Under the pieces are notes generated by a model. That model was not told where the DNA came from. It did not search any database and saw nothing but the letters and a program-made list of their open reading frames with translations. This document shows positions 1 through 64,000 of a DNA stretch of 64,000 nt, one piece after another (position 1 is the stretch's first letter; every line of letters starts with the position of its first letter). The stretch spans positions 658,369 to 722,368 of the forward strand of contig JAWPML010000001.1 of assembly GCA_033344915.1 (NCBI GenBank), given 5' to 3'. Source of the DNA: Acidimicrobiales bacterium. GTDB taxonomy: Bacteria; Actinomycetota; Acidimicrobiia; Acidimicrobiales; Aldehydirespiratoraceae. Position numbers and translations under genes: made by a program.

Positions 1-287
1 CGCGCGCCGACCCGCAGGGGGGTGCAGGTGACCTCGACCTCGCCCCGCTCGATCGGCCGTACGACATGGACGCCGAGATCGGAGGTGGCGATCCAATCGG
101 GCCGGATCGAGGCGAGCGCGATGGCCGCGCCGGTCACGTCGACCATGGTGGCCAGGACGCCGACCCGGACGCCTCGGTCGTCGAGCAGTCCCGGAGTCAC
201 GTCGATCCGGTTGGACGCCCGGTCGTGTGTGCGCTCCCCGCGAAACGCGAGATCGCGCAGCAGGTGCCGCTCGGGGGGATAGGTCAC
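1..287 (-). CDS. PaaI-like hotdog thioesterase, 3' end beyond the window
   Basis: The reverse frame starts with GTG at 285-287, which shares GTGA with the stop of the gene upstream of it, so the two are translationally coupled. About 95 codons are visible. The segment with MVDVTGAAIALASI followed by LGVHVVRPIERGEVEV resembles the central helix and following strand of hotdog-fold acyl-CoA thioesterases, which cleave acyl-CoA to free acid and CoA in the cytoplasm. The family is recognised by pattern only; the catalytic part may lie off the edge. The nearby CoA-transferase gene fits an acyl-CoA role. It could be another hotdog protein such as a MaoC-like domain, which is less likely. Confidence 0.6.
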   Translation of the reverse strand, partial: MTYPPERHLLRDLAFRGERTHDRASNRIDVTPGLLDDRGVRVGVLATMVDVTGAAIALASIRPDWIATSDLGVHVVRPIERGEVEVTCTPLRVGA

Positions 288-871
288 CGGTCGTCGTCGT
301 CCGGGTCGAGCAGTCGGTCCTCGAGGTCCTCGAAGTCGCTCGCCCGCATGCTGGGCTGATCGGGCACGTCGATGCCGCAGCCGAAGCCGATGACCTGACG
401 GGACTGCTCCAGGCCCGGGGCGGGGCGGGTGAGCAGCTGCTGGAGCTTCTCCTTGTCGCCCTCGACGATGATGCGGGACGTGTTGAAGTCGAACGGTGCG
501 GCCGTCTCGAGATAGTCCTCGTAGTAGGTGACGACGGCGCTCATCTCGGCGCGGGCGGCGCCGGTCGACAGTGCCTCCGCCTGCTGCCAGAAGATGAGAG
601 CGAGCTCCGCGACCGGGCCGGGGCCGGCATCGGACGGGAGCAGGGCGACCTCGTCGACGAAGACCCGGGCCTGGGCGCAGATCTCGAAGTTGCGGGCGTC
701 CTGGTCGATCGTTGTGGCGGGGGGCACGGTGGTCGTGGTGGTGGTGGTCGTCGTGGTCGACGTGAGGTCGAGTTCCTCCACGGGTCGGTTCTCGATCCAC
801 GACCACGCGGACGCGATGCCGATCGCGACCAGTACGACGGCCAGCAGGCCACGGAGTTCAGTCCACCACAC
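284..871 (-). CDS. Membrane-anchored protein with poly-Thr linker, function unknown
   Basis: 195 residues. Residues about 7-24 form one hydrophobic segment (LRGLLAVVLVAIGIASAW) that would be a membrane anchor or uncleaved signal. A run of ten Thr (about residues 38-48) then acts as a linker to an outward-facing domain of about 140 residues. Two Cys (in FEICAQ and GFGCGI) are present in the domain and could form a disulfide. The C-terminus is very acidic (DPDDDD). I do not recognise a family. The anchor, low-complexity linker, folded domain layout recurs in other exported proteins of this window. It lies between the CoA transferase (3-base gap) and the thioesterase (4-base overlap), so it is probably co-transcribed. 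Confidence 0.75.
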   Translation of the reverse strand: MWWTELRGLLAVVLVAIGIASAWSWIENRPVEELDLTSTTTTTTTTTTVPPATTIDQDARNFEICAQARVFVDEVALLPSDAGPGPVAELALIFWQQAEALSTGAARAEMSAVVTYYEDYLETAAPFDFNTSRIIVEGDKEKLQQLLTRPAPGLEQSRQVIGFGCGIDVPDQPSMRASDFEDLEDRLLDPDDDDR

Positions 872-874
872 GAC

Positions 875-2089
875 CTACAGTGTGGCGGGCAGACCGACCG
901 CTCCCGACGCGGCCAGCGATTCGACGTCGTCGGCGCGGCCGAGCGACGCCAGGATCTCCTCGGTGTGCTCGCCGAGACCGGGGGCGAGGCTGCGCGCCTC
1001 CCACGGCGTGCCGTGGAAGTCGCACGGCGTCGCGATCATCATCGTGCCGGTCGCGCCGTCGGGAACCTCGATGAGCGCTCCCGACGCGTGGAACTGGGGA
1101 TCCGCGAGCAGATCGTCCGGCGAGTTCACCGGCGCCCAGAAGAAGTCGGGCTCGGTGTCGAAGATCTCGATCCACTCGTCGAGCGGCTTGGTCACGAAGA
1201 TCTCGTCGAGGGAGCGGATCAGCTCCTGACCGTTCATCGCGCGGTCCATCGCGGTCGCCCACCGGGGATCGTCGATCCATTCCGGATGGCCGACGACGCG
1301 AGCCATCGGGGGCCAGTGGCGGTCGGCTTCCAGGCCGACCACCCAGAACCGTCGGCCATCGGCGGCGACATAGTTGTTGGTCGACGGGTTGTGCATCGTC
1401 TCGCGCTTGCCGGTTCCGAGGGTGATGCCCCAGCCGACCGTCACCGACAGGTCGAAGCTGATCGTGAACACGCCTTCGCGGAACAGCGACGTGGACACGA
1501 GTTGGCCCTCACCCGTGCGTTCACGGTTGAAGAGCGCCGCGCTGATCATGGCCGCGCCCGCGAGACCGGCGTTGTGGTCACCCATCCCTCCCCGCTGGAA
1601 CGGTGGGTCCTCGCCCTCCGGAGCGAGCAGGTGGGCGATGCCGGACCGGGCCCAGAACGCGGCGATGTCGTAGCCGGCCTTGTCGCGGTCCGGCCCCTCG
1701 AGTCCGAAGCCGGTGATCGCGGCGTACACCAGTCGGGGATGGGCGGCCAGGAGGCTGTCGGGATCGAGGCCGAGGCGGTCGAGTCCGGCCAGGCGTACGT
1801 TGGTGACGAACACGTCGGCGTCGGCGATGAGTTCCTTGGCGATCGCGAGCCCGTCGTCGGTCGACAGATCGAGCGCGATCGAGCGCTTCGATCGATTGTC
1901 CATCTCGAAGACCGGGTTCGTGGGCATGTCGCTGCCGAGCATGCGCTGGAACGTGCGCGCCGGATCGCCCGTGAGCGGTTCGATCTTGATGACGTCCGCC
2001 CCCCAATCCGACAGGATGCCGCCCGCCGCGGGGCCGGCGACCCACACGCCGATCTCGACGACCTTCACACCTTCGAGTGGTCCGGGCAT
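875..2089 (-). CDS. CaiB/BaiF family (class III) CoA transferase
   Basis: 404 residues, the usual family length. It starts at ATG 2087-2089 with GAGGAG about 9 bases upstream; the open frame continues far upstream but without similarity. The N-terminus (GVKVVEIGVWVAGPAAGGILSDWGADVIKIE) is the typical Rossmann-like CoA-binding start, followed by RSIALDL and 'NVRLAGLDRLGL'. Asp171 in GMGDHNAG sits where the catalytic Asp of formyl-CoA transferase forms the acyl-anhydride intermediate. The family includes CoA transferases and alpha-methylacyl-CoA racemases. The acyl substrate cannot be told from sequence; racemases use the same fold. It heads a three-gene reverse operon with the Thr-linker protein and thioesterase. 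Confidence 0.88.
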   Translation of the reverse strand: MPGPLEGVKVVEIGVWVAGPAAGGILSDWGADVIKIEPLTGDPARTFQRMLGSDMPTNPVFEMDNRSKRSIALDLSTDDGLAIAKELIADADVFVTNVRLAGLDRLGLDPDSLLAAHPRLVYAAITGFGLEGPDRDKAGYDIAAFWARSGIAHLLAPEGEDPPFQRGGMGDHNAGLAGAAMISAALFNRERTGEGQLVSTSLFREGVFTISFDLSVTVGWGITLGTGKRETMHNPSTNNYVAADGRRFWVVGLEADRHWPPMARVVGHPEWIDDPRWATAMDRAMNGQELIRSLDEIFVTKPLDEWIEIFDTEPDFFWAPVNSPDDLLADPQFHASGALIEVPDGATGTMMIATPCDFHGTPWEARSLAPGLGEHTEEILASLGRADDVESLAASGAVGLPATL

Positions 2090-2161
2090 GGCTGCGTCTC
2101 CTCGGTCGCCGGATGCCTCGTGGTGTAGCACCTGGATCCGGCACCGTGCCATCGTGGGCCG

Positions 2162-2707
2162 ATGTCCACGTTGCGCGTGCTGACGGTGTGCACCGGCAAC
2201 ACCTGCCGTTCGCCGATGGCGCAGGTGATCCTCCAGGCCCGGCTCGCGGAACGGGGGATCGCCGCGGAGGTGCAGTCCGCTGGCACCCTCGGCTGGGCGG
2301 AGCGAGGGGCGACGCCCCATGCGGTGACGGTGATGGAGGAGCTCGGTCTCGCCCTCGGCGACCACCGCAGCCGCAAGATCGACCCGTCGCACCTCGACGT
2401 CGATCTCGTCCTCGCCATGACGCGGGTCCACGCCGGCGCGGTCACGGCCCGGGACCAGGCCCTCGCGCCGTGCGTCTTCCTGCCGGGCGAACTCGGTCGC
2501 CTGCTGCGGCGGAGCCCGGAGCCGGTGGACGCGATGACGATGACCGAACGGATCCGGCGACTCGGTGAGCAGCGATCGGGTCCGGTGATCGGCCGGCCGG
2601 TCGACGAGGTCGCGGATCCGGCCGGTGAGCCGATCGACGTGTACCGGGCGACGGCGGCGCGACTCGATCGCGACCTGACGTCCCTGGCGGTCCTGCTGGC
2701 CGGGTGA
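2162..2707 (+). CDS. Low-molecular-weight protein tyrosine phosphatase-like protein
   Basis: 181 residues. The N-terminus carries the phosphate-binding loop C10-T-G-N-T-C-R16-S, matching the CX5R(S/T) signature in which the Cys attacks phosphate and the Arg holds it. The later VADPAG matches the DP loop that supplies the general acid Asp. LMW phosphatases dephosphorylate phosphotyrosine proteins; relatives act as arsenate reductases or in exopolysaccharide control. The protein is longer than the usual 150 residues, with an insert around residues 110-145. The start ATG has a CATCGT box 6 bases upstream, a near match to the leaderless -10 pattern of this window. It diverges from the CoA transferase. 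Confidence 0.85.
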   Translation: MSTLRVLTVCTGNTCRSPMAQVILQARLAERGIAAEVQSAGTLGWAERGATPHAVTVMEELGLALGDHRSRKIDPSHLDVDLVLAMTRVHAGAVTARDQALAPCVFLPGELGRLLRRSPEPVDAMTMTERIRRLGEQRSGPVIGRPVDEVADPAGEPIDVYRATAARLDRDLTSLAVLLAG

Positions 2708-2712
2708 CGGCC

Positions 2713-2718
2713 TAGGGT
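2713..2718 (+). promoter_or_regulatory. -10 box TAGGGT, leaderless start of the zinc peptidase
   Basis: TAGGGT is followed by 7 bases and then GTG 2726, so the transcript should begin at or next to the start codon. No Shine-Dalgarno sequence is seen, which supports this GTG as the start. Confidence 0.5.
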
Positions 2719-2725
2719 TCACCGC

Positions 2726-3613
2726 GTGGTCAAGATCCGACGGGGCGCACGAGTCCGCGATGTGGAGTACCGGGGGCGGGCGCGGTCCGGCGGAACGCGC
2801 GGCGCACTGCCGTTCCCGATGCCGACGTCGCGGGGCGGCAAGGCCGGGGCCGGGGCGGGTGGCATCGGCGTCATCGGTCTGGTGATCGTGATCGTCATCT
2901 CGATGCTGGGGAACTCGGCCGACACGTCGGGCGACGTCGCGGAGGAGAACCGCTTCCTCGGCGCCGTGTTCACCGATGTCCAGGACTACTGGGAGTCGAC
3001 GTTGGCCGACTATCGCCGGGCCACGATGGTGATCTTCCTCGACCATGTGGAGACCGGTGGGTGTGGGTTCGCCACGGCGGCGACCGGACCCTTCTACTGC
3101 CCGGCCGACGAGCACGTGTACCTCGACCAGTCGTTCTTCGACATCCTCGCCGGGCCCCAGTTCGGCGCGCCGGGCGACTTCGCCCAGGCCTACGTGATCG
3201 CTCACGAGGTGGCGCACCACGTGCAGACGGTGGTCGGCACGTCCGGCCAGGTCCGGACCGCGCAGGCGCAGGCGTCGTCGCAGTCGGAGGCCAACGCCCT
3301 GACGATCCGGCTCGAACTGCAGGCGGACTGTCTGGCCGGCACGTGGGCGAGCGTCGCGTCGCGCCGTCCGGCGAGCGCCACGGTGACGCTCGAACCCGGC
3401 GACATCGCCGAGGGGTTGGCGGCCGCGGAGGCGGTCGGTGACGATCGCATCCAGGAGTCGGCCGGCCAGGACGTGACCCCGCACAACTGGACGCACGGCT
3501 CCGCCGAGCAGCGCCAGGCCTGGTTCACCCTGGGGCTCGAGACGGGTGATCCGGTGCGCTGCGAGGAGACCTTCGACATGTCCGTGGATGCGACCCGGGT
3601 GATGCCGGGCTGA
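2726..3613 (+). CDS. Neutral zinc metallopeptidase (YpfJ/KPN_02809 family)
   Basis: 295 residues. A short basic N-terminus (VKIRRGARVRDVEYRG) is followed by a Gly-rich stretch, one membrane segment (about residues 46-61, IGVIGLVIVIVISML) and an extracytoplasmic peptidase domain. The zinc motif is H160-E161-x-x-H164 in AHEVAHHVQ; the third ligand is expected in ELQADCLAG. This order (anchor, 'FLGAVFTDVQDYW', 'CPADEHVYLD', HEVAHH, 'LQADCLAG', 'WFTLGLE') is the full family pattern. The substrate is unknown for the family. Start chosen as GTG 2726 because of the TAGGGT box 7 bases upstream. It stands alone between the phosphatase and the amidohydrolases. Confidence 0.9.
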   Translation: MVKIRRGARVRDVEYRGRARSGGTRGALPFPMPTSRGGKAGAGAGGIGVIGLVIVIVISMLGNSADTSGDVAEENRFLGAVFTDVQDYWESTLADYRRATMVIFLDHVETGGCGFATAATGPFYCPADEHVYLDQSFFDILAGPQFGAPGDFAQAYVIAHEVAHHVQTVVGTSGQVRTAQAQASSQSEANALTIRLELQADCLAGTWASVASRRPASATVTLEPGDIAEGLAAAEAVGDDRIQESAGQDVTPHNWTHGSAEQRQAWFTLGLETGDPVRCEETFDMSVDATRVMPG

Positions 3614-3642
3614 CCCATTCGGTTCCGAGCCGAACGGCGTTC

Positions 3643-3648
3643 TAGGCT
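3643..3648 (+). promoter_or_regulatory. -10 box TAGGCT, leaderless start of amidohydrolase 1
   Basis: TAGGCT, then 7 bases, then ATG 3656. It fits the leaderless pattern repeated across the window. Confidence 0.5.
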
Positions 3649-3655
3649 TGCGTTC

Positions 3656-5386
3656 ATGACGGATCGGTTCGACCTGCTCATCACGAACGGCACCGTCGTC
3701 GACGGCACCGGCGCCGAGCGCCGCACCGCCGACGTGGGCGTGCGCGACGGGGTCATCGCCGCGATCGGCGACCTCGCCGGCGCCGACGCCGACGAGGTCG
3801 TGGATGCGGCCGGCTGCGTCGTGACGCCGGGATTCGTGGACGTCCACACCCACTACGACGGCCAGGTCACGTGGGACCCGGTCCTCGAGCCGTCCGTCTC
3901 CCACGGCGTCACCACCATCGTGACCGGTAACTGTGGCGTGGGGTTCGCGCCCGTCCGACCCGGCACCGAGGATTGGCTCATCCAGTTGATGGAGGGGGTC
4001 GAGGACATCCCCGGCGCGGCGTTGAGCGAGGGGATCGACTGGAACTGGGAGACCTTCCCCGAGTACCTCGACGATCTCGATCGCCGCGCGTGGAGCATGG
4101 ACGTCGGCTGCCTGGTCGCCCATGGCGCGGTGCGGGCCTACGTGATGGGTGACCGCGGGGCGAAGAACGAGCCGGCGTCGCCCGACGAGATCGACGAGAT
4201 GCGCCGCATCGTCCGCGAGGCGGTCGAGGCCGGCGCGCTCGGCGTGTCCACCTCCCGCACGATCGCCCACACCGCCATGGACGGCGAGCCGGTGCCGGGA
4301 ACGTTCGCGGCCGAAGAGGAGCTCTACGGTCTCGCCCGCGGCTGCGCCGACGCCGGTCGCGGCCTGCTGGAGCTGGCCCCGATGGGGTCCGCCGGCGAGG
4401 ACGTCGTCGCCCCCCACAAGGAAGTCGACTGGATGGTCAAGATCTCGAAGGACACCGGCGTGCCGGTCTCGTTCGTGCTCGTCCAGATCAACGACGAGCC
4501 GCAGCTCTGGAAGGAGCTGATGGACCGTTCGGTGGCCGCGGTCGAGGACGGCGCGTCCCTGCATCCCCAGATCGCCGGTCGGTTGAACGGCATCCTGCTC
4601 GGCCTCGAGGGCCTGAGCCCGTGGCGCCAGCGACCGAGCTGGGACGAGATCGCCGAGCTGCCCCTCGACGAGCTGGTGGCCGAGCTCCGCCGTCCCGAAC
4701 GCCGCGCCGCGATCCTCTCCGAGACCCCCGACACCGACAATCCGTTCGCCCAGTTCATCCTGGGCTCCATGGACCGCATCTATGTGCTCGGCGATCCGCC
4801 CGACTACGAGCCCGGCCCGGATCGCACGATCAAGGCGATGGCCGACGACATGGGCCGTGAGGTCGACGACCTCCTCTACGACATGCTGCTGGAGGACGAC
4901 GGCCGGGCGCTGCTGCTGTTCCCGTTCCTCAACTACGCGGACGGCAACGGCGACGCCCTGCGCGAGATGCTCACCCACCCGGCCGGGGTGATCGGCCTCT
5001 CCGACGGCGGTGCCCACTGTGGCGTCATCTGTGATGCGTCGCAGCCGACCTGGCTGCTCACGCACTGGGCCCGCGACCGCAGCCGGGGGGAGAAGCTCGA
5101 CCTGGAGTTCGTCGTCAAGAAGCAGACCCACGACACCGCCCGGCTCTTCGGCTTCGCGGACCGGGGCACGATCGAGGTCGGGGCCAAGGCCGACCTCAAC
5201 GTGATCGATCTCGACAACCTGACCCTCGAACCGCCCGCGGTCGCGCGCGACCTGCCCGCCGGCGGCAAGCGGTTCGTCCAGTTCGCCCGTGGCTACCGAG
5301 CCACGATCGTCAACGGCGTGGTGACGCGTCGCGATGACACCGACACCGGCGCCCGTCCCGGACGCCTCGTTCGTTCGACCTCCTGA
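3656..5386 (+). CDS. N-acyl-D-amino-acid deacylase family amidohydrolase
   Basis: 576 residues. It begins with the composite beta domain FDLLITNGTVVDGTGAERR, then the metal motif H64-T-H66-Y-D in VDVHTHYDGQVTWD, and near the end SDGGAHCGVICDAS and the closing beta-domain segment ending GARPGRLVRS. This is the layout of D-aminoacylases and related amidohydrolases (Amidohydro_3), cytoplasmic zinc enzymes that remove acyl groups from D-amino acids or open cyclic amides. The true substrate is not visible. It is followed after 10 bases by a close paralogue, so a tandem duplication has occurred and the two probably form an operon. Confidence 0.87.
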   Translation: MTDRFDLLITNGTVVDGTGAERRTADVGVRDGVIAAIGDLAGADADEVVDAAGCVVTPGFVDVHTHYDGQVTWDPVLEPSVSHGVTTIVTGNCGVGFAPVRPGTEDWLIQLMEGVEDIPGAALSEGIDWNWETFPEYLDDLDRRAWSMDVGCLVAHGAVRAYVMGDRGAKNEPASPDEIDEMRRIVREAVEAGALGVSTSRTIAHTAMDGEPVPGTFAAEEELYGLARGCADAGRGLLELAPMGSAGEDVVAPHKEVDWMVKISKDTGVPVSFVLVQINDEPQLWKELMDRSVAAVEDGASLHPQIAGRLNGILLGLEGLSPWRQRPSWDEIAELPLDELVAELRRPERRAAILSETPDTDNPFAQFILGSMDRIYVLGDPPDYEPGPDRTIKAMADDMGREVDDLLYDMLLEDDGRALLLFPFLNYADGNGDALREMLTHPAGVIGLSDGGAHCGVICDASQPTWLLTHWARDRSRGEKLDLEFVVKKQTHDTARLFGFADRGTIEVGAKADLNVIDLDNLTLEPPAVARDLPAGGKRFVQFARGYRATIVNGVVTRRDDTDTGARPGRLVRSTS

Positions 5387-5396
5387 GGAGACCCCC

Positions 5397-7134
5397 ATGT
5401 ACGACCTGCTCATCACCAACGGGACCGTCGTCGACGGCACCGGCGCCGACCGCCGCGTCGCGGATATCGCGATCCAGGACGGCCGCATCGTCGCGGTCGA
5501 GCCGTCGATCGAGGCCGACGCGGCGGAGGTCATCGACGCCACGGGGCTGATCGTGACGCCCGGGTTCGTGGACGTGCACACCCACTACGACGGTCAGGTC
5601 ACGTGGGACGAGACGCTCGAACCGACGTCGCTGCACGGCGTCACGACGCTGGTGATGGGGAACTGTGGCGTCGGGTTCGCGCCCGTCCGGCCCGGCTCGG
5701 AGGAGTGGCTGATCCAGCTCATGGAAGGGGTCGAAGACATTCCGGGCGCCGCGCTCAGCGAGGGAATCGCCTGGGACTGGGAGACGTTCCCCGAGTACCT
5801 CGACGCCCTCGACCAGCGTCGCTGGTCCGTCGACGTCGGCACCCAGATCCCCCACGGCTCCGTGCGGGCGTACGTTGATGGGCGAGCGGGGGGCGAAGAA
5901 CGAACCGGCCGAACCGGACGAGATCGAGGCGATGGCGGAGATCGTGCAGGAAGCGATCGCGGCGGGTGCGCTCGGCGTCAGCACGTCGCGCACGATCGGC
6001 CACCGGGCCATGGACGGCGAGCCCGTGCCGGGCACGTACGCCGCGGAGGACGAGCTGTTCGCGATGGGCCGCGCCCTGCGTGATGGCGGCGGTGGGGTGT
6101 TCGAGCTGGCGCCGGCCGGCGCCGCGGGCCTCGACACCGTCGCCCCGATGAAGGAAGTGGACTGGATGCGGCGGCTGTCCGCCGAGACCGGTCAGCCGGT
6201 CACGTTCGCCATGCTCCAGGTGCCCGGCGCGCCGGATCTCTGGAAGGAACAGATGGAGGTGTCGCTGGCGGCCACGTCCGAGGGTGCGCAGCTGCATCCG
6301 CAGGTCGCCGGTCGCCCGTTCGGCGTGTTGATCGGATTCGAGACCGGCCATCCGTTCATGCTCCGACCGACCTACATGGCGCTCGCCGACCTCCCGATCG
6401 ACGAACGGATCGGGGAGCTGCGCAAGCCCGAGGTGAAGGCGGCGATCCTGGCCGAGGAGAACGCCGAGGGCACCGGCGCGGTCCACGAGGGCATCGCGAT
6501 GCTCGCGGCCGGGATGCTCGAGTCGCTCTACGTGCTCGGCGACCCGCCGGACTACGAGCCGACCCACGACCGTTCGGTCGCCGGGCTCGCCGAGGCCTCC
6601 GGCGTGGCGCCCGAGGAAGCGGCGTACGACGCGTTCTGTGCCGAGGACGGCAAGGCGTTGCTGATGCTGCCCCTCTACAACTATGTCGAGGGCAACCACG
6701 ACGTCATCCGCGAGCAGTTGACCCACCCGCAGGCGGTCGTCGGCCTCGGCGACGGCGGCGCCCACTGCGGTCTCATCTGTGATGCGTCGCTCCCGACCAC
6801 GATGATCTCGCACTGGACCCGTGACCGCGATCGCGGCGAGCAGCTCCCGCTCGAATGGGTCGTGCGCAAGCAGACCAAGGACACCGCCGCCCTGTTCGGC
6901 ATGACGGACCGGGGCACCATCGCCGTCGGTCAGCGGGCCGACATCAACGTGATCGACCACGACCGCATCAACCTGCGCACCCCCGAACTCGTGCGGGATC
7001 TGCCCGCCGGTGGTCGCCGGCTGATCCAGACGGCCGAGGGGTACGTCGCGACGATCGTCGCCGGTGAGGTCACCCGGCGCGACGGCGTCGACACCGGCGC
7101 CCGTCCGGGTCGGCTCGTGCGCGGTCGTCGGTAG
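5397..7134 (+). pseudogene. Second D-aminoacylase-type amidohydrolase, split by a one-base frameshift
   Basis: Paralogue of the preceding gene, starting at ATG 5397 behind GAGGAG. The first frame matches the paralogue up to 'GSVRAYV' (near 5874) and then runs into unrelated sequence. The second frame picks up exactly at MGERGAKNEPAEPDEIEA and continues to TAG 7134. The DNA reads tacgTTgatggg where the paralogue reads tacgTgatggg, so one extra T at 5875/5876 separates the halves. Removing it gives 578 residues with the HTHYDGQVTWD metal motif and the C-terminal GDGGAHCGLICDAS intact. All else looks well conserved, so the break is recent, a sequencing error, or (least likely) a programmed shift. 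A second protein of 419 residues could start at 5875. Confidence 0.85.
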
Positions 7135-8663
7135 TGGATCGCCGCGCCTTCCTCGCCGGCACGGCGGCACTCGGCGGCGGGATCGTGCTGGCGGGGTGTG
7201 GCGACGACGTCGCCGCGCCCGCGACGTCCACCACCTCCACGACGTCCACGACGTCCACCACCTCCACGACTTCGGGTGTGGTGACCACGACCGTCCCCTA
7301 CGACCCCGACACGCCGTTCTGGCTCCAGGGCGGGTTCGCCCCCGTGGCCGAGGTCGGCCCGGTGACCGAGCTCGAGGTGGTCGGGTCGCTGCCGCCGACC
7401 CTCAGCGGCCTGTTCGCCCGGAACGGATCGAACCCCGCCTCGGGCGATTCGCCCCACTGGTTCTTCGGCGATGGCATGGTCCACGGGATCCGCATCGAGA
7501 ACGGTTCGGCCTCGTGGTACGCGAACCGCCACATCGACACGCCGTTCTTCCGAGACGGGAGGTCGTTCGGCGACTTCGTGGCGCCACCGGGCACCGCGGA
7601 GACCCAGGCGAACGTCAGCATGCTCGTCCACGGCGATCGGCTCTTCAGCCTCGGCGAGGTCGGGTGGCCCTACGAGATCGACCCGACGGACCTCTCGACG
7701 GTCGGCCCGACCGATATCACCGGCCCGGCCGGTTCCCTCGGGCCGAACGTGACCGCCCACCCGAAGGTGGATCCGGCGACGGGTCTGCTCCACTTCTTCG
7801 GCTACGGGTTCACCCCGCCGTATCTCACGTACTACGTCGCGTCGGCGGACGGTCGAGAACTCCTCGTCAAGGAGGAGATCCCGATGGGGGCCGGCACGAT
7901 GATCCACGATTTCGCGATCACGGAGTCGGACGTGATCTTCTGGGAGTTCCCGGTGGTCTTCGACCTCACGGCGGCGGCCGCCGGCGCGGTCAACCCCTTC
8001 ACCTGGGACGCGTCGTACGGCTCGCGCATCGGCGTCATGCCGCTCGGCGGTCCGGCGAGCGAGATGCGTTGGGTGGAGGTCGAGAACGGCTACGTCTTCC
8101 ACGGCACCAACGCGTTCCGTCAGGACGACACGGTGATCGTCGACGTGTCCCGCATCGACTCGATCTTCGACGCCTCGGTTCCCGGCGGAAACGATCTGAA
8201 CGCCAACGCCCCCGAGCTGATCCGCTGGGAGATCGGCACCGGCGGCGACGAGCTCACCTGGCAGGCGACGGCCCGCTCCGACCTGGCACTCGAGTTCCCC
8301 GAGATCGACCACCGCTGGACGGGGCGGCCCCATTCGGTCGCGTGGTACACCGAGACCCTCGACACGCCCGACGGCAACCTCGAGTTCCCGGGGATCACCC
8401 GACTCGACGTGGCCTCCGGCGCCACCGACCGATGGGAGAGCGGCGACCTGCGTCAGCCGGGGGAGTCCGTGTTCGTGCCGGACAGCCCCGACGCCGGCGA
8501 GGGGGAGGGGTGGCTGCTCACGTTCGTGTGGGACAAGACCACCGATCGTTCGAGCTTCGCCGTCCTCGACGCCACGGACGTCGGCTCGGGGCCGGTCGCC
8601 GAGGTGCTGCTTCCCCAGCGGGTGCCCTTCGGATTCCACGGCGCGTGGATGGCGGACCTCTGA
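7134..8663 (+). CDS. Carotenoid oxygenase family protein, predicted exported lipoprotein
   Basis: 509 residues, GTG start overlapping the preceding TAG by one base. The N-terminus is MDRRAFLAGT...VLAGC: a twin-arginine-like signal ending in a lipobox with Cys22. A Thr/Ser linker built of TTS repeats (about 31-47) follows. The body is the seven-bladed carotenoid/stilbene cleavage oxygenase fold: the four expected iron-binding His are seen at H209 (AHPK), H258 (IHDFAIT), H323 (FHGTNA) and H502 (FHGAW). Such enzymes split polyenes or stilbenes with O2 and Fe(II). Export as a lipoprotein is unusual for the family and suggests an extracytoplasmic substrate. It overlaps the YbaK gene by one base. 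Confidence 0.87.
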   Translation: MDRRAFLAGTAALGGGIVLAGCGDDVAAPATSTTSTTSTTSTTSTTSGVVTTTVPYDPDTPFWLQGGFAPVAEVGPVTELEVVGSLPPTLSGLFARNGSNPASGDSPHWFFGDGMVHGIRIENGSASWYANRHIDTPFFRDGRSFGDFVAPPGTAETQANVSMLVHGDRLFSLGEVGWPYEIDPTDLSTVGPTDITGPAGSLGPNVTAHPKVDPATGLLHFFGYGFTPPYLTYYVASADGRELLVKEEIPMGAGTMIHDFAITESDVIFWEFPVVFDLTAAAAGAVNPFTWDASYGSRIGVMPLGGPASEMRWVEVENGYVFHGTNAFRQDDTVIVDVSRIDSIFDASVPGGNDLNANAPELIRWEIGTGGDELTWQATARSDLALEFPEIDHRWTGRPHSVAWYTETLDTPDGNLEFPGITRLDVASGATDRWESGDLRQPGESVFVPDSPDAGEGEGWLLTFVWDKTTDRSSFAVLDATDVGSGPVAEVLLPQRVPFGFHGAWMADL

Positions 8664-9151
8664 TGGCCCGCTCCGATGGGCTCGCCCGGTTCACGGACGC
8701 GGCGCGGGAGCGGGGGATCACGGTCGACCCGGTGCGCTATCCGGACGGCACGCGGACCGCAGCCGATGCCGCCGCCGCGATCGGTTGTGACGTCGCCCAG
8801 ATCGTGAAGTCGCTCGTGGTCGTCGGCCCCGACGGACCCGCGCTCGCCCTCACCGCCGGCCACCATCGCCTCGATCTCGAGAAGCTCGGCGCGCACCTGG
8901 GCGGTCCCGTGCGGATGAGCGACGCCGAGACGGCCCGGGAGGCGACCGGATTCGCCATCGGCGGAACGCCTCCGTTCGGCCATCCCCGACCGCTGCTCAC
9001 CGTCATGGACCCGTCGCTGCTCGACTGGGAGGTCGTCCACGCGGCGGCAGGCACGCCCGACACGTGCTTCCCGATCGAACCCGGGGTGCTGCGAGAGGTG
9101 ACGGATGCCACGATTTGCGGCTTCGTGGAGGGCGAAACCGGGCTCGGTTGA
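8663..9151 (+). CDS. YbaK/EbsC family aminoacyl-tRNA deacylase-like protein
   Basis: 162 residues, ATG 8663 overlapping the preceding TGA. The sequence contains the family Lys in AQIVKSLVVV (K49) and the motif GGTPPFGHPRPL, both typical of the YbaK fold, which hydrolyses wrongly charged Cys-, Ala- or Pro-tRNA in the cytoplasm. LALTAGHHRLDLEKL and the DAETAREATGFAIGG segment complete the domain. It is a free-standing single domain, so it acts in trans. The link to the upstream oxygenase is only positional. Which tRNA it edits cannot be read from the sequence. Confidence 0.88.
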   Translation: MARSDGLARFTDAARERGITVDPVRYPDGTRTAADAAAAIGCDVAQIVKSLVVVGPDGPALALTAGHHRLDLEKLGAHLGGPVRMSDAETAREATGFAIGGTPPFGHPRPLLTVMDPSLLDWEVVHAAAGTPDTCFPIEPGVLREVTDATICGFVEGETGLG

Positions 9152-9187
9152 TTCATACGACTCAGGTGTCGACGCGGGTGGGCGACG

Positions 9188-9193
9188 TACCGT
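9188..9193 (+). promoter_or_regulatory. -10 box TACCGT, leaderless start of the Clp-N protein
   Basis: TACCGT, 7 bases, then ATG 9201. It selects this ATG over the longer upstream open frame, which shows no similarity. Confidence 0.5.
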
Positions 9194-9200
9194 TTTCTCG

Positions 9201-10253
9201 ATGAGCAGTCTGCAGCTGGACGCGGGTGCGCGCATGGCTCTCGACGTGGCGCTGGGTACGGCCGGGGCGATGGGCGACGAGCGGTGTGGCACCGAGTACC
9301 TGCTCTTCGGCGCGGTCGCCACCGCCACCGGCGACATGGCCGAGCTCTGTGAGCTGTTCGCGCTCGACACGGCGCGGCTCGAGCGGGCGCTCGTGGCGTT
9401 GCGCGGCCATCACTTCGAACCCGATCCCGACGGCCAGGTCGATCCGCCGCTGAGCCCGCGGGCGGAGCTGGCCCTCAACGGGCGGGCGCTGTCGGGCGCC
9501 GAGCGGCGGACGACGTTCGACATGTTGCTCGGCTGTCTCAACGACCCGCGTTCCGGTGCCGCGACCGTGCTGCGCCATCTCGGCGTCCGCCTCGGGGAGA
9601 TCCGGCGGCTGGTCGAGCTCGGCGCGGCCCGGCTCGACCAGGACGAGGTCGCCGGGCTGATCGCGGCCCTCGATCGCCGCGACGTCACCCACTACGGCTG
9701 GTGGGGTCCGCGCGCGGACGCGTCCGTGGCTCGCATCCCGACGCCGGCGACGCCACAGGTCGTCGCCCGGAGTCAGACCGCCGAGGTGTCGCTGGAGACC
9801 GTGGTCGCCGGCCCCGACGGGTTCGGGTTGACCCTCACGGTGACGTCGCTCGGACCGTGGGTGCTCCCGCCGACGTGGGAGTCCATCGAGTACCTGAGTC
9901 CGGGCGTCGGGGCCGAGCATCGTCTGGTGCCGGAGGTCGTCACGGTGGACCTGGCGTACGCGGACGGCACCCACGTCTCCAACCGGGCCGGCAATCCCCG
10001 CTGGCGCGCCGACGTGCCGACGCCGGGCGCCCTCGTGCGGCTGAGCACCCGCAAGGTGATCGAGGATCGCAACGACCGGCGCCGACCGGTCCGCCATGTG
10101 GAGACGACGGAGTGGTGGGCCTGGCCCGTCCCGATGTCGGGGGATGTGACGCTGCACGTGCGCTGGCCCGCCGAAGCCGTCGACGGGTCGCTCGTGCTCG
10201 ACGGCACGGCGATCGCCGGACAGGCCGCGGCCCTGCGCGATGTCGGCGCCTGA
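9201..10253 (+). CDS. Clp N-terminal repeat domain protein without ATPase
   Basis: 350 residues from ATG 9201. Residues about 1-160 look like the double helical Clp-N repeat: 'LDVALGTAGAMGDERCGTEYLLFGAVA' and 'FDMLLGCLNDPRSGAATVLRHLGV' resemble the first helices of ClpA/ClpC N-domains, which bind substrates or adaptors. There is no Walker motif, so it is not a chaperone ATPase. Residues about 190-345 form a separate beta-rich region with no family I know (VSLETVVAGPDGFGLTLTVTS, WWAWPVPMSGDVTLHVRWP). An adaptor or regulator role is inference. It is transcribed alone. Confidence 0.68.
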   Translation: MSSLQLDAGARMALDVALGTAGAMGDERCGTEYLLFGAVATATGDMAELCELFALDTARLERALVALRGHHFEPDPDGQVDPPLSPRAELALNGRALSGAERRTTFDMLLGCLNDPRSGAATVLRHLGVRLGEIRRLVELGAARLDQDEVAGLIAALDRRDVTHYGWWGPRADASVARIPTPATPQVVARSQTAEVSLETVVAGPDGFGLTLTVTSLGPWVLPPTWESIEYLSPGVGAEHRLVPEVVTVDLAYADGTHVSNRAGNPRWRADVPTPGALVRLSTRKVIEDRNDRRRPVRHVETTEWWAWPVPMSGDVTLHVRWPAEAVDGSLVLDGTAIAGQAAALRDVGA

Positions 10254-10316
10254 CGCGACAGACGGCACTCACTCGTTTTGAGCAGCGTTCAGTCTGTGTG
10301 GTGAAATCAGCCGCGT

Positions 10317-11312
10317 ATGGCCACCCAACTTCCGGATATCGACTTCACCCTCGAGTTCCCCTACACCCGAACGACCGGTCCGATCATCGGCCCGTTCCTC
10401 ACCGGTCTGCGCGACGGGCGCATTCTCGGCACCCGGGTCGGGGACCGAGTCATCTGCCCGCCCATCGAGTACGACCCGGACACGGGAGCGACCGTGGGAC
10501 CGGACAGCCTCGTCGAGGTCGGCCCCGCCGGCACCGTCGAGGCGTGGACCTGGGTCGCCGAGCCGACGTCCAAGCATCCGCTGAGCCACCCGTTCGCGTT
10601 CGCCCAGATCCGACTCGACGGGGCGGACACCACGATGCTGCAGGCCGTCGACGCTGGTTCGATGGACGCGATGGCGACGGGGATGCGGGTGGTCGTCCGC
10701 TACCACGACGAGCGGGTGGGCTCGGTGACGGACATCCACTTCGTGCCCGGCGAGGATGCACAGGCCGCGCCCGAGGTCGACGCCGAGGCCGGCGATGTCG
10801 AGATCATGGAGCACCTCATCGGCGTGCGGATCAACGAACCGCTGCTGCCGCATCGCGTCCGCTTCCTCGAGGGGCTGCTCGAACACAAGATCCTCGGGCA
10901 ACGCAGCCCCGCCGACGGCAAGGTGCACGTGCCGAGCCGCGGCTACGACGCGATCAACCGGGTGCCGATGATGGACGCCGAGTACGTCGAGGTCGCCGAC
11001 CGGGGCACCGTCACGTCGTTCACCGAGATCACCCCGATCCAGTACCACGGCCAGACCGAGACGGAGCCCTACATCCGCTGCTCGGTGCTGCTCGACGGCG
11101 CCGACACGACCGTCGGTGGCATCGACGTGCGCGACATCCCGGTCGACGAGTTCCGGATCGGCATGCGGCTCCAGATGATCTGGCGCGACGACATCTCGTT
11201 CGACGATCCCGACAACCGGGGCTTCGGCCTCAGCGAAGAGGTCTACGTCCGTTGGGAGCCGTCCGGCGAGCCCGATGTGGATCCCGAGCTCGTGAAGGAG
11301 CACAACTTCTGA
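10317..11312 (+). CDS. Double DUF35 OB-fold protein (module 1)
   Basis: 331 residues in two similar halves. Residues 1-145 (YTRTTGPIIGPFLTGLRDGRILGTR, then an OB-fold with VEAWTWV) and residues 165-331 (GLLEHKILGQRSPADGKVHVPSRGYD, TSFTEITPIQ) each have the DUF35 layout of helical start, knuckle and OB fold. The CxxC zinc-ribbon pairs of many DUF35 proteins are missing (one Cys, in VICPP). In module 2 the two halves are separate genes. DUF35 proteins partner thiolase-like enzymes and bind the acyl-CoA. The next gene starts on its stop codon (TGATG), consistent with a complex with the two thiolase-like proteins. Promoter not clear. Confidence 0.8.
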   Translation: MATQLPDIDFTLEFPYTRTTGPIIGPFLTGLRDGRILGTRVGDRVICPPIEYDPDTGATVGPDSLVEVGPAGTVEAWTWVAEPTSKHPLSHPFAFAQIRLDGADTTMLQAVDAGSMDAMATGMRVVVRYHDERVGSVTDIHFVPGEDAQAAPEVDAEAGDVEIMEHLIGVRINEPLLPHRVRFLEGLLEHKILGQRSPADGKVHVPSRGYDAINRVPMMDAEYVEVADRGTVTSFTEITPIQYHGQTETEPYIRCSVLLDGADTTVGGIDVRDIPVDEFRIGMRLQMIWRDDISFDDPDNRGFGLSEEVYVRWEPSGEPDVDPELVKEHNF

Positions 11313-12385
11313 TGGCCTTTTCACCCGGGGAGAACGACATCGCGATCGTCGGCGTCGCCCAGACCGACGCCCACGCCCGCTTCGAGGGGCCCGAAGTGGT
11401 CCTCATCATGGAGTGCGTCAACCGCCTGCTGAGCGACGCGAAGATCGAACGTGACGACGTCGGGTTCACGATCGCCGGCAGCTGCGACTACCTCAGCGGC
11501 ATGCCCTTCGCCTTCGTGTCCAACGTCGACGGCATGGGGGCCTGGCCGCCCGTCTACGAATCCCATGTCGAGATGGACGGCGCGTGGGCACTGTTCGAGG
11601 CCTGGCTCCGACTCCAGATGGGCGACATCGACGTCGCCATGGTGGTCGGGTCCGGCAAGTCCTCGCCGTGCAACGCCCGGGAGGTCTTCCACCTCCAGGC
11701 CGACCCGTACGTGGTCGCGCCGCTCGGCATCGACCCGGACGCGATGGCGGGCATCCAGGCGCAGGCGCTGGTGAACGCGGGCAAGGCGTCGGAGGCCGAC
11801 ATCGCCGACGTCGTCGTGCGGAGTCGCGCCAACGCGTCCTCGAATCCTCACGCCCAGCTCACCGACGCCGTGTCGGCCGACGAGCTGCTCGCCGCGCCCT
11901 ACGACATGGCGCCCCTGCGGGCCCACGACGTGTCGGCGAAGGCGGACGGCGCGGCGGCGATGCTGATCGCCCGGCGCGACCGGGCGCTCGAGCTGACCGA
12001 CAGCCCGGTGTGGATCACCGGGCTCGACCATCGAATCGAGTCGCACCACGCCGGCCTGCGGGACCTCACGGACTCCCCGTCCACCCGCCTCGCCGCCACC
12101 GGCGCCGGCGCGTTCGACGGCGATGTGGACGTCGCCGAGCTGCACGTGCTCCACGCGCACGAGGAGATCATCCTGCGCGACGCGCTCGGGCTCGACGACG
12201 TGGCGAAGGTGAACCCGTCGGGCGGCCCGCTGGCCGGCGACCCGGTCATGGCCACCGGCCTGACCCGGATCATCGAGGTCGCGAAACGCATCGCGGGCGG
12301 CGACGCCACCCGTGGGATCGCCCACGCGACGTCGGGCGCGGCGTTGCAACAGAACCTTGTGTGTGTTCTCGAAGGAGGGAGCTGA
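11312..12385 (+). CDS. Thiolase-like protein without catalytic Cys, subunit A (module 1)
   Basis: 357 residues, ATG 11312 overlapping the preceding stop. It has the thiolase fold pattern (DIAIVGVAQTDAH at the start, SAKADGAAAMLIA, VNPSGGPLAGDPVMATG near the end). The usual thiolase nucleophile Cys is absent: the VYESHVEMDGAWAL segment has no Cys, the GHP His is replaced by Asp in AGDP, and the last motif reads HATSGAALQQN. Such SCP2/Ltp-type proteins can act as retro-aldolases on steroid or branched side-chain CoA esters with DUF35 partners. The reaction here is inferred from family context. A paralogue is at 24829-25896. Confidence 0.83.
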   Translation: MAFSPGENDIAIVGVAQTDAHARFEGPEVVLIMECVNRLLSDAKIERDDVGFTIAGSCDYLSGMPFAFVSNVDGMGAWPPVYESHVEMDGAWALFEAWLRLQMGDIDVAMVVGSGKSSPCNAREVFHLQADPYVVAPLGIDPDAMAGIQAQALVNAGKASEADIADVVVRSRANASSNPHAQLTDAVSADELLAAPYDMAPLRAHDVSAKADGAAAMLIARRDRALELTDSPVWITGLDHRIESHHAGLRDLTDSPSTRLAATGAGAFDGDVDVAELHVLHAHEEIILRDALGLDDVAKVNPSGGPLAGDPVMATGLTRIIEVAKRIAGGDATRGIAHATSGAALQQNLVCVLEGGS

Positions 12386-12387
12386 CC

Positions 12388-13542
12388 ATGGCCCGCCCCT
12401 GTGCAGTGGTCGGCATCGGCCAGACGAAGTACAAGCGCCAGCTTCCGGTCACCATCGACGGGCTGGTTCGTGAAGCCGCGCTGAAGGCGCTCGACGACGC
12501 CGAGCTGACGTTCGCCGACGTCGACGCCGTGGTGATCGGCAAGGCCCCGGACGCCCTCGAAGGCGTGATCATGCCCGAGCTGTCGTTGGCCCACGCGCTC
12601 GGCGCGGTGGGCAAGCCCATCCATCGGGTCCACACCGCCGGCTCGGTCGGCGCGTCCACGGCGATCTCCGCGGCGGTGCTCGTCGAGTCCGGGCGCTACG
12701 ACACGGTGCTCACCGTGACCTACGAGAAGCAGTCCGAAGGCAACGCCACGTGGGCGCTGTCGGGTGGCCGGTCCGGCGGCCAGGGAGCCGGCGGCACGTT
12801 CGCTCCGTGGATCCGCGAGTACATCCGGCGGTCGAACGCCCCCGAGCACATCGGGTGGACCGTCGCGGTCAAGGACCGGCTCAATGCGCTCAAGAACCCG
12901 AACGCCCACCTCCACCTCGAGGACATCTCGATCGAGAAGGTGAAGGAGTCCCCGATGCTGTGGGACCCGCTCCACTTCCTCGAGTCGTGCCCGTCGTCGG
13001 ACGGTGCGGCGGCCATGGTGCTCACGAGCGAGGACAAGGTCGGACGTTCGCCGAACCCGCCGGCCTGGGTGCTCGGCCACGCGAAGCGCACCGAGTTCTC
13101 CTCGTTCCCCGGCCGCGACACGATCCGCATCCAGGCCGGACTGGACTGTGCCGAGGCCCTCTACAAGAAGGTCGGCATCACCAACCCGCGCAAGCAGATC
13201 GACGCGGCCGAGCTCTACGTGCCGTTCAGCTGGTACGAGCCGATGTGGCTCGAGGGTCACCTGATCGCCGAGGAGGGCGCCGGCTGGAAGATGACCGACG
13301 AGGGCGCCACCGCCCTCGACGGCGACTTCCCCGTCAACTGCTCGGGCGGTGTGCTGTCGTCCAACCCGATCGGTGCCTCGGGCATGATCCGCTGTCTCGA
13401 AGCGGCCAATCAGGTACGCGGCACCGCCGGCGACTATCAAGTCGACGGCGCGAAGGTCGCGCTGGGCCACGCCTACGGCGGGGCCGCGCAGTACTTCGCG
13501 ATGTGGATCGTCTCGTCCGAGCTGCAACCCGAGTTCAACTAG
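12388..13542 (+). CDS. SCP2/Ltp thiolase-like protein, subunit B (module 1)
   Basis: 384 residues from ATG 12388, with a strong GAAGGAGG site upstream and a 2-base gap from subunit A. Opens CAVVGIGQTKYKR, typical of lipid-transfer thiolases. The nucleophile position is Gly85 in VHTAGSVGAS instead of Cys, and the GHP His is Asn326 in SSNPIGASG; a His is kept in LGHAYGG. Tyr-rich segment AELYVPFSWYEPMWLEG could carry catalytic Tyr, as Tyr residues serve in Ltp2-type aldolases. It is therefore unlikely to be a classical acetyl-CoA acetyltransferase. Paralogue at 25925-27085 shares these replacements. Confidence 0.84.
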   Translation: MARPCAVVGIGQTKYKRQLPVTIDGLVREAALKALDDAELTFADVDAVVIGKAPDALEGVIMPELSLAHALGAVGKPIHRVHTAGSVGASTAISAAVLVESGRYDTVLTVTYEKQSEGNATWALSGGRSGGQGAGGTFAPWIREYIRRSNAPEHIGWTVAVKDRLNALKNPNAHLHLEDISIEKVKESPMLWDPLHFLESCPSSDGAAAMVLTSEDKVGRSPNPPAWVLGHAKRTEFSSFPGRDTIRIQAGLDCAEALYKKVGITNPRKQIDAAELYVPFSWYEPMWLEGHLIAEEGAGWKMTDEGATALDGDFPVNCSGGVLSSNPIGASGMIRCLEAANQVRGTAGDYQVDGAKVALGHAYGGAAQYFAMWIVSSELQPEFN

Positions 13543-13554
13543 GAGACCCCCCCC

Positions 13555-14454
13555 ATGGGAACAGTGGACGGACGGGTCGTCATCGTCACCGGTGCGGCCC
13601 GCGGTCTGGGCCGCGCCCACGCCCTCGCCTTCGCCGCGGAGGGCGCCAAGGTCGTCGTGAACGATCTCGGCGTGGAGCGCGACGGGTCGCCGGGCACCAG
13701 CGACGCAGCCAACGAGGTCGTCGACGAGATCCGCGCCGCCGGCGGCGAGGCCGTCGCCAACGCCGCGGACGTGGCCGACTGGGATCAGGCCGAGGCCATG
13801 ATCCGCCAGGCGATCGACGAGTTCGGTCGCCTCGACACGCTGGTCTGCAACGCCGGGTTCCTGCGGGACCGCATGCTGGCGGGGATGTCCGAGGAGGAGT
13901 GGGACACCGTGATCCGCGTGCACCTCAAGGGGCACTTCGCCCCGGCCCGCCACGCGATCGAGTACTGGCGCGAACAGTCGAAGGCCGGCAACGAGGTCGA
14001 CGCCCGGGTGATCAACACCTCGTCGGGCGCCGGACTCGCGGGTTCGATCGGGCAGGGAAACTACGCAACCGCCAAGGCCGGAATCGCCCTCCTCACGATC
14101 CAGCAGGCCGCCGAGTGGGGGCGCTACGGCGTGCTCGCCAACGCCATCGCCCCCGACGCCCGGACCCGGATGACCGAGGGTGTGTTCTACAGCTCGGACG
14201 TCCCCGACGGATTCGACAAGAAGGCGCCGGAGAACGTCTCGCCGCTCGTGGTCTGGCTCGGCTCGGCCGACTGTGACGTGACCGGTCGCACCTTCGAGAA
14301 CACGGCCGGGCAGCTGAACGTGTGCGACGGCTGGCAGAAGGGCCCGATCGAATCGGTCGGCGACCGGCGCATGACGGTCAGCGAGGCGGGCGAGCTCGCC
14401 CGGGCCTCGATCGCCGGTGAACGGGCCCCGCAGCCGGTCCACGGCGCCCAGTAG
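13555..14454 (+). CDS. Short-chain dehydrogenase, (3R)-hydroxyacyl-CoA dehydrogenase type
   Basis: 299 residues, ATG 13555 behind GGAGA, 12 bases after the thiolase-like gene. NAD(P) motif TGAARGLG (12-19), then VVVNDLGVERDG, CNAG at 98-101, Ser156/157, and Y170-A-T-A-K174: the catalytic triad is complete. The N-terminal part (NDLG insert, AEGAKVVVNDLG) is like the dehydrogenase domain of peroxisomal multifunctional enzyme 2, which oxidises (3R)-hydroxyacyl-CoA in side-chain beta-oxidation. The C-terminal 45 residues extend beyond the usual SDR. Operon position with the thiolase-like proteins and an acyl-CoA dehydrogenase supports a beta-oxidation role. Confidence 0.87.
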   Translation: MGTVDGRVVIVTGAARGLGRAHALAFAAEGAKVVVNDLGVERDGSPGTSDAANEVVDEIRAAGGEAVANAADVADWDQAEAMIRQAIDEFGRLDTLVCNAGFLRDRMLAGMSEEEWDTVIRVHLKGHFAPARHAIEYWREQSKAGNEVDARVINTSSGAGLAGSIGQGNYATAKAGIALLTIQQAAEWGRYGVLANAIAPDARTRMTEGVFYSSDVPDGFDKKAPENVSPLVVWLGSADCDVTGRTFENTAGQLNVCDGWQKGPIESVGDRRMTVSEAGELARASIAGERAPQPVHGAQ

Positions 14455-14466
14455 TCCCCGCCCCGC

Positions 14467-15693
14467 ATGGACTTCGACGACACGCCGGAGGAAGCCGCCT
14501 GGCGTGAGGAATGCAACGCGTTCCTCTCCCAGCACGCCGAACTGAAGCCGGAGCGGGCCGACCTCGGCCAGTCGTACTGGGCGAAGGCCCGTAGCGAGGC
14601 GGAGGAGGACGCGTACGCCCACGCGTGCCGCGCCTGGCAGCGGACGAAGTTCGACGAGGGGTGGGCCGGCCTGACCTGGCCGACGGAGTACGGCGGCCGC
14701 GGGCTCTCGAGCCACCTGGCCGGGATCTTCGCCGAGGAGGAGGGCCGCTACGACCTCCCCCAGGGCCAGTTCGCCCAGTCGATCGGCATGGCCGGTCCGA
14801 CGATCATCGTCCACGGCACCGAGGAGCAGAAGCAGCGCTACCTCGCCCCGATGCTCACCGGCGAGGAGACGTGGTGTCAGCTGTTCTCGGAACCGGGCGC
14901 CGGGTCGGATCTGGCGGGACTGCGCACATCGGCGGTCGTCGACGGTGACGAGATCGTCGTCAACGGCCAGAAGGTGTGGACGTCGAACGCCCGGGAAGCG
15001 GCGCACGGGATGCTGCTCGTGCGTTCGGACGTCAACGTGCCCAAACACCGCGGCATCACCTATCTCCTGCTCGACATGGCGACGCCCGGCATCGACATCC
15101 GGCCCCTGAAGCAGCCGACGGGCCGATCCGAGTTCAACGAGGTCTTCCTCGACGACGTCCGCGTGCCGATCGAGAACGTCGTCGGCGAGATCAACGCCGG
15201 TTGGGGGCCGATCCTCACGACGCTCACCAACGAGCGCACGGGCATCGGCGGTCAGTCCGGCATGTTCGACGACGTCATCGAGTTGGCCCGGGACATGGGC
15301 GTCATCGACGATCCCGTCGTCCGTCAGGATCTGATGCGGCTCCACGCACGGACCCGTACCATCGCGTACCTGGGCTACCGGGTGCGCACGGCGGCGTCGC
15401 GCGGCGAGATGCCCGGGCCGGAGAGCTCGGTGCTGAAGCTCGCCAACAGCGATCGGCTCGAACAGCTCGGGAACCTCGTGATGGCGATGATGGGCGCCCG
15501 GGGCACGCTCTACGCCGACGATGCCGTGATGGGGGGCTTCTGGCAGAACTACGCGTTCCTCGGCCAGTGGATGAGCCGCATCGGGGGCGGCACCGACGAG
15601 GTGCAGCGCAACATCATGGGCGAGAACGTGTTGGGGCTGCCCCAGGAGCCCCGACCGGACAAGGGGATCCCCTTCAAGGACATCCCCACCTGA
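14467..15693 (+). CDS. Acyl-CoA dehydrogenase (FadE-like)
   Basis: 408 residues, ATG 14467, 12 bases after the SDR. Features in order: N-terminal helical domain, flavin-binding segment CQLFSEPGAGSDLAGLRTSA, middle beta domain with GQKVWTSNA, and C-terminal helices ending WMSRIGGGTDEVQRNIMGENVLGLPQEPR, the standard FAD and catalytic region. It introduces a trans double bond at C2-C3 of an acyl-CoA, passing electrons to ETF. The substrate is not evident; actinobacterial members of this subgroup are often heteromeric in steroid side-chain oxidation, but no adjacent partner FadE is present. Confidence 0.9.
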   Translation: MDFDDTPEEAAWREECNAFLSQHAELKPERADLGQSYWAKARSEAEEDAYAHACRAWQRTKFDEGWAGLTWPTEYGGRGLSSHLAGIFAEEEGRYDLPQGQFAQSIGMAGPTIIVHGTEEQKQRYLAPMLTGEETWCQLFSEPGAGSDLAGLRTSAVVDGDEIVVNGQKVWTSNAREAAHGMLLVRSDVNVPKHRGITYLLLDMATPGIDIRPLKQPTGRSEFNEVFLDDVRVPIENVVGEINAGWGPILTTLTNERTGIGGQSGMFDDVIELARDMGVIDDPVVRQDLMRLHARTRTIAYLGYRVRTAASRGEMPGPESSVLKLANSDRLEQLGNLVMAMMGARGTLYADDAVMGGFWQNYAFLGQWMSRIGGGTDEVQRNIMGENVLGLPQEPRPDKGIPFKDIPT

Positions 15694-15703
15694 TCCGAGC
15701 CGG

Positions 15704-16135
15704 TCAGGACTCCGTGAACGCCTGCTCGACGGCGGCCAGCGCGGCTTCGGCGCCCTGGTCGAGTTGACGCATCTCGGCCACGTAGCGAGCGGCGGCGTCG
15801 CGAACCCGGTTGCGTCGTTCCTCGAGCGGCTCGGAGTGGGGCGGCTCGTCGACGACGAAGGTGCCGGCCCGGCCGCGCCCGACGATCACGCCCTCGGACT
15901 CCAGTTCGCGGTAGGCCCGAGCGACCGTACCCGGCGCCAGGTGCAGCTGATAGGCGAGTGATCGCACCGTCGGCAGGCGCATGGCCGGCTCGAGGCGGCC
16001 GACGGCGACCATCACCGAGATCTGGCCGCGGAGCTGTTCGAAGCGGGGGACCACCGTCGACTCGTCCAGCCGCACGACCATGCGGCGGTCGATGCCGAAC
16101 TGGTCGGTGAACGTGACGGTGTGGCTCTCGAGCAT
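15704..16135 (-). CDS. GntR family transcriptional regulator (YtrA-like)
   Basis: 143 residues. A winged helix-turn-helix (VPRFEQLRGQISVMVAVGRLEPAMRLPTVRSLAYQLHLAPGTVARAYRELESEGV) is followed by GRGRAGTFV and a short helical tail of about 45 residues. The absence of a large effector domain is typical of the YtrA subgroup, which usually represses a nearby transporter operon. The start at ATG 16133-16135 is chosen because a TATGAT -10 box lies 6 bases upstream; a GTG at 16171 would lie upstream of this promoter. It converges on the acyl-CoA dehydrogenase and diverges from the PII gene, which it may control. The ligand is unknown. Confidence 0.85.
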   Translation of the reverse strand: MLESHTVTFTDQFGIDRRMVVRLDESTVVPRFEQLRGQISVMVAVGRLEPAMRLPTVRSLAYQLHLAPGTVARAYRELESEGVIVGRGRAGTFVVDEPPHSEPLEERRNRVRDAAARYVAEMRQLDQGAEAALAAVEQAFTES

Positions 16136-16141
16136 GGACCG

Positions 16142-16147
16142 ATCATA
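16142..16147 (-). promoter_or_regulatory. -10 box TATGAT, leaderless start of the GntR gene
   Basis: On the reverse strand TATGAT is followed by 6 bases (cggtcc) and ATG 16135. It decides the start of the regulator gene. Confidence 0.6.
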
Positions 16148-16201
16148 GAACATTGTGATGGTACAAAGCACGAACTTCTCGCTATATGACGCGGATCTTC
16201 A

Positions 16202-16613
<412 letters not shown>

Positions 16614-16633
16614 GCAAGCACTGTCTGAACAAG

Positions 16634-16647
16634 CACACGGCCGTGTG
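16634..16647. repeat. 14-bp perfect palindrome CACACGGCCGTGTG
   Basis: Perfectly self-complementary, 20 bases after the glnB stop. It could be part of the glnB 3' end or a dimer-binding site; nothing else supports either reading. Confidence 0.4.
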
Positions 16648-16660
16648 ACATGAGCGACAG

Positions 16661-16687
16661 GGGTACGGCGCGCGCGGCGCCGTACCC
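16661..16687 (+). terminator. GC-rich hairpin after glnB, overlapping the next promoter
   Basis: An 11-bp perfect stem (GGGTACGGCGC / GCGCCGTACCC) with a 5-base loop. There is no T tract, as is usual in actinobacterial hairpin terminators. The right arm contains the first five bases of the TACCCT -10 box of the SulP gene, so termination of glnB and initiation of sulP share DNA. Confidence 0.5.
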
Positions 16688-16688
16688 T
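16683..16688 (+). promoter_or_regulatory. -10 box TACCCT, start of the SulP gene
   Basis: TACCCT, 7 bases, then TTG 16696. The same frame has no ATG or GTG between an upstream TGA (16651-16653) and this TTG, so the box and the frame both support the TTG start. Confidence 0.45.
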
Positions 16689-16695
16689 CGACCGC

Positions 16696-18198
16696 TTGCC
16701 TCTTCGCACGAGCCCCCGACAACTGCGGGCCACATGGCTCGTCAATCCGCGAGTCGAGCTGCTGTCCGGCCTCGTCGTCGCCCTGACCCTGATTCCCGAG
16801 GCGATCTCGTTCTCGATCATCGCCGGTGTGGATCCGAAGGTCGGGCTCTACGCCTCTTTCTCGATCGCGATCATCATCTCGATCGCCGGGGGCCGCTCGG
16901 GGATGATCTCCGCGGCGACCGGCGCGATGGCGCTCATCGTCGTGCCCCTCGTGGAGGACCACGGCGTCGCCTATCTCTTCGCCGCCACGATCCTCGCCGG
17001 TGCAATCCAGATCCTGTTCGGCTATCTGGGCGTCGGTTCGCTGATGCGCTTCGTTCCCCGCACAGTGATGGTCGGGTTCGTCAACGCCCTGGCGATCCTG
17101 ATCTTCCTGGCCCAGGTGCCCCACATCATCCTGTCGGACGAGCCGGACCGCAGTCAGCTCGGCCTGAACCTGCTGGTGATCGCCCTCGGGCTCGCCATCA
17201 TCTACGGACTGCCCCGGATCACCACCGCGGTGCCGTCGCCCCTCGTGGCGATCGTCGTGCTCGCCGGTGCCATCGTGGCGTTGGACGTCGACCTGCCGAC
17301 CGTCGGTGACATGGGGGAGCTGCCGTCGGCGCTCCCGATCGTGTCGCTGCCGGAGGTCCCGTGGACGTTCGGGACGCTCGGCATCCTCCTGCCGTACGCG
17401 GTCACGCTCGCCCTGGTCGGTCTGCTCGAGTCGTTGCTCACCGCCCAGCTGCTCGACGACATGACCGACACCGTGTCCGACAAGAACGTCGAGTCGCGCG
17501 GTCAGGGTGTGGCGAACGTGGCGACGGGATTCCTCGGGGGCATGGCGGGCTGCGCCATGATCGGCCAGTCCATGATCAACCACCGCTCCGGTGGCCGCAC
17601 CCGCCTGTCCACGCTGGCCTCGGGTGTCTTCCTGCTGGTACTCATCATCGGTCTCGGTGATCTCGTCGCGCAGATCCCCATGGCGGCGCTCGTCGCGGTG
17701 ATGATCATGGTGTCGGTCGGCACCTTCAACTGGCGCAGCATCCGACCCCGCGCCCTGCGTCGGTCACCCCGGACCGAGACCGCGGTCATGGCGGCGACCG
17801 TCGCCGTCACGGTGTTCACCCACAACCTCGCCTACGGCGTCGGTGTCGGCGTGGTACTCGCCGCCGTGTTCTTCGCCCGCAACGTGTCCGGTGTCGTGAA
17901 GGTCACCAGCGTGCTCGATCCGGAGAACGTCGAACGGCTCTACGCCGTCACCGGCGAGCTCTTCTTCGCGTCGACCAACGATCTCGTCCACGCGTTCCAC
18001 TACGACGACGTCAAGGTGCCCCGGGTGGAGATCGATCTCAGCAGCGCCCGTATCTGGGACACGTCGGCGGTCGCCGCGCTCGATGCCGTCGTCGCCAAGT
18101 TCGCCGACCGCGGGATCAGTGCGGAGCTGGTCGGGCTCAACCGCCACGCCGAACGACTCCACGAGCGGACGTCCGGCACCCTGCACGCCGGGCACTAG
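16696..18198 (+). CDS. SulP family anion permease with STAS domain
   Basis: 500 residues from TTG 16696. About residues 18-395 are a string of hydrophobic helices ([34 protein letters not shown] is the typical first SulP pair). The C-terminal STAS domain lies at about 405-490 ([26 protein letters not shown]). SulP proteins move sulfate, bicarbonate or other anions, usually with Na+ or H+. [19 protein letters not shown] text is seen as [28 protein letters not shown], a conserved core motif. The ion is not readable. Next to a PII gene, bicarbonate or another metabolically controlled anion is possible, but this is speculation. Confidence 0.9.
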
Positions 18199-18217
18199 GC
18201 CGCGGCGCGCCGCGCCG

Positions 18218-18835
18218 TCAGCCCGGGACGCGGCAGCGCATCAGGTAGAAGGCGCTCACGGCCTTCGGACCCTTCGCGTACCACTCCTTGGTGGACTCGA
18301 CCTCGAGGCCGGCGGCTTCCACCATCGCCACGTGGTCCCGGTCGAGGTGGCAACCGTCGAACAGGCGGCGTTGGATCGGCGTGATGCGGTGCTGCCACCG
18401 CTGGACCTTCTCGTCGCGGGAGAGGCCGTGTTCGAGGAGGTGGATCGCGCCGCCGGGCTTGACCACCCGCCGGAGTTCGTCGAGCCCCGCCGACTCGTCG
18501 GGGATGGTGCACAGCGTGAAGGTCGAGAGCGCGCCGTCGCACGAGTCGTCGTCGAGCGGGAGGGCCTGGCCGTCGAGTCCGACGTACTCGACCTCGGCAT
18601 CCGCCGCGGCGACGCGGTCGGCGGCCAGCTTCCGGCCGACCACCGCGGGATCGACCGCGTAGACCTTGCTGACCTCGGGGGGATAGGCCGCCATGTTGAG
18701 TCCGGACCCGAATCCGATCTCCACGACCTCACCCGTGAGCCCCTCGGTGACCTCGCCCCGGTAGCCCATGATCTCGCCACTGCCGAGCGCCTTGTCGATG
18801 ACGCGCGGCAGGATCTGATCTCGATAGAAGCCCAT
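18218..18835 (-). CDS. Class I SAM-dependent methyltransferase
   Basis: 205 residues. SAM motif I is VVEIGFGSGLN (about 37-47), motif II VYAVDP, then YVGLDGQALPLDDDSCDGALSTFTLCTIPD (motif IV) and GGAIHLLEHG. This arrangement, with HRITPIQRRLFDGCHLDRD near the end, resembles the METTL7/UbiE-like lipid or thiol methyltransferases. The acceptor is unknown. It converges on SulP (19-base gap) and diverges from the acyl-CoA ligase with only 16 bases between start codons, so the two promoters must overlap or be leaderless. Confidence 0.86.
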   Translation of the reverse strand: MGFYRDQILPRVIDKALGSGEIMGYRGEVTEGLTGEVVEIGFGSGLNMAAYPPEVSKVYAVDPAVVGRKLAADRVAAADAEVEYVGLDGQALPLDDDSCDGALSTFTLCTIPDESAGLDELRRVVKPGGAIHLLEHGLSRDEKVQRWQHRITPIQRRLFDGCHLDRDHVAMVEAAGLEVESTKEWYAKGPKAVSAFYLMRCRVPG

Positions 18836-18851
18836 CGGGCGAGGCTAGCTA

Positions 18852-20399
18852 ATGTCCTTGGTGATGACCGAGAAAGTGCTCGACGCCACCACGTTCCCCG
18901 AGCTCCTCGCCCGCCGGGCGGAGCTGTCACCCGACCTGCCGCTGCTCATCGACGACACCGGTCGCACCATGACCTGCGCCGAGGTGCGCGACGAGGTCGA
19001 TCGGGTGGCCGCGGGGCTGATGGAGCTCGGCATCGGGGCCGGCACGCCGGTCACCTGGGTGCTGCCCACCCGGATGGAGACGATCCTGCTGAGCTTCGCG
19101 CTGTCCCGGCTCGGGGCGATCCAGAACCCGATCATCCACATCTATCGCCATCGTGAGGTCGGCTTCTGCATCGCCCAGACCGGGGCCGAGTTCGTGTTCA
19201 CCCCCGGGGAGTGGGGAGGGTTCGACTATGGCGCCATGGCCGCCGAGGTCAGCGCCGAGCTGCCGACGCCCCCGACGATCCTGAACGGCTACGCCGAGTT
19301 GCCCCACGGCGATCCGTCCACCCTTCCGCCGGCGCCGACCGACGGCGACGCGGTGCGCTGGCTGTACTACACGTCCGGCACGACGTCGGATCCGAAGGGT
19401 GTGAAGCACACGGACAAGACGTTGATCGCCGCGGGAACGGGCCTCGCGATCGCCCTCGAGGCCGATGACTCCGACGTCGGCACCATCGCCTTCCCCTACG
19501 CCCACATCGGCGGCCCCGACTACATCGTCATGATGCTCGCCAACGGGTTCCCGGCCGTGTTGATCGAGCAGTTCACCCCGGCCGGCGCGGTCGAGGCGTT
19601 CGCCGCGAACGGGGCGACGATGGCGGGCGGGTCGACGGCGTTCTACCAGATGTTCCTCGCCGAGGATCAGAAGGTGGACGGGCCGGCGATGCCGCGGCTG
19701 CGCCTGATGGCGGGCGGCGGGGCGCCGATGCCGCCGGAGATCTTCTTCGAGGTCAAGGAGAAGATGGGCATCCCGATCGCCCATGGCTACGGGATGACCG
19801 AGTGTCCGATGATCTGTCAGGGCTCGCCGAGTGACACGGACGATCAGCTCGCCCACACCGAGGGGGCGCCGATTCGGGGCTGCCAGGTCGACATCGTGAA
19901 GGTCGACGGCACGCCGTGCGGTCCCGGCGAGGAGGGTGAGGTCCGCGTGAGCGGGCCGATGCTCTTCAAGGGGTACACCGACGCGTCCCTCGAAGCCGAA
20001 GCCTTCGACGACCAGGGTCGGTTCCGCACCGGCGACCTCGGGGTGATGCGAGACGACGGCCACGTGTCGCTCACCGGCCGGGTGAAGGACATCATCATCC
20101 GCAAGGGCGAGAACATCTCCGCCCAGGAGATCGAGGACGTGCTCTACACGCTGCCCCAGGTGGGCAACGCGGCGGTCATCGGCCTGCCCGACACCGAGCG
20201 GGGCGAGCTCGTCTGCGCCGTGATCGAGACGGCCGAGGGCCAGCCCGACCTCACGTTCGACGAGATGATCGCGGCCTGCAACGATGCCGGGCTGATGCGC
20301 CAGAAGCATCCCGAGCGGATGGAGATCCACGACGGGCCGCTGCCGCGCAATGCCACGATGAAGATCCTGAAATACGAACTGAGGGAGTTGTACTCATGA
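18852..20399 (+). CDS. AMP-dependent acyl-CoA synthetase/ligase
   Basis: 515 residues. The AMP signature is YYTSGTTSDPKGVKHTDKT (about residues 175-193). Further motifs are GYGMTECP (adenine binding), FRTGDLGVMRDDGHVSLTGRVKDIIIRKGENISAQEIE (hinge) and a C-terminal catalytic Lys in ATMKILKYELRE. It activates a carboxylic acid to acyl-AMP and then acyl-CoA. The start is uncertain: ATG 18852 or ATG 18864, since TAATGT at 18850-18855 could be a -10 box for a leaderless start further in. The stop overlaps the ATG of the selenoprotein gene (ATGA), so they are coupled. Confidence 0.9.
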   Translation: MSLVMTEKVLDATTFPELLARRAELSPDLPLLIDDTGRTMTCAEVRDEVDRVAAGLMELGIGAGTPVTWVLPTRMETILLSFALSRLGAIQNPIIHIYRHREVGFCIAQTGAEFVFTPGEWGGFDYGAMAAEVSAELPTPPTILNGYAELPHGDPSTLPPAPTDGDAVRWLYYTSGTTSDPKGVKHTDKTLIAAGTGLAIALEADDSDVGTIAFPYAHIGGPDYIVMMLANGFPAVLIEQFTPAGAVEAFAANGATMAGGSTAFYQMFLAEDQKVDGPAMPRLRLMAGGGAPMPPEIFFEVKEKMGIPIAHGYGMTECPMICQGSPSDTDDQLAHTEGAPIRGCQVDIVKVDGTPCGPGEEGEVRVSGPMLFKGYTDASLEAEAFDDQGRFRTGDLGVMRDDGHVSLTGRVKDIIIRKGENISAQEIEDVLYTLPQVGNAAVIGLPDTERGELVCAVIETAEGQPDLTFDEMIAACNDAGLMRQKHPERMEIHDGPLPRNATMKILKYELRELYS

Positions 20400-20770
20400 G
20401 CACGTTCACGATCTACCACAACCCGCATTGAAACTCGTCGAGCAACGCCGTGGCGGTCGCCACGGAGATGGGCGTCGATTTCGAAGAGGTTCGCTACATG
20501 AAGGACTTCCCGGACGAGAAGACCCTGCGGGCGATCATCAAGAAGCTCGAGGATCCGGTCGAGCGGCTCGTGCGCAAGGACAGCCAGTTCAAGAAGCTCG
20601 AGCTGAACGAGGACGACTATGTCGACAACCCCGACGCGGTCGTCGCGGTCCTCGACGAGTACCACCGACTGTTGGAACGCCCGGTGATCGTCGGGCCGAA
20701 GAAGGCCATCGTCGGTCGACCGCTCGACGGGAAGAAGGCGAAGGAGCGGCTTGCGGAACTCTTCGGCTGA
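20396..20770 (+). CDS. Predicted Sec-containing ArsC-family (arsenate reductase-like) selenoprotein
   Basis: Frame from ATG 20396 (GGGAG upstream; coupled by ATGA to the ligase) to TGA 20768-20770 gives 124 residues if the in-frame TGA at codon 12 is read through. It begins MSTFTIYHNPH-U12-NSSSNA. E. coli R773 ArsC begins ...TIYHNPAC12GTSRN, so the TGA falls exactly on the catalytic Cys12. Three arsenate-binding Arg of the family are kept: R60 (ERLVRKD), R95 (LLERPVIV) and R108 (IVGRPLD). A SECIS-like hairpin follows the TGA. ArsC proteins reduce arsenate with a thiol(ate) nucleophile; relatives are Spx-like redox proteins. Conservation after the TGA argues against a dead gene. A normal caller would report only residues from 20450. 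Confidence 0.85.
20429..20431 (+). other. In-frame UGA, predicted selenocysteine codon
   Basis: UGA is codon 12 of the ArsC-family gene, in place of the catalytic Cys codon; sequence similarity to the family continues without shift on both sides. The following base is A. Confidence 0.83.
20448..20465 (+). promoter_or_regulatory. Bacterial SECIS-like hairpin
   Basis: CCGTGGC (20448-20454), loop GGTC (20455-20458), GCCACGG (20459-20465): a perfect 7-bp stem with a G-first, GU-containing apical loop. The loop starts 23 bases after the UGA, within the 16-37 base range usual for bacterial SECIS elements, and the GGUC resembles the SelB-contacting loop of E. coli fdhF. Confidence 0.8.
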
Positions 20771-22067
20771 CCTGCTGACCGACGATGCGCCCGAGGGGGA
20801 GACCATCGTCTCCGTCCGCCGGGTGGAGGAGCCGGTGAAGGTCGACGCGTCGCGCTATGTCGATCCCGACTGGGCATCGGTCGAGCACGAACGGATGTGG
20901 TCGTCCACCTGGCAGCTCGCCTGCTCACTCGACCACGTGAAGAACCCCGGCGACGTGTTCGTCTACGACGTCGGCACCCTGTCGATCCTCATCGTGCGGG
21001 CCGACGACGGCGAGTTGCGGGCGTTCCAGAACGTGTGCCGCCACCGGGGCATGCAGCTGTGCGCGGCGCACGACCAGGGGCGGGCCGAGTTGCGGTGCCC
21101 GTTCCACCGCTGGTCGTGGGATCTCACCGGCCGGCTGCGCGAGGTGCCCAGCCGCAAGGGCTTCGGCGCCCTGCGCAACGACGACTACCCGCTGTTCGCA
21201 GCTGCGGTCGACTCCTGGGGACCGATGGTGTTCGTGAACCCGGACCCGGCCTGCGAGCCGCTCGCCGACTTCCTCGATCCCGTGCCGTCCGAGGCCGCGT
21301 GGGCCGACCTCGGCGATTTCCGGTGCAAGGCGCTCATCTCGATCCCGCTGGGCGCGAACTGGAAGACGATCATCGACGGGTTCAGCGAGACGTATCACGT
21401 GCAGGGAATCCATCCCGAGATGTTGCGGATGGTCGACGACGTCAACTCACCCCAGGTGATCTGGGATCGTCACGGTCGGCTCACCCAGCCCTACGGCGTG
21501 GCGTCCCCCCGGCTGCGGGGCGGTGCCACCGACCAGGAGATCTGGGAGGGATTCGTCGAGGTGATGGGCGGTCGGATCGGCATCGGCGAGGGGCAGGACC
21601 CCGGTGAGTGTCCGCCGGTTCCGGACGGGTCGACGCTGCGCGACGTGCTCGCCCAGATGATCCGCGATCACTTCCTCGCGACGGAGGGTGTGGACCTGAG
21701 CCGGTTCGACACCACCGAGTTGATGACCATGGAGCAGTACAACCTCTTCCCGAACATCACGGTGCTCGTCTTCGGTGATCTGCTCCAGGTCGTGCGGGCG
21801 ATGCCGGGCGCGACGCCCGACGAGGGTTCGATGGACGTCATGGCATTCGACCGGGTGGCGCCCGACGCGCCCCGGCGTGACCCGATCACCACCGAGATGG
21901 CGCCGGGCTCCTACTCGATGGGTCTCGTGATCGATCAGGACGTCGCCAACCTCGAGCGGGCCCAGAGGGGCCTCCACGCCCCGGGGCTCACCGAGCTCAC
22001 CCTCTCGGGCGAGGAGTGCCGGATCATCAACCTGCACCGCAACCTCGACCGGGTGTGCGGGGCCTAG
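20751..22067 (+). CDS. Rieske non-heme iron ring-hydroxylating oxygenase, alpha subunit
   Basis: 438 residues. The Rieske cluster ligands are C96-x-H98 (VCRHRGMQL) and C116-x-x-H119 (RCPFHRWSW). The mononuclear iron site is in FSETYHVQGIHPEM (two His). The C-terminal domain ends LTLSGEECRIINLHRNLDRV. Such oxygenases add O2 to aromatic or steroid rings using ferredoxin/reductase partners, which are not in the window. Start: TTG 20751 has AAGGAG at 20741-20746 and overlaps the selenoprotein gene by 20 bases; GTG 20823 or 20835 are alternatives. Its stop overlaps the stop region of the convergent LLM gene by four bases. Confidence 0.9.
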   Translation: MRNSSADLLTDDAPEGETIVSVRRVEEPVKVDASRYVDPDWASVEHERMWSSTWQLACSLDHVKNPGDVFVYDVGTLSILIVRADDGELRAFQNVCRHRGMQLCAAHDQGRAELRCPFHRWSWDLTGRLREVPSRKGFGALRNDDYPLFAAAVDSWGPMVFVNPDPACEPLADFLDPVPSEAAWADLGDFRCKALISIPLGANWKTIIDGFSETYHVQGIHPEMLRMVDDVNSPQVIWDRHGRLTQPYGVASPRLRGGATDQEIWEGFVEVMGGRIGIGEGQDPGECPPVPDGSTLRDVLAQMIRDHFLATEGVDLSRFDTTELMTMEQYNLFPNITVLVFGDLLQVVRAMPGATPDEGSMDVMAFDRVAPDAPRRDPITTEMAPGSYSMGLVIDQDVANLERAQRGLHAPGLTELTLSGEECRIINLHRNLDRVCGA

Positions 22068-23059
22068 TTCATCGCCGCCAGCATCTGCGCGAGCGCCGCG
22101 GGGGTGGCGGTCGAGACGGTGAGCGAGAGCCGGTCGGCCAGGCTCCCGTACTCCGCCCGGAGACGGGCGGCGCATTCCTCGGGCGTGCCCCGTACGGCGA
22201 GGAGATCGAGGACCTCGTCGTCGATGAGATCGCCGAGCGTCGACCAGTCGCCGCCCTTGGTGATCTCGCGGAGTCGGGGCTGCAGGTCGCCGAGGCCGTG
22301 GTGGTCGAGCGTGACCCGGTAGGCCGGAGTCGAGCCGTAGAAGGCGAGGTTGTAGCGCATGGCGGTGGACGCCCGTTCGTACTCCTCGTCGGTGAGGCAC
22401 GGGTTGGCGATGCACCCGACGTTGAGGACGAGGTCGTCGCGGGTGCGTCCGCCGGCTTCGAGCCCGGTCTCGATCATCGGGAGGGTGCGTTCGGCCAGGA
22501 AGGATCCCGTGTTGAACGGGTGGATGATGATGCCGTCGGCGTGCTGTGCCATCGCCTCGGTCATGCGGGGGCCGAGGGCGCCGGCCCAGATCTGCGGCCG
22601 AGGATGGTCGAGCGCGCCGGGAACGAACATCGGCGTCATCAGGTCGACCCGGTAGAACTCGCCGTTGTGGTCGAGCCGGGTGCCGTCGATCCAGTTGTCC
22701 CAGATCGCGTGGAGGCATTCGATGAGCTCGACCATGCGGCTCACGGGCTTGCCCCAGGTGGCGGAGAAGCGGCGCTCGATGTGGGGCTTGATCTGGGTGC
22801 CGAGGCCGAGGGCGAACCGACCGCCGCTCGCCCGGTGGAGATCCCACGCCTGGTAGGCGAGGTGCATGGGTGACCGGGGGAACGCGATGGCGACGTTCGT
22901 GTAGATGTCCACGTCCAGCTCGGCGGCGTGGACGAGGGGGAAGAACACGTCACTGTTGCCCTCGAACGTGAAGAGGCCGTCGAGCCCCGTGTCCGCGAGC
23001 TCGCGGGCCCGGGCGGGCACGGTCGCGAGGTCGCCTGTCAGTCCAGCATCGATCAGCAC
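22064..23059 (-). CDS. LLM-class F420-dependent oxidoreductase
   Basis: 331 residues. TIM-barrel luciferase-like fold: ADTGLDGLFTFEGNSDVFFPL near the start, IYTNVAIAFPRSPMHLAYQAWDLHRASGGRFALGLGTQ (classic LLM segment), then PQIWAGALGPRMTEAMAQHADGIIIHPF and a C-terminal 'VRGTPEECAARL'. These enzymes use F420 (or FMN) to reduce or oxidise small molecules. From memory, a similar oxidoreductase lies beside the DUF35/ltp genes of the mycobacterial cholesterol region, which matches the layout here (next to a KstR-like regulator and module 2). The substrate is unknown. Confidence 0.88.
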   Translation of the reverse strand: MLIDAGLTGDLATVPARARELADTGLDGLFTFEGNSDVFFPLVHAAELDVDIYTNVAIAFPRSPMHLAYQAWDLHRASGGRFALGLGTQIKPHIERRFSATWGKPVSRMVELIECLHAIWDNWIDGTRLDHNGEFYRVDLMTPMFVPGALDHPRPQIWAGALGPRMTEAMAQHADGIIIHPFNTGSFLAERTLPMIETGLEAGGRTRDDLVLNVGCIANPCLTDEEYERASTAMRYNLAFYGSTPAYRVTLDHHGLGDLQPRLREITKGGDWSTLGDLIDDEVLDLLAVRGTPEECAARLRAEYGSLADRLSLTVSTATPAALAQMLAAMN

Positions 23060-23107
23060 GCGACGACGCTATGTCAGCCCTCGCCCGGGCACCCACTCCC
23101 GCCCCAC

Positions 23108-23113
23108 TACGAT
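23108..23113 (+). promoter_or_regulatory. -10 box TACGAT, leaderless start of the TetR gene
   Basis: TACGAT, 6 bases, then ATG 23120. It selects this start over upstream in-frame codons. Confidence 0.55.
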
Positions 23114-23119
23114 CGCCAG

Positions 23120-23704
23120 ATGTCCGAGGCCCGACCGCTCACGGAGAAGCAGGCCGAACGCCGTCGGCGCGTGATGCAGGCGGCCATCGAGCTGGCGACC
23201 GAGGGCGGCTACGACGGGGTGCAGATGCGGGCCGTCGCCGACCGGGCCGAGGTCGCACTCGGCACCGTCTACCACTACTTCACGTCCAAGGATCATCTGC
23301 TGGCCGAGTCGATGAGTGTCTGGATGGCCGGTCTCCAGCGTTCGATCGAACGTCATCCACCCGAGGGCGAGAACACGCTCGAACGGGTGCTCGACATCCT
23401 CCGCCGCATGACCCGGGGCATGGCGGAGAACCCCAACGTGTCCGCCGCCGTCATCGGGGGGCTGGTCGCCGAGGGTCCCCACGGTGCCGCGAGCCAGGAG
23501 GCGTTGAACGTCACGTTCTCGGCGATGCTGCGCTCCGCGTTCGGCCCCGAGTTCCCTGCGGAACGGCGCGACAAGATCATCCGATCGCTCGAACACATCT
23601 GGTTCTCCGAGCTGATCGCCTGGAAGAACGGCTGGAACCCCTACGAGCAGAGCGCCCAGGAGCTCGAGGACGCCGCCGAGTTGCTGCTCAGCCCGCTCCC
23701 CTGA
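23120..23704 (+). CDS. TetR family regulator, KstR-like
   Basis: 194 residues. The DNA-binding part is RRRRVMQAAIELATEGGYDGVQMRAVADRAEVALGTVYHYFTSKDHLLAES, which reads much like mycobacterial KstR (MRAVA-RA-VA-GT-Y-YF-SK-HLL). The ligand domain has EHIWFSELIAWKNGWNPYEQSAQELEDAAELLL. KstR represses cholesterol-catabolic genes and is released by steroid acyl-CoA. Here it stands between the LLM oxidoreductase and the DUF35/thiolase-like module 2, which it probably controls. I did not find a KstR-type operator (TnnAACnnGTTnnA) by eye near these promoters, so the ligand and operator may differ. Confidence 0.83.
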   Translation: MSEARPLTEKQAERRRRVMQAAIELATEGGYDGVQMRAVADRAEVALGTVYHYFTSKDHLLAESMSVWMAGLQRSIERHPPEGENTLERVLDILRRMTRGMAENPNVSAAVIGGLVAEGPHGAASQEALNVTFSAMLRSAFGPEFPAERRDKIIRSLEHIWFSELIAWKNGWNPYEQSAQELEDAAELLLSPLP

Positions 23705-23712
23705 GCCGGCAA

Positions 23713-23745
23713 GGTGAGACGGCGGGGTCAGAGTCCCGTCTCATC
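23713..23745 (+). terminator. Hairpin after the TetR gene, GGGGTCAGA-type element
   Basis: TGAGAC (23715-23720) pairs with GTCTCA (23738-23743) around a GGGGTCAGAGTCCC core. It begins 9 bases after the TetR stop. The core is a diverged version of the GGGGTCAGACCCC found at three other gene ends in the window. Confidence 0.5.
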
Positions 23746-23789
23746 TCGGGTTGGGATGGTGATCCGTCGCCCCACTAGGTTCCCGGCTC

Positions 23790-24239
23790 ATGGCCGACGA
23801 AGTCCTGCAAGCGCCGCTGGTGCTCGAGTACCCCTTCACCCGCACGACCGGGCCCGTGGTCGGAGCGTTTCTCACCGGACTCCGCGAGGGCGTGGTGCTC
23901 GGGGTGCGCCGCAGCGACGGCACCGTGATGTGTCCGCCGCTCGAGTACGACCCGACGACCTCCGAGCCGATCGGCGAGATGGTCGAGGTCGGTCAGACCG
24001 GCACCGTCGTGTCGTGGAGCTGGGGCGGACCGCCCCGGGACCAGCAGCCGTTCGACCGCGATGTCGCCTGGGCGCTGATCACGTTGGATGGGGCGGACTC
24101 GCCGATGCTGCACGCCGTCTTCGTCGACGGCCCGTCCGACATGGCGACGGGCATGCGGGTGCAGGTCCAGTGGGCCGACGAACGGGTCGGCCACATCGCC
24201 GACATCGCCGGTTTCGTGCCGACGGGGGAGAACGCCTGA
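23790..24239 (+). CDS. DUF35 OB-fold protein, small subunit (module 2)
   Basis: 149 residues. VLEYPFTRTTGPVVGAFLTGLREGVVLGVRRSDGTVMCPPLEYDP matches the first half of the fused protein at 10317-11312 almost word for word, followed by the OB fold (VVSWSWGGPP, ALITLDGADSPMLHAVF). No zinc-ribbon Cys pairs. It ends on TGATG, overlapping the next DUF35 gene, so the two probably form a 1:1 complex equivalent to the fused version. TAGGTT lies 8 bases before the ATG and may be the -10 box. Confidence 0.82.
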   Translation: MADEVLQAPLVLEYPFTRTTGPVVGAFLTGLREGVVLGVRRSDGTVMCPPLEYDPTTSEPIGEMVEVGQTGTVVSWSWGGPPRDQQPFDRDVAWALITLDGADSPMLHAVFVDGPSDMATGMRVQVQWADERVGHIADIAGFVPTGENA

Positions 24240-24832
24240 TGCCCGCCCAACCGTTCCAGCAGGATCCGTCGGTGCCGCCGTCGTGTGTGGTCGAGGTCAC
24301 CGGCGTGCCCGAGAAGGTGGCGTCGACCGAGCCGGTGCAGTCGGTACGCACGCCGATCCGCATGGAGTACACGTACACGCCCGGCCGCGCCCTGTCCGAC
24401 TATCTCGTCGCGATGAAGGACAAGAAGATCATCGCCGAGCGGTGCCCCGAGACCGGTCAGGTCTTCGTGCCGCCCCGGGGCGTGAGCCCCGTGGCCGGCG
24501 TCGTCACCGCCGGCAAGGTCGAGTTGCCCGCGACGGGATACGTCGAGTCGTTCAACATCACCCGGGTGCCGATCGCCACCCGTCCCGATCTCGAACCGCC
24601 GTACTGCTCGGCGTGGATCCTGCTCGACGGCGCGTCGATCAGCTTCATGGGCCTCGTGATCAACTGCGAACCGGAGTCCGTCAAGTTGGGGACGCGGGTG
24701 CGCGCGGTGTGGAAGCCGGACGACGAACTCGAGATGGCCGCCACCAACATCCTCGGCTGGGAGCCGACCGGCGAACCGGACGTCGAGATCCCCGACATCG
24801 AACGCATCGGTCAGAAGGGGGACCTCGAATGA
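24239..24832 (+). CDS. DUF35 OB-fold protein, large subunit (module 2)
   Basis: 197 residues, ATG 24239 on the preceding stop. It corresponds to the second half of the fused DUF35 protein: LSDYLVAMKDKKIIAERCPETGQVFVPPRGVSP is the degenerate rubredoxin-like knuckle (one Cys only, no CxxC pair), then the OB-fold 'YVESFNITRVPIATRPDLEPPYCSAWILLDGASISFMGLV'. It has about 40 extra N-terminal residues not seen in the fused version. Its stop overlaps the ATG of thiolase-like subunit A (ATGA). Confidence 0.82.
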   Translation: MPAQPFQQDPSVPPSCVVEVTGVPEKVASTEPVQSVRTPIRMEYTYTPGRALSDYLVAMKDKKIIAERCPETGQVFVPPRGVSPVAGVVTAGKVELPATGYVESFNITRVPIATRPDLEPPYCSAWILLDGASISFMGLVINCEPESVKLGTRVRAVWKPDDELEMAATNILGWEPTGEPDVEIPDIERIGQKGDLE

Positions 24833-25896
24833 GCGGCTCCGACATGAGAGAGATTGCGATCGTCTCGTTCGCCCAGCGCCAGGAACCGGCCATCACGTCC
24901 GAGTCCGAGGTCGAGTTCATGGTGCCGCTGATGCAGCAGGCCAAGGAGGCCGTCGGTCTCCGCCAGCAGGACATGGGCTTCACGTGCTCCGGCTCGTCGG
25001 ACTTCCTGGCCGGCCAGGCCTTCTCGTTCGTGATGACGATCGACGGAACGGGCCCGGTCCCGCCGATCTCGGAGTCCCACGTCGAACAGGACGGAGCGTG
25101 GGCGCTCTACGAGGCCTGGGTGAAGCTCCAGTGCGGCGACGTCGACACGGCGTTCGTCTACTCGTATGGCAAGTCGTCGCCGGGGTCGTTGCGCGACGTG
25201 CTCGCTACGCAGATGGACCCCTACTACGTGGCGCCGCTGTGGCCCGACGCCTTCTCGATCGAGGGGCTCGCGGCGCGGATGCTGCTCGAGTCGGGGAAGG
25301 TCTCCGAGCGGCAGCTGGCCGAGATCGCCTCCCGCTCGCGGGAGCACGCGTCGTCGAACCCGCACGCAGTGCGGAACACGCCGAAGTCGGTCGAGGAGAT
25401 CCTCGCCGAGGAGTTCGTGGCCGATCCGCTGCGTCCGTCGGACATCCCCGCGTCGGCCGACGGCGGTTGCGCCATGGTGCTGGCGGCCGGCGACCGGGCC
25501 CGGGAGCTGTGCGACCGGCCGGTGTGGATCCGCGGCATCGACCATCGCATCGACTCGCACACGCTCGGCGCCCGCGACCTGACCGACGCGATGTCGGCCC
25601 GGATCGCGGCCGAGAAGGCCGGCGTCGGTCGGGACAAGATCGACTTCGCCGAGCTGCACGCCCCGTTCACCACGAGCGAGGCGGTGCTGACCGAAGCACT
25701 CGGGCTCGGTGACGACGTGACCATCAACCCGTCGGGCGGGCCCTTGGCGGCGCACACGATGATGGCGGCCGGTCACATTCGCTTCGGCGAGGCGTTCGAG
25801 CGCATCGCCCGGGGCGACGGCGATCGGGCGGTCGTCCACGCCACGGCCGGACCCGTGTTGCAGCAGAACATGGTCGCCGTGCTGGAGGGGGAGTAG
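24829..25896 (+). CDS. Thiolase-like protein without catalytic Cys, subunit A (module 2)
   Basis: 355 residues. Paralogue of 11312-12385: the same ESHVEQDGAWALYEAWVKL segment (no nucleophile Cys), SGGPLAAHTMMAAG where GHP is expected (His retained one position off, in AAHTM), and VVHATAGPVLQQNMVAVLE at the end. It overlaps the DUF35 large-subunit gene by 4 bases. As for module 1, an aldolase or acyl-transfer role with DUF35 and subunit B is inferred. Closely similar genes occur in many actinobacteria as 'thiolase domain-containing protein'. Confidence 0.83.
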   Translation: MSGSDMREIAIVSFAQRQEPAITSESEVEFMVPLMQQAKEAVGLRQQDMGFTCSGSSDFLAGQAFSFVMTIDGTGPVPPISESHVEQDGAWALYEAWVKLQCGDVDTAFVYSYGKSSPGSLRDVLATQMDPYYVAPLWPDAFSIEGLAARMLLESGKVSERQLAEIASRSREHASSNPHAVRNTPKSVEEILAEEFVADPLRPSDIPASADGGCAMVLAAGDRARELCDRPVWIRGIDHRIDSHTLGARDLTDAMSARIAAEKAGVGRDKIDFAELHAPFTTSEAVLTEALGLGDDVTINPSGGPLAAHTMMAAGHIRFGEAFERIARGDGDRAVVHATAGPVLQQNMVAVLEGE

Positions 25897-25924
25897 CGAT
25901 GAGCACTCGAGCCGGAGGCGAGTC

Positions 25925-27085
25925 ATGAGCAAGGAACGCACTGCCGTCGTCGGGGTCGGACAGACCAAGTACGCCTCCACCCGCGGCGACGTCTCCATGG
26001 CCGGTCTGCTCCGCGAGGCCGCGTACCGCGCCCTCGAGATGGCCGGGATGACGTGGGACGACATCGACGCCGTCGTCATGGGCAAGGCGCCCGACTTCTT
26101 CGAGGGCGTGATGATGCCCGAGATCTACCTGGCCGAAGCGCTGGGGTGCGTCGGCAAGCCGATCATGCGGGTCCACACGGCTGGCTCGGTGGGCGGTTCG
26201 ACGGCCAACGTCGCGGCGTCGATGGTGCAGAGCCGGGTCCACGAGACCGTGCTCACGATCGCCTGGGAGAAGCAGTCGGAATCCAACGCCATGTGGGCGC
26301 TGTCGCTCCCGCAGCCGTTCACGACCTCGGTGAACGCCGGGGCCGGCGGCTACTTCTCGCCGATCATGCGCCGCTACATGGCGATGTCGAACGCGCCGGA
26401 GCTGATCGGCTGCATGGTGGCGTTCAAGGATCGTCAGCACGCGTTGGCGAACCCCTACGCCCATCTCCATCAGCACGATCTCACCTTCGACCAGGTCGTC
26501 GAATCGCCGATGCTGTGGGACCCGATCCGCTACTCGGAGACGTGCCCGTCGTCCGACGGGGCCTGCGCCATGATCCTCACGGACGAGGCCCGCGGCGACG
26601 CCCACGACGGGCCGGTCGCGTGGATCAAGGGCACCGCGATGCGCTCGGAGTCGAACTCGTACGGTGGCCGCAACATGGTGTCGCCCGCGGCGAGCGAGGA
26701 GTGCGCCAACGACGTGTTCGCCCAGGCCGGCATCCACGATCGCCGCAAGGAGATCGACGCGGTCGAGATGTACGTGCCGTTCTCCTGGTACGAGCCAATG
26801 TGGCTCGAGTCGCTCGGGTTCGCCGAGAAGGGCGAGGGCTGGCGCATGGTCGAGGACGGCTCGACCGCCCGCGAGGGCGGCGACCTACCGGTCAACTGCT
26901 CGGGCGGCGTGTTGTCGTCGAACGCGATCGGTGCGTCCGGCATGATCCGCTTCGCCGAAGCCGCGCTGCAGGTCATGGGCCAGGCCGGCGACCGCCAGGT
27001 CGACGGCTGCCGCACCGCGCTCGGCCACGCCTACGGCGGCGGCGCCCAGTACTTCGCCATGTGGATCGTCGCCAGCGACAAGTAG
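25925..27085 (+). CDS. SCP2/Ltp thiolase-like protein, subunit B (module 2)
   Basis: 386 residues, ATG 25925 with GGAGG 8 bases upstream. TAVVGVGQTKYAS start, VHTAGSVGGSTANV with Gly in place of the nucleophile Cys, NCSGGVLSSNAIGASG with the GHP His lost (NA), and ALGHAYGGGAQYFAMWIV at the end: the same substitutions as subunit B of module 1. FSWYEPMWLESLG supplies conserved Tyr/Trp. It closes the module-2 operon, directly followed by a GGGGTCAGACCCC element. Confidence 0.84.
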   Translation: MSKERTAVVGVGQTKYASTRGDVSMAGLLREAAYRALEMAGMTWDDIDAVVMGKAPDFFEGVMMPEIYLAEALGCVGKPIMRVHTAGSVGGSTANVAASMVQSRVHETVLTIAWEKQSESNAMWALSLPQPFTTSVNAGAGGYFSPIMRRYMAMSNAPELIGCMVAFKDRQHALANPYAHLHQHDLTFDQVVESPMLWDPIRYSETCPSSDGACAMILTDEARGDAHDGPVAWIKGTAMRSESNSYGGRNMVSPAASEECANDVFAQAGIHDRRKEIDAVEMYVPFSWYEPMWLESLGFAEKGEGWRMVEDGSTAREGGDLPVNCSGGVLSSNAIGASGMIRFAEAALQVMGQAGDRQVDGCRTALGHAYGGGAQYFAMWIVASDK

Positions 27086-27120
27086 CCATACTTTCTGGGG
27101 TCAGACCCCCGTACTTTCTC
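27086..27120. repeat. 35-bp repeat element, copy 1 (GGGGTCAGACCCC core)
   Basis: Immediately after the thiolase-like stop. The core GGGGTC-A-GACCCC is self-complementary and is flanked by direct copies of TACTTTCT. The reverse complement of these 35 bases recurs at 31797-31831 with one mismatch. It may act as a terminator. Confidence 0.7.
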
Positions 27121-27137
27121 GTGCCGTCCGGTGTTTG

Positions 27138-27158
27138 ATACTGTGTGTCGCACAGTAT
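27138..27158 (+). promoter_or_regulatory. Operator ATACTGTG-N5-CACAGTAT over the PadR start
   Basis: A perfect 8-bp inverted repeat with a 5-base spacer. It covers a TACTGT -10 box (27139-27144) and the first bases of ATG 27157. PadR proteins commonly bind such ATACT/AGTAT palindromes, so autorepression is likely. Confidence 0.65.
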
Positions 27159-27513
27159 GGATGGCGGACGGCTCCAGAGGACCAACGACCCGCTGGCGAG
27201 CGGTGTCATCGACCTGCTCGTTCTGCGCGTCGTCGCCGACGGGGAGACGTACGGCTACGCGATCGCCCAGACGCTCGAGACGCACGGCCTCACGGACGTA
27301 AGCGAGGCGACGGTCTACACCAGCGTGAAGCGGCTCGAGAAGAACGGACTGCTGAAGTCACGTCGGGAGGTCGCCGAGAACGGGAGGGCGCGGCGCTACT
27401 ACGCGTTGACGACTCGTGGCCGCCGGGAGATCTCGTCGCGGTTGGCCACCTGGGACGCGTTGGCCAAGGTCGTGACGTCTGTGTTCGCGGCGGGCGATGG
27501 TGGCGACCCGTGA
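27157..27513 (+). CDS. PadR family transcriptional regulator
   Basis: 118 residues from ATG 27157; GTG 27145 is an alternative lying within the operator. 'DPLASGVIDLLVLRVVADGETYGYAIAQTLE' is the PadR N-terminus, with winged helix ATVYTSVKRLEKNGLLKSRREVAENGRARRYYALTTRGR and a short C-terminal helix. PadR repressors respond to phenolics, drugs or envelope stress. Its stop overlaps the GTG of the HAAS-type membrane protein, the common PadR partner arrangement. The operator over its own start indicates autoregulation of the pair. Confidence 0.9.
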   Translation: MDGGRLQRTNDPLASGVIDLLVLRVVADGETYGYAIAQTLETHGLTDVSEATVYTSVKRLEKNGLLKSRREVAENGRARRYYALTTRGRREISSRLATWDALAKVVTSVFAAGDGGDP

Positions 27514-28655
27514 GCCGGTGGTCCCGAAAGCGGGCCGCGTCGGCCGGGCTGAACGATGCGGAGGCGCGCTACCTCGAAGACCTCGTGCCGTATCTGTGGT
27601 GGGTCCCGAAGCGGCCGCGACGTCAGATCGTCGCTGAGTTCGTCGAGGTGCTGTCGAGTCGCCCGGCGTCGGGCTCGCTGACCGATCTCGTCGCGGCGCT
27701 CGGTCGGCCCGAGGATGTGGCCGCGCGCCTGCGTCGGGAGGCGGGGTTCGGGAGACCGACCCCCTTGTGGCGCCGCTGGTGGTTGCAGTCGCACGCCTTC
27801 CACGCCGTGCAGGCCGCCGCGGTCATCGCGCTCGTCGTCGGGGTGATCTCGTGGCGGAGCTACTACGGCGCGACCCCGGAGTTCCACAATAGCTGCGGCG
27901 GGATCGCCGCTCCGGAGTACGAGACGCTCCAGGCCGCGGGAGAGACCGAGTACCGGACGACATGGCGGGAGCGGCAACGCTACGGGCTGCTGCTGTGTCC
28001 GTTCACCGATACGTCCGGGGTGACGATCGAGCGTGTCTTCGTCGACGTGCCGCCGGGGCTCTCGCTCCAGCCGGTCGGCTGGGAGCTCAACGTCGAGCGG
28101 CTCTCCAACACCTGGGTCGGGGACGCGTCGGCCAACCATCCTTGGCGGCCCGAGGACGTGCCCTGGCTGGGCGATGTCGTCGTTTGGTTCGAGACGGCGT
28201 ACTGCAGTTTCAGTGGGAGCCTCTGGTTCGACACTGTCGACATCGAGTACCGGTACCGGGGGCGCACCCGCGTTGCGAACGTTCCGTTGGGCTACCTGAT
28301 GTCGGTCGACTCGGCGGGCGCATGCACGGAGGAACGACGCGCTCTCGACGACGAAGGACGGGCAGCGTGGAAAGCAGCGGTCGAACCGTCGGTGCCTCGG
28401 AGCAGCTTCGACGGCATCGGGGAACTGGGGCTGTCGCCGGAATCGGTCAGCCGTGACCTGTGTCGGTACCTGACCGGCGTGGTGCCGCCGTCAGACCATT
28501 ACAGCGAGTTCGAGCCGCTGGAGGCGCGGGCCGTGTTCCAGCTCGACGATCGTGACCTCGCGGAGACGCTGATCGACGGTGCGGTGCTGGGAATCTGCCC
28601 AGAGTTCGCGGACCGCCGCGAGGAACTCGTCGCGTTGCTGTCACGCTCGAACTAG
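27510..28655 (+). CDS. HAAS-domain membrane protein, PadR partner
   Basis: 381 residues, GTG 27510 overlapping the PadR stop (GTGA). Residues about 15-85 form a helical HAAS/DUF1700-like domain (YLEDLVPYLWWVPKRPRRQIVAEFVEVL, LVAALGRPEDVAARLRREAGFG). One membrane helix at about 103-119 (AVQAAAVIALVVGVISW) and an extracytoplasmic region of about 260 residues with several Cys follow. HAAS domains are thought to sense and work with PadR regulators. The outer domain is unknown to me. It converges with the lipoprotein gene, sharing 4 bases at the stops. Confidence 0.78.
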   Translation: MSRWSRKRAASAGLNDAEARYLEDLVPYLWWVPKRPRRQIVAEFVEVLSSRPASGSLTDLVAALGRPEDVAARLRREAGFGRPTPLWRRWWLQSHAFHAVQAAAVIALVVGVISWRSYYGATPEFHNSCGGIAAPEYETLQAAGETEYRTTWRERQRYGLLLCPFTDTSGVTIERVFVDVPPGLSLQPVGWELNVERLSNTWVGDASANHPWRPEDVPWLGDVVVWFETAYCSFSGSLWFDTVDIEYRYRGRTRVANVPLGYLMSVDSAGACTEERRALDDEGRAAWKAAVEPSVPRSSFDGIGELGLSPESVSRDLCRYLTGVVPPSDHYSEFEPLEARAVFQLDDRDLAETLIDGAVLGICPEFADRREELVALLSRSN

Positions 28656-29053
28656 GCGAAGCGGTTCACGGTGAGCAGGCGGCAATCGGTGACACGCTCG
28701 CCGGACTCGACCCACCAGGCCGGGTCGGGCTCGGCGACCTCGTCGACCCGCAGGGCCCGGATCCAGTGGGCCCGCTGGGCGAGCCGGGTGTCACCGTCGT
28801 AGAAGCCGATCGTCAGCTCGTAGGTCTGCACGGCCGGCGTGTTGTTGGTGACCGTCACATCGGCGTGCCACCGGCCGAGTTCGTCGCGATGGCAGCCGTC
28901 GAGGACGACGTCGCTCTGGGGCGGATGCTCGACGTCCATCGTGCGGGTGCCGACGCCGTCGACCTCCTCGTACTTGCAGGCGCTGAGCAGGAGAAGAGCG
29001 CCGATCGCGAGGGCGCCGGTGCGAAGGAGGGGGGATCGGTGGGGGAGTCTCAT
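28652..29053 (-). CDS. Small lipoprotein, FxLYD-like domain
   Basis: 133 residues. The signal peptide LLRTGALAIGALLLLSAC carries a lipobox with Cys26. The mature part (GRWHADVTVTNNTPAVQTYELTIGFYDGDTRLAQRAHWIRAL) looks like the beta-sandwich FxLYD fold seen in many exported actinobacterial proteins of unknown role. Two further Cys may form a disulfide. It is transcribed alone, 42 bases downstream of the SDR start side of the next reverse gene. Confidence 0.75.
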   Translation of the reverse strand: MRLPHRSPLLRTGALAIGALLLLSACKYEEVDGVGTRTMDVEHPPQSDVVLDGCHRDELGRWHADVTVTNNTPAVQTYELTIGFYDGDTRLAQRAHWIRALRVDEVAEPDPAWWVESGERVTDCRLLTVNRFA

Positions 29054-29095
29054 GTCCCCTCTATCGAGACCGGCCGCCCGCGCGGTTCACGGATC

Positions 29096-29890
29096 TCAGG
29101 AGAACGGCGCGCCCGGCTCGACCTTGCCGGCGGTGAACGCCCCGTCGACGACGAGATCCGTCCCCGAGACGTAGGAACTCTCGGCGCTCGCCAGCCAGAC
29201 GATCGCGTTTGCGTAGTCGACCAGTTCACCCCGGCGGTTGAACGGCGGGATCGGGCGGTCGGGAAGGCGCTCGGTGCGGTCCTTCAGCCGTTCGATGGCC
29301 TCGGCGACGAACGGCGCGGACATCTCGCTGCTCCCACCTCCGGGGCAGACCGTGTTGACCCGGATGCCCTCGCGGCCGAGCTCGACGGCGGCGGCCTTGC
29401 TCAGCCCCCGCAGCCCCCACTTGCTCGAGGTGTAGGCCGCCACGCCGTTCGAACCCTCGATCGCGTCGATGGACGCCACGTTGACGATCGACCCGCCACC
29501 GAGCCGCTTCATGGGGTCGATCACGGCCTGGATGCCGAGGTACGGGCCGACCTGGTTGACGGCGACGATGCGCATCAGCACCGCGGGATCCATCTCGGCG
29601 ATCGAACCGACGTCGAGGATCGCGGCGTTGTTGACCAGCACGCCCGGGTCGCCGAACCGTTCGATGGTGGCCCGCACCGCCGCCGCCCAATCGCCGGGCT
29701 CGGTCACATCCAGGTGCTGGTACGCCGCGTGGTCGCCGAGGTCGGCGGCGACCGCCCGGCCCTGCTCGTCCAGCACGTCGGCGAGGAGAACCCGGGCGCC
29801 TTCTTCCACGAACCGGCGCGCCGTGGCCTCGCCGGTACCGCGGGCGGCGCCCGTGATGATTGCCGTCGTTCCGTCCAGGCGTTGCGTCAT
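29096..29890 (-). CDS. Short-chain dehydrogenase/reductase (classical)
   Basis: 264 residues. TGAARGTG (cofactor), DVLDEQG after the second strand (Asp favours NAD), LVNNAAI, Ser139-type VASID, Y-T-S-S-K motif in AAYTSSKWGLRGL and PGGGSSEM. All active residues of classical SDRs are present. The pattern is like 3-alpha/20-beta-hydroxysteroid dehydrogenases, but the substrate is not fixed by these motifs. It diverges from the GNAT gene with 52 bases between starts. Confidence 0.88.
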   Translation of the reverse strand: MTQRLDGTTAIITGAARGTGEATARRFVEEGARVLLADVLDEQGRAVAADLGDHAAYQHLDVTEPGDWAAAVRATIERFGDPGVLVNNAAILDVGSIAEMDPAVLMRIVAVNQVGPYLGIQAVIDPMKRLGGGSIVNVASIDAIEGSNGVAAYTSSKWGLRGLSKAAAVELGREGIRVNTVCPGGGSSEMSAPFVAEAIERLKDRTERLPDRPIPPFNRRGELVDYANAIVWLASAESSYVSGTDLVVDGAFTAGKVEPGAPFS

Positions 29891-29942
29891 GTCCGGACGT
29901 TAATCGCGCCGCGGAGCGCCGCCCGTGGGGCACGATGTCGGC

Positions 29943-30434
29943 ATGCCGATCACCGTGCGCCGGATCCAGGCCGACGATGTGGACCTCCTGCGGCGAGTCC
30001 GGCTCGCGGCTCTGGCTGACACGCCCTCGGCGTTCGCGAAGTCGTACGACGAGGAGTCCGGGTACCCCGACGAGTTCTGGGCGGAGCGGGCCCGGTCCAA
30101 CGCGTCGGGCGCCGCGCACACGACGTTCTTCGCGTTCGACGGCGAGGCGTGCGTCGGCCTGGTCGGCGGTCATGCGGCGGTCGACGGCGACCATGTCGAC
30201 CTCGTGTCGATGTGGACCGACCCGGCGGCGCGGGGCACGGGCGTCGGCGCGGCACTGGTCGTGGCCGTCCTCGACTGGGCGGACGGCCGGGCCGTCGAGC
30301 TGTGGGTGACCCGCGGGAACGACGCCGCCCTCCGGCTCTACGAGCGCTGTGGCTTCGCCGAGACGGGTGATCACCAGCCGCTGCCGTCGGACCCGTGCAA
30401 GGACGAGATCAGGATGCGTCACATCGGCGGATAG
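29943..30434 (+). CDS. GNAT family N-acetyltransferase
   Basis: 163 residues. ITVRRIQADDVDLLRRVRLAALADTPSAFA is a common GNAT start. The acetyl-CoA loop is VSMWTDPAARGTGVGAALVVAVLDWA, followed by ELWVTRGNDAALRLYERCGFAETG. Start ATG 29943 has CACGAT 6 bases upstream (near match to the leaderless box). The acceptor, probably an amino group of a small molecule or protein terminus, is unknown. Confidence 0.88.
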   Translation: MPITVRRIQADDVDLLRRVRLAALADTPSAFAKSYDEESGYPDEFWAERARSNASGAAHTTFFAFDGEACVGLVGGHAAVDGDHVDLVSMWTDPAARGTGVGAALVVAVLDWADGRAVELWVTRGNDAALRLYERCGFAETGDHQPLPSDPCKDEIRMRHIGG

Positions 30435-30447
30435 GCGACACCCCGCC

Positions 30448-30453
30448 TAGGTT
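30448..30453 (+). promoter_or_regulatory. -10 box TAGGTT, leaderless start of the acyl-CoA dehydrogenase
   Basis: TAGGTT, 6 bases, then GTG 30460; no ribosome-binding site is seen. Confidence 0.55.
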
Positions 30454-30459
30454 CGCGTC

Positions 30460-31785
30460 GTGGACTTCACGATTCCCGACGACATCGCCCAGCTGCTCGA
30501 CGACCTCGATCAGTTCATCGAGGACGAGATCAAGCCGCTCGAACGCGAGAACGACAACATCCGGTTCTTCGATCATCGGCGCGAGAACGCACGCACCGAC
30601 TGGGAGCGCAACGGCTGGCCCAACGAGGAGTGGGAGGACCTCCTGCGGGAGATGCGCCGTCGGGCCGACGCGGCCGGGTTCCTCCGCTACCACCTGCCGG
30701 CGCGCTTCGGCGGGTCCGACGGCTCGAATCTCGCCATGGCGATCGTGCGGGAGCATCTCGCGGCCAAGGGGCTCGGGCTGCACAACGATCTCCAGAACGA
30801 GAGTTCGGTCGTCGGCAACTTCCCGACGGTCCTCATGATGGAGCTGTACGGCACCGAGGAACAGCAGGCCGAGTGGATCCCGGCGATGCTCGAGGGGCGG
30901 GCCGGGATCGGCTTCGGACTCACCGAGCCGCTCCACGGGTCCGACGCCACGTGGATGGAGACGACCGCCTATCGCGACGGCGACGAGTGGGTCATCAGCG
31001 GCGCCAAGCGGTGGAACACCGGCCTGCACAAGGCCACCCACGACTTCATCTTCGCCCGCACGTCCGGCAAGGACGGCGACGCCGACGGGATCAGCTGCTT
31101 CATCGTCCCGACCGATACGCCGGGGTTCAACGTGGAGTTCATGTGGTGGACGTTCAACATGCCGACCGACCACGCGGAGATCACGCTGACCGACGTGCGC
31201 GTGCCCGACTCGAGTCGCCTCGGCGCCGAGGGTCGGGGCCTCGCGGTGGCCCAGACGTTCGTCCACGAGAACCGGATCCGCCAGGCCGCGTCGTCGCTCG
31301 GCGCGGCCCAGTACTGCATCGACGAGAGCGTGAAGTACAGCCGCGAGCGGGCGCCGTTCGGCAAGCCGTTGAGCCAGAATCAGGCGATCCAGTGGCCGCT
31401 CGCCGAGATGCACACGGACGCCGAGATGATCCGCCAGCTCATCCGCAAGACGGCGTGGGACATGGATCAGGGCACGGACCCGCTGTTCATCAGCGACAAG
31501 GTCGCGATGTGCAACTATCGGGCCAATCGGCTCGTGTGCGATGCCGCTGACCAGGCGATTCAGACCCACGGCGGGATCGGTTACAGCCGGCACATGCCGT
31601 TCGAACACATCTATCGGCACCACCGGCGCTACCGGATCACGGAGGGCGCCGAGGAGATCCAGATCCGCCGCGTCGCCCAGTTCCTGTTCGGCTTCTCCGG
31701 TCCCCGCAAGACCTCGCTCGGCCCCAGCTTCGCCAGTCGCTTCAACTCGGTGCAGAAGGGCGCCCCGGCCTCCTGGCTCGACTGA
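30460..31785 (+). CDS. Acyl-CoA dehydrogenase
   Basis: 441 residues, GTG start. N-terminal helices with VVGNFPTVLMMELYGTEEQQAEWIPAMLEG, flavin loop IGFGLTEPLHGSDATWMETTA, the beta domain GAKRWNTGLHKATHDFIFARTSG, and the C-terminal segment AIQTHGGIGYSRHMPFEHIYRHHRRYRITEGAEEIQIRRVAQFLFG, where THGG and TEGAEEIQ are the usual FAD/catalytic signatures. It oxidises an acyl-CoA at C2-C3. Longer at the N-terminus than typical (about 40 extra residues). It is monocistronic and ends beside the repeat copy 2. Confidence 0.9.
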   Translation: MDFTIPDDIAQLLDDLDQFIEDEIKPLERENDNIRFFDHRRENARTDWERNGWPNEEWEDLLREMRRRADAAGFLRYHLPARFGGSDGSNLAMAIVREHLAAKGLGLHNDLQNESSVVGNFPTVLMMELYGTEEQQAEWIPAMLEGRAGIGFGLTEPLHGSDATWMETTAYRDGDEWVISGAKRWNTGLHKATHDFIFARTSGKDGDADGISCFIVPTDTPGFNVEFMWWTFNMPTDHAEITLTDVRVPDSSRLGAEGRGLAVAQTFVHENRIRQAASSLGAAQYCIDESVKYSRERAPFGKPLSQNQAIQWPLAEMHTDAEMIRQLIRKTAWDMDQGTDPLFISDKVAMCNYRANRLVCDAADQAIQTHGGIGYSRHMPFEHIYRHHRRYRITEGAEEIQIRRVAQFLFGFSGPRKTSLGPSFASRFNSVQKGAPASWLD

Positions 31786-31796
31786 GGTGCTGCACC

Positions 31797-31831
31797 GAGA
31801 AAGTACTGGGGTCTGACCCCAGAAAGTATGG
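31797..31831. repeat. 35-bp repeat element, copy 2 (inverted relative to copy 1)
   Basis: Reverse complement of 27086-27120 with one mismatch. It lies between the convergent acyl-CoA dehydrogenase and VWA genes, 11 bases after one stop and 3 bases before the other, so it can serve as a shared terminator. Confidence 0.7.
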
Positions 31832-31834
31832 GGG

Positions 31835-32812
31835 TCAGGGGAGGCGTTGGAACCAGAGGAGGCTGAAGGTGGCGGTGAGGAGGGCGGCGGCGAGGGCGAC
31901 GGCCATGAACTGTTCGTGGAGGTCCTCGCGGATGGGTTCCTCGCCGAGGGCGGTGCCGATGTCGCGGTAGACCTCGGCGAGGTCGGTGAACGAGTCGGTC
32001 GAGAAGAACTCGCCGCCGGTCGCCAGGGCGACGGTCTCCATCGTCACCTCGTCGACGGGCACCGGCTGGATGAGCGTGGTGCCGGGATTGTCGGGGTCCT
32101 CGATCTCGACCTCGCCGAACGGCGTGCCGAGCGCGACGGTCGTGATCTGCACGTCGGCGGCGACCGCTTCGGCGATCGCCTCGTCGACCAGACGGCCGAC
32201 GGTGCGTTCGCCGTCGCTCAGGAGCACGACGACGGATGTCGGCTCGCCGGCGTCGTCGAGGATCGGCCGCCCGGTGTCCAGCAGCACCTGGACCGACGCC
32301 GCGATCGCGTCGCCCGTCGCGGTGAACGGTCCCAGCTCCAGTGCCTCGACCGCGCCGGCCACCGCGGCGCGGTTCGAGGTGGGCGCGACCTGGACGACGG
32401 GGAACTCGTCGAAGGAGATGAGCCCGACGTCGACCGAGTCGGGCACATCGGTGAGGAAGTCGAGCGCGGCCTGCTTCGCCGCGTCGAGTCGTGTCGGCTG
32501 CACGTCGTTCGCCTCCATCGAGAACGAGGTGTCGATGGTGAGGATGATCGTCGCCCGGAACGGGATCACCTCGCGGTGTGGACCGGCGAAGGCGGCGGTC
32601 ATCATCCCGATCGAGACGAGGAACAGCACGGCGACGAGGTGACGCCGCCACCCCGGCCGTTTCGGCGCGACCGTGTCGAGGAGGCTGGTGTCCGAGAATC
32701 TCAGCGCGTAACGGCCCCGCCGGCGCTGCACGAGGACGTAGGCGAGCAGCAGGACGGCGACGCCGAGCAGGAGCCAGAGGCGGACCGGGTGGTCGAAGTC
32801 GATGTCCGGCAT
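31835..32812 (-). CDS. VWA-domain membrane protein (BatA-like)
   Basis: 325 residues. Two N-terminal membrane segments (about 9-27 and 58-76), then a von Willebrand A domain with the MIDAS motif D94-T-S96-F-S98, TGDAIAAS and VVLLSDGER, and a C-terminal membrane helix (MAVALAAALLTATFSLLWF). This is the Bat/BatA layout of proteins working with MoxR ATPases, in aerotolerance, metal insertion or envelope stress. Third gene of the moxR-DUF58-VWA operon with 1-4 base overlaps. The partner substrate is unknown. Confidence 0.9.
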   Translation of the reverse strand: MPDIDFDHPVRLWLLLGVAVLLLAYVLVQRRRGRYALRFSDTSLLDTVAPKRPGWRRHLVAVLFLVSIGMMTAAFAGPHREVIPFRATIILTIDTSFSMEANDVQPTRLDAAKQAALDFLTDVPDSVDVGLISFDEFPVVQVAPTSNRAAVAGAVEALELGPFTATGDAIAASVQVLLDTGRPILDDAGEPTSVVVLLSDGERTVGRLVDEAIAEAVAADVQITTVALGTPFGEVEIEDPDNPGTTLIQPVPVDEVTMETVALATGGEFFSTDSFTDLAEVYRDIGTALGEEPIREDLHEQFMAVALAAALLTATFSLLWFQRLP

Positions 32813-33741
32813 CAGTGCACCAGCGTCGTGGCGGCCCGGCTCCGCCGGCGCCGCTGGTCGACGAACCGGGCCAGGTCGATCACCCAGTCGCGGTCGGTAC
32901 GGAGGACGAGATGGTCGGCGCGGGCGGCGCGCACGTCGCGGGCGTGGTCGGCGAGTCGCTGGCGGCCGGCTTCGGCGAAGCGATCCCGCACCTTCGCCTT
33001 GCGGGTGTCGACTTCGACGACCCGGCCGGTGGTGCGGTCACGCAGCTCGACGAGGCCGACGTTCGGGAGCTCGAGCTCGCGGGGATCGACCACCTCGATG
33101 ACGAGGGTCTCGTGGCGCAGGGTCACGGCGCGCAGCGGATCGGCCCACCCGGGGCGGAGCAGGTCCGAGATCACGACGGCGAGTCCACCCCGCCGAGCCG
33201 GACTCGCCAGCCGGTGCAGGCCGGCCGCGAGGGTGCTGGTGCCCGCCTGGGGCTCCGACGTCGCGAGCCGGTGCAGGACCGCCATCATGTGGCGACGACC
33301 GGACCCGGGCCGGATGTCGTGCAGCCGGGCACCATCGTGGACGATGGCGCCGAGCCGGTTGCCGAGCCGGTCGGTCAACAGGCCGATCGCGGCGACGGCG
33401 GCGATGGCGAGCTCGGCCTTCGTGTGGCGGATCGTGCCGAAGTCGAGGCTCGGCGCGAGGTCGACGAGCACGGTGGTCTCCAGCTCCCGGTCCGCGATCG
33501 ACTCGCGCACGTGGGGATCGCGCATGCGGGCCGTCACGTTCCAGTCCATGCGCCGCACGTCGTCGCCGGGGGAGTAGGCCCGCGCTTCGCCGGGCTCGCT
33601 CCCGAGGCCGGGGACCAGGCCCCGATAATCGCCCTGGAGCAGGCCGTCGAGGCGCCGGGTGACGTCGAGTTCGAGGCGGCGCAGGACCTCGCGGGTACGG
33701 GCCGGATCGTCGTCCGCGCGGAGGGAGAGGGCCGGGTTCAC
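32812..33741 (-). CDS. DUF58 domain protein of the MoxR operon
   Basis: 309 residues, GTG start overlapping the moxR stop. The DUF58 hallmark is AYSPGDDVRRMDWNVTARMRDPHVRES, followed by a VWA-like fold with LVDLAPSLDFGT (partial MIDAS) and LAVVISDLLRPG. No membrane segments. DUF58 proteins pair with MoxR AAA+ ATPases as part of a chaperone-like system for assembling enzymes or envelope components. It is located in the middle of the operon. Confidence 0.9.
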   Translation of the reverse strand: MNPALSLRADDDPARTREVLRRLELDVTRRLDGLLQGDYRGLVPGLGSEPGEARAYSPGDDVRRMDWNVTARMRDPHVRESIADRELETTVLVDLAPSLDFGTIRHTKAELAIAAVAAIGLLTDRLGNRLGAIVHDGARLHDIRPGSGRRHMMAVLHRLATSEPQAGTSTLAAGLHRLASPARRGGLAVVISDLLRPGWADPLRAVTLRHETLVIEVVDPRELELPNVGLVELRDRTTGRVVEVDTRKAKVRDRFAEAGRQRLADHARDVRAARADHLVLRTDRDWVIDLARFVDQRRRRSRAATTLVH

Positions 33742-34760
33742 GCGGTGGGAACGTCCGTCGGGTGGGGTCGGCCCGGGTCCTGCGTCGTGGGCGAGACCAT
33801 CGGTGCCGGAATCGTCGACAGCAGCCGCACGAGCACCTGCTCGACATCGAGATCGGCGGCGAGGGCCTCGTACGAGAGCACCAGCCGATGGCGCAAAACG
33901 TCGGGCGCCACGTCGAACACGTCCTGAGGAACGAGATAGTCGCGCCCTCGCAGCAGAGCCATCGCCTTGCCCGCGGCGATCAGGCCGAGAGACGCGCGCG
34001 GGCTTGCGCCGTATTCGATCATGCCGACGAGGTCGGGCAGGCCGTGGTGGCTCGGGTCGCGCGTGGCGATCACGAGGTTCACGGCGTAGTCGAGCGTCCC
34101 CTGGTCCACGATCACCGCGTCGGCCTGGCGCTGGAGATCGAGGACGATCTCGGGGCTCAGCACCTGGTGCGCGCTCGGCGGGTCGACCCCCATCCGGCGC
34201 ACGATCTCCAGCTCCTCGTTCGGCGTCGGGTAGTCGATCACGACCTTCATCAGGAAGCGGTCACGCTGGGCCTCCGGGAGGGCGTAGACACCCTCGGACT
34301 CGATCGGGTTCTGGGTGGCCAGCACGAGGAACGGTGTCGGCACGGCGTGCGCCTCACCGCCGATCGTCACCTGGTGTTCCGCCATCACCTCGAGCAGGGC
34401 GGACTGCACCTTGGCCGGCGCCCGGTTGATCTCGTCGGCGAGGACGAAGTTCGCGAAGACCGGTCCGAGTTCGACGTCGAACTGCTCGGACGAGGCCCGG
34501 TAGATCCGGGTGCCGGTGATGTCCGCCGGCAGCAGGTCGGGCGTGAACTGGACGCGGGCGAACGACCCGCCGGTGGTGTCGGCAAGCGTGCGCACCGCAA
34601 GGGTCTTCGCCAGGCCGGGCGGCCCCTCCAGCAGGCAGTGGCCGCCGGCGACGAGGGCGACGAGGAGGCGTTCCATCAGCCGTTCCTGGCCGACGATGAC
34701 CCGTCGCAGTTCCACCAACGCTCGCTCGAGCGAGGGCAGATCCTCGCTGTTCTCGCTCAT
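33738..34760 (-). CDS. MoxR-type AAA+ ATPase
   Basis: 340 residues from ATG 34758-34760, chosen because AAGGAG lies 6 bases upstream. Walker A GPPGLAKT (46-53), Walker B/DExx VLADEINRAP (about 107-115), sensor segment LVLATQNPIESEGVYALPEAQRDRF, and C-terminal sensor 2 region SPRASLGLIAAGKAMALLRGRDYLVPQDV. MoxR ATPases remodel or activate partner proteins with a VWA adaptor, here the two downstream genes. It diverges from the response regulator gene with a 134-base gap. Confidence 0.93.
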   Translation of the reverse strand: MSENSEDLPSLERALVELRRVIVGQERLMERLLVALVAGGHCLLEGPPGLAKTLAVRTLADTTGGSFARVQFTPDLLPADITGTRIYRASSEQFDVELGPVFANFVLADEINRAPAKVQSALLEVMAEHQVTIGGEAHAVPTPFLVLATQNPIESEGVYALPEAQRDRFLMKVVIDYPTPNEELEIVRRMGVDPPSAHQVLSPEIVLDLQRQADAVIVDQGTLDYAVNLVIATRDPSHHGLPDLVGMIEYGASPRASLGLIAAGKAMALLRGRDYLVPQDVFDVAPDVLRHRLVLSYEALAADLDVEQVLVRLLSTIPAPMVSPTTQDPGRPHPTDVPTA

Positions 34761-34881
34761 TCCGGCTCCTTCACGAGATTCCTTCACACAGGCTTTCGCC
34801 CCATTGTGGTGCGGTCACCACCGTGACAGACCTGGCAGTCAACCTGGCGCACGATAAGCGCAACCGAAAGACACGGACAGG

Positions 34882-34887
34882 TAGCGT
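34882..34887 (+). promoter_or_regulatory. -10 box TAGCGT, leaderless start of the response regulator
   Basis: TAGCGT, 7 bases, then ATG 34895. It selects this ATG over an upstream in-frame codon at 34823. Confidence 0.5.
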
Positions 34888-34894
34888 CTCGACG

Positions 34895-35605
34895 ATGCGG
34901 ATCCTGGTTGTCGACGACGAGGTCGAACTCGCCGATGCCGTCGCGCGTGGTCTTCGTCGCGAGGGGTACGCCGTCGACACGGCGAACGGTGGCATCGAAG
35001 CGCTCGAGAAGGCGGCCCTCGTGCCCTACGACCTGGTCTGTCTTGATCTCACGATGCCCGACATGGACGGCCTCGAGGTGTGCGAGCGCCTCCGCGAGGA
35101 TCCCCCCGAGGGCGAGGCGCCCCGGGTGCTGATGTTGACGGCCCGTGACTCCGTCGAGGACCGCATCGGTGGTCTCGATCACGGGGCCGACGACTATCTC
35201 GTCAAGCCGTTCGCGTTCGGTGAGCTCACCGCGCGGGTCCGTTCGCTCCTGCGTCGTGAGGCGGCGCGAAGCGGGTCCACCCTGGTCGTCGGTGACATCG
35301 AGCTGGACGACACGAAGCACCGGGCCCGCCGCGGCGGTCGTGACCTCGAGCTGACCGCCAAGGAGTTCGCCCTGCTGCGCTACTTCATGGCCCACGTCGA
35401 TCAGGTCCTGTCCCAGGAGCACCTGCTCGAGCACGTCTGGGACGAACACGCCGACCCGTTCACCAACACCGTGCGGGTCACCGTCGGCACCCTGCGGCGA
35501 AAGCTCTCGCTCGACGACGAGCCCCAGCTGATCGAAACGGTGATCGGTTCGGGCTACCGCCTCGTCGATCCCGACGCCGAGCCGTCGGAAGCCGAGGGCG
35601 GATGA
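34895..35605 (+). CDS. OmpR/PhoB-type response regulator
   Basis: 236 residues. Receiver domain: acidic pair in VVDDE, phospho-acceptor Asp51 (LVCLDLTMPDMDG), Thr in LTARD, Lys in VKPFAFGELTARV. Winged-helix output domain: LTAKEFALLRYFMAHVDQVLSQEHLLEHVWDEHADPFTNTVRVTVGTLRRKL and GSGYRL. It activates or represses target promoters when phosphorylated, here presumably by the histidine kinase whose ATG overlaps its stop (ATGA). The signal is unknown; the pair is of the MprAB/TcrXY kind by architecture. Confidence 0.94.
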   Translation: MRILVVDDEVELADAVARGLRREGYAVDTANGGIEALEKAALVPYDLVCLDLTMPDMDGLEVCERLREDPPEGEAPRVLMLTARDSVEDRIGGLDHGADDYLVKPFAFGELTARVRSLLRREAARSGSTLVVGDIELDDTKHRARRGGRDLELTAKEFALLRYFMAHVDQVLSQEHLLEHVWDEHADPFTNTVRVTVGTLRRKLSLDDEPQLIETVIGSGYRLVDPDAEPSEAEGG

Positions 35606-36792
35606 CCGAAGCCGCGCCGCGTCTGCACGGCTGGGCGGGATCGATCCGGTTCCGGCTGACCGTGCTGTACTCCGTGCTGCTGTTCGGACTCGCGACGGTC
35701 GTCGTCGGCCTCATCTACGCCGGCGTGGCCCGCAGCCTCGAGAAGCAGAACGTCTCGCGCACCGAGGAGTGGGTCGCGATCTTCGAGGACCAGCAGGGCC
35801 GCGTGGGGATCGCGACGGTGGAGACCGAGCAGCCGGACTATCTGCTCCTGTTCGAACGGGCGGTCAACGAGCAGGCACTCGACCAGCTCCGCACCTACGC
35901 CTTCGGGGCGCTGGGGCTGTTGTTCGTCGGAAGCCTCTTCGTCGGCTGGTTCGTCGCCGGTCTCGTGCTGCGTCCCGTGCGGCGGATCTCCGATGTCGCG
36001 AAGGAGATCGAGGCCACCGATCTGTCGCGTCGCATCGAGCTCGACGGCCCCGAGGACGAGCTCAAGGAACTGGCCGACACGTTCGACGGGATGCTCGGCC
36101 GCATCGACGATGCGTTCGAGTCGCAACGGGAGTTCATCCACGAGGCGAGCCACGAGCTGCGCAATCCGCTCGCCGTGATCCGCACCAACATCGACGTCGC
36201 CCTCGGCGATCCGGATGCCTCCGCCGAGGATCTCCGCTCGGTCGGCGAGGTCGTCGGCCGCTCCGCCGAACGCATGTCCACCCTCGTGGACGACCTCCTC
36301 CTGTACGCCCGCCACGGCACCCGCGAGATCCGCCGGGAGGACGTGGACCTCGTCGCGGTCGTGAACGACCTCGTCGAGGAGTTCGGCGCGGCGGCCGAGG
36401 CCAACGGGCTCGATCTCACGGCGGACGTCCCCGCCGTCGCGCTCCCGGTGCGCGGCGACGGTCAGGCCATCCACCGGGCCGCCGCCAACCTCGTCGCCAA
36501 TGCCGTGCGCCTCGCTCCGGCCGGCACGACCGTCACGGTCGCGGCGGCCGACGAGGGCCGCTGGGTCACGCTCGCCGTCATCGACGAGGGTCCCGGCATC
36601 GACACGGAGGATCAGATGCGCGTCTTCCAGCGTTTCTGGCGGGGGGACAAGACGGCCGCCCGCGTTGCCGGCCGATCCGGCCTCGGGCTCACCATCGTCC
36701 GCCAGATCGCCGAAGCCCACGGCGGCCGCGTCGAGCTCGAATCCACCCTCGGCACCGGCTCGCGCTTCACCCTGCGCTTCCCCCGCACCTGA
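35602..36792 (+). CDS. Sensor histidine kinase (HAMP, HisKA, HATPase)
   Basis: 396 residues. Membrane helix at about 17-40, a short outer sensor of about 55 residues, a second helix at about 98-123, HAMP (PVRRISDVAKEIEATDLSRRI), phospho-acceptor His184 in EASHELRNPLAVI, N box RAAANLVANAVRLAP, G1 VIDEGPGID, G2 GRSGLGLTIVRQIAEAHGG. All catalytic motifs are intact. The sensor domain is small and shows no known fold. The stop codon lies inside a 21-bp perfect hairpin, which should end the operon. Confidence 0.94.
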   Translation: MTEAAPRLHGWAGSIRFRLTVLYSVLLFGLATVVVGLIYAGVARSLEKQNVSRTEEWVAIFEDQQGRVGIATVETEQPDYLLLFERAVNEQALDQLRTYAFGALGLLFVGSLFVGWFVAGLVLRPVRRISDVAKEIEATDLSRRIELDGPEDELKELADTFDGMLGRIDDAFESQREFIHEASHELRNPLAVIRTNIDVALGDPDASAEDLRSVGEVVGRSAERMSTLVDDLLLYARHGTREIRREDVDLVAVVNDLVEEFGAAAEANGLDLTADVPAVALPVRGDGQAIHRAAANLVANAVRLAPAGTTVTVAAADEGRWVTLAVIDEGPGIDTEDQMRVFQRFWRGDKTAARVAGRSGLGLTIVRQIAEAHGGRVELESTLGTGSRFTLRFPRT

Positions 36793-36831
36793 GGTGAAGC
36801 GGGGTCAGACCCCCGCTTCACCTCAGGTGCG
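36784..36831. terminator. Bidirectional terminator hairpin, perfect 21-bp stem
   Basis: Arms 36784-36804 and 36811-36831 are perfectly complementary around the 6-base loop TCAGAC; the top of the hairpin is GGGGTCAGACCCC, the core shared with repeats at 27.1 and 31.8 kb. It covers the kinase stop codon and abuts the stop of the convergent VOC gene at 36833. Confidence 0.8.
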
Positions 36832-36832
36832 A

Positions 36833-37204
36833 TCAGCCGAGGCAGAACTCGTTGCCTTCGGGATCGCGCAGCACGATCCATCGCTTCTCGTCGTTGCCCC
36901 GCCAGATCGGACTCCCGTCAGGCGTCTCGCCGTCCTCGAGCGTGGCGCCGAGGCGCAGGAGGCGTCGGACCTCCTCGTCCGGGTCGGGCGAGGCGAGGTC
37001 GAGATGGATACGGGTGTCGGTCCGGGGCTCCTCGACCTGCAGGAACAGGAGATGGCGCACGCCGCGAGGGTCGTTCTTGGTCAGACGGGTGCGGCTGTCG
37101 TTCGCTTCCGGATCGACGGAGTAACCCGTGGCCTCGGCCCAGAACCGTCCCAACGACAACGGATCTCGGCACTCGAAGGTGATGTTCAGGATGAAAGCGG
37201 TCAT
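36833..37204 (-). CDS. VOC/glyoxalase-like domain protein
   Basis: 123 residues from ATG 37202-37204. ILNITFECRDPLSLGRFWAEATGY is the typical first beta-alpha unit of actinobacterial VOC proteins, with VHLDLASPDPDEEVRRLLRLGAT (written IHLDLAS here) and a C-terminal WIVLRDPEGNEFCLG. Members are small metal-dependent or binding proteins (glyoxalase, bleomycin resistance); many have no known substrate. It diverges from the HtrA gene with 99 bases between starts. Confidence 0.86.
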   Translation of the reverse strand: MTAFILNITFECRDPLSLGRFWAEATGYSVDPEANDSRTRLTKNDPRGVRHLLFLQVEEPRTDTRIHLDLASPDPDEEVRRLLRLGATLEDGETPDGSPIWRGNDEKRWIVLRDPEGNEFCLG

Positions 37205-37291
37205 GAGATGGGTTGGGTGTTCCGACGGAGTGGGAGAATCGTTTTCATTCGATTTTCTCCCCTCCTTACGAATCCTTTCACTTTCAACCCG

Positions 37292-37297
37292 TACCTT
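37292..37297 (+). promoter_or_regulatory. -10 box TACCTT, leaderless start of htrA-like gene
   Basis: TACCTT, 6 bases, then ATG 37304. The DNA just upstream (37240-37290) is unusually AT-rich for the window, in keeping with a promoter. Confidence 0.55.
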
Positions 37298-37303
37298 CTG
37301 CAC

Positions 37304-38764
37304 ATGGATCGAGACCCATTCGAGCCTCCGCACGGCGAGGTTCCCCCCACCTCGCCGGGCTGGTCCGCCGATGAGCGGTCGCTTCCCCCGACAGCCGCAA
37401 CGGATGTTCCCCCCACCGTTGCGGTGCCGTATCCCCCCACGGCAAGCGGAAGCGACCGCCCGGCGGACCCCAACCCGCCGGCTCCGATCCCCGTGCCGCC
37501 CCCGCCTCCGGCGCCGATCTCGGCTGCTCGTCCCACCCCCGGGCTCACGCACCCGCCGGTGGCCGCCAATCCACCCCGACCCGGCAGCACCCAGCCGCTG
37601 ACGGGTCCCCCGAACTCGCCACCCCCACCGGGTGCGTTCGGTCCACCGCCTCTCGGACCGAAACGCCGCCGGTGGAGGGTGGCGCTGGTTGTGCTCGCCG
37701 TCCTCGCGATGGCGAGCACGCTCGTCGCGGCCGGCATCATCATCGGCGACTCGCTCAACGACGAGGTCGCGACCACGAGCCCGACGCCGGTCGACCGTCC
37801 GGTGCAGGACGCCGGCTCCGACGGGAACAGCACGCCGTTCCTCCCCATCGAACCCGGTCCGCTCGCCGGCGAAGAGGGTGAGGAACCCGTGGCGGATGTC
37901 GCCAGCGCCGTCTCGCCGTCGGTCGTCCTGATCCGAACGAACGAGGGTCAGGGGTCCGGCATCGTGTGGGACGCGGCCGAGGGCTACATCGTCACCAACG
38001 ACCACGTCACGGCCGATGCCGACACGGTCATCGTCCAGTTCGGCGACGGCAACCGGGTGTCCGGCACCGTGGTCGGGGGCGATTCGGCTCGCGACATCGC
38101 GGTCGTCCAGGTCGATCCGGAGGAAGTCGAGCTCGTGGAAGCCGTGTTCGCGCCGACGGAGACCGTGGAGGTCGGCCAGCTCGCCGTCGCCATCGGCAGT
38201 CCGTTCGGTCTCGACCAGTCGGTCACCGCCGGCATCGTCTCCGCGGTGAACCGCATCAACAGCTACGGCGGCTCCGACCCGAGCAACCCGGTCGACGTGG
38301 AGATGATCCAGACGGACGCTCCGATCAACCCGGGCAACTCCGGCGGCGCGCTGGCCGACCGCGAGGGTCGGGTCATCGGGATGAACACCCAGATCCGCAC
38401 GGACGGCGTGTCCACCGGCAACGTCGGCGTCGGCTTCGCGGTGCCGTCCGACACGATCGTCCTCATCGCCCAGCGAATCGTCGACGGGGAATCGCTCGAG
38501 CTCGCCCACCTCGGCGTGAGCGGCGCGACCCCGGCCGACGGCACCGTCGGGGCGCTCGTCCAGTCGGTTGTCGCCGGCGCTCCGGCGGCCAACGCGGGAC
38601 TCCAGTCCGGCGACCTCATCGTCAGCCTCGACGGCGAGCTCATCAGTTCGATGGCCGAGCTGTCCGCCGAGGTGAAGCTCTACCGACCCGGTGACCAGGT
38701 GCAGATCGAGATCCTGCGCGACGGCGAGCGCCTCGAAACCACCGTCACCCTCGGCAGCAGCTGA
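37304..38764 (+). CDS. HtrA/DegP-type membrane serine protease with PDZ domain
   Basis: 486 residues. A Pro-rich cytoplasmic tail (1-120), a basic stop KRRRW, one membrane helix (about 126-147), and an outer trypsin-like domain with the triad H234 (VTNDHV), D264 (ARDIAVV) and S346 (NPGNSGGAL). A PDZ domain follows at about 385-486 (LVQSVVAGAPAANAGLQSGDLIVSLDGELI). This is the actinobacterial PepD/HtrA layout: degrading or sensing misfolded exported proteins. Such genes often sit near a stress two-component system, as here. The start is fixed by the TACCTT box. Confidence 0.93.
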   Translation: MDRDPFEPPHGEVPPTSPGWSADERSLPPTAATDVPPTVAVPYPPTASGSDRPADPNPPAPIPVPPPPPAPISAARPTPGLTHPPVAANPPRPGSTQPLTGPPNSPPPPGAFGPPPLGPKRRRWRVALVVLAVLAMASTLVAAGIIIGDSLNDEVATTSPTPVDRPVQDAGSDGNSTPFLPIEPGPLAGEEGEEPVADVASAVSPSVVLIRTNEGQGSGIVWDAAEGYIVTNDHVTADADTVIVQFGDGNRVSGTVVGGDSARDIAVVQVDPEEVELVEAVFAPTETVEVGQLAVAIGSPFGLDQSVTAGIVSAVNRINSYGGSDPSNPVDVEMIQTDAPINPGNSGGALADREGRVIGMNTQIRTDGVSTGNVGVGFAVPSDTIVLIAQRIVDGESLELAHLGVSGATPADGTVGALVQSVVAGAPAANAGLQSGDLIVSLDGELISSMAELSAEVKLYRPGDQVQIEILRDGERLETTVTLGSS

Positions 38765-38792
38765 CCCGACACCGCTCGGCCCTCCCCTCCCC

Positions 38793-38841
38793 GTTCTGTG
38801 AGTAGAAGTCAGCACCCCGTGCTGACTTCTACTCACAGAAC
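38793..38841. repeat. 49-bp palindrome, left copy
   Basis: Two 23-base arms, starting GTTCTGTGAGTAGAAG, perfectly inverted around a 3-base loop (CCC); pairing extends to 25 bp here. The same 49-mer, differing only in the loop, stands at 39774-39822, so the two copies bracket the AbiEi/DUF559 gene. Confidence 0.9.
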
Positions 38842-38873
38842 GGAGTGTCACACGGGCGGTACATGCTGGCGGC

Positions 38874-39782
38874 ATGAGGGATGAACACCAGACCCTCGCT
38901 CGGGTGGCTGCGAGTCAGTACGGCCTCCTCTCGAATCGACAGATCGCGTCGGCCACGGGGTGCCCGTCGTCCGCACAGCGCCTCGTGCGGACGGGACTGC
39001 TCGAACGCCGTCAACGGGGCGTCTATGCGATGTTCGGCACGCTTCCGCGTTGGGAGGCCGATCTCATGACCGTCGTGCTGTCGGCGCCGCGCCTCGTGGC
39101 CGGGAGCCACCGAGCGGCCATACGGCTCTGGGGCTTGCGGTCCATCGACGACGAGATCGAGGTCAGCGTGCGTTACCCGGGTGACCTTCGCAGCGATCGG
39201 GCGATCGTTCATCGGAGTCGAGATCTGACCGAGCATGATGTCACCTTCATCGAGGGCGTTCCCGTCACCTCGATGGCCCGCACCCTGTGTGACGCCGGCC
39301 TGATCTTCGGGGAAACTGAAGTCGTGCGAATGGGTCACCACGCGCTCGCGAAGGGTGTGCTCACGCCGGCCGAGTTGCAGCGCTACAGGGAGCGGGTTGG
39401 TCGCCGGGGCCGGACCGGCGTCGGGGCGATCGACCGGCTTCTCGCATCGCTCCCGCCGGGCGTCGACAGGGCGGACTCGGGCCCGGAGATCGAGATGGCG
39501 TCCCTCGTTCAGCGGTACGACCTTCCCGCGCCCGTTTGGCAGCATCCGGTCGTCGCGCGCGGGAATCGCTACGTGCTCGACTTCGCGTATCCCGAGCAGC
39601 GGCTCGCGATCGAGTACGACGAGTATCTCGAGCACACCCGGCCGGAGAAGTGGGCCGCCGACAAACAGCGTCAGAACGATCTCGTCGAGGTCGGCTGGAC
39701 GGTCATCCGCTTCGCCTGGACCGACCTCCGCGACCGCCCCGACGCGGTAGCGCGAAGGATCCGTTCGTTCCTGGTTCTGTGA
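38874..39782 (+). CDS. AbiEi-like winged-helix protein with DUF559 (Vsr-like nuclease) domain
   Basis: 302 residues. Residues about 8-60 (ARVAASQYGLLSNRQIASATGCPSSAQRLVRTGLLERRQRGVYAMFG) match the AbiEi antitoxin N-terminal winged helix. The middle (LSAPRLVAGSHRAAIRLWGL, VPVTSMARTLCDA) is the conserved connecting region. The end (YVLDFAYPEQRLAIEYDEYLEHTRPEKWAADKQRQNDLVEVGWTVIRFAWTDL) is a DUF559 domain of the PD-(D/E)xK/Vsr fold; acidic residues in LDFAYP and IEYDE could bind metal. No toxin gene (AbiEii) is adjacent. The right palindrome supplies the last codons and the TGA. The role is unknown; defence or mobile-element function is speculation. Confidence 0.8.
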   Translation: MRDEHQTLARVAASQYGLLSNRQIASATGCPSSAQRLVRTGLLERRQRGVYAMFGTLPRWEADLMTVVLSAPRLVAGSHRAAIRLWGLRSIDDEIEVSVRYPGDLRSDRAIVHRSRDLTEHDVTFIEGVPVTSMARTLCDAGLIFGETEVVRMGHHALAKGVLTPAELQRYRERVGRRGRTGVGAIDRLLASLPPGVDRADSGPEIEMASLVQRYDLPAPVWQHPVVARGNRYVLDFAYPEQRLAIEYDEYLEHTRPEKWAADKQRQNDLVEVGWTVIRFAWTDLRDRPDAVARRIRSFLVL

Positions 39783-39822
39783 GTAGAAGTCAGCACCTGG
39801 TGCTGACTTCTACTCACAGAAC
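39774..39822. repeat. 49-bp palindrome, right copy
   Basis: Same 23-base arms as 38793-38841, loop CTG in place of CCC; 47 of 49 bases identical; the stem extends to 25 bp plus the 1-base loop T. It overlaps the end of the nuclease-like gene and contains its stop codon. Confidence 0.9.
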
Positions 39823-39853
39823 CGGAAAGCGGGGCCGGTAGGATCCGGCTCGC

Positions 39854-40930
39854 ATGTTGCTCATACTCATCATCGCCATTGCCGCGGTCGCCATCGTCGG
39901 CGTGTCGGCATTCGTTCTGCTCCGGGACCGACGCGACGACCTCGTCATCGACGATCCGGCGCCGACGGCCGTCGAGCCAGCGGCCGACACGGTCCCCGTG
40001 GTGGAGGAGGCGCCCAGGCCCACGTTCCGCGACCGCCTCTCGACGGCCCGGTCGGCCCTCGGCGGCTACCTCGGATCCGTCTTCACGGGCGGCAAGATCA
40101 GCGCCGAGACGTGGGACGACCTCGAAGAGGCGCTCATCCGGGCCGACGTCGGCGTCACCACGTCGGCCTCGATCATCGATGCGGTCCGCGAGAAGGTGGC
40201 CGAGGGCGGCATCGAGGACACCGGCGAACTCCCGGCGCTCGTGAAGGCCGAGATCGTGGCTCGCCTCGAGGGCTTCGACCGGAGCCTGTCAGCCGACACG
40301 GTCGCGGCGGGCGGCGAACCCGGACCCGCCGTCTGGCTCTTCGTCGGCGTCAACGGCGTGGGCAAGACCACCACGATCGGCAAGCTCGCCCATCGTGAAT
40401 CCGCCGACGGCAAGACGCTCGTCCTCGCCGCCGGCGACACCTTTCGCGCCGCGGCCGCCGAGCAGCTCACCATGTGGGCCGAGCGCAGCGACGTGGACAT
40501 CGTCCGCGGCGCCGAGGGCGCCGACCCCAGCTCGGTCGTCTTCGATGCGGTCGAGCGGGCCGGAGCCCGCAACGCCGACATCGTGATGGCCGACACTGCG
40601 GGTCGCCTCCAGACCAAGACGAACCTCATGGAGGAGCTCGCCAAGGTGCGGCGCGTGGCCGAGAAGGGCGTCGGCACCGTCACCGAGACCCTGCTCGTCA
40701 TCGACGCCACCACCGGTCAGAACGGCATGTCGCAGGCCCAGCAGTTCGCCGAGACGGCGGACGTCACCGGCGTCGTGCTCACGAAGCTCGACGGCTCCGC
40801 GAAGGGCGGCATCGTCATCGCGATCCACTCCGAGCTCGGCGTGCCCGTGAAGCTGGTCGGCCTCGGCGAGGGGATCAACGATCTCGTGGACTTCGATCCG
40901 ACCGAGTTCGTCGACGCCCTCTTCGAGTAA
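39854..40930 (+). CDS. ftsY: Signal recognition particle receptor FtsY
   Basis: 358 residues. N-terminal membrane helix (LLILIIAIAAVAIVGVSAFVLL, 2-23), as in actinobacterial FtsY, an acidic spacer, then the N domain (FRDRLSTARSALGG...EEALIRADVG) and the SRP GTPase: P-loop GVNGVGKTT (165-173), insertion-box DTFRAAAAEQL, DTAGR, TKLDGSAKGG. It docks SRP-ribosome complexes at the membrane for co-translational insertion. TAGGAT lies 9 bases before the ATG. Usually smc precedes it; here the AbiEi/DUF559 gene and its palindromes do. Confidence 0.96.
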   Translation: MLLILIIAIAAVAIVGVSAFVLLRDRRDDLVIDDPAPTAVEPAADTVPVVEEAPRPTFRDRLSTARSALGGYLGSVFTGGKISAETWDDLEEALIRADVGVTTSASIIDAVREKVAEGGIEDTGELPALVKAEIVARLEGFDRSLSADTVAAGGEPGPAVWLFVGVNGVGKTTTIGKLAHRESADGKTLVLAAGDTFRAAAAEQLTMWAERSDVDIVRGAEGADPSSVVFDAVERAGARNADIVMADTAGRLQTKTNLMEELAKVRRVAEKGVGTVTETLLVIDATTGQNGMSQAQQFAETADVTGVVLTKLDGSAKGGIVIAIHSELGVPVKLVGLGEGINDLVDFDPTEFVDALFE

Positions 40931-40949
40931 CCGCCGCCAGCCCGTCCGC

Positions 40950-41381
40950 TCAACCGGCGAACGACACACCGCAGGCCTGGAGCTCCCGGTCGAGCTCCAC
41001 GATCGACTCGTCCACGACGGCGGTGTCGGTGTTGTCGCGAGCGGCGTCGTATGCCTCGGGCCAGTCGAACACCTCGAACTGCTGGCCGGCGACGAAGGCG
41101 AAGTCGGACAGGAAGTTGACGGCGTCGCGCAACTCGAACGGCGCGGTCGTCTCGACAGCGTAGAGCGCCTCCTTGGCCGCGTCGTAGTCCCCGGCGGTCG
41201 CCGACTGCGCGGTGCCCGCGAACAGCGGCTCGAGCCCGGCGAGCCCCTGGGCCCCGCTGCACCACGCGGCCGAATCGAAGTCCGGCTCGCGGGTGCCGTC
41301 CCCCCGGGCCACGATGGCGGCGATCGCGAATCCGACGATCAGGGCACCGATGATCAACCACTGGCGGGGGGAGAGCTCCAT
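40950..41381 (-). CDS. Single-pass membrane protein, function unknown
   Basis: 143 residues from ATG 41379-41381. One membrane segment (PRQWLIIGALIVGFAIAAIVARG, about 5-27), then an outer helical domain of about 115 residues with two Cys (AAWCSGAQ and LQACGVSF), possibly a disulfide. No family recognised. The mature part resembles in style the outer domain of the protein at 284-871 (Cys near both ends, helical), but I cannot show homology. It lies antisense between ftsY and ffh, out of the operon logic of its neighbours. Confidence 0.7.
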   Translation of the reverse strand: MELSPRQWLIIGALIVGFAIAAIVARGDGTREPDFDSAAWCSGAQGLAGLEPLFAGTAQSATAGDYDAAKEALYAVETTAPFELRDAVNFLSDFAFVAGQQFEVFDWPEAYDAARDNTDTAVVDESIVELDRELQACGVSFAG

Positions 41382-41441
41382 GGCCGCGCAGGCTAGCGGG
41401 GCGATCTGCAACGTCTCGGGTCGGCGTTACGCTCAGCAACC

Positions 41442-42899
41442 ATGTTCGAGACGCTGTCCGATCGCTTCGACTCCATCTTCAAGGGCATCCGCGGACGCGG
41501 GAAGCTCACCGCCGACGACGTCGACGAGACACTGCGCGAGATCCGTCGAGCCCTGCTGGAAGCCGACGTCAACCTCGACGTCGCGAAGAACCTCACGGGC
41601 CGGATCCGTGAGCGGGCGGTGGGGGAGGAGCTCTCGAAGGCCCTCAACCCCGGTCAGCAGATCGTCAAGATCGTCCTCGAGGAGCTGACGGCCAGCCTCG
41701 GTGGCGAGGCGATGAAGATCACCTACGCCTCGAAGCCGCCCACGGTCGTGCTGATGGCCGGCCTCCAGGGTGCGGGCAAGACCACCAACACCGGCAAGCT
41801 CGCGGCCTGGTTCAAGAAGCAGGGCCGCAATCCGTTGCTCGTCGGCGCAGACCTCCAGCGCCCCGCCGCCGTCGAACAGCTCCGCACCCTCGCCGGCCAG
41901 GTCGGCGTGCCCGTCTTCTCCGAGCCGACCGATCCGGTCGACGTCGCCCGCAAGGCGATCGACGAGGCGAACCGCATCGGTCGCGACGTCGTCATCGTGG
42001 ACACCGCCGGTCGTCTCGCCATCGACGAGGAGCTGATGGCGCAGGTCGGCCAGATCTCCGCCGCGGTCGAGCCCGACTACACGTTCCTCGTGGTCGACGC
42101 GATGACCGGTCAGGACGCGGTCACCGTCGCCCACGCCTTCAACGAGACGCTTGCGCTCGACGGCGTCATCCTCACGAAGCTCGACGGCGACGCCCGCGGT
42201 GGTGCCGCGCTCTCCGTCAAGGAGGTCGTGGGCAAGCCGATCGCGTTCGCCTCGACCGGTGAGAAGCTCGAGGACTTCGAGACGTTCCATCCCGATCGCC
42301 TTGCCAGCCGCATCCTCGGCATGGGCGACATGGAGACGCTCATCGAGAAGGCCGAGGAGGTGTTCGAGCAGGAGCAGGCCGAAGAGGCCGCGGCTCGGAT
42401 GCTCGAGGGCACGTTCACGCTGGAGGACTTCCTCGAGCAGATGCAGCAGGTCAAGAAGATGGGCCCGCTCGGCAACCTGATGGGGATGATGCCCGGCCTG
42501 CCGAAGGAGGCGAAGGACGTCGAGATCGACGATCGCCAGATCGCCCGCATCGAGGGGATCATCCACTCGATGACACCGGCCGAACGCATCGATCCCGATG
42601 TCATCGACGGGTCTCGTCGCCAGCGCATCGCCGTCGGTTCGGGCGTGCAGCCCAACGAGGTCAAGCAGCTGCTCGACCAGTTCGGGCAGATGCGCAAGAT
42701 GATGAAACAGTTCGCCGGGTTCGGTACGAAGAAGATGAACCCGAAGGCCCGCAACAAGGGCAAGAAGGGCAAGAAGCGCAAGGGTGGACGCGTGACGGAG
42801 AAGGGTCAGGCGAAGGTCCCGAAGACGCCGCTGTCGCTGCCGGGCCTCGAAGATGCCCTCTCCGGTCTGGACGACGGCGACCTGCCCGGGCTGAACTGA
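41442..42899 (+). CDS. ffh: Signal recognition particle protein Ffh
   Basis: 485 residues. N domain ([21 protein letters not shown]), GTPase P-loop GLQGAGKTT (107-115), [36 protein letters not shown], then the Met-rich M domain (about 300-435: [33 protein letters not shown]) that binds SRP RNA and signal sequences, and a Lys-rich tail ([11 protein letters not shown]). It delivers nascent membrane proteins to FtsY. The C-terminus extends about 50 residues beyond E. coli Ffh. TACGCT stands 8 bases before the ATG. Confidence 0.97.
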
Positions 42900-43020
42900 T
42901 CCGCATGGATCGGGCCCCAGGGTTGGAAGTCCCCATCCGGCCAGATTGAATTGTCTGGTTGCCCGGCCCCGATTCGCCGCGCCGACCCTCTTTCACCAAC
43001 TTCCAGGAAACGAACCACAC

Positions 43021-43476
43021 ATGGCCGTCAAGCTCCGCCTCATGCGGATGGGCAAGAAGAAGCAGCCCACCTACCGCGTCGTCGCCGCCGACTCCCGCTC
43101 GCCCCGCAACGGGCGTTTCATCGAGATCATCGGCACCTACGAGCCCCGTCAGGATCCGTCGGTCATCAAGATCGACAACGAACGGGCCGTCCACTGGCTC
43201 CAGCACGGCGCCCAGCCGACCGATCGGGTGGCCAAGCTGCTGAAGATCAGCGGTGCGTGGACCGAGCACACCGGCGAAGCCGTCGACGCCGCAGTGCCCA
43301 CCGCGGCGCCGAAGAAGAGCAAGAAGCAGCTCGAGAAGGACGCCGAGGCTGCCGAGGCGGCCGAGACCCCGTCGCCCGAGCCCGAGGCCGCCGCCGACGA
43401 GGCCGACCAGGCCGATGGGGCCGTCGCCGAGGCGCCGGACGAGCCGGCCGCTGACGACGCAGGAGAAGAAGAGTGA
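43021..43476 (+). CDS. rpsP: 30S ribosomal protein S16
   Basis: 151 residues from ATG 43021. The S16 core ([41 protein letters not shown]) occupies residues 1-85; an acidic Ala/Glu-rich tail of about 60 residues follows, common in actinobacteria. It is a structural part of the 30S subunit. The stop overlaps the GTG of khpA (GTGA). The 121 bases before it hold a weak inverted repeat (CCAGA/TCTGG at 42941-42958) of unclear meaning. Confidence 0.96.
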
Positions 43477-43718
43477 GCTCCGAAGCGGCCAAGGCCGTCT
43501 GCGAATACGTCGTCAAGCAGATCGTCGACGATCCCGACGCCGTGAACGTCGAGCTGTCCGATCGTGACGGGGGCTTCCGCCTCGACGTCACCGTCGGCGA
43601 CGGCGACATGGGCCGGGTCATCGGCAAGCGGGGCCGTGTGGCGTCCGCGATCCGCACCGTCGTCCGGGCCGCCGGCCACGAGGACGACACCACGATCGAC
43701 GTCGAGTTCGTCGACTGA
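43473..43718 (+). CDS. khpA: KH-domain RNA-binding protein KhpA
   Basis: 81 residues, GTG 43473 overlapping the rpsP stop. A single KH domain: [16 protein letters not shown], the GxxG loop in [19 protein letters not shown]. KhpA binds RNA, usually with KhpB (Jag), and its gene is nearly always between rpsP and rimM as here. Confidence 0.93.
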
Positions 43719-43735
43719 GTTCGACGCCGCGTCCG

Positions 43736-44218
43736 ATGCTCGAGGTCGGACGCATCACCCGCCCGCACGGCGTGCGCGGCGACGTCAACGTCCTGCTCAC
43801 GTCGAACCGCACCGAGCGGGTCGCCAAGGGTTCGGTGCTGCACACCGAGGACGGTCCGCTGACCGTTCGTTCGTCGCGCCCGCACAAATCCGGCTTCATC
43901 GTCACGTTCGCCGAGTGCACCAGTCGCGAACGGGCCGAGGAGCTGCGCGACACGATCCTGCGGGCCGAGCCGATCGACGATCCCGACGAGCTCTGGGTCC
44001 ACGAACTGATCGGCGCAACGGTCGTGGATGGCGACGGGATCGAGCGGGGTCGGGTCACCCAGGTGCTCGAGAACCCGGCCAGCGACATCCTCGAGACCGA
44101 CGCCGGCCACCTCGTGCCCGTGCAGTTCGTCACCGACATCGACCCTGGCGTGCGGGTCGATGTCGACACGCCCGCCGGGCTCTTCGATCTCGACGACGAC
44201 GGTGAGGCGGGCCGATGA
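43736..44218 (+). CDS. rimM: 16S rRNA processing protein RimM
   Basis: 160 residues. LEVGRITRPHGVRGDVNVLLTSN is the RimM N-terminal beta barrel; the PRC-barrel follows at about 85-155 (DPDELWVHELIGATVVDGDGIERGRVTQVLENPASDILE). It helps mature the 30S head by binding S19. It overlaps trmD by 4 bases (ATGA). Confidence 0.94.
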   Translation: MLEVGRITRPHGVRGDVNVLLTSNRTERVAKGSVLHTEDGPLTVRSSRPHKSGFIVTFAECTSRERAEELRDTILRAEPIDDPDELWVHELIGATVVDGDGIERGRVTQVLENPASDILETDAGHLVPVQFVTDIDPGVRVDVDTPAGLFDLDDDGEAGR

Positions 44219-44982
44219 CGCTGCGGATCGACGTGTTCTCGATCTTCCCCGAGATGGTCGACCACGGCGCGGGCGAATCGGTGATCGGCCGGGGACGGCG
44301 TGAGGGCCACCTCGACATCCGCGTCCACGACCTGCGGATGACGACGACGGACGTGCACGCCACGGTGGACGATGCCCCGTTCGGCGGTGGCGCGGGGATG
44401 GTGATGATGCCCGAGCCGCTGTTCGGCGCCGTCGAAGCCGTCGACCCGCCCCGCCCGCTGCTCTACCTGTCGCCTGCAGGTCGCACGTTCGACCAGGGGA
44501 TGGCCCGCGAGCTGGCCGAGTCGGGCGGCTTCTCGTTGCTGTGCGGCCGGTACGAGGGTGTGGACGAGCGGGTGCGGGAGCACCTGGTCGACGACGAGGT
44601 CTCCGTGGGCGACGTGGTGCTCGCCGGGGGAGAGGTCGCCGCCCTCCTGATCATCGAGGCGGTCGGCCGTCTCGTGCCCGGCGTCCTCGGAAACGACACG
44701 TCGACCGACGACGAGTCGTTCGCCGACGGGCTGCTCGAGTATCCGCACTACACCCGCCCCGCCGAGTTCCGGGGGTGGGCGGTGCCCGAGGTACTCCGTT
44801 CCGGCGACCACGCCAGGGTCGCCCGCTGGCGCCGGGCCCACGCGCTCCGACGGACGCTGGATCGCCGTCCCGACCTGATCGAGGCCCGTGGCGGCCTCAC
44901 CGCCGACGACCAGAAGATCCTCGACGAGTTCGATCTCCAGGACCCGCCCCGCACGGGTGGTTGTTCGGCCCCTCGCCCCTAG
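44215..44982 (+). CDS. trmD: tRNA (guanine-37-N1) methyltransferase TrmD
   Basis: 255 residues. [15 protein letters not shown] start, [35 protein letters not shown] (SPOUT knot) and [31 protein letters not shown] are the expected SAM-binding trefoil knot motifs; [22 protein letters not shown] is the linker and C-terminal domain. It methylates G37 of tRNAs to prevent frameshifting. Confidence 0.96.
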
Positions 44983-45050
44983 ACTCGATCCTCGGCCCGG
45001 GTCCACAGGACCCGCCCCCTGATTCGTTCTTTCTCACCACGGAGCCTGCG

Positions 45051-45398
45051 ATGCAGCCCACCGATCTCGTCGACAACCTGAGCCTCCGGGACGACATTCC
45101 CGACTTCGCTCCGGGCGACACCCTCAAGGTCCACGTGAAGGTCATCGAGGGCAACCGCCAGCGCACCCAGGTGTTCGAGGGAGCCGTCATCCGCCGTCAG
45201 GGTTCGGGCCTGCAGGAGACCTACACGGTCCGCAAGCTCAGCTTCGGTGTCGGCGTGGAGCGGACGTTTCCCCTGCACTCGCCCATCGTGGAGAAGATCG
45301 AGCTCGTCTCCCGCGGCGATGTCCGCCGGGCGAAGCTGTACTACCTGCGCGATCGCATCGGCAAGAGCGCGAAGATCAAGGAAAAGCGCGACAACTAG
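45051..45398 (+). CDS. rplS: 50S ribosomal protein L19
   Basis: 115 residues from ATG 45051 (GGAG upstream). [39 protein letters not shown] and the end [21 protein letters not shown] are diagnostic. It forms a bridge to the 30S subunit. In many actinobacteria lepB and rnhB follow; both are missing here. Confidence 0.97.
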
Positions 45399-45427
45399 TC
45401 GCCCCAGGGGCTGTCACAGGCCCTTCC

Positions 45428-45433
45428 TACGAT
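45428..45433 (+). promoter_or_regulatory. -10 box TACGAT, leaderless start of yraN
   Basis: TACGAT, 7 bases, then ATG 45441; no ribosome-binding site. Confidence 0.5.
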
Positions 45434-45440
45434 CGTTCCC

Positions 45441-45782
45441 ATGGACCGATCACGTGTCGCACTGGGTGCGTGGGGTGAAGCCCGCGTCGCCCGCCACTAC
45501 GAAGCTGCCGGCTACGCCGTTCTCGACCGCAACTGGCGGGTGAAGGGCGGCGAACTCGACCTCGTTGTCGGCCGCGGCGACGAGATCGTCTTCTGTGAGG
45601 TCAAGACGCGTTCGTCCGACCGCTTCGGCCACGCAGCCGAAGCCGTGGGCTATCGCAAACAGCAATTCCTCCGTCGCACCGCGGTCTCCTGGCTCGACGC
45701 CAACGACCGGCGTGGTCGCATCCGGTTCGACGTGGCGACGGTGACCCCCGCCGGTGTGGCCGTGATCGCCGCCGCCTTCTGA
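45441..45782 (+). CDS. YraN family (UPF0102) nuclease-like protein
   Basis: 113 residues. LGAWGEARVARHYEAAGYAVLDRNWRVKGGELDLVVGRGDEIVFCEVKTRSSDRFG carries the PD-(D/E)xK core: Glu of GE, Asp of GELDLV and E-V-K of FCEVKTR. The family is conserved beside comM/dprA in many bacteria and is thought to act in DNA processing, but no firm activity is established. In this genome it is cut off from comM by the accessory block. Confidence 0.9.
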   Translation: MDRSRVALGAWGEARVARHYEAAGYAVLDRNWRVKGGELDLVVGRGDEIVFCEVKTRSSDRFGHAAEAVGYRKQQFLRRTAVSWLDANDRRGRIRFDVATVTPAGVAVIAAAF

Positions 45783-45795
45783 GGGCGACCGGAGG

Positions 45796-46446
45796 TCAGG
45801 TGTCGGTGATGCGGCGAGCCAGCCGGTCGGCCTCGCCGCCCAGACCGGGCAACTGCACCTCGAGTGCGCCGGCCTTGCGGGCCGCGAGGTCCACGACGAT
45901 CTCCTCGACCTCGAGCCAGGTGCGGGCCCGCAGCCCGTCGAAGTCCCGGTTGTACGGCTGGTCGAACACGATCACGGTGTTGCCCTCGGCCCGCAGCCCC
46001 TCGATGTTGTGCGGGGCGTCGTCGATGTAGCAGTCCGCTTCGACCTCCGGCTTGGCCCCGAGGAAGCAGATGTCGCGGTACGGGATCCGGTGCTGGTCGA
46101 GCCACGTGACGGTGTCCGCGATCGCCGCGGCGTGTCCCCAGTTCGTGTAGAGCCGGTGGGTCACGACGCGGATCCAGACACCGGCATCGGAGAGACGCCA
46201 CAACGCATCCGCCGCGCCCTCCATGGGAGGGAGGGACGCGAGCATGCGCAGGTCGTTCACCGCGTACTGGTGGAGCCGGTTGAAGTCATCGACCGACAGG
46301 TCCCACTCGCGGAAGTCCCAGCTGCGGGTCAGCGGCAGCGTGTCGGCCGCGACGTCGCGGTCGGCGGCGACGACCTCCCGGAATCCGAGGGTGTAGTCCG
46401 CGACGACTCCGTCGAGATCGACACCGAAGACGAACGGTGGTGTCAT
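45796..46446 (-). CDS. HAD superfamily 5'(3')-nucleotidase-like protein
   Basis: 216 residues from ATG 46444-46446; ATG 46464 would add six residues. HAD motif I is D10-L-D12-G in VDLDGVVADY, motif II the Thr in RVVTHRLYT, and motif IV CYIDDAPHNIEGL. The cap-1 region is rich in Trp and Arg (WDFREWDL). The pattern fits deoxyribonucleotidases of the NT5C type, which dephosphorylate (deoxy)nucleoside monophosphates. It is divergent from a paralogue with 33 bases between starts. Confidence 0.85.
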   Translation of the reverse strand: MTPPFVFGVDLDGVVADYTLGFREVVAADRDVAADTLPLTRSWDFREWDLSVDDFNRLHQYAVNDLRMLASLPPMEGAADALWRLSDAGVWIRVVTHRLYTNWGHAAAIADTVTWLDQHRIPYRDICFLGAKPEVEADCYIDDAPHNIEGLRAEGNTVIVFDQPYNRDFDGLRARTWLEVEEIVVDLAARKAGALEVQLPGLGGEADRLARRITDT

Positions 46447-46479
46447 CCCCCGAGGGTGACACATGCGAGAGTGGTCGGC

Positions 46480-47073
46480 ATGCCCGGACTACGCCTCGGA
46501 ATCGACATGGACGGTGTGATCGCCGACTTCAACGCGGGATGGACCCACCGCTACAACCGCGATTTCCCGGGTCGAGATCTCGCGAGCGGGCACGTCGTCG
46601 AGTGGGACGCGCCGGTGGGCCTGACCCACTTCGGGTCGATGTCGGCGTTCTGGCGGTGGGCGAGGACGTGCGGGGAGGGCCGAAGTCTCTTCCACGGACT
46701 GGAGCCCTACGACGGCGCGATCGAGTCACTGCGGGCGATGGACGACGCCGGCCACGACATCGTGATCCTGACGACCAAGCCGACGTTCGCGGTCGAGGAC
46801 ACCCACGACTGGCTCGTCCGTCACGACGTGCCGACGGCGGAGATCCACATCCTCGACGACAAGACGCTCGTCGAGTGCGACGTCTATCTCGACGACGCCG
46901 TCCACAATCTCGAGGCGCTCCTTCAATCGCACCCGCAGGCGGCCGTTTGCCGCTACGTGCGGCCCTGGAATGATCCCGTCGCGGGCGCGGTCGACGTCGC
47001 CGGATGGACGGATTTCCGCGCCGTGGTCGACCACGTCGCGCGACAGTCCGGGCCTGGTGAAGCGAACGGCTGA
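46480..47073 (+). CDS. HAD superfamily 5'(3')-nucleotidase-like protein, paralogue
   Basis: 197 residues. GIDMDGVIADFNAGW (motif I, D-x-D), VILTTKPTF (motif II), CDVYLDDAVHNLEAL (motif IV). It parallels the divergent neighbour segment by segment, so the two arose by inverted duplication. Same predicted activity on nucleoside monophosphates or related phosphate esters. Which substrates are split between the two cannot be seen. It precedes the phosphonate-type ABC transporter genes by 46 bases, which could mean a shared phosphate-scavenging role. Confidence 0.83.
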   Translation: MPGLRLGIDMDGVIADFNAGWTHRYNRDFPGRDLASGHVVEWDAPVGLTHFGSMSAFWRWARTCGEGRSLFHGLEPYDGAIESLRAMDDAGHDIVILTTKPTFAVEDTHDWLVRHDVPTAEIHILDDKTLVECDVYLDDAVHNLEALLQSHPQAAVCRYVRPWNDPVAGAVDVAGWTDFRAVVDHVARQSGPGEANG

Positions 47074-47119
47074 CACCGGGGCTACTGTTCCGGCAACGAC
47101 ACTCCCTGGAGGGAACCCC

Positions 47120-48334
47120 ATGAGCAAGAACCTGCTTCGGTTGCTGGCCATCGTGCTGGCGTTCGGGCTCATCGCCGCCGCGTGCGGCGATGACGACACG
47201 TCATCGTCCGGTGACGATTCGTCCGACGATTCGTCCGGTGACGACTCGTCCGGTGACGATTCGTCCGGTGACGATTCGTCCGGTGACGATTCGTCCGGTG
47301 ACGACTCGTCCGGCGACGACAGTGGCGACGACGGCATGTCCGACATCCCGGCCGACTGGCCCGAGAAGATCACGTTCGGCTTCGTGCCCAGCCAGGATCA
47401 GGCCACGCTGCAGGACAACATCGAGCCCTTCATCTCCGTGCTCGAGGAAGCGCTCGGCATCGAGGTCGACGGTGTCGTCACCACCGACTACACCGGCCTC
47501 GTCACGTCGATGGGCACCGACCAGACCGATCTCGGCGCCTTCGGCCCGTTCGGCTACACGCTGGGCAAGGACGAGTTCGGCAACATCGAGCCGCTGATCC
47601 AGTCGGTTCGCTTCGGTTCGGCCACCTACCACGGCCAGTGGTTCACGAACGATCCGTCGATCTGCCAGGAGGGCACCCTGACCGAGGCGACCGCCCTCGA
47701 GAACCACGACGGCGAGATCGTGCAGGTCCCGGCCCTCGAGGCCGTTGCGCTGCAGGTCGGCGTCCAGTTCGGTGACGACGGTCCGGAGTACGGCAAGATC
47801 AACGACAACGGCGACGAGATCAGCGCCGGCTGGAGCTGCATCGGCGACCTGTCGTCGGTTGCCGGCGAGACCGTGGCCTTCACCACCGAGACCTCGACCT
47901 CCGGCTACCTGTTCCCGGCGCTCGAGCTCACCGAGCTCGGCATCGACCCGGCCACCGGCGTGAACCCGGTGTTCACCGGCGGCCACGATGCCGCCGTGAC
48001 CGCGGTCTACGACGGCAGCGCGAAGTTCGGCCTGTCCTTCGACGACGCCCGCAGCACCATCGACGACGTCAACGCCGACGTCGGTGAGAACGTCATCGTC
48101 TTCTCGATCACCGACGAGATCCCCAACGACGTGGTTGCCGTCCGCACGGCGCTGCCGCAGACCCTGAAGGACGCCATCTACGGCGCCATCGAGGCCTACC
48201 TCGACACCGAAGAGGGCGAAGCCGTGTTCGACGAGATCTACAGCTGGACGAGCATCGCGCCGGCCAGCGACTCGGACTTCGACATCGTGCGTGAAGCCGC
48301 CGCCGCACTCGGCATCACCGAGCCGCCCGGCTGA
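47120..48334 (+). CDS. phnD: PhnD-type phosphonate/phosphate-binding lipoprotein
   Basis: 404 residues, ATG 47120 with GGAGGG upstream. Signal peptide with lipobox IAAAC22, then a Ser/Gly/Asp linker of SGDDS units (about 29-70), then a PhnD/SsuA-like binding domain: ITFGFVPSQDQATLQDNIEPFISVLEEALGIEVDGVVTTDYTGLVTSMGTDQTDLGAFGPFGYTL, as in phosphonate or phosphite binding proteins. An insert with three Cys (SICQEG, GWSCIGD) is unusual. It captures the ligand outside the membrane for the PhnCEE transporter. No C-P lyase genes are near, so the ligand could be phosphite, phosphate or another oxyanion. Confidence 0.9.
   Translation: MSKNLLRLLAIVLAFGLIAAACGDDDTSSSGDDSSDDSSGDDSSGDDSSGDDSSGDDSSGDDSSGDDSGDDGMSDIPADWPEKITFGFVPSQDQATLQDNIEPFISVLEEALGIEVDGVVTTDYTGLVTSMGTDQTDLGAFGPFGYTLGKDEFGNIEPLIQSVRFGSATYHGQWFTNDPSICQEGTLTEATALENHDGEIVQVPALEAVALQVGVQFGDDGPEYGKINDNGDEISAGWSCIGDLSSVAGETVAFTTETSTSGYLFPALELTELGIDPATGVNPVFTGGHDAAVTAVYDGSAKFGLSFDDARSTIDDVNADVGENVIVFSITDEIPNDVVAVRTALPQTLKDAIYGAIEAYLDTEEGEAVFDEIYSWTSIAPASDSDFDIVREAAAALGITEPPG
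47207..47321 (+). repeat. In-frame 15-bp tandem repeats (TCCGGTGACGAYTCG)
   Basis: About seven near-identical 15-base units, one shortened to 12 bases, encode the SGDDS linker of the PhnD-like lipoprotein. Unit number is expected to vary between strains by slippage; all changes keep the frame. Confidence 0.85.
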
Positions 48335-48368
48335 TCACCCGGCGGCCCTGCCGCCATCTCGTGACAGT

Positions 48369-48406
48369 CACCGGCTGCGGTCCGCTTCGGCGGCCCGCAG
48401 CCGGTG
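48369..48406 (+). terminator. Strong hairpin between phnD and phnC (attenuator)
   Basis: A 12-bp perfect stem (CACCGGCTGCGG / CCGCAGCCGGTG), one T-C mismatch, then 4 bp closed by a TTCG tetraloop. It lies 34 bases after the phnD stop and 42 bases before the phnC ATG, with no T tract. Partial termination or 3'-end protection here would give more binding protein than transporter. Confidence 0.7.
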
Positions 48407-48447
48407 GCGGTTCCGACCCGCTACCCACCACCCACGTAGGCGACGAA

Positions 48448-49221
48448 ATGATCGAACTCAGCGACGTGTCCGTCACCTATCGAGGCGGCGTGAAGGCACT
48501 CCGCAACGTCGACCTCACCATCGAGGACGGCGAGTTCGTGGTGGTCGTCGGTCTCTCCGGTGCCGGCAAGTCCACCCTGCTGCGGGTCCTCAACGGACTG
48601 GTTCCCGCCACGGGCGGGTCGGCCAAGGTCGACGGCATCGAGGTGGTCGGCGCGTCCGGCGCGGCGCTGCGACAGGTGCGTTCGCGCATCGGCATGATCT
48701 TCCAGACCTTCAATCTCGCCGAACGCACGACCGTGCTCAACAACGTCCTGATGGGCCGGCTCAGCAATGTGCCCGCGTGGCGCTCGACCATCGGTCTCTG
48801 GCCCGCGGCCGACCGGGAGATCGCCCTCGAGGCGCTCGAACGGGTCGGCATCGTGGAGAAGGCCTACGTCCGGGCATCGAACCTGTCCGGCGGGCAGCAG
48901 CAGCGGGTCGGCATCGCCCGCGCCCTCGCCCAGCAACCCACGCTGATGCTCGCCGACGAGCCGGTCGCGGCACTCGACCCGGTCACGAGCCGCCAGGTGA
49001 TGGGCGACCTCGCCCGGATCAACACCGAGCTCGGGATCACCACCCTCATCAACCTCCACTATCTCGACCTCGCCCAGGAGTACGGCCAACGCCTCATCGG
49101 ACTCCGCGCCGGCGAACTCGTCTTCGACGGCAACATCGCCGACGTCGACGACGACACGTTCCGCGAGATCTACGGCCGCTCGATCACCACCGGCGACATC
49201 CTCGCCGACAACGACACGTGA
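48448..49221 (+). CDS. phnC: PhnC-type ABC transporter ATP-binding protein
   Basis: 257 residues. ATG 48448 (MIELSDVSVTYRGG) is chosen over GTG 48361, which would start inside the hairpin. Walker A GLSGAGKST (35-43), Q-loop FQTFNLAERTTVLNNVLMGRLS (PhnC-specific text), signature LSGGQQQR, Walker B LMLADEPVAALDP, His switch NLHYLD. It drives uptake through the two PhnE-like permeases. Its stop overlaps the GTG of the first permease. Confidence 0.93.
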   Translation: MIELSDVSVTYRGGVKALRNVDLTIEDGEFVVVVGLSGAGKSTLLRVLNGLVPATGGSAKVDGIEVVGASGAALRQVRSRIGMIFQTFNLAERTTVLNNVLMGRLSNVPAWRSTIGLWPAADREIALEALERVGIVEKAYVRASNLSGGQQQRVGIARALAQQPTLMLADEPVAALDPVTSRQVMGDLARINTELGITTLINLHYLDLAQEYGQRLIGLRAGELVFDGNIADVDDDTFREIYGRSITTGDILADNDT

Positions 49222-50024
49222 GCGAGGCGGTCGTCTCCGGCACCGGCGCGCGCCCGGCCAAGCCGCGGCGCAATCCGCTCACCTATCTCGTCGTCGCCGC
49301 CCTCCTCTGGTGGACCTGGTACGCCGCCGGTCAGGTCGGGTTCCGCTGGTCGACCTTCGTCGACGTGTGGACCAATCCGCTGTGGGAGAAGTTCTGGCCG
49401 ATCCCGTGGGACTGGGTGCTCGACCGCGGCAACGTCATCGATCCACTCGTCGAGACCTTCCAGATCGCCATCGTCGCCACGGTGATCGGATGCGGGCTCG
49501 CGCTTCCCGCGGCCTTCGCGATGAGCCGGCTGACGACGCCGAACAGCCCCGTCTACTGGATCAGCCGCGTGTTCATGAGCGTGGTGCGGGCGGTGCCCGA
49601 TCTCTTCTGGGCCAAGATCCTGGTCACGGCGATCGGGATCGGTGCGTTCGCCGGTGCCTGGGCCCTCTCCATCTTCTCGTTCGCGGTCATGGTGAAGCTC
49701 TTCTCCGAGACGATCGACGGCGCTGACGACGGGCCGCTCGAAGCCGCGCGGGCCGCCGGCGCCCGCCATGTCCCCGCGGTGCGAACCGGCGTGCTCCCCA
49801 CCGTCCTGCCGTCGTACGTGGCCTACGCCCTCTATGTCTTCGAGTTGAACATCCGGGCCTCGATCGTGCTCGGTCTCGTCGGTGCCGGCGGCATCGGTCG
49901 AGTGGTCGAAGCCCAGCGGAGCTTCTTCCGGTTCGACCGCATCCTCGGCATCCTCGTCCTCGTCTTCGTCGTGGTCTTCGTCATCGAGCAGATCAGCGTC
50001 GCCCTGCGCCGGAGGCTCGTCTGA
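49218..50024 (+). CDS. phnE: PhnE-type ABC permease 1
   Basis: 268 residues, GTG 49218 on the phnC stop (GTGA). About six membrane helices; the permease EAA loop reads GPLEAARAAGARHVPAVRTGVLPTVLPSY, followed by VFELNIRASIVLGLVGAGGIG, the PhnE signature. It forms the membrane channel with permease 2. The order phnD-phnC-phnE-phnE is that of phosphonate/phosphite importers. Confidence 0.91.
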   Translation: MSEAVVSGTGARPAKPRRNPLTYLVVAALLWWTWYAAGQVGFRWSTFVDVWTNPLWEKFWPIPWDWVLDRGNVIDPLVETFQIAIVATVIGCGLALPAAFAMSRLTTPNSPVYWISRVFMSVVRAVPDLFWAKILVTAIGIGAFAGAWALSIFSFAVMVKLFSETIDGADDGPLEAARAAGARHVPAVRTGVLPTVLPSYVAYALYVFELNIRASIVLGLVGAGGIGRVVEAQRSFFRFDRILGILVLVFVVVFVIEQISVALRRRLV

Positions 50025-50938
50025 TGACGGCGACGTTGCCGCCGGAGTCGGCCCCCGAATCGGCCCCCGAGCCGGTGTCGGGGCGGCCCGCCCGACCGCT
50101 CGGCCCGCGTCTGACGCGGGTCGGTCTCTTCGTGTTCGTCGCGGTGGCCTTCGTGTGGGGCTTCAGCGGCCTCGACGCCTCGTTCGAACGGCTGCGTACC
50201 GCCCCCGGCGACGCATGGCAGATCGTCCGGTTGATGTGGCCGCCCGACTTCGCGACCGAGATCGACCGCGGCGTCATCGGCAAGGTCCTGGAGTCGGTCT
50301 ACATCGCCTGGGTCGGCACGGTGATCGCCGCAACCCTCTCGCTGCCCCTGGCCTTCCTCGCCTCGAACAACATCTCGCCGAGCTTCATCCGCCTGCCCAT
50401 CCGCCAACTGTTCAACGTGATCCGCGCGGTGCCCGAGCTCATCGTCGCCGTCGTCCTCCTCGGCGTCGTCCCGCTCGGTCCGTGGGCCGGCGCCCTCGCC
50501 ATCGGCCTGCACTCGATCGGCACGCTCGGCAAGCTCGCCAGCGAGGAGATCGAGTCGGCCGACCACGGTCCGGTCGAGGCGGTCGAGGCGTGCGGTGGCA
50601 CCTTCGTCTCCCGCGTGCGATGGGGTGTGCTGCCCCAGGTGATGCCCCAGATCACGAGCTACTGGCTGTTCCGCTTCGAGATCAACGTCCGGGCATCGGC
50701 CGTGCTCGGCATGATCGGCGCCGGCGGCGTCGGCTCGGAGCTCATCGCCCAGTTGAACTTCCGGAACTTCCCCGAGGTGGGGGCGGTCCTGATCATCACC
50801 ATCGCCGTCGTCGTGTTCATCGACACGGTCTCCTCCGCGATCCGCAAGCGCATCATCGCCGGCGGGAACGCGGGCGACCCGTCCCGCACCGCGGAGATGC
50901 TGCGGGACCTCGTCGGTCGGCGAGCCTCACGCCTGTGA
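50024..50938 (+). CDS. phnE: PhnE-type ABC permease 2
   Basis: 304 residues, ATG 50024 overlapping the preceding TGA. A Pro/Glu-rich cytoplasmic start (PPESAPESAPEP) precedes the helices. EAA loop: GPVEAVEACGGTFVSRVRWGVLPQVMPQITSY, then FRFEINVRASAVLGMIGAGGVGSEL. It is homologous to permease 1 and closes the operon; the stop is 18 bases from the convergent sugar-dehydrogenase-like gene. Confidence 0.91.
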   Translation: MTATLPPESAPESAPEPVSGRPARPLGPRLTRVGLFVFVAVAFVWGFSGLDASFERLRTAPGDAWQIVRLMWPPDFATEIDRGVIGKVLESVYIAWVGTVIAATLSLPLAFLASNNISPSFIRLPIRQLFNVIRAVPELIVAVVLLGVVPLGPWAGALAIGLHSIGTLGKLASEEIESADHGPVEAVEACGGTFVSRVRWGVLPQVMPQITSYWLFRFEINVRASAVLGMIGAGGVGSELIAQLNFRNFPEVGAVLIITIAVVVFIDTVSSAIRKRIIAGGNAGDPSRTAEMLRDLVGRRASRL

Positions 50939-50956
50939 TGCTCAGTGTCGTGATGC

Positions 50957-53773
50957 TCAGTCGTCGTTGACGATGATCCCGATGCCGAGTCCGAAGAAGC
51001 TCGGATCGAGCGTCGCCCCGGAGGGGTTCGAGAAGGCGAGGACTGCCCACTCCCCGAGGTAGGCGGGCGGCTCGAAGTCGGTGTCGCCGATGATGTCGAC
51101 CTCCACCGTCTGCAGCGTCTCACCCGGGAGGAAGGTCACGGTGCCGCTCAGCGGCCCGACATAGTCCACGCCCGGCACCGCGATCGTCGGATCGGAGAGG
51201 ATCTCCACCGACGAGTAGTCGACGGTGATGGTGCTCGCGGAGGGATTGGAGAGCGTGACGGGCACCTCCAGCGTCGTGGTGCCGACGTCGCCCTCGTGGG
51301 CGATGGCGAGGCCCGGCGTGATCGTCGTCGGGTCGTCGTCGAGGATCGTGCCGAAACCGAGCCCCCACACGCCACCGATGTTGGTGTTGGTCGGCGTGTG
51401 GAACTGCACGACCAGGAGCTCGTCGCCCTCGAAGACGTCATCGCCGTTCACGGTGATCGACACCACCTCGTCGGTGTCGCCGGGCAGGAACGTGACGGTG
51501 CCTGACGCGCTGGTGAAGTCCGACGGGCTCGTCGCGGTGTTGTCCAGTGTCGTCCACTGCGCCGAAACGGTGAGGTTCGAGGCGACGTCGAGGGTCACCG
51601 GGATGTCGACGGTGACGGTGCCGCTGTCGCCCTCGGTGACGCTCGCGCCGCCGGGGATCAGCAGTGTGGTCTGCTGGAAGGTCGCGGTGTAGGTGCTCGG
51701 CGACGAGCCGATCGTGATGTCGCGAGCGCCGGGTCCGCCCACGTTCCAGCTGCCGAAGATGTAGGGAAGTCCACCGGACTGCTGGCTGGGCGCGGTGATC
51801 GGGAGTGTCCAGTTCTCCCACATCGTCTGCACGCTGGATCCGGTGATGGTCTCCCCGGCAACGGTCACGTCGAGCCCGCTGGGCACCGTGTCGAACGTGG
51901 CCGAGACGAGCACGGGATCGACGAACTCGGACACGGTCGCCGTCAGGCCCCAGGAATCGGTGGCCGTCAGCAGCACCTCGACATAGCTGTTCGTCGTCGA
52001 TGCGAGATCCTCCGGTTCCGGCGCCTCGATGGTGAGGTTGTTGCCCACGGTCGGGTTCAGGAACGGGTGGTAGTGCACATTGTGGTGCTGGCGCACCTCC
52101 CACGAGAGATCGAGGTCCGTGAGGGCGCCGTCCTCCGGGTCCGTCGCCGAACCCGTCAGCGTGAGGGTCTCACCGACGGCGAACTCGTCGGCGGGCGCGG
52201 GGGTGATGATGGTCGGCACCGGCGGGAAGTTGCCGGCGTCGACGCGCAGCGACGTGGTACCGGTCGCGCCGTTGCCGTCGTCGACGGTGAGGCTGACGTC
52301 GTACACGCCGGCGACCGTGAACGCGTGGGTCGGTGTCGCCGAGGTGTCGATCGGGGAGCCGTCGTCGAAGTCCCACTCGTAGGTGAGCGTGTCGAGGTCG
52401 GGATCGAAGCTGCCGGTGCCGTCGAAGCTCACGTTCAGCGGCGTCGCCCCGTAGGGCGGCGTGGTGGCGACGGCGTCCGCGATGGGCGTGCGGTTGGCGC
52501 TGCCCACGTAGGAGATCCGGCGAACCTCGTTGTTGCCGCGGTCGAGGTAGTACAGGGCCTGCGTGGAGCCGTACGGGCCGAACGCCATCTCGACGACGGT
52601 GTTGGCCTCCGCCCACTCGTTGTGCTGATAGGCGGACGTGGGTGGGGTGCAGAGCCGGCAGTCCGCACCGCCCGGATCCATCTTGTAGATGTGGCCGAGG
52701 ACGAAGTCGGCGTAGAGGAACGCGCCGTCGTACTCGGCGGGCCACACGCCGTCGGGCACGAACGCGCCACCGGTGATCGCCGCGCCGCCCCCCGACGGGT
52801 GCTCGTACCAGTGGATGGGATCGGTCTTGCCGACGACCGGAGCACAGTCCGTGTTGGACCCGAACTTGCACGGTCCTTCACGCGACGGCCAGCCGTAATC
52901 CGCGCCCGGCACCGTGACCTCGTCGATCGACTCCCAGACGTCCTGGCCGACGTCGAGGACGTAGAACCGCGTGGTGGCCGAGTTCGGGTCCTTGGCGAAC
53001 CGGAACGGGTTGCGGTGGCCGAGGGTGTAGATCTCCTGGCATTCGGCGTTGGCCGGGGAGCCGGCCGGGGGTACGCCGTCCACGTTGCAGCGCACGGAGT
53101 TCGGGCCGTTGAACGCGTTGCCGCCCGGCGGGATGTCGCCGTCGTCGGTCAGTCGCACGATCTTGCCGGTGAGGAAGTCCACCTCGTCCGCTTCACCCTT
53201 GTGTCCGCCGTCGCCGATCGTGACGTAGAGGTAGCCGTCGGGGCCGAACTCCATGTCGCCCGCGTTGTGGTGCCAGCGCCGCAAGTAGGGCGTGTCCATC
53301 ATCACGAGCTCCGAGTTGGGGTCGATGATGTTGCTGGGCGGGAGCTCGAACCGCGAGATGCGGTTGACCGGGCTGTCGGGGGTGAACTCGTTGCAGGTGC
53401 CGTACTTGTTGTACGTGAAGTAGAGATAGATCCAGTTGTTGCTGACCCCGAAGTCGGGGTGGACGGCGACGCCACCGAGTCCCCGCTCGACGTTGGTGCA
53501 CAGGGTCGGTCCGAGGTCGATCGCCGGCGTGGCGATCAGGTTTCCGGCGGCATCGACGATGCGGACCTCGCCGAGCTTGCTCGTGACGATCATGCGACCG
53601 TCGGGCGTCCATGCGAGATCGGTCGGCTGGGTGACACTCACGACTGGCAGGTCCTCGAACCCTGCCGGGATCCCACCGTGACCGGTCGCCGGTGCGGCGC
53701 CGATCAGGGCGGTCAGCGCCGCAACCAGCGCGAACACCACACCGCTCGCAACGGTGCGCTTCCCTGTCGACAT
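50957..53773 (-). CDS. Secreted PQQ-glucose/sorbosone dehydrogenase-like protein with PKD and Calx-beta domains
   Basis: 938 residues from ATG 53771-53773 (signal peptide VASGVVFALVAALTALIGAAPATGHG). Residues about 35-430 form a soluble-GDH beta propeller: LPVVSVTQPTDLAWTPDGRMIVTSKLGEVRIVD, GGVAVHPDFGVSNNWIYLYFT, RWHHNAGDMEFGPDGYLYVTIGDGG, YTLGHRNPFRFA, IDEVTVPGADYGWPSREGPC. A PKD domain follows (about 435-520, DGTGSFDPDLDTLTYEWDFDDG), then a beta region and two Calx-beta repeats ending ILDDD and GIIVNDD. It may oxidise sugars or alcohols at the cell surface; the PQQ residues cannot be confirmed by eye. It diverges from the other Calx-beta protein. Confidence 0.83.
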   Translation of the reverse strand: MSTGKRTVASGVVFALVAALTALIGAAPATGHGGIPAGFEDLPVVSVTQPTDLAWTPDGRMIVTSKLGEVRIVDAAGNLIATPAIDLGPTLCTNVERGLGGVAVHPDFGVSNNWIYLYFTYNKYGTCNEFTPDSPVNRISRFELPPSNIIDPNSELVMMDTPYLRRWHHNAGDMEFGPDGYLYVTIGDGGHKGEADEVDFLTGKIVRLTDDGDIPPGGNAFNGPNSVRCNVDGVPPAGSPANAECQEIYTLGHRNPFRFAKDPNSATTRFYVLDVGQDVWESIDEVTVPGADYGWPSREGPCKFGSNTDCAPVVGKTDPIHWYEHPSGGGAAITGGAFVPDGVWPAEYDGAFLYADFVLGHIYKMDPGGADCRLCTPPTSAYQHNEWAEANTVVEMAFGPYGSTQALYYLDRGNNEVRRISYVGSANRTPIADAVATTPPYGATPLNVSFDGTGSFDPDLDTLTYEWDFDDGSPIDTSATPTHAFTVAGVYDVSLTVDDGNGATGTTSLRVDAGNFPPVPTIITPAPADEFAVGETLTLTGSATDPEDGALTDLDLSWEVRQHHNVHYHPFLNPTVGNNLTIEAPEPEDLASTTNSYVEVLLTATDSWGLTATVSEFVDPVLVSATFDTVPSGLDVTVAGETITGSSVQTMWENWTLPITAPSQQSGGLPYIFGSWNVGGPGARDITIGSSPSTYTATFQQTTLLIPGGASVTEGDSGTVTVDIPVTLDVASNLTVSAQWTTLDNTATSPSDFTSASGTVTFLPGDTDEVVSITVNGDDVFEGDELLVVQFHTPTNTNIGGVWGLGFGTILDDDPTTITPGLAIAHEGDVGTTTLEVPVTLSNPSASTITVDYSSVEILSDPTIAVPGVDYVGPLSGTVTFLPGETLQTVEVDIIGDTDFEPPAYLGEWAVLAFSNPSGATLDPSFFGLGIGIIVNDD

Positions 53774-53992
53774 CGTCGTCTCGCCGTTTTGTCCACGCAT
53801 TCGCCTCGGTGCTCCCTCTCGACGCCGGGCGCCTACCCGGACCCCTCAAGGGAAACACGTTCCGGCGTCCGATGCGAGTTCGGCGAGCCCAAAATCTCAC
53901 GCGGAGTGGGCAGACGGAGTGCACGAATTTCCACCTATGCAGCGATTCGGGCTCGGAAGCTCACGCAATGTGCAAACGGGACGGGCGCCGTC

Positions 53993-53998
53993 TACCGT
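53993..53998 (+). promoter_or_regulatory. -10 box TACCGT, leaderless start of the BNR/Calx-beta gene
   Basis: TACCGT, 7 bases, then ATG 54006, which begins a good signal peptide. The 232-base gap between the two divergent secreted genes (53774-54005) holds nothing else I can identify. Confidence 0.5.
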
Positions 53999-54005
53999 CG
54001 GGCGG

Positions 54006-56843
54006 ATGCATGGGGGACAGAAGAACCGGCGGACCATCAGAGCAATCGCGGCGGTGTGCGCCGTGGTGGCGAGTGCACTTGTTGCCGTCAGCGGCCCGGC
54101 GCTCGCCCACGTGCCCCACGACGACATCGGCGGCGTCGACATGTCGCCCGCCTACGCGACCGACCAGACCGCAATCGCGATCGTGCGCAATCGGTTGATG
54201 CGGACGACCGACGGCGGCGTCACCTGGGCCGAGCTCGTCACGGGCGTGCACGGGAAGGATTTCGAGTCGGTGGCCTTCGACCCCTTCGACGCGCAACGCC
54301 TCATCGTGGGCACCAAGGGTGCCGGCCTGATCTACCGCTCGACCGATGGCGGCGATTCGTTCACCGCGAGCTCCACCGGCCTGACGCTGACCGCGGTCAC
54401 CGATCTCGCGTGGTCGCCGTCCACCGCGGATCTCGTCCTCGCGGCGGGCGCGCCGTTCGGCGTGGCCCGCAGCACCGACGGTGGGGCGACCTGGTCGACG
54501 TCGAGCCCCTCGTCGTCGCGCGTCGACGCCCTCACGTTCGCCCCGTCGGGAGATCTGTACGCCGGTGATCGCAACGGCGACGTCTGGCGCTCCACCGACG
54601 GTGGTGCCAACTGGACATCGCTCTACTCGGTCGCCGGTGGCCCGTCGATCACGACGATCGTGGCCGCGCCCAACGCGACCGACGTGACGATCCTCGTCGG
54701 CACCGAGACAGGTGCGCTGTTCCGGTCGGCCGATGACGGCGCCACCTTTGCCGCTGCTGGCCTCTCCCTGCCGGCCGAGGAGGTCCAGTCGCTCGCCATC
54801 TCACCCGCGCATGCGTCCGATCAGACGGCCTGGTTGTCGTCGCGCACCGACGGTGTGTACCGCTCGACCGACGGCGGCGTCACCTGGACGCTGAGCAGCA
54901 GCGGGCTCACCGTCGCCGCCCAGGCCGCCCAGCTCGGGCGAGCGAACTTCGGCGAGATCGTGGTCCGCGACAACGGCGGCACCAACACGCTGTACGTCGG
55001 CGGCTTCGACGGCCTCTTTCGGTCCGACGACGGGGCGTCGACCTGGACCGCACAGCACACGCACGTCGACTACATCGTCGGCATCGCGCTGTCGCCCGAC
55101 TACGCGAACGACCAGACCGTGCTGGTCACCACCTACGTGAAGGGCGCCTACGTGTCGACGGACGGCGGGGCCAGCTGGCAACCCGCTCACACCGGACTCG
55201 GACATGTCCGCGACGACGGGAACGGGTTCGCCGCCGTACGCCGCCTCTACAACGCCGAGATGTCGCCGGACTTCGCGAACGACCAGCGCATGTTCACCGT
55301 GACACCGAACCGCTTCGCGTACAGCGATGATCTCGGGGAGTTCTGGAACGAGGTGTTCGTCTCGACGCCGACGCCGCCGATCCGTGGGCCGGTGATCGCG
55401 GTGTCGCCCGATTTCGCCGTCGACCAGACGGTCTTCTTCGGCACGCTGCTGGGCGACGTCCATCGTTCGACGGGTGGCGGTGCGACCTCGTGGACGCACC
55501 TTTCCAACGCCGGGGGTCGCATTCGTTCGCTCGTCGTCAGCCCTGCGTTCACGGCGGACGACACGCTGTTCGCCGGCATCGACACCGGTGTGGTGAAGAG
55601 CGTCGACGGTGGCTCCACCTGGTCGCCCACCGGCCCGGCGGCATCGGCGCCGCAGGTCGCGATCTCGCCGAACTATGCCGTCGACCAGACGGTCTTCGCC
55701 GCCACGCCGGCCGGGCTGCTGGTGACGACGAACGGTGGCACGAACTGGAGCACGATCACCGGTGGTCCCCTGACTGCGACGAGTCACATCGAGGCGGTCG
55801 CCATCTCGCCGGACTTCGCCAACGACGGCGTCGTCCTGATCAGTGAGGAGACGGCCGGACTGCTCAAGTCGGTGGACTCCGGCGTGACCTTCGCCGCGAC
55901 CGGGACCGACCTACTGGCGAACAATCTCGTGATCGCGGAGTTCAACAACCCGACCGAGGTCCCCATCGAGTTCTCGGAGGACTTCGCCAACGACCAGACC
56001 GTGTTCGCCTATGCGCAACAGGACATCATGAAGTCCACCGACGGGGGTGCGACCTGGCAGGTGCTCTCGCTGCCGCCCGCGGTCGACATGCTGGGCCAGC
56101 CGGAGATCATCGCCCGCACCGGCGAGGCGGTCGTCGAGCCGGGGGGCGGCGGCACCGTCGTCGCGTCGATCCCGGTCGACCTCTCACATCCCGCCATCTT
56201 CGACGTCGAGGTCGATTGGGACGTGGTGGACGCGACCGGCAATCCCGCGCTGGCCGACCACGCCGACGTGGTCGGAACGAGCGGTCACCTGGTCTGGAAC
56301 GAGGGTGACGATCGGCTCTTCGTCGACGTCACGGTGGCCGACGACGATGTCGCCGAGCTCCTCGAGACGCTCGAGATCCAGCTGAGCAACCCGGTCAACG
56401 CGACGATCGGTACCGGGAGCGGCTTCGTGGACATCGCCGACGACGATCCGCTGCCCGAGATCCGGCCGTTGGGCGTTTCGGCGGTCGAGGGTGATGTGGG
56501 CTCGACCTTCCACGACTTCATCGTGAACATGACACACCCGTCGTCGACCGACGTCACCATCGACTACACGTCGATAGACACCGCCAACCCGCAGGTGGCG
56601 CAGTCGGGGGTCGACTACACGGCCTTCTCCGGCACCCTGACGATCCCCGCGGGCCAGGTGTCCGCCACGTTCCCGGTCGAGGTGTTGGGTGACACGATCG
56701 ACGAACCGCCGCTCCTCTGGGGCGAGTGGGGGCTGGCGGCGTTCAGCAACCCGTCGTCGAACGCCACGCTCTACACGGACTTCTTCGGGCTCGGCCTGAT
56801 CATTATTTTCGACGACGACGACGACGGCGACAACGACGACTGA
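54006..56843 (+). CDS. Secreted BNR/sortilin-like beta-propeller protein with Calx-beta domains
   Basis: 945 residues. Signal peptide AIAAVCAVVASALVAVSGPALAH (about 11-33). About 660 residues of repeats with the Asp-box text STDGGATW, STDGGVTW, SVDGGSTW and SPDFANDQ/SPNYAVDQ spacers form a sialidase- or Vps10-like propeller. Two Calx-beta domains follow (about 700-945), the last ending FFGLGLIIIFDDDDDGDNDD. It is a surface or secreted binding protein; enzymatic residues of sialidase are not seen. The last Calx-beta unit shares GEW..AFSNPS..FFGLG with the divergent neighbour, so the tails have common origin. Confidence 0.82.
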   Translation: MHGGQKNRRTIRAIAAVCAVVASALVAVSGPALAHVPHDDIGGVDMSPAYATDQTAIAIVRNRLMRTTDGGVTWAELVTGVHGKDFESVAFDPFDAQRLIVGTKGAGLIYRSTDGGDSFTASSTGLTLTAVTDLAWSPSTADLVLAAGAPFGVARSTDGGATWSTSSPSSSRVDALTFAPSGDLYAGDRNGDVWRSTDGGANWTSLYSVAGGPSITTIVAAPNATDVTILVGTETGALFRSADDGATFAAAGLSLPAEEVQSLAISPAHASDQTAWLSSRTDGVYRSTDGGVTWTLSSSGLTVAAQAAQLGRANFGEIVVRDNGGTNTLYVGGFDGLFRSDDGASTWTAQHTHVDYIVGIALSPDYANDQTVLVTTYVKGAYVSTDGGASWQPAHTGLGHVRDDGNGFAAVRRLYNAEMSPDFANDQRMFTVTPNRFAYSDDLGEFWNEVFVSTPTPPIRGPVIAVSPDFAVDQTVFFGTLLGDVHRSTGGGATSWTHLSNAGGRIRSLVVSPAFTADDTLFAGIDTGVVKSVDGGSTWSPTGPAASAPQVAISPNYAVDQTVFAATPAGLLVTTNGGTNWSTITGGPLTATSHIEAVAISPDFANDGVVLISEETAGLLKSVDSGVTFAATGTDLLANNLVIAEFNNPTEVPIEFSEDFANDQTVFAYAQQDIMKSTDGGATWQVLSLPPAVDMLGQPEIIARTGEAVVEPGGGGTVVASIPVDLSHPAIFDVEVDWDVVDATGNPALADHADVVGTSGHLVWNEGDDRLFVDVTVADDDVAELLETLEIQLSNPVNATIGTGSGFVDIADDDPLPEIRPLGVSAVEGDVGSTFHDFIVNMTHPSSTDVTIDYTSIDTANPQVAQSGVDYTAFSGTLTIPAGQVSATFPVEVLGDTIDEPPLLWGEWGLAAFSNPSSNATLYTDFFGLGLIIIFDDDDDGDNDD

Positions 56844-56848
56844 GGCGG

Positions 56849-57718
56849 TCAGCCCCCGACCCGCGCGGCGACGAACTCCGCGATCCTGCCGAGCGCGTCC
56901 GCTGATTCGGGGGTGTCGAACATCTGGAAGACGTGGATGCCCTCGTCCCACCGCTGCAGGGTCACCTCGCCGCCGGCTGCCTCGATCCCCTCCGCCACTC
57001 GGACGCTGTCGTCGAGGAGCACCTCGATCCCACCGACCTGGATGAGTACGGGCGGGAGGCCGGCGAGGTCGCCCAGGCCGGGGGAGAGTGCGGGATCGTC
57101 GAGCGGCGTGTCCCCGGCGTACGCAGCCGCGTACTGCTGGAGGTTGTGGCGACCGACGAGCGGGTCGGCGTCGCCGACGGACTCGTAGGTGGCGTTCGTG
57201 CAGGTGACATCGGCCCACGGGGAGAGCGCCACGCCCGCGGCCGCCTGGTCGCCCCGGTCGCGCAGCGCCGCGAGCGTGGCGAGGGTGAGTCCGCCGCCCG
57301 CACTGTCGCCGGCGACGACCACTCGATCGGCGGGAATGCCCTGGTCGGCGAGCCACGTCATCGCCGCGAGGGCGTCGTCGAGCGCGGCGGGGTGCTGGTG
57401 CTCGGGACCGAGTCGGTAGTCGAGTACGAGCACGGCGAGCCCGGTGTCGTGCGAGAGACGGGCGCCGAGGGCGCCGTGGGTGCCGAGACCGCCGAGGACG
57501 TAGCCGCCGCCGTGGAGGTACAACAGGGCCGCGTCGGTGCGGACGCCGTCGGTGATCCAGGCTGCGGTGCACTCGCCGACGCGGACCATCTCGTGAGCGA
57601 TGCCGTCGGGCATCGGCGTGCCGACCGGTATCGCGGCGCGGTCCGCCTCGATGTCGCCGGAGATGATGTTCATCTCGCGCATGAGCGAGATGGTTGCTTC
57701 GAGTTCGTCGCTGGCCAT
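56849..57718 (-). CDS. Alpha/beta hydrolase, HSL-type esterase
   Basis: 289 residues from ATG 57716-57718. The oxyanion motif HGGG (69-72, LYLHGGGYVLGG), nucleophile Ser139 in GDSAGGG, YRLGPEHQHPAALDDA typical of the hormone-sensitive-lipase family, acid residue expected near 'IQVGGIEVLLDDS' and the catalytic His in GIHVFQMF. It hydrolyses short or medium acyl esters. It converges with the BNR protein (5-base gap). Confidence 0.9.
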   Translation of the reverse strand: MASDELEATISLMREMNIISGDIEADRAAIPVGTPMPDGIAHEMVRVGECTAAWITDGVRTDAALLYLHGGGYVLGGLGTHGALGARLSHDTGLAVLVLDYRLGPEHQHPAALDDALAAMTWLADQGIPADRVVVAGDSAGGGLTLATLAALRDRGDQAAAGVALSPWADVTCTNATYESVGDADPLVGRHNLQQYAAAYAGDTPLDDPALSPGLGDLAGLPPVLIQVGGIEVLLDDSVRVAEGIEAAGGEVTLQRWDEGIHVFQMFDTPESADALGRIAEFVAARVGG

Positions 57719-57729
57719 GGGTGGCGACC

Positions 57730-57942
57730 CTACCGGCGCGGGCTCTTGCGGGTCCGGCGGCCGTCCCAACAGCCGCGGTGCCAATGGCGACGCAGGTCTT
57801 CCGCGCCGACCGGCACGACGGCGTAGTGGCCCGTGCCCGGAGGGATGTCGCGATTGCAGTTGGGGCAGAGATACGTCTTCGTCGCCTGGTACGGCTGCAG
57901 GAATCGCACCTCGACGTCTCCGTAGGCCTCGGGATCGTCCAT
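57730..57942 (-). CDS. Small zinc-binding-like protein conserved in actinobacteria
   Basis: 70 residues. YLCPNCNRDIPPGTGHYAVVPVGAEDLRRHWHRGCWDGRR has CPNC followed by H and HRGC, a likely zinc site of the HNH/knuckle type without nuclease core. Similar short proteins are annotated as 'ATP/GTP-binding' in actinobacteria without evidence. Basic C-terminus (RRTRKSPRR). It lies 11 bases upstream of the esterase gene and probably in its operon. Confidence 0.72.
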   Translation of the reverse strand: MDDPEAYGDVEVRFLQPYQATKTYLCPNCNRDIPPGTGHYAVVPVGAEDLRRHWHRGCWDGRRTRKSPRR

Positions 57943-57947
57943 CGTCG

Positions 57948-58058
57948 CTACCCGAAGAACGCCCAGAGGACGAGGAGGAGTGCGACGAGCAGGCCGGCCC
58001 CGACGTAGAGCAGGTCGGTCGGTCGTCGCCGGTGCGGCCGCGTGGGGTCCATTCCCAT
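57948..58058 (-). CDS. 36-residue single-helix membrane protein
   Basis: ATG 58056-58058 to TAG 57948-57950. A basic start (MDPTRPHRRRPTD) is followed by one hydrophobic helix, LLYVGAGLLVALLLVLWAFF. It is five bases upstream of the small zinc-binding-like gene and diverges from cytochrome c. Positive-inside charge and helix length suit a real membrane peptide; no homologue is known to me. Confidence 0.5.
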   Translation of the reverse strand: MGMDPTRPHRRRPTDLLYVGAGLLVALLLVLWAFFG

Positions 58059-58080
58059 CTGCTCAGTATCGTCGGACCCG

Positions 58081-58428
58081 ATGCGGACCCCACGCCTCGT
58101 TGTCTCTCTGGTGCTCGTCCTCGCGATCGCGTCGGGCTGTGCGAGCGACCCGCCGGAGGTCCCGCTCGGGCCGGACGGCCGACCGGATGCAACGCTCGCG
58201 CTCGGGCGTGACGTCTTCGGTGCTCGATGTGCGAACTGTCACGGCTCGGCCGGGGGCGGCGGTACCGGCCCCCGGCTGGCGGGCACCGTGACGGAGACCT
58301 ATCCGGACCCGGCGGATCAGGAGGAGGTGATCCGCGACGGGCGCAACTCGATGCCGAGCTTCGGGGGGTCGTTGTCCGACGCCGAGATCGACGCCGTCGT
58401 GCGCTACACCCGCGAAGTGCTCGGGTAG
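58081..58428 (+). CDS. Mono-heme cytochrome c lipoprotein
   Basis: 115 residues. Signal peptide with lipobox ASGC20. Heme site C50-A-N-C53-H54, with axial Met in NSMPSFGG. ALGRDVFGARCANCHGSAGGGGTGPRLAG and LSDAEIDAVVRYTREVLG are typical of small class I c-type cytochromes. It transfers electrons on the outer face of the membrane; partner unknown. TATCGT lies 8 bases before the ATG. Confidence 0.9.
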   Translation: MRTPRLVVSLVLVLAIASGCASDPPEVPLGPDGRPDATLALGRDVFGARCANCHGSAGGGGTGPRLAGTVTETYPDPADQEEVIRDGRNSMPSFGGSLSDAEIDAVVRYTREVLG

Positions 58429-58535
58429 TTCCGTCGCCGGGGCGACACCCACTGTCAGACCGTCCCGGTAGGGTCGGTATAACGCTCGTCGGCCTGCGCA
58501 AGGCGACCTCCACGATCCACCCCGGAGGTACCCCC

Positions 58536-60095
58536 TTGCTCGCCACCGTCCCCTCGGCGACCCTCGATGGCATCGACGGCGCCCGCGTGCGCGTCGAAGT
58601 CCATGTCGCCAACGGCCTGCCCGGCTTCACCATCGTCGGCCTGCCCGACACCTCCTGTCGCGAAGCGCGCGATCGCGTCCGGGCCGCGATCGAGTCGTCC
58701 GATCTCGACTGGCCGATGCAACGCGTCACCGTCAACCTCGCGCCGGGCGGGTTCCGCAAGGTCGGCGCCGGCCTCGATCTCGCCGTCGCCCTCGGCATCC
58801 TCGGCGCCACGAATCAGATCCCCATCGAGCTGCTCGAGGGCGTCGCCGCGGTCGGCGAGCTCGGGCTGGACGGCACCGTGCGCAGTGTCCGCGGCATCCT
58901 GCCGCTCGTCGACGTGCTCGGCGACGAGCGCGTGATCGTGCCGGCGGCGGACGGGCGCGTGGCGGTGCTCGGCCTCGAGGAACGGGCCCGTCCCGTGCGC
59001 TCCCTGCGCGACGTCGTCGGCGCGCTGGCCCAGGGGCTGCCGTGGCCCCACGTCGACTGTCGTTTCGACGACGAACCGCCATCGGAGGAACCGGATCTCG
59101 CCGACGTGCGGGGTCAGCCCGGCGCTCGACGGGCGCTCGAGCTCGCGGCGGCCGGCGGTCACCACCTGCTGCTCGTCGGGCCACCCGGCGCGGGGAAGAC
59201 CATGCTCGCGCGTCGTCTCGTCGGGCTGCTGCCCGATCTCGGCCCGACGGCGGCCAAGCAGGTGACCCGCGTCCACAGCGCGGCCGGCCTGTCGCTGCCC
59301 GCGGGCGGGCTCGTGCGGCGACCTCCGTTCCGGGCACCGCACCACTCGGCGTCGATGGCGTCCCTCGTGGGCGGCGGGTCGGGGTGGTCCCATCCGGGGG
59401 AGGTGAGCAGTGCCACCGAAGGGGTCCTCTTCCTCGACGAGCTCGGGGAGTTCTCCCCCCGGGTCCTCGATGCCCTCCGTCAACCGCTGGAGGAGGGCGT
59501 GGTCCGCATCGCCCGTAGCGGCGGCACCCGTGAGCATCCGGCCCGGATGCTGCTCGTCGCCGCAATGAATCCGTGCCCGTGCGGCGAGGGCGGCACCACG
59601 AACTGCCGGTGCAGTCCGGCGAGTCGCACGCGCTACGCCGGGCGGGTGTCCGGGCCGCTGCTCGACCGGCTCGACGTGATGGTCCACGTCGACCGGCCGT
59701 CGCCGGTCGCGCTGCTCGAGGCGACACCGGGGGAGTCCAGCGCCGCCGTCGCGGAGCGGGTCGCCGCGGTGCGCGATCTCGCCGCGCTGCGGGGCGTCAA
59801 CACGAACGCCGAGTTGAGTCGGGAGGCGCTCGACGAGTTCGCGCCGCTCGACGACGACGCGCTGGATCTGTTGCACCGGGCGTTGGTCGTCGGTGCCCTG
59901 AGCGGCCGCGGCGCCATGCGGGTCCGGGCCGTGGCTCGCACGATCCGCGATCTCGACGACGGCTCGGCCGTCATCCGGGGCTCCGACATCGGTGAGGCGT
60001 TGCAGTTCCGGGCCCGGCCCCCGATGGGCGGTGACGCGGTGCCCCCGGTGCGGCCGCGGGTGGATGGAGGGAGCGTCGATGCCGAGGCATCCTGA
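58536..60095 (+). CDS. comM: ComM/YifB family Mg-chelatase-like AAA+ ATPase
   Basis: 519 residues from TTG 58536 (GGAGG 9 bases upstream). N-terminal domain VRVEVHVANGLPGFTIVGLPDTSCREARDRVRAAI, Walker A VGPPGAGKT, Walker B VLFLDELGEFSPRVLDALRQPLEEG, the zinc-like MNPCPCGEGGTTNCRC and C-terminal lid. ComM is a helicase aiding branch migration in natural transformation. Its gene overlaps dprA by 17 bases, the usual comM-dprA pair. TATAAC at 58478 may be the -10 box. Confidence 0.93.
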   Translation: MLATVPSATLDGIDGARVRVEVHVANGLPGFTIVGLPDTSCREARDRVRAAIESSDLDWPMQRVTVNLAPGGFRKVGAGLDLAVALGILGATNQIPIELLEGVAAVGELGLDGTVRSVRGILPLVDVLGDERVIVPAADGRVAVLGLEERARPVRSLRDVVGALAQGLPWPHVDCRFDDEPPSEEPDLADVRGQPGARRALELAAAGGHHLLLVGPPGAGKTMLARRLVGLLPDLGPTAAKQVTRVHSAAGLSLPAGGLVRRPPFRAPHHSASMASLVGGGSGWSHPGEVSSATEGVLFLDELGEFSPRVLDALRQPLEEGVVRIARSGGTREHPARMLLVAAMNPCPCGEGGTTNCRCSPASRTRYAGRVSGPLLDRLDVMVHVDRPSPVALLEATPGESSAAVAERVAAVRDLAALRGVNTNAELSREALDEFAPLDDDALDLLHRALVVGALSGRGAMRVRAVARTIRDLDDGSAVIRGSDIGEALQFRARPPMGGDAVPPVRPRVDGGSVDAEAS

Positions 60096-61167
60096 GCTGG
60101 TGGCCGCGCTGGCGGGGCTCCCCGGCGTCACCACGGCTCGTCTCGCCAAGCTGCTTGACGGCGTGGAGGTGGACGAGGCCTGGGCCCGCGTGATGGCCGG
60201 TCGAGCGTCGTCGGATGTGGCGGAGGCGAGCGTGCGGGCCGAGTGGCGAGCGGCTGCCGGCGACGTCGATCTCGAGGCGCTCGGCGCTCGGTTGCGGGCG
60301 CTCGGGTGCACGGCCACCAGCTGGCACGACGACGAGCACCCCCGGCGCTTCGTCCACGACATCGATCCGGCCCCCGTCGCGTTCCGGCTGGGTCGGTTGC
60401 CGCCGGCGGATCTTCCCCGCGTGGCCATCGTCGGCACGCGTCGGGCCTCCGGCATCGGCCGCGAGATCGCCCGCGAGCTCGGGATGGGGTTGGCCGAGGC
60501 GGGAGTGATCGTCGTGTCGGGCCTCGCCCTGGGCGTGGACGGCGCGGCCCACCACGGCGCCCTGCTCGCCGCCGACGGGGCACCGCCCGCCGCGGTCGTC
60601 GGCAGCGGCGTGGACGTGCCCTACCCCGCCGCGCACCGGTCGCTGTGGGCCGATGTCGCGACGGCGGGCTGTCTGCTGGCCGAAGCGCCGCTCGGGGCCC
60701 GCCCCGATGCGTGGCGGTTCCCGGCCCGCAACCGGTTGATCGTCGCCTTGAGCGATCTGGTCGTGGTCGTCGAATCACGGGCGGCCGGCGGGTCGTTGCT
60801 CACCGTCGAGGAGGCGATTCGCCGGGGTGTCGACGTGATGGCCGTGCCCGGGTCGCTGCGCAATGGTGCGGCCGTCGGCACGAACCAGTTGCTCGCCGAC
60901 GGATGCGCGCCCGTGCGCGACGTCGACGATGTCACCACCGCGCTCGGGCTCGACACCAGTCGCACCGGCGGGGGAGCTTCGTCGTCCGTCGATCCGGGCG
61001 ACGCCGCCGGTGCCGAGGTGCTCGAGGCGGTCGACGACGGGCCCACCTCGCTCGATGAGATCGTGGAGCGCACGGGCTGGTCGGTCGGCGAGGTGAGCGC
61101 GGAACTCAGTCGGCTGGAGCTCCGCGGTCTGGTCGTCGCCGATGGTGTCCGGGTACGGAGGGCGTAG
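60079..61167 (+). CDS. dprA: DNA processing protein DprA
   Basis: 362 residues from ATG 60079 (GGAGGG upstream). Short N-terminal SAM-like helices, then the Rossmann-like DprA core: [131 protein letters not shown]-terminal winged helix follows (about 305-362). DprA loads RecA on incoming single strands. Confidence 0.95.
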
Positions 61168-61210
61168 CGATGCGCGCGGGGCGTGGTCAGGAGGGTCACG
61201 GGGCGTTGAC

Positions 61211-61216
61211 TACGCT
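61211..61216 (+). promoter_or_regulatory. -10 box TACGCT, leaderless start of xerC-like gene
   Basis: TACGCT, 7 bases, then ATG 61224; it selects this ATG over one at 61170. Confidence 0.5.
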
Positions 61217-61223
61217 GATCGCC

Positions 61224-62102
61224 ATGGACCGCTGGGAGCTCGATGAGTGGCTGGCCTCCCTCACCCGGGTGGCCGAGTCGACCCGCGAGGTCTATGCCCG
61301 CGATGGGCGCGACGCCGTTCGCTGGCTCGTCGAGCGGGGACGCGACTCGCCGAGTGCCGTCACGCGGCGTGATCTGCGGGGGTATCTGGCCGAGCTCGAC
61401 CGTCAGGACTATGCCCGCCGCACGATCGCACGCAAGGCGTCGGTGCTTCGGCGCTATTTCCAGTGGGCCCAGCGCACGGGGCGCGTCACCCACGATCCGA
61501 GCGCGGCGCTGTCCGCGCCCCGGGGTTCGGCCACGCTGCCGAAGGTCCTCACCGCGGCCGAGCTCGACGCGCTGGTCGAGGGCGGTGCCCGCAGCGCCGA
61601 CACCCCGGCGATCGAACTGCGCGACCGTGCCGTGGTCGAGCTGCTCTACGGCAGCGGCTTGCGGGTCAGCGAGTTGTGCGGCCTCACCCGCGGCGATCTC
61701 GCCGGTCCCTCGGGCACGATCAGCGTGTGGGGGAAGGGCGACAAGCAGCGCCGCGTGCCCATCTCCGAGCCGGCGGCGCTCGCCGTGGCGGCCTGGATCG
61801 CCGACGGCCGACCGACCCTCGTGAACGACGCGACGCCCGACGACATCGTCTTCCTCAACCGCAGAGGGAGACCACTTTCGCCACGCGACGTGCGCCGCCT
61901 CCTGGACCGCCGGGCCCAGAATCCCACCCATCCCCATGCCCTGCGCCATACATTTGCCACTCATCTTTTGGACGGAGGTGCCGACTTGCGTGCTGTGCAG
62001 GAATTGTTGGGCCACGCCGATCTCGCGACGACGCAGATCTACACGCGGGTGAGCCGCGAACGCATGCGTGACGTCCATCGAACAACCCACCCCCGGGCGT
62101 AG
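61224..62102 (+). CDS. xerC: Tyrosine recombinase XerC
   Basis: 292 residues. SAM-like core-binding domain (1-95), catalytic domain with R147 (GSGLRVSEL), K171 (GKGDKQRR), H238-x-x-R241 ([17 protein letters not shown]), H264 ([10 protein letters not shown]) and nucleophile Y273 (QIYTRVS). All six catalytic residues are present. With the usual partner XerD it resolves chromosome dimers at dif. The position after dprA is the conserved one. Confidence 0.95.
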
Positions 62103-62112
62103 GACAGGTTTT

Positions 62113-62889
62113 GTGAGCGACGACGCAGCAGAAACAGCACGCCTCTGGGCGGAGTTCAAATCCGGCCGGTCGCGCGAGCTGCGGGACAAGCTGATCATCC
62201 AGTACTCGCCGCTGGTCAAGTACGTCGCCGGTCGCGTCGGCGTCGGTCTGCCCCGCAACGTCGAACAGTCGGATCTCGTCAGCTTCGGCGTCTTCGGGCT
62301 CATCGACGCGATCGAGAAGTTCGATCCCGAGCGCGGGTACAAGTTCGAGACCTACGCGATCGCCCGCATCAAGGGCGCCATCCTCGACGAGCTCCGGTCG
62401 ATCGACTGGGTTCCGCGGTCGGTCCGCTCGAAGGCCCGCACCCTCGAACGGGCGATGGGCAAGCTCGAAGCCGAACACCATCGCGCGCCGACCGACGAGG
62501 AGGTGGCCGACGAGATGGGCGTGACCCAGCAACAGCTCCAGACCACCCTCAGCCAGATCAGCTTCGTCGGCGTCGCCGCGCTGGACGAGATGCTCTCCGG
62601 TGGCGAACGGGGCGAGTCGGTCACGCTCGGCGACACCGTTGCCGACAGCAGCGCCGGGCCCATGGGCGTCTACGAGGTCGAGGAGATGCGCCAGATCCTC
62701 GCCGAGTCGATCAACCGCATGCCCGAACGCGAGAAGATCGTCCTCACGCTCTACTACTACGAGGGGCTCACCCTCGCGGAGATCGGTCGTGTTCTCGGTG
62801 TCACCGAGAGCCGGGTGTGTCAGATCCACACCAAGGCCGTGCTCCAACTGCGCTCCCGCATCACCGCGGCCGAGCGCGAACCCGTCTAG
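62113..62889 (+). CDS. whiG: Sigma factor of the WhiG/FliA (sigma-28) type
   Basis: 258 residues from GTG 62113; ATG 62068 inside xerC is an alternative. Region 2: LIIQYSPLVKYVAGRVGVGLPRNVEQSDLVSFGVFGLIDAIEKFDPERGYKFETYAIARIKGAILDELRSIDWVPRSVR; region 3: LEAEHHRAPTDEEVADEMG; region 4: MPEREKIVLTLYYYEGLTLAEIGRVLGVTESRVCQIHTKAVLQLR. This matches streptomycete WhiG, which sits at the same place before rpsB. Whether it controls sporulation-like development or motility here is unknown; no anti-sigma gene is next to it. Confidence 0.92.
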   Translation: MSDDAAETARLWAEFKSGRSRELRDKLIIQYSPLVKYVAGRVGVGLPRNVEQSDLVSFGVFGLIDAIEKFDPERGYKFETYAIARIKGAILDELRSIDWVPRSVRSKARTLERAMGKLEAEHHRAPTDEEVADEMGVTQQQLQTTLSQISFVGVAALDEMLSGGERGESVTLGDTVADSSAGPMGVYEVEEMRQILAESINRMPEREKIVLTLYYYEGLTLAEIGRVLGVTESRVCQIHTKAVLQLRSRITAAEREPV

Positions 62890-62932
62890 TCGGCGGTCCC
62901 ACTTCCCCGGTGATCAGAACCGAGGAAGTGCC

Positions 62933-63766
62933 ATGTCCCGATCCACCCGCAGCCTGCCCTGGCCGCTCATCGCTGCGCTCGTCGTCGTGCTGCTCCCGCC
63001 CCCACCGGTGGCGGCCGCGTCGGTCGTGTTCAGCCGGCCGACGACCGCGCCGGTGCTCGACCCCTTCCGCCTGCCCGACGGGCCCTACGGGGCGGGCAAT
63101 CGCGGCATCGAGTACGCGACCGGGCCGGGGGACCGGATCACGGCCGCCGCTTCCGGCACCGTTGCGTTCTCCGGCGCAGTCGCCGGCGACCTGTTCGTGA
63201 GCATCGACCATCCCGGCGGGCTCCGTTCCACTGTCGGCTTCGTGGACCACCTGCTGGTCGATCGGGGCGATGAGGTCGAGCGGGGCGAGGTCGTCGCCGT
63301 CGCGGGTGGACCCTTCCACTTCACGGTCCGGCTCGACGGCGAATACGTCGACCCCGAGCCCCTGTTCGGCCGGCGCCGCACCCGGGTGCGCCTGATTCCG
63401 CACGGCCCGGCCACCCCGGTCCGCGGTCCCGTTCCCCAGGTCGCCCTGGCCGACGTTCCCGATACACTCCACGACGGCCCATCCGGGCCCCGGATGGCCC
63501 CACAGTGGGGCCGACGGAATCAAAGGGTTCGTGCAACACCCGGTCGCCTCGGCGTCCCGCACGGACACGCAACCGGGAAAGAAGGAAACCATGGCTGTCA
63601 TCTCGATGAAGCAGCTGCTCGAGGCCGGTGTCCACTTCGGCCACCAGACCCGCCGCTGGAACCCGAAGATGAAGCGGTTCATCCACGGCGAGCGCTCCGG
63701 CATCCACATCGTGGATCTGCACCAGACGCTCAACCATCTCGAAGCGTCCTACGTCTTCGTCCGTGA
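62933..63766 (+). CDS. M23/LytM-like exported protein with degenerate active site, running into rpsB
   Basis: Up to 277 residues from ATG 62933. Signal peptide ([22 protein letters not shown]), then a LytM/M23 domain (about 45-155: [59 protein letters not shown]). The catalytic H-x3-D motif is replaced by NRGIE, and the final HxH by PFHF, so it is probably not an active peptidase; it may bind or activate wall hydrolases like NlpD. The frame stays open until 63766, 176 bases into rpsB. The last 110 residues are Arg/Pro-rich without family features, so the real end is doubtful. Confidence 0.7.
63463..63468 (+). promoter_or_regulatory. Candidate rpsB promoter -10 box TACACT
   Basis: TACACT lies 10 bases before two hairpins and about 120 bases before rpsB. 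It sits inside the 3' end of the M23-like frame. No convincing -35 was found. Confidence 0.4.
63479..63512 (+). promoter_or_regulatory. rpsB leader with two mutually exclusive hairpins
   Basis: Hairpin 1: CCATCCGG / CCGGATGG, loop GCC (63479-63497). Hairpin 2: GGCCCCAC / GTGGGGCC, one-base loop (63496-63512). They share GG at 63496-63497 and so compete. This could be an S2 autoregulatory or attenuation structure in the rpsB leader. Confidence 0.45.
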
Positions 63767-64000
63767 TCTCGTCGCCAACGGCGGCACGGTGCTCTTCATC
63801 GGCACCAAGAAGCAGGCCCAGGACTCCATCCAGTCCTACGCCGAACGCTGCAACATGCCCTACATCAACGAGCGTTGGCTCGGCGGCATGCTCACCAACT
63901 TCCAGACCATCTCGAAGCGCGTGAGCAAGATGAAGGACTACCAGCGCATGCGCGACTCCGGTGAGTTCGAGGCGATGCCCAAGAAGGAAGCCCTGCTCAT
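63591..64000 (+). CDS. rpsB: 30S ribosomal protein S2, 3' end beyond the window
   Basis: 136 codons visible from ATG 63591, with GAAGGAAA upstream. [44 protein letters not shown] and [32 protein letters not shown] are diagnostic for S2. It is part of the 30S platform side and binds S1 in many bacteria. tsf would normally follow outside the window. Confidence 0.97.

Follow-up and report, generated by a model that had tools for sequence, protein, structure and literature searches.

REPs are usually explained by RAYT transposases. In the literature on them, the REP/RAYT arrangement is described as a gene flanked by extragenic palindromes, with dispersed copies of the same type, several types per genome each beside its own gene, and inverted doublets (PMC3116915, PMC3733652, PMC8266576). 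A second point of reference is the AbiEi protein of Streptococcus agalactiae, whose binding sites are reported to be 23-bp inverted repeats with a 3-bp spacer (PMC3985639). We analysed a window of 64,000 nucleotides, by which we mean the whole stretch of DNA under study, from the 4.48 Mb single-contig genome G000. It holds a gene that is probably the single-copy owner of a family of short palindromic repeats, similar in organisation to RAYT and REP but with an unrelated enzyme. Among the matches listed in a search of the open-access literature, which took in no bioRxiv preprints and few subscription papers, we found no report linking DUF559 or AbiEi-nuclease genes to palindromic repeats. Neither the enzyme nor the repeats belong to a kind that this literature describes in such a pairing; their organisation resembles a REPtron.

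The features of the locus are given in Table 1. In both 49-mers the 23-base arms are exactly complementary, and 32 bases separate the left palindrome from the ATG. The upstream neighbour is an HtrA-like protease gene (trypsin and PDZ domains) that ends at 38764. The first-pass annotation had described paired 49-bp palindromes with 23-base arms and 3-base centres, a gene that begins just past the left one and stops within the right one, and a unit lying directly before ftsY; all of this holds at the coordinates of Table 1. Folded as single-stranded DNA, each palindrome reaches -26.1 kcal/mol, and none of 200 shuffles is as stable. A 16-base half-site, with up to three mismatches allowed, occurs four times in the window, always within the two palindromes, against 0.22 expected. 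On the half-site count relative to expectation, the exact complementarity and the folding relative to shuffles, a chance origin of the 23-bp arms was rejected. An Rfam search of 37000-42000 gave a sub-threshold miRNA match and nothing else, and a scan of 38700-39900 showed no sigma-70-like site.

Table 1. Features of the palindrome-bracketed gene and its downstream neighbour (positions in the window).
Feature	Position	Strand	Basis
Left palindrome, 23-3-23, centre CCC	38793..38841	.	sequence read, folding
Right palindrome, 23-3-23, centre CTG, holds the gene's TGA stop (39780-39782)	39774..39822	.	
AbiEi_4-DUF559 gene, 302 aa	38874..39782	+	ORF list, Pfam
Residues 1-194, predicted AbiEi antitoxin fold (N-terminal winged helix-turn-helix and C-terminal domain)	38874..39455	+	AlphaFold2 model, 6y8q_A, AbiEi_4 residues 6-52, PADLOC AbiEi models
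Residues 200-302, predicted homing-endonuclease/Vsr-like nuclease domain; D236 and E247 invariant	39471..39779	+	3r3p_A, 1cw0_A, two family alignments
ftsY, downstream neighbour, context outside the unit	39854..40930	+	SRP54 and SRP54_N domains

Pfam searches place AbiEi_4 in the N-terminal part of the window protein and DUF559/MTES_1575 nuclease models at residues 231-300, with the MTES_1575 REase score just under the model cut-off, and PADLOC AbiEi models also match. The AlphaFold2 model (mean pLDDT 93.2, pTM 0.87) was compared with known structures by Z score and also run through Foldseek, and sequence profiles agree for the nuclease half. Residues 1-194 match the Streptococcus agalactiae AbiEi antitoxin (6y8q_A; Z 13.3, 182 aligned, rmsd 3.4), and residues 200-302 match both the catalytic domain of I-Bth0305I (3r3p_A; Z 12.4, 92 aligned, rmsd 2.1), a homing endonuclease of the EDxHD family, and Vsr (1cw0_A; Z 10.4, 98 aligned, rmsd 2.1). 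The sequence-profile match of the nuclease domain to 3r3p has an E value of 5e-6, and there is a weaker fold likeness to PvuRts1I and AbaSI. As modelled, the protein combines an AbiEi antitoxin fold with an I-Bth0305I/Vsr-like nuclease. In family alignments of 25 and 33 members D236 and E247 never vary, and E205, H254, D263 and R266 are invariant or nearly so in the same alignments. One homolog (L219) was left out of alignment A3 for an in-frame stop. L040 has the same element and is apparently the same locus, where a homolog carrying the stop is still bracketed by repeats; it is perhaps a decayed owner gene.

With the AbiE type IV toxin-antitoxin system the locus shares the AbiEi fold, but there is no adjacent AbiEii toxin gene, the neighbours being the HtrA-like protease gene and ftsY. 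Unlike AbiEi, the window protein has a C-terminal nuclease, and the repeats lie on both sides of the gene and elsewhere in the genome. Between the window 49-mers and the AbiEi inverted repeats of PMC3985639, only the 23-3-23 geometry agrees, and this may be coincidence, since other family members have other arm lengths. The nuclease domain has the catalytic fold of I-Bth0305I and Vsr but is fused to AbiEi, and the whole gene sits between two chromosomal genes with no intron or intein seen; unlike with I-Bth0305I, what is proposed to spread is not the gene alone but also the short palindrome. MITEs and TIRYTs (the latter as described in PMC3733652) likewise combine short non-coding copies with a coding unit that has similar ends, but here the unit holds no transposase of a known type and each end is a complete palindrome.

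The half-site is found 12 times in G000, making up six palindromes: the two at the window gene and four dispersed copies, one each at 446899, 2166108, 3776648 and 4020182. The dispersed sites are the ilvN/ilvC gap, a gap between short-chain dehydrogenase and cyclase genes, the convergent ends of an epoxide hydrolase (EH) gene and a pyridoxamine-oxidase gene, and a position 9 bases past groEL, so that each of the six copies is either at the end of a gene or between genes. The palindrome at the EH site (L020 5049-5095) provides the stop codons of both convergent genes, each of which ends Val-Leu-stop. One of the six copies has matched changes in both arms and two have a damaged left arm. With up to three mismatches, the 47-base pattern is absent from the 297 other genomes of the order sample, and the G000-type half-site is absent from the six other genomes of the genus. 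The first-pass annotation had pointed to a search for the 49-mer in the genome and its relatives; this turned up six copies in G000 and none in the relatives sampled, and the other DUF559 genes have different repeats beside them. It had also held that wide occurrence of the palindrome at unrelated gene ends would speak against a link with the gene. Four of the six copies are indeed at such ends, but which type of palindrome occurs follows the genome and the DUF559 gene it carries.

The likeness to a RAYT or REPtron lies in an owner gene flanked by its repeat, in the window and family-wide, in dispersed extragenic copies of the same type, and in more than one type per genome, each next to its own gene. 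The differences concern the enzyme and the repeat itself. The owner is an AbiEi-Vsr-type nuclease by predicted fold, with matches covering residues 1-302, and not an IS200/IS605-like tyrosine (HuH) transposase. Unlike in REPs, no GTAG or CGTC tag marks the ends of the aligned palindromes (the 14 47-mers all begin with TTCTGTGA, and GTAG occurs only inside the G000 core), and the window type has only six copies. Because the defining HuH transposase and GTAG tag are absent, the locus is not a member of the REP/RAYT group, though it would work like one.

Other hairpins occur nearby. Those around GGGGTCTGACCCC or close variants (window 27097, 31808 and 36784-36831; L019 6054-6089; L020 1708, 2248 and 7283) form a second REP-like repeat family in G000. 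A hairpin at window 48367-48408, whose 19-base arms (two mismatches at most) enclose a 4-base loop, is unrelated in sequence to the window palindromes.

Homologs of the window gene were found in 68 of the 100 genomes of the relatives sample and, in a profile search across the phylum at E ≤1e-15, in 91 of 246 genomes (own genome counted in both), often several per genome; gene counts from the latter search are lower bounds, at most nine candidates having been scored per genome. G000 itself has five family members. Bracketing was scored by comparing the 300 bases before each homolog with the 300 after it, in both orientations, with a threshold of ≥16. The order set comprised 34 loci, reduced to 28 by leaving out six with truncated flanks; five of the 28 are the own genome's genes. 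The phylum set comprised 60 places picked by hand down the hit list, at most a few per genome, before flanks were inspected, skipping places near contig starts and including some loci from the same order as the window. L112, left out of the first pass for a short flank, is counted among these 60. A named set of 49 loci, 15 of them truncated or partial and left unscored, gave 34 scores, overlapping the other sets.

Matching repeats were found around 23/28 loci of the order set, 36/60 of the phylum set and 29/34 of the named set, leaving 5/28 and 24/60 of the first two not bracketed at the threshold. By comparison, the threshold was reached by 2/118 control genes (taken from the window, from eight loci of the own genome and from the 60 phylum loci; 121 initially, before three DUF559 paralogs were removed), by 8/702 same-sized intervals elsewhere in the loci and by 14/3,490 flank pairs drawn from different genomes (Fisher p 3e-19 for the phylum loci against the control genes). 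The order-set null contains shuffled pairs with high scores (99th percentile 56); we attribute these to orthologous loci. At least one bracketed gene was present in 51 of the 66 genomes sampled. Bracketing by matching repeats is not a one-off but is common among homologs. The DUF559 gene of G303, a genome of the same genus, has a palindrome at its 3' side and none at its 5' side.

Among 61 bracketing elements, which include two added G302 loci orthologous to own genes, 35 fold with z below -2 (RNA parameters) as against 0/61 control stretches, and the remaining 26 have no clear fold (z above -2). Brackets are inverted in 32 cases and direct in 29, and such near equality is expected if each end is itself a palindrome. 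A simple hairpin score (200-base flanks, ≥14) separates DUF559 genes from other genes weakly (8/120 vs 4/138, p 0.001); better separation comes from the paired-repeat score and from how the paired elements fold. The family had no match in 50,697 phage records and five partial, weak matches in 72,556 plasmid records, and so seems not to be carried by phages or plasmids. The first-pass suggestion of a REP-like repeat coupled to a nuclease gene of its own agrees with the homolog survey, with the dispersed copies and with the types being lineage-specific.

The repeats differ between owners. In 1,799 comparisons between bracketed proteins with 25-55% identity the element score peaks at 14.5, and across eleven pairs at 55-70% identity it is at most 18.5. 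Five pairs exceed 70% identity: in three of them most of the element is common to both members (scores 29, 33 and 53), while the remaining two score 10.5 and 14 and have short or weak elements. Judging from these comparisons, in which close pairs are few, each owner seems to have its own repeat, which changes fast while the two sides of any one gene stay alike.

A paralog at G000 4413858 (L014, L022) carries a high-copy element. Its bracketing element, ATCTCTGGTCACGAAAGGGTCG, occurs with up to three mismatches at 94 sites in G000 (51 plus, 43 minus) and 37 in G302, whereas four other genomes of the genus have none and G301 has one site, with three mismatches; the reversed control pattern is absent from all seven genus genomes. 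The 94 sites fall into 43 clusters. One plus/minus pair makes up each of 24 clusters, most often with a spacing of 49 bases (19 pairs). This predominance of inverted doublets is REPIN-like and is seen for the paralog type only. G302 (C264) encodes a 92% identical ortholog of the paralog, bracketed by the same element, while the homologs compared from G299, G300, G301 and G303 (G298 left out) are at most 52% identical to it.

Within the genus, palindromes with different cores occupy corresponding places. G301 has a 62-63% identical ortholog of the window gene at the same htrA-ftsY site, and its palindromes keep the outer TTCTGTGA with a different core. This type has three copies and occurs in G301 only among the seven genus genomes; the third copy stands at the EH/pyridoxamine oxidase site, where G000 also has one, and the site is arranged as in G000. 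G302 is a close relative of G000 (EH and IlvC 97-98% identical) and has palindromes at two of the G000 places, between ilvN and ilvC and after groEL, again with a different core, but none at the EH site. The G302 type, found at five places and only in G302 among the seven genomes, has no DUF559 gene within the roughly 1.5 kb read on either side of its palindromes (L202, L204-L207; less at contig ends), in an assembly that is 81% complete and breaks inside ftsY. The G303 type is found at the EH site, between ftsY and ffh (L159) and at the end of that genome's own DUF559 gene. The L159 copy, with outer TTCTGTGA, stands just before ffh, which was recognised by its start only.

Overall, the EH site has a palindrome in 4 of 10 genomes read (G000, G301, G303 and G298), the ilvN-ilvC site in two of nine (G000 and G302, with none in the other seven) and the groEL site in both genomes read. 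In all seven testable palindromes the core is that of the genome in which they lie (EH: G000, G301, G303; ilvC: G000, G302; groEL: G000, G302); the G298 type, with a single known copy, was left out of this test. Fourteen of the 18 known copies could be aligned as 47-mers, the four 48-base copies (three G302, one G298) being left out. The outer eight pairs are nearly invariant, 14 inner pairs change on both sides, and 91.6% of cells pair. The stem covariation score is 0.534 against 0.165 in shuffles (reached by 0/500) and at most 0.166 when slid; of five covariation measures, two are not above shuffles, namely pairs changed on both sides (97/500) and further pair types (143/500). The aligned cores fit repeated rewriting with palindromy kept, although gene conversion or independent insertion of palindromes at shared hot spots could mimic concerted core change.

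Read by eye, the htrA-ftsY site of six relatives (G299, G300, G298, G034, G084, G304) contains neither gene nor palindrome. Relative to these sequences the window unit is an insertion. This bears out one part of the earlier suggestion of a mobile or excisable cassette, while excision between the palindromes finds no support: it was rejected as the origin of the empty ftsY sites, 0/6 of which retain a palindrome. At two sites one end of the palindrome coincides with pre-existing bases, AGAAC before ilvC (G299) and GTTCTG where the epoxide hydrolase gene ends (G300). This hints at a GTTCT-type insertion target, two sites being too few for a claim.

The palindromes might instead be operators of an AbiEi-type autoregulator, with the dispersed copies as a regulon or left-over sites and the nuclease serving defence. 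AbiEi is reported to repress its own promoter through 23-bp inverted repeats set 3 bp apart (PMC3985639), and the left palindrome is close upstream of the start codon. We nevertheless find an operator role rather unlikely. The right-hand palindrome sits at the 3' end and runs into the coding sequence, a dispersed copy provides the stop codons of two convergent genes, another directly follows groEL, and the element of the paralog occurs in 43 clusters; regulation would also leave the concerted core change at distant sites unexplained. The presence of the GGGGTCTGACCCC family means that other repeat machinery may exist in G000, and another enzyme, for example a RAYT/HuH transposase, might move the palindromes and have captured the DUF559 genes as passengers. 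This is distinctly unlikely: passengers would not be expected to have their own repeat type at each locus, yet the two flanks of a gene match while elements of less related owners do not, and no transposase-like ORF was seen beside the six G000 copies (by eye, and for ten neighbours by Pfam).

A role in restriction-like defence, in which palindromes act as self-marks and the nuclease spares DNA carrying the cognate mark while cutting foreign DNA, would suit a nuclease fold common to Vsr and, more weakly, to PvuRts1I and AbaSI. However, marking a genome of 4.48 Mb would seem to take more than six copies, the G301 type has only three, and we regard this explanation as highly improbable. Ordinary gene-end hairpins (terminators) unrelated to the gene would account for the location of all six copies at gene ends or in gaps, but we disfavour them as hardly credible: no terminator-like site was found in 38700-39900, such brackets are rare at control genes, and the palindrome types are lineage-specific.

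The analysis shows that gene and palindromes are associated; the mechanism below is a proposal. If the gene is the owner of its palindromes, as we prefer, the window protein would bind, cut and bring about copying of the repeat in the following way. The AbiEi half would bind the palindrome as an inverted repeat, and the Vsr/homing-like half would cut there or nearby, or else at GTTCT-like targets that are still unoccupied. Repair of the break, or replication, would then copy the palindrome into new places and also rewrite older copies to the current core, and occasionally the whole palindrome-gene-palindrome unit would be carried along. Under this proposal, copying by repair would lead to the palindrome being spread and homogenised, and to the whole repeat set following a change in the owner's specificity. 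The outcome would be a selfish repeat that spreads slowly and is not known to benefit its host.

In its general form the proposal has, in our judgement, about an even chance of being correct: a class of selfish palindrome-owner genes, widespread in Actinomycetota, would have invented REP-like repeats independently of RAYTs, with an AbiEi module aiming a homing-type nuclease at its own palindrome, spreading it to further gene ends and rewriting old copies, such that a change of specificity shifts all of them. If true, there would be a second, unrelated enzyme with palindromes of its own, and a likely owner for orphan palindromic repeats in such genomes. Some of the genes whose only annotation is DUF559 or AbiEi family antitoxin would also gain a function, and there would be a system, testable in vitro, where repeat and protein specificity change together.
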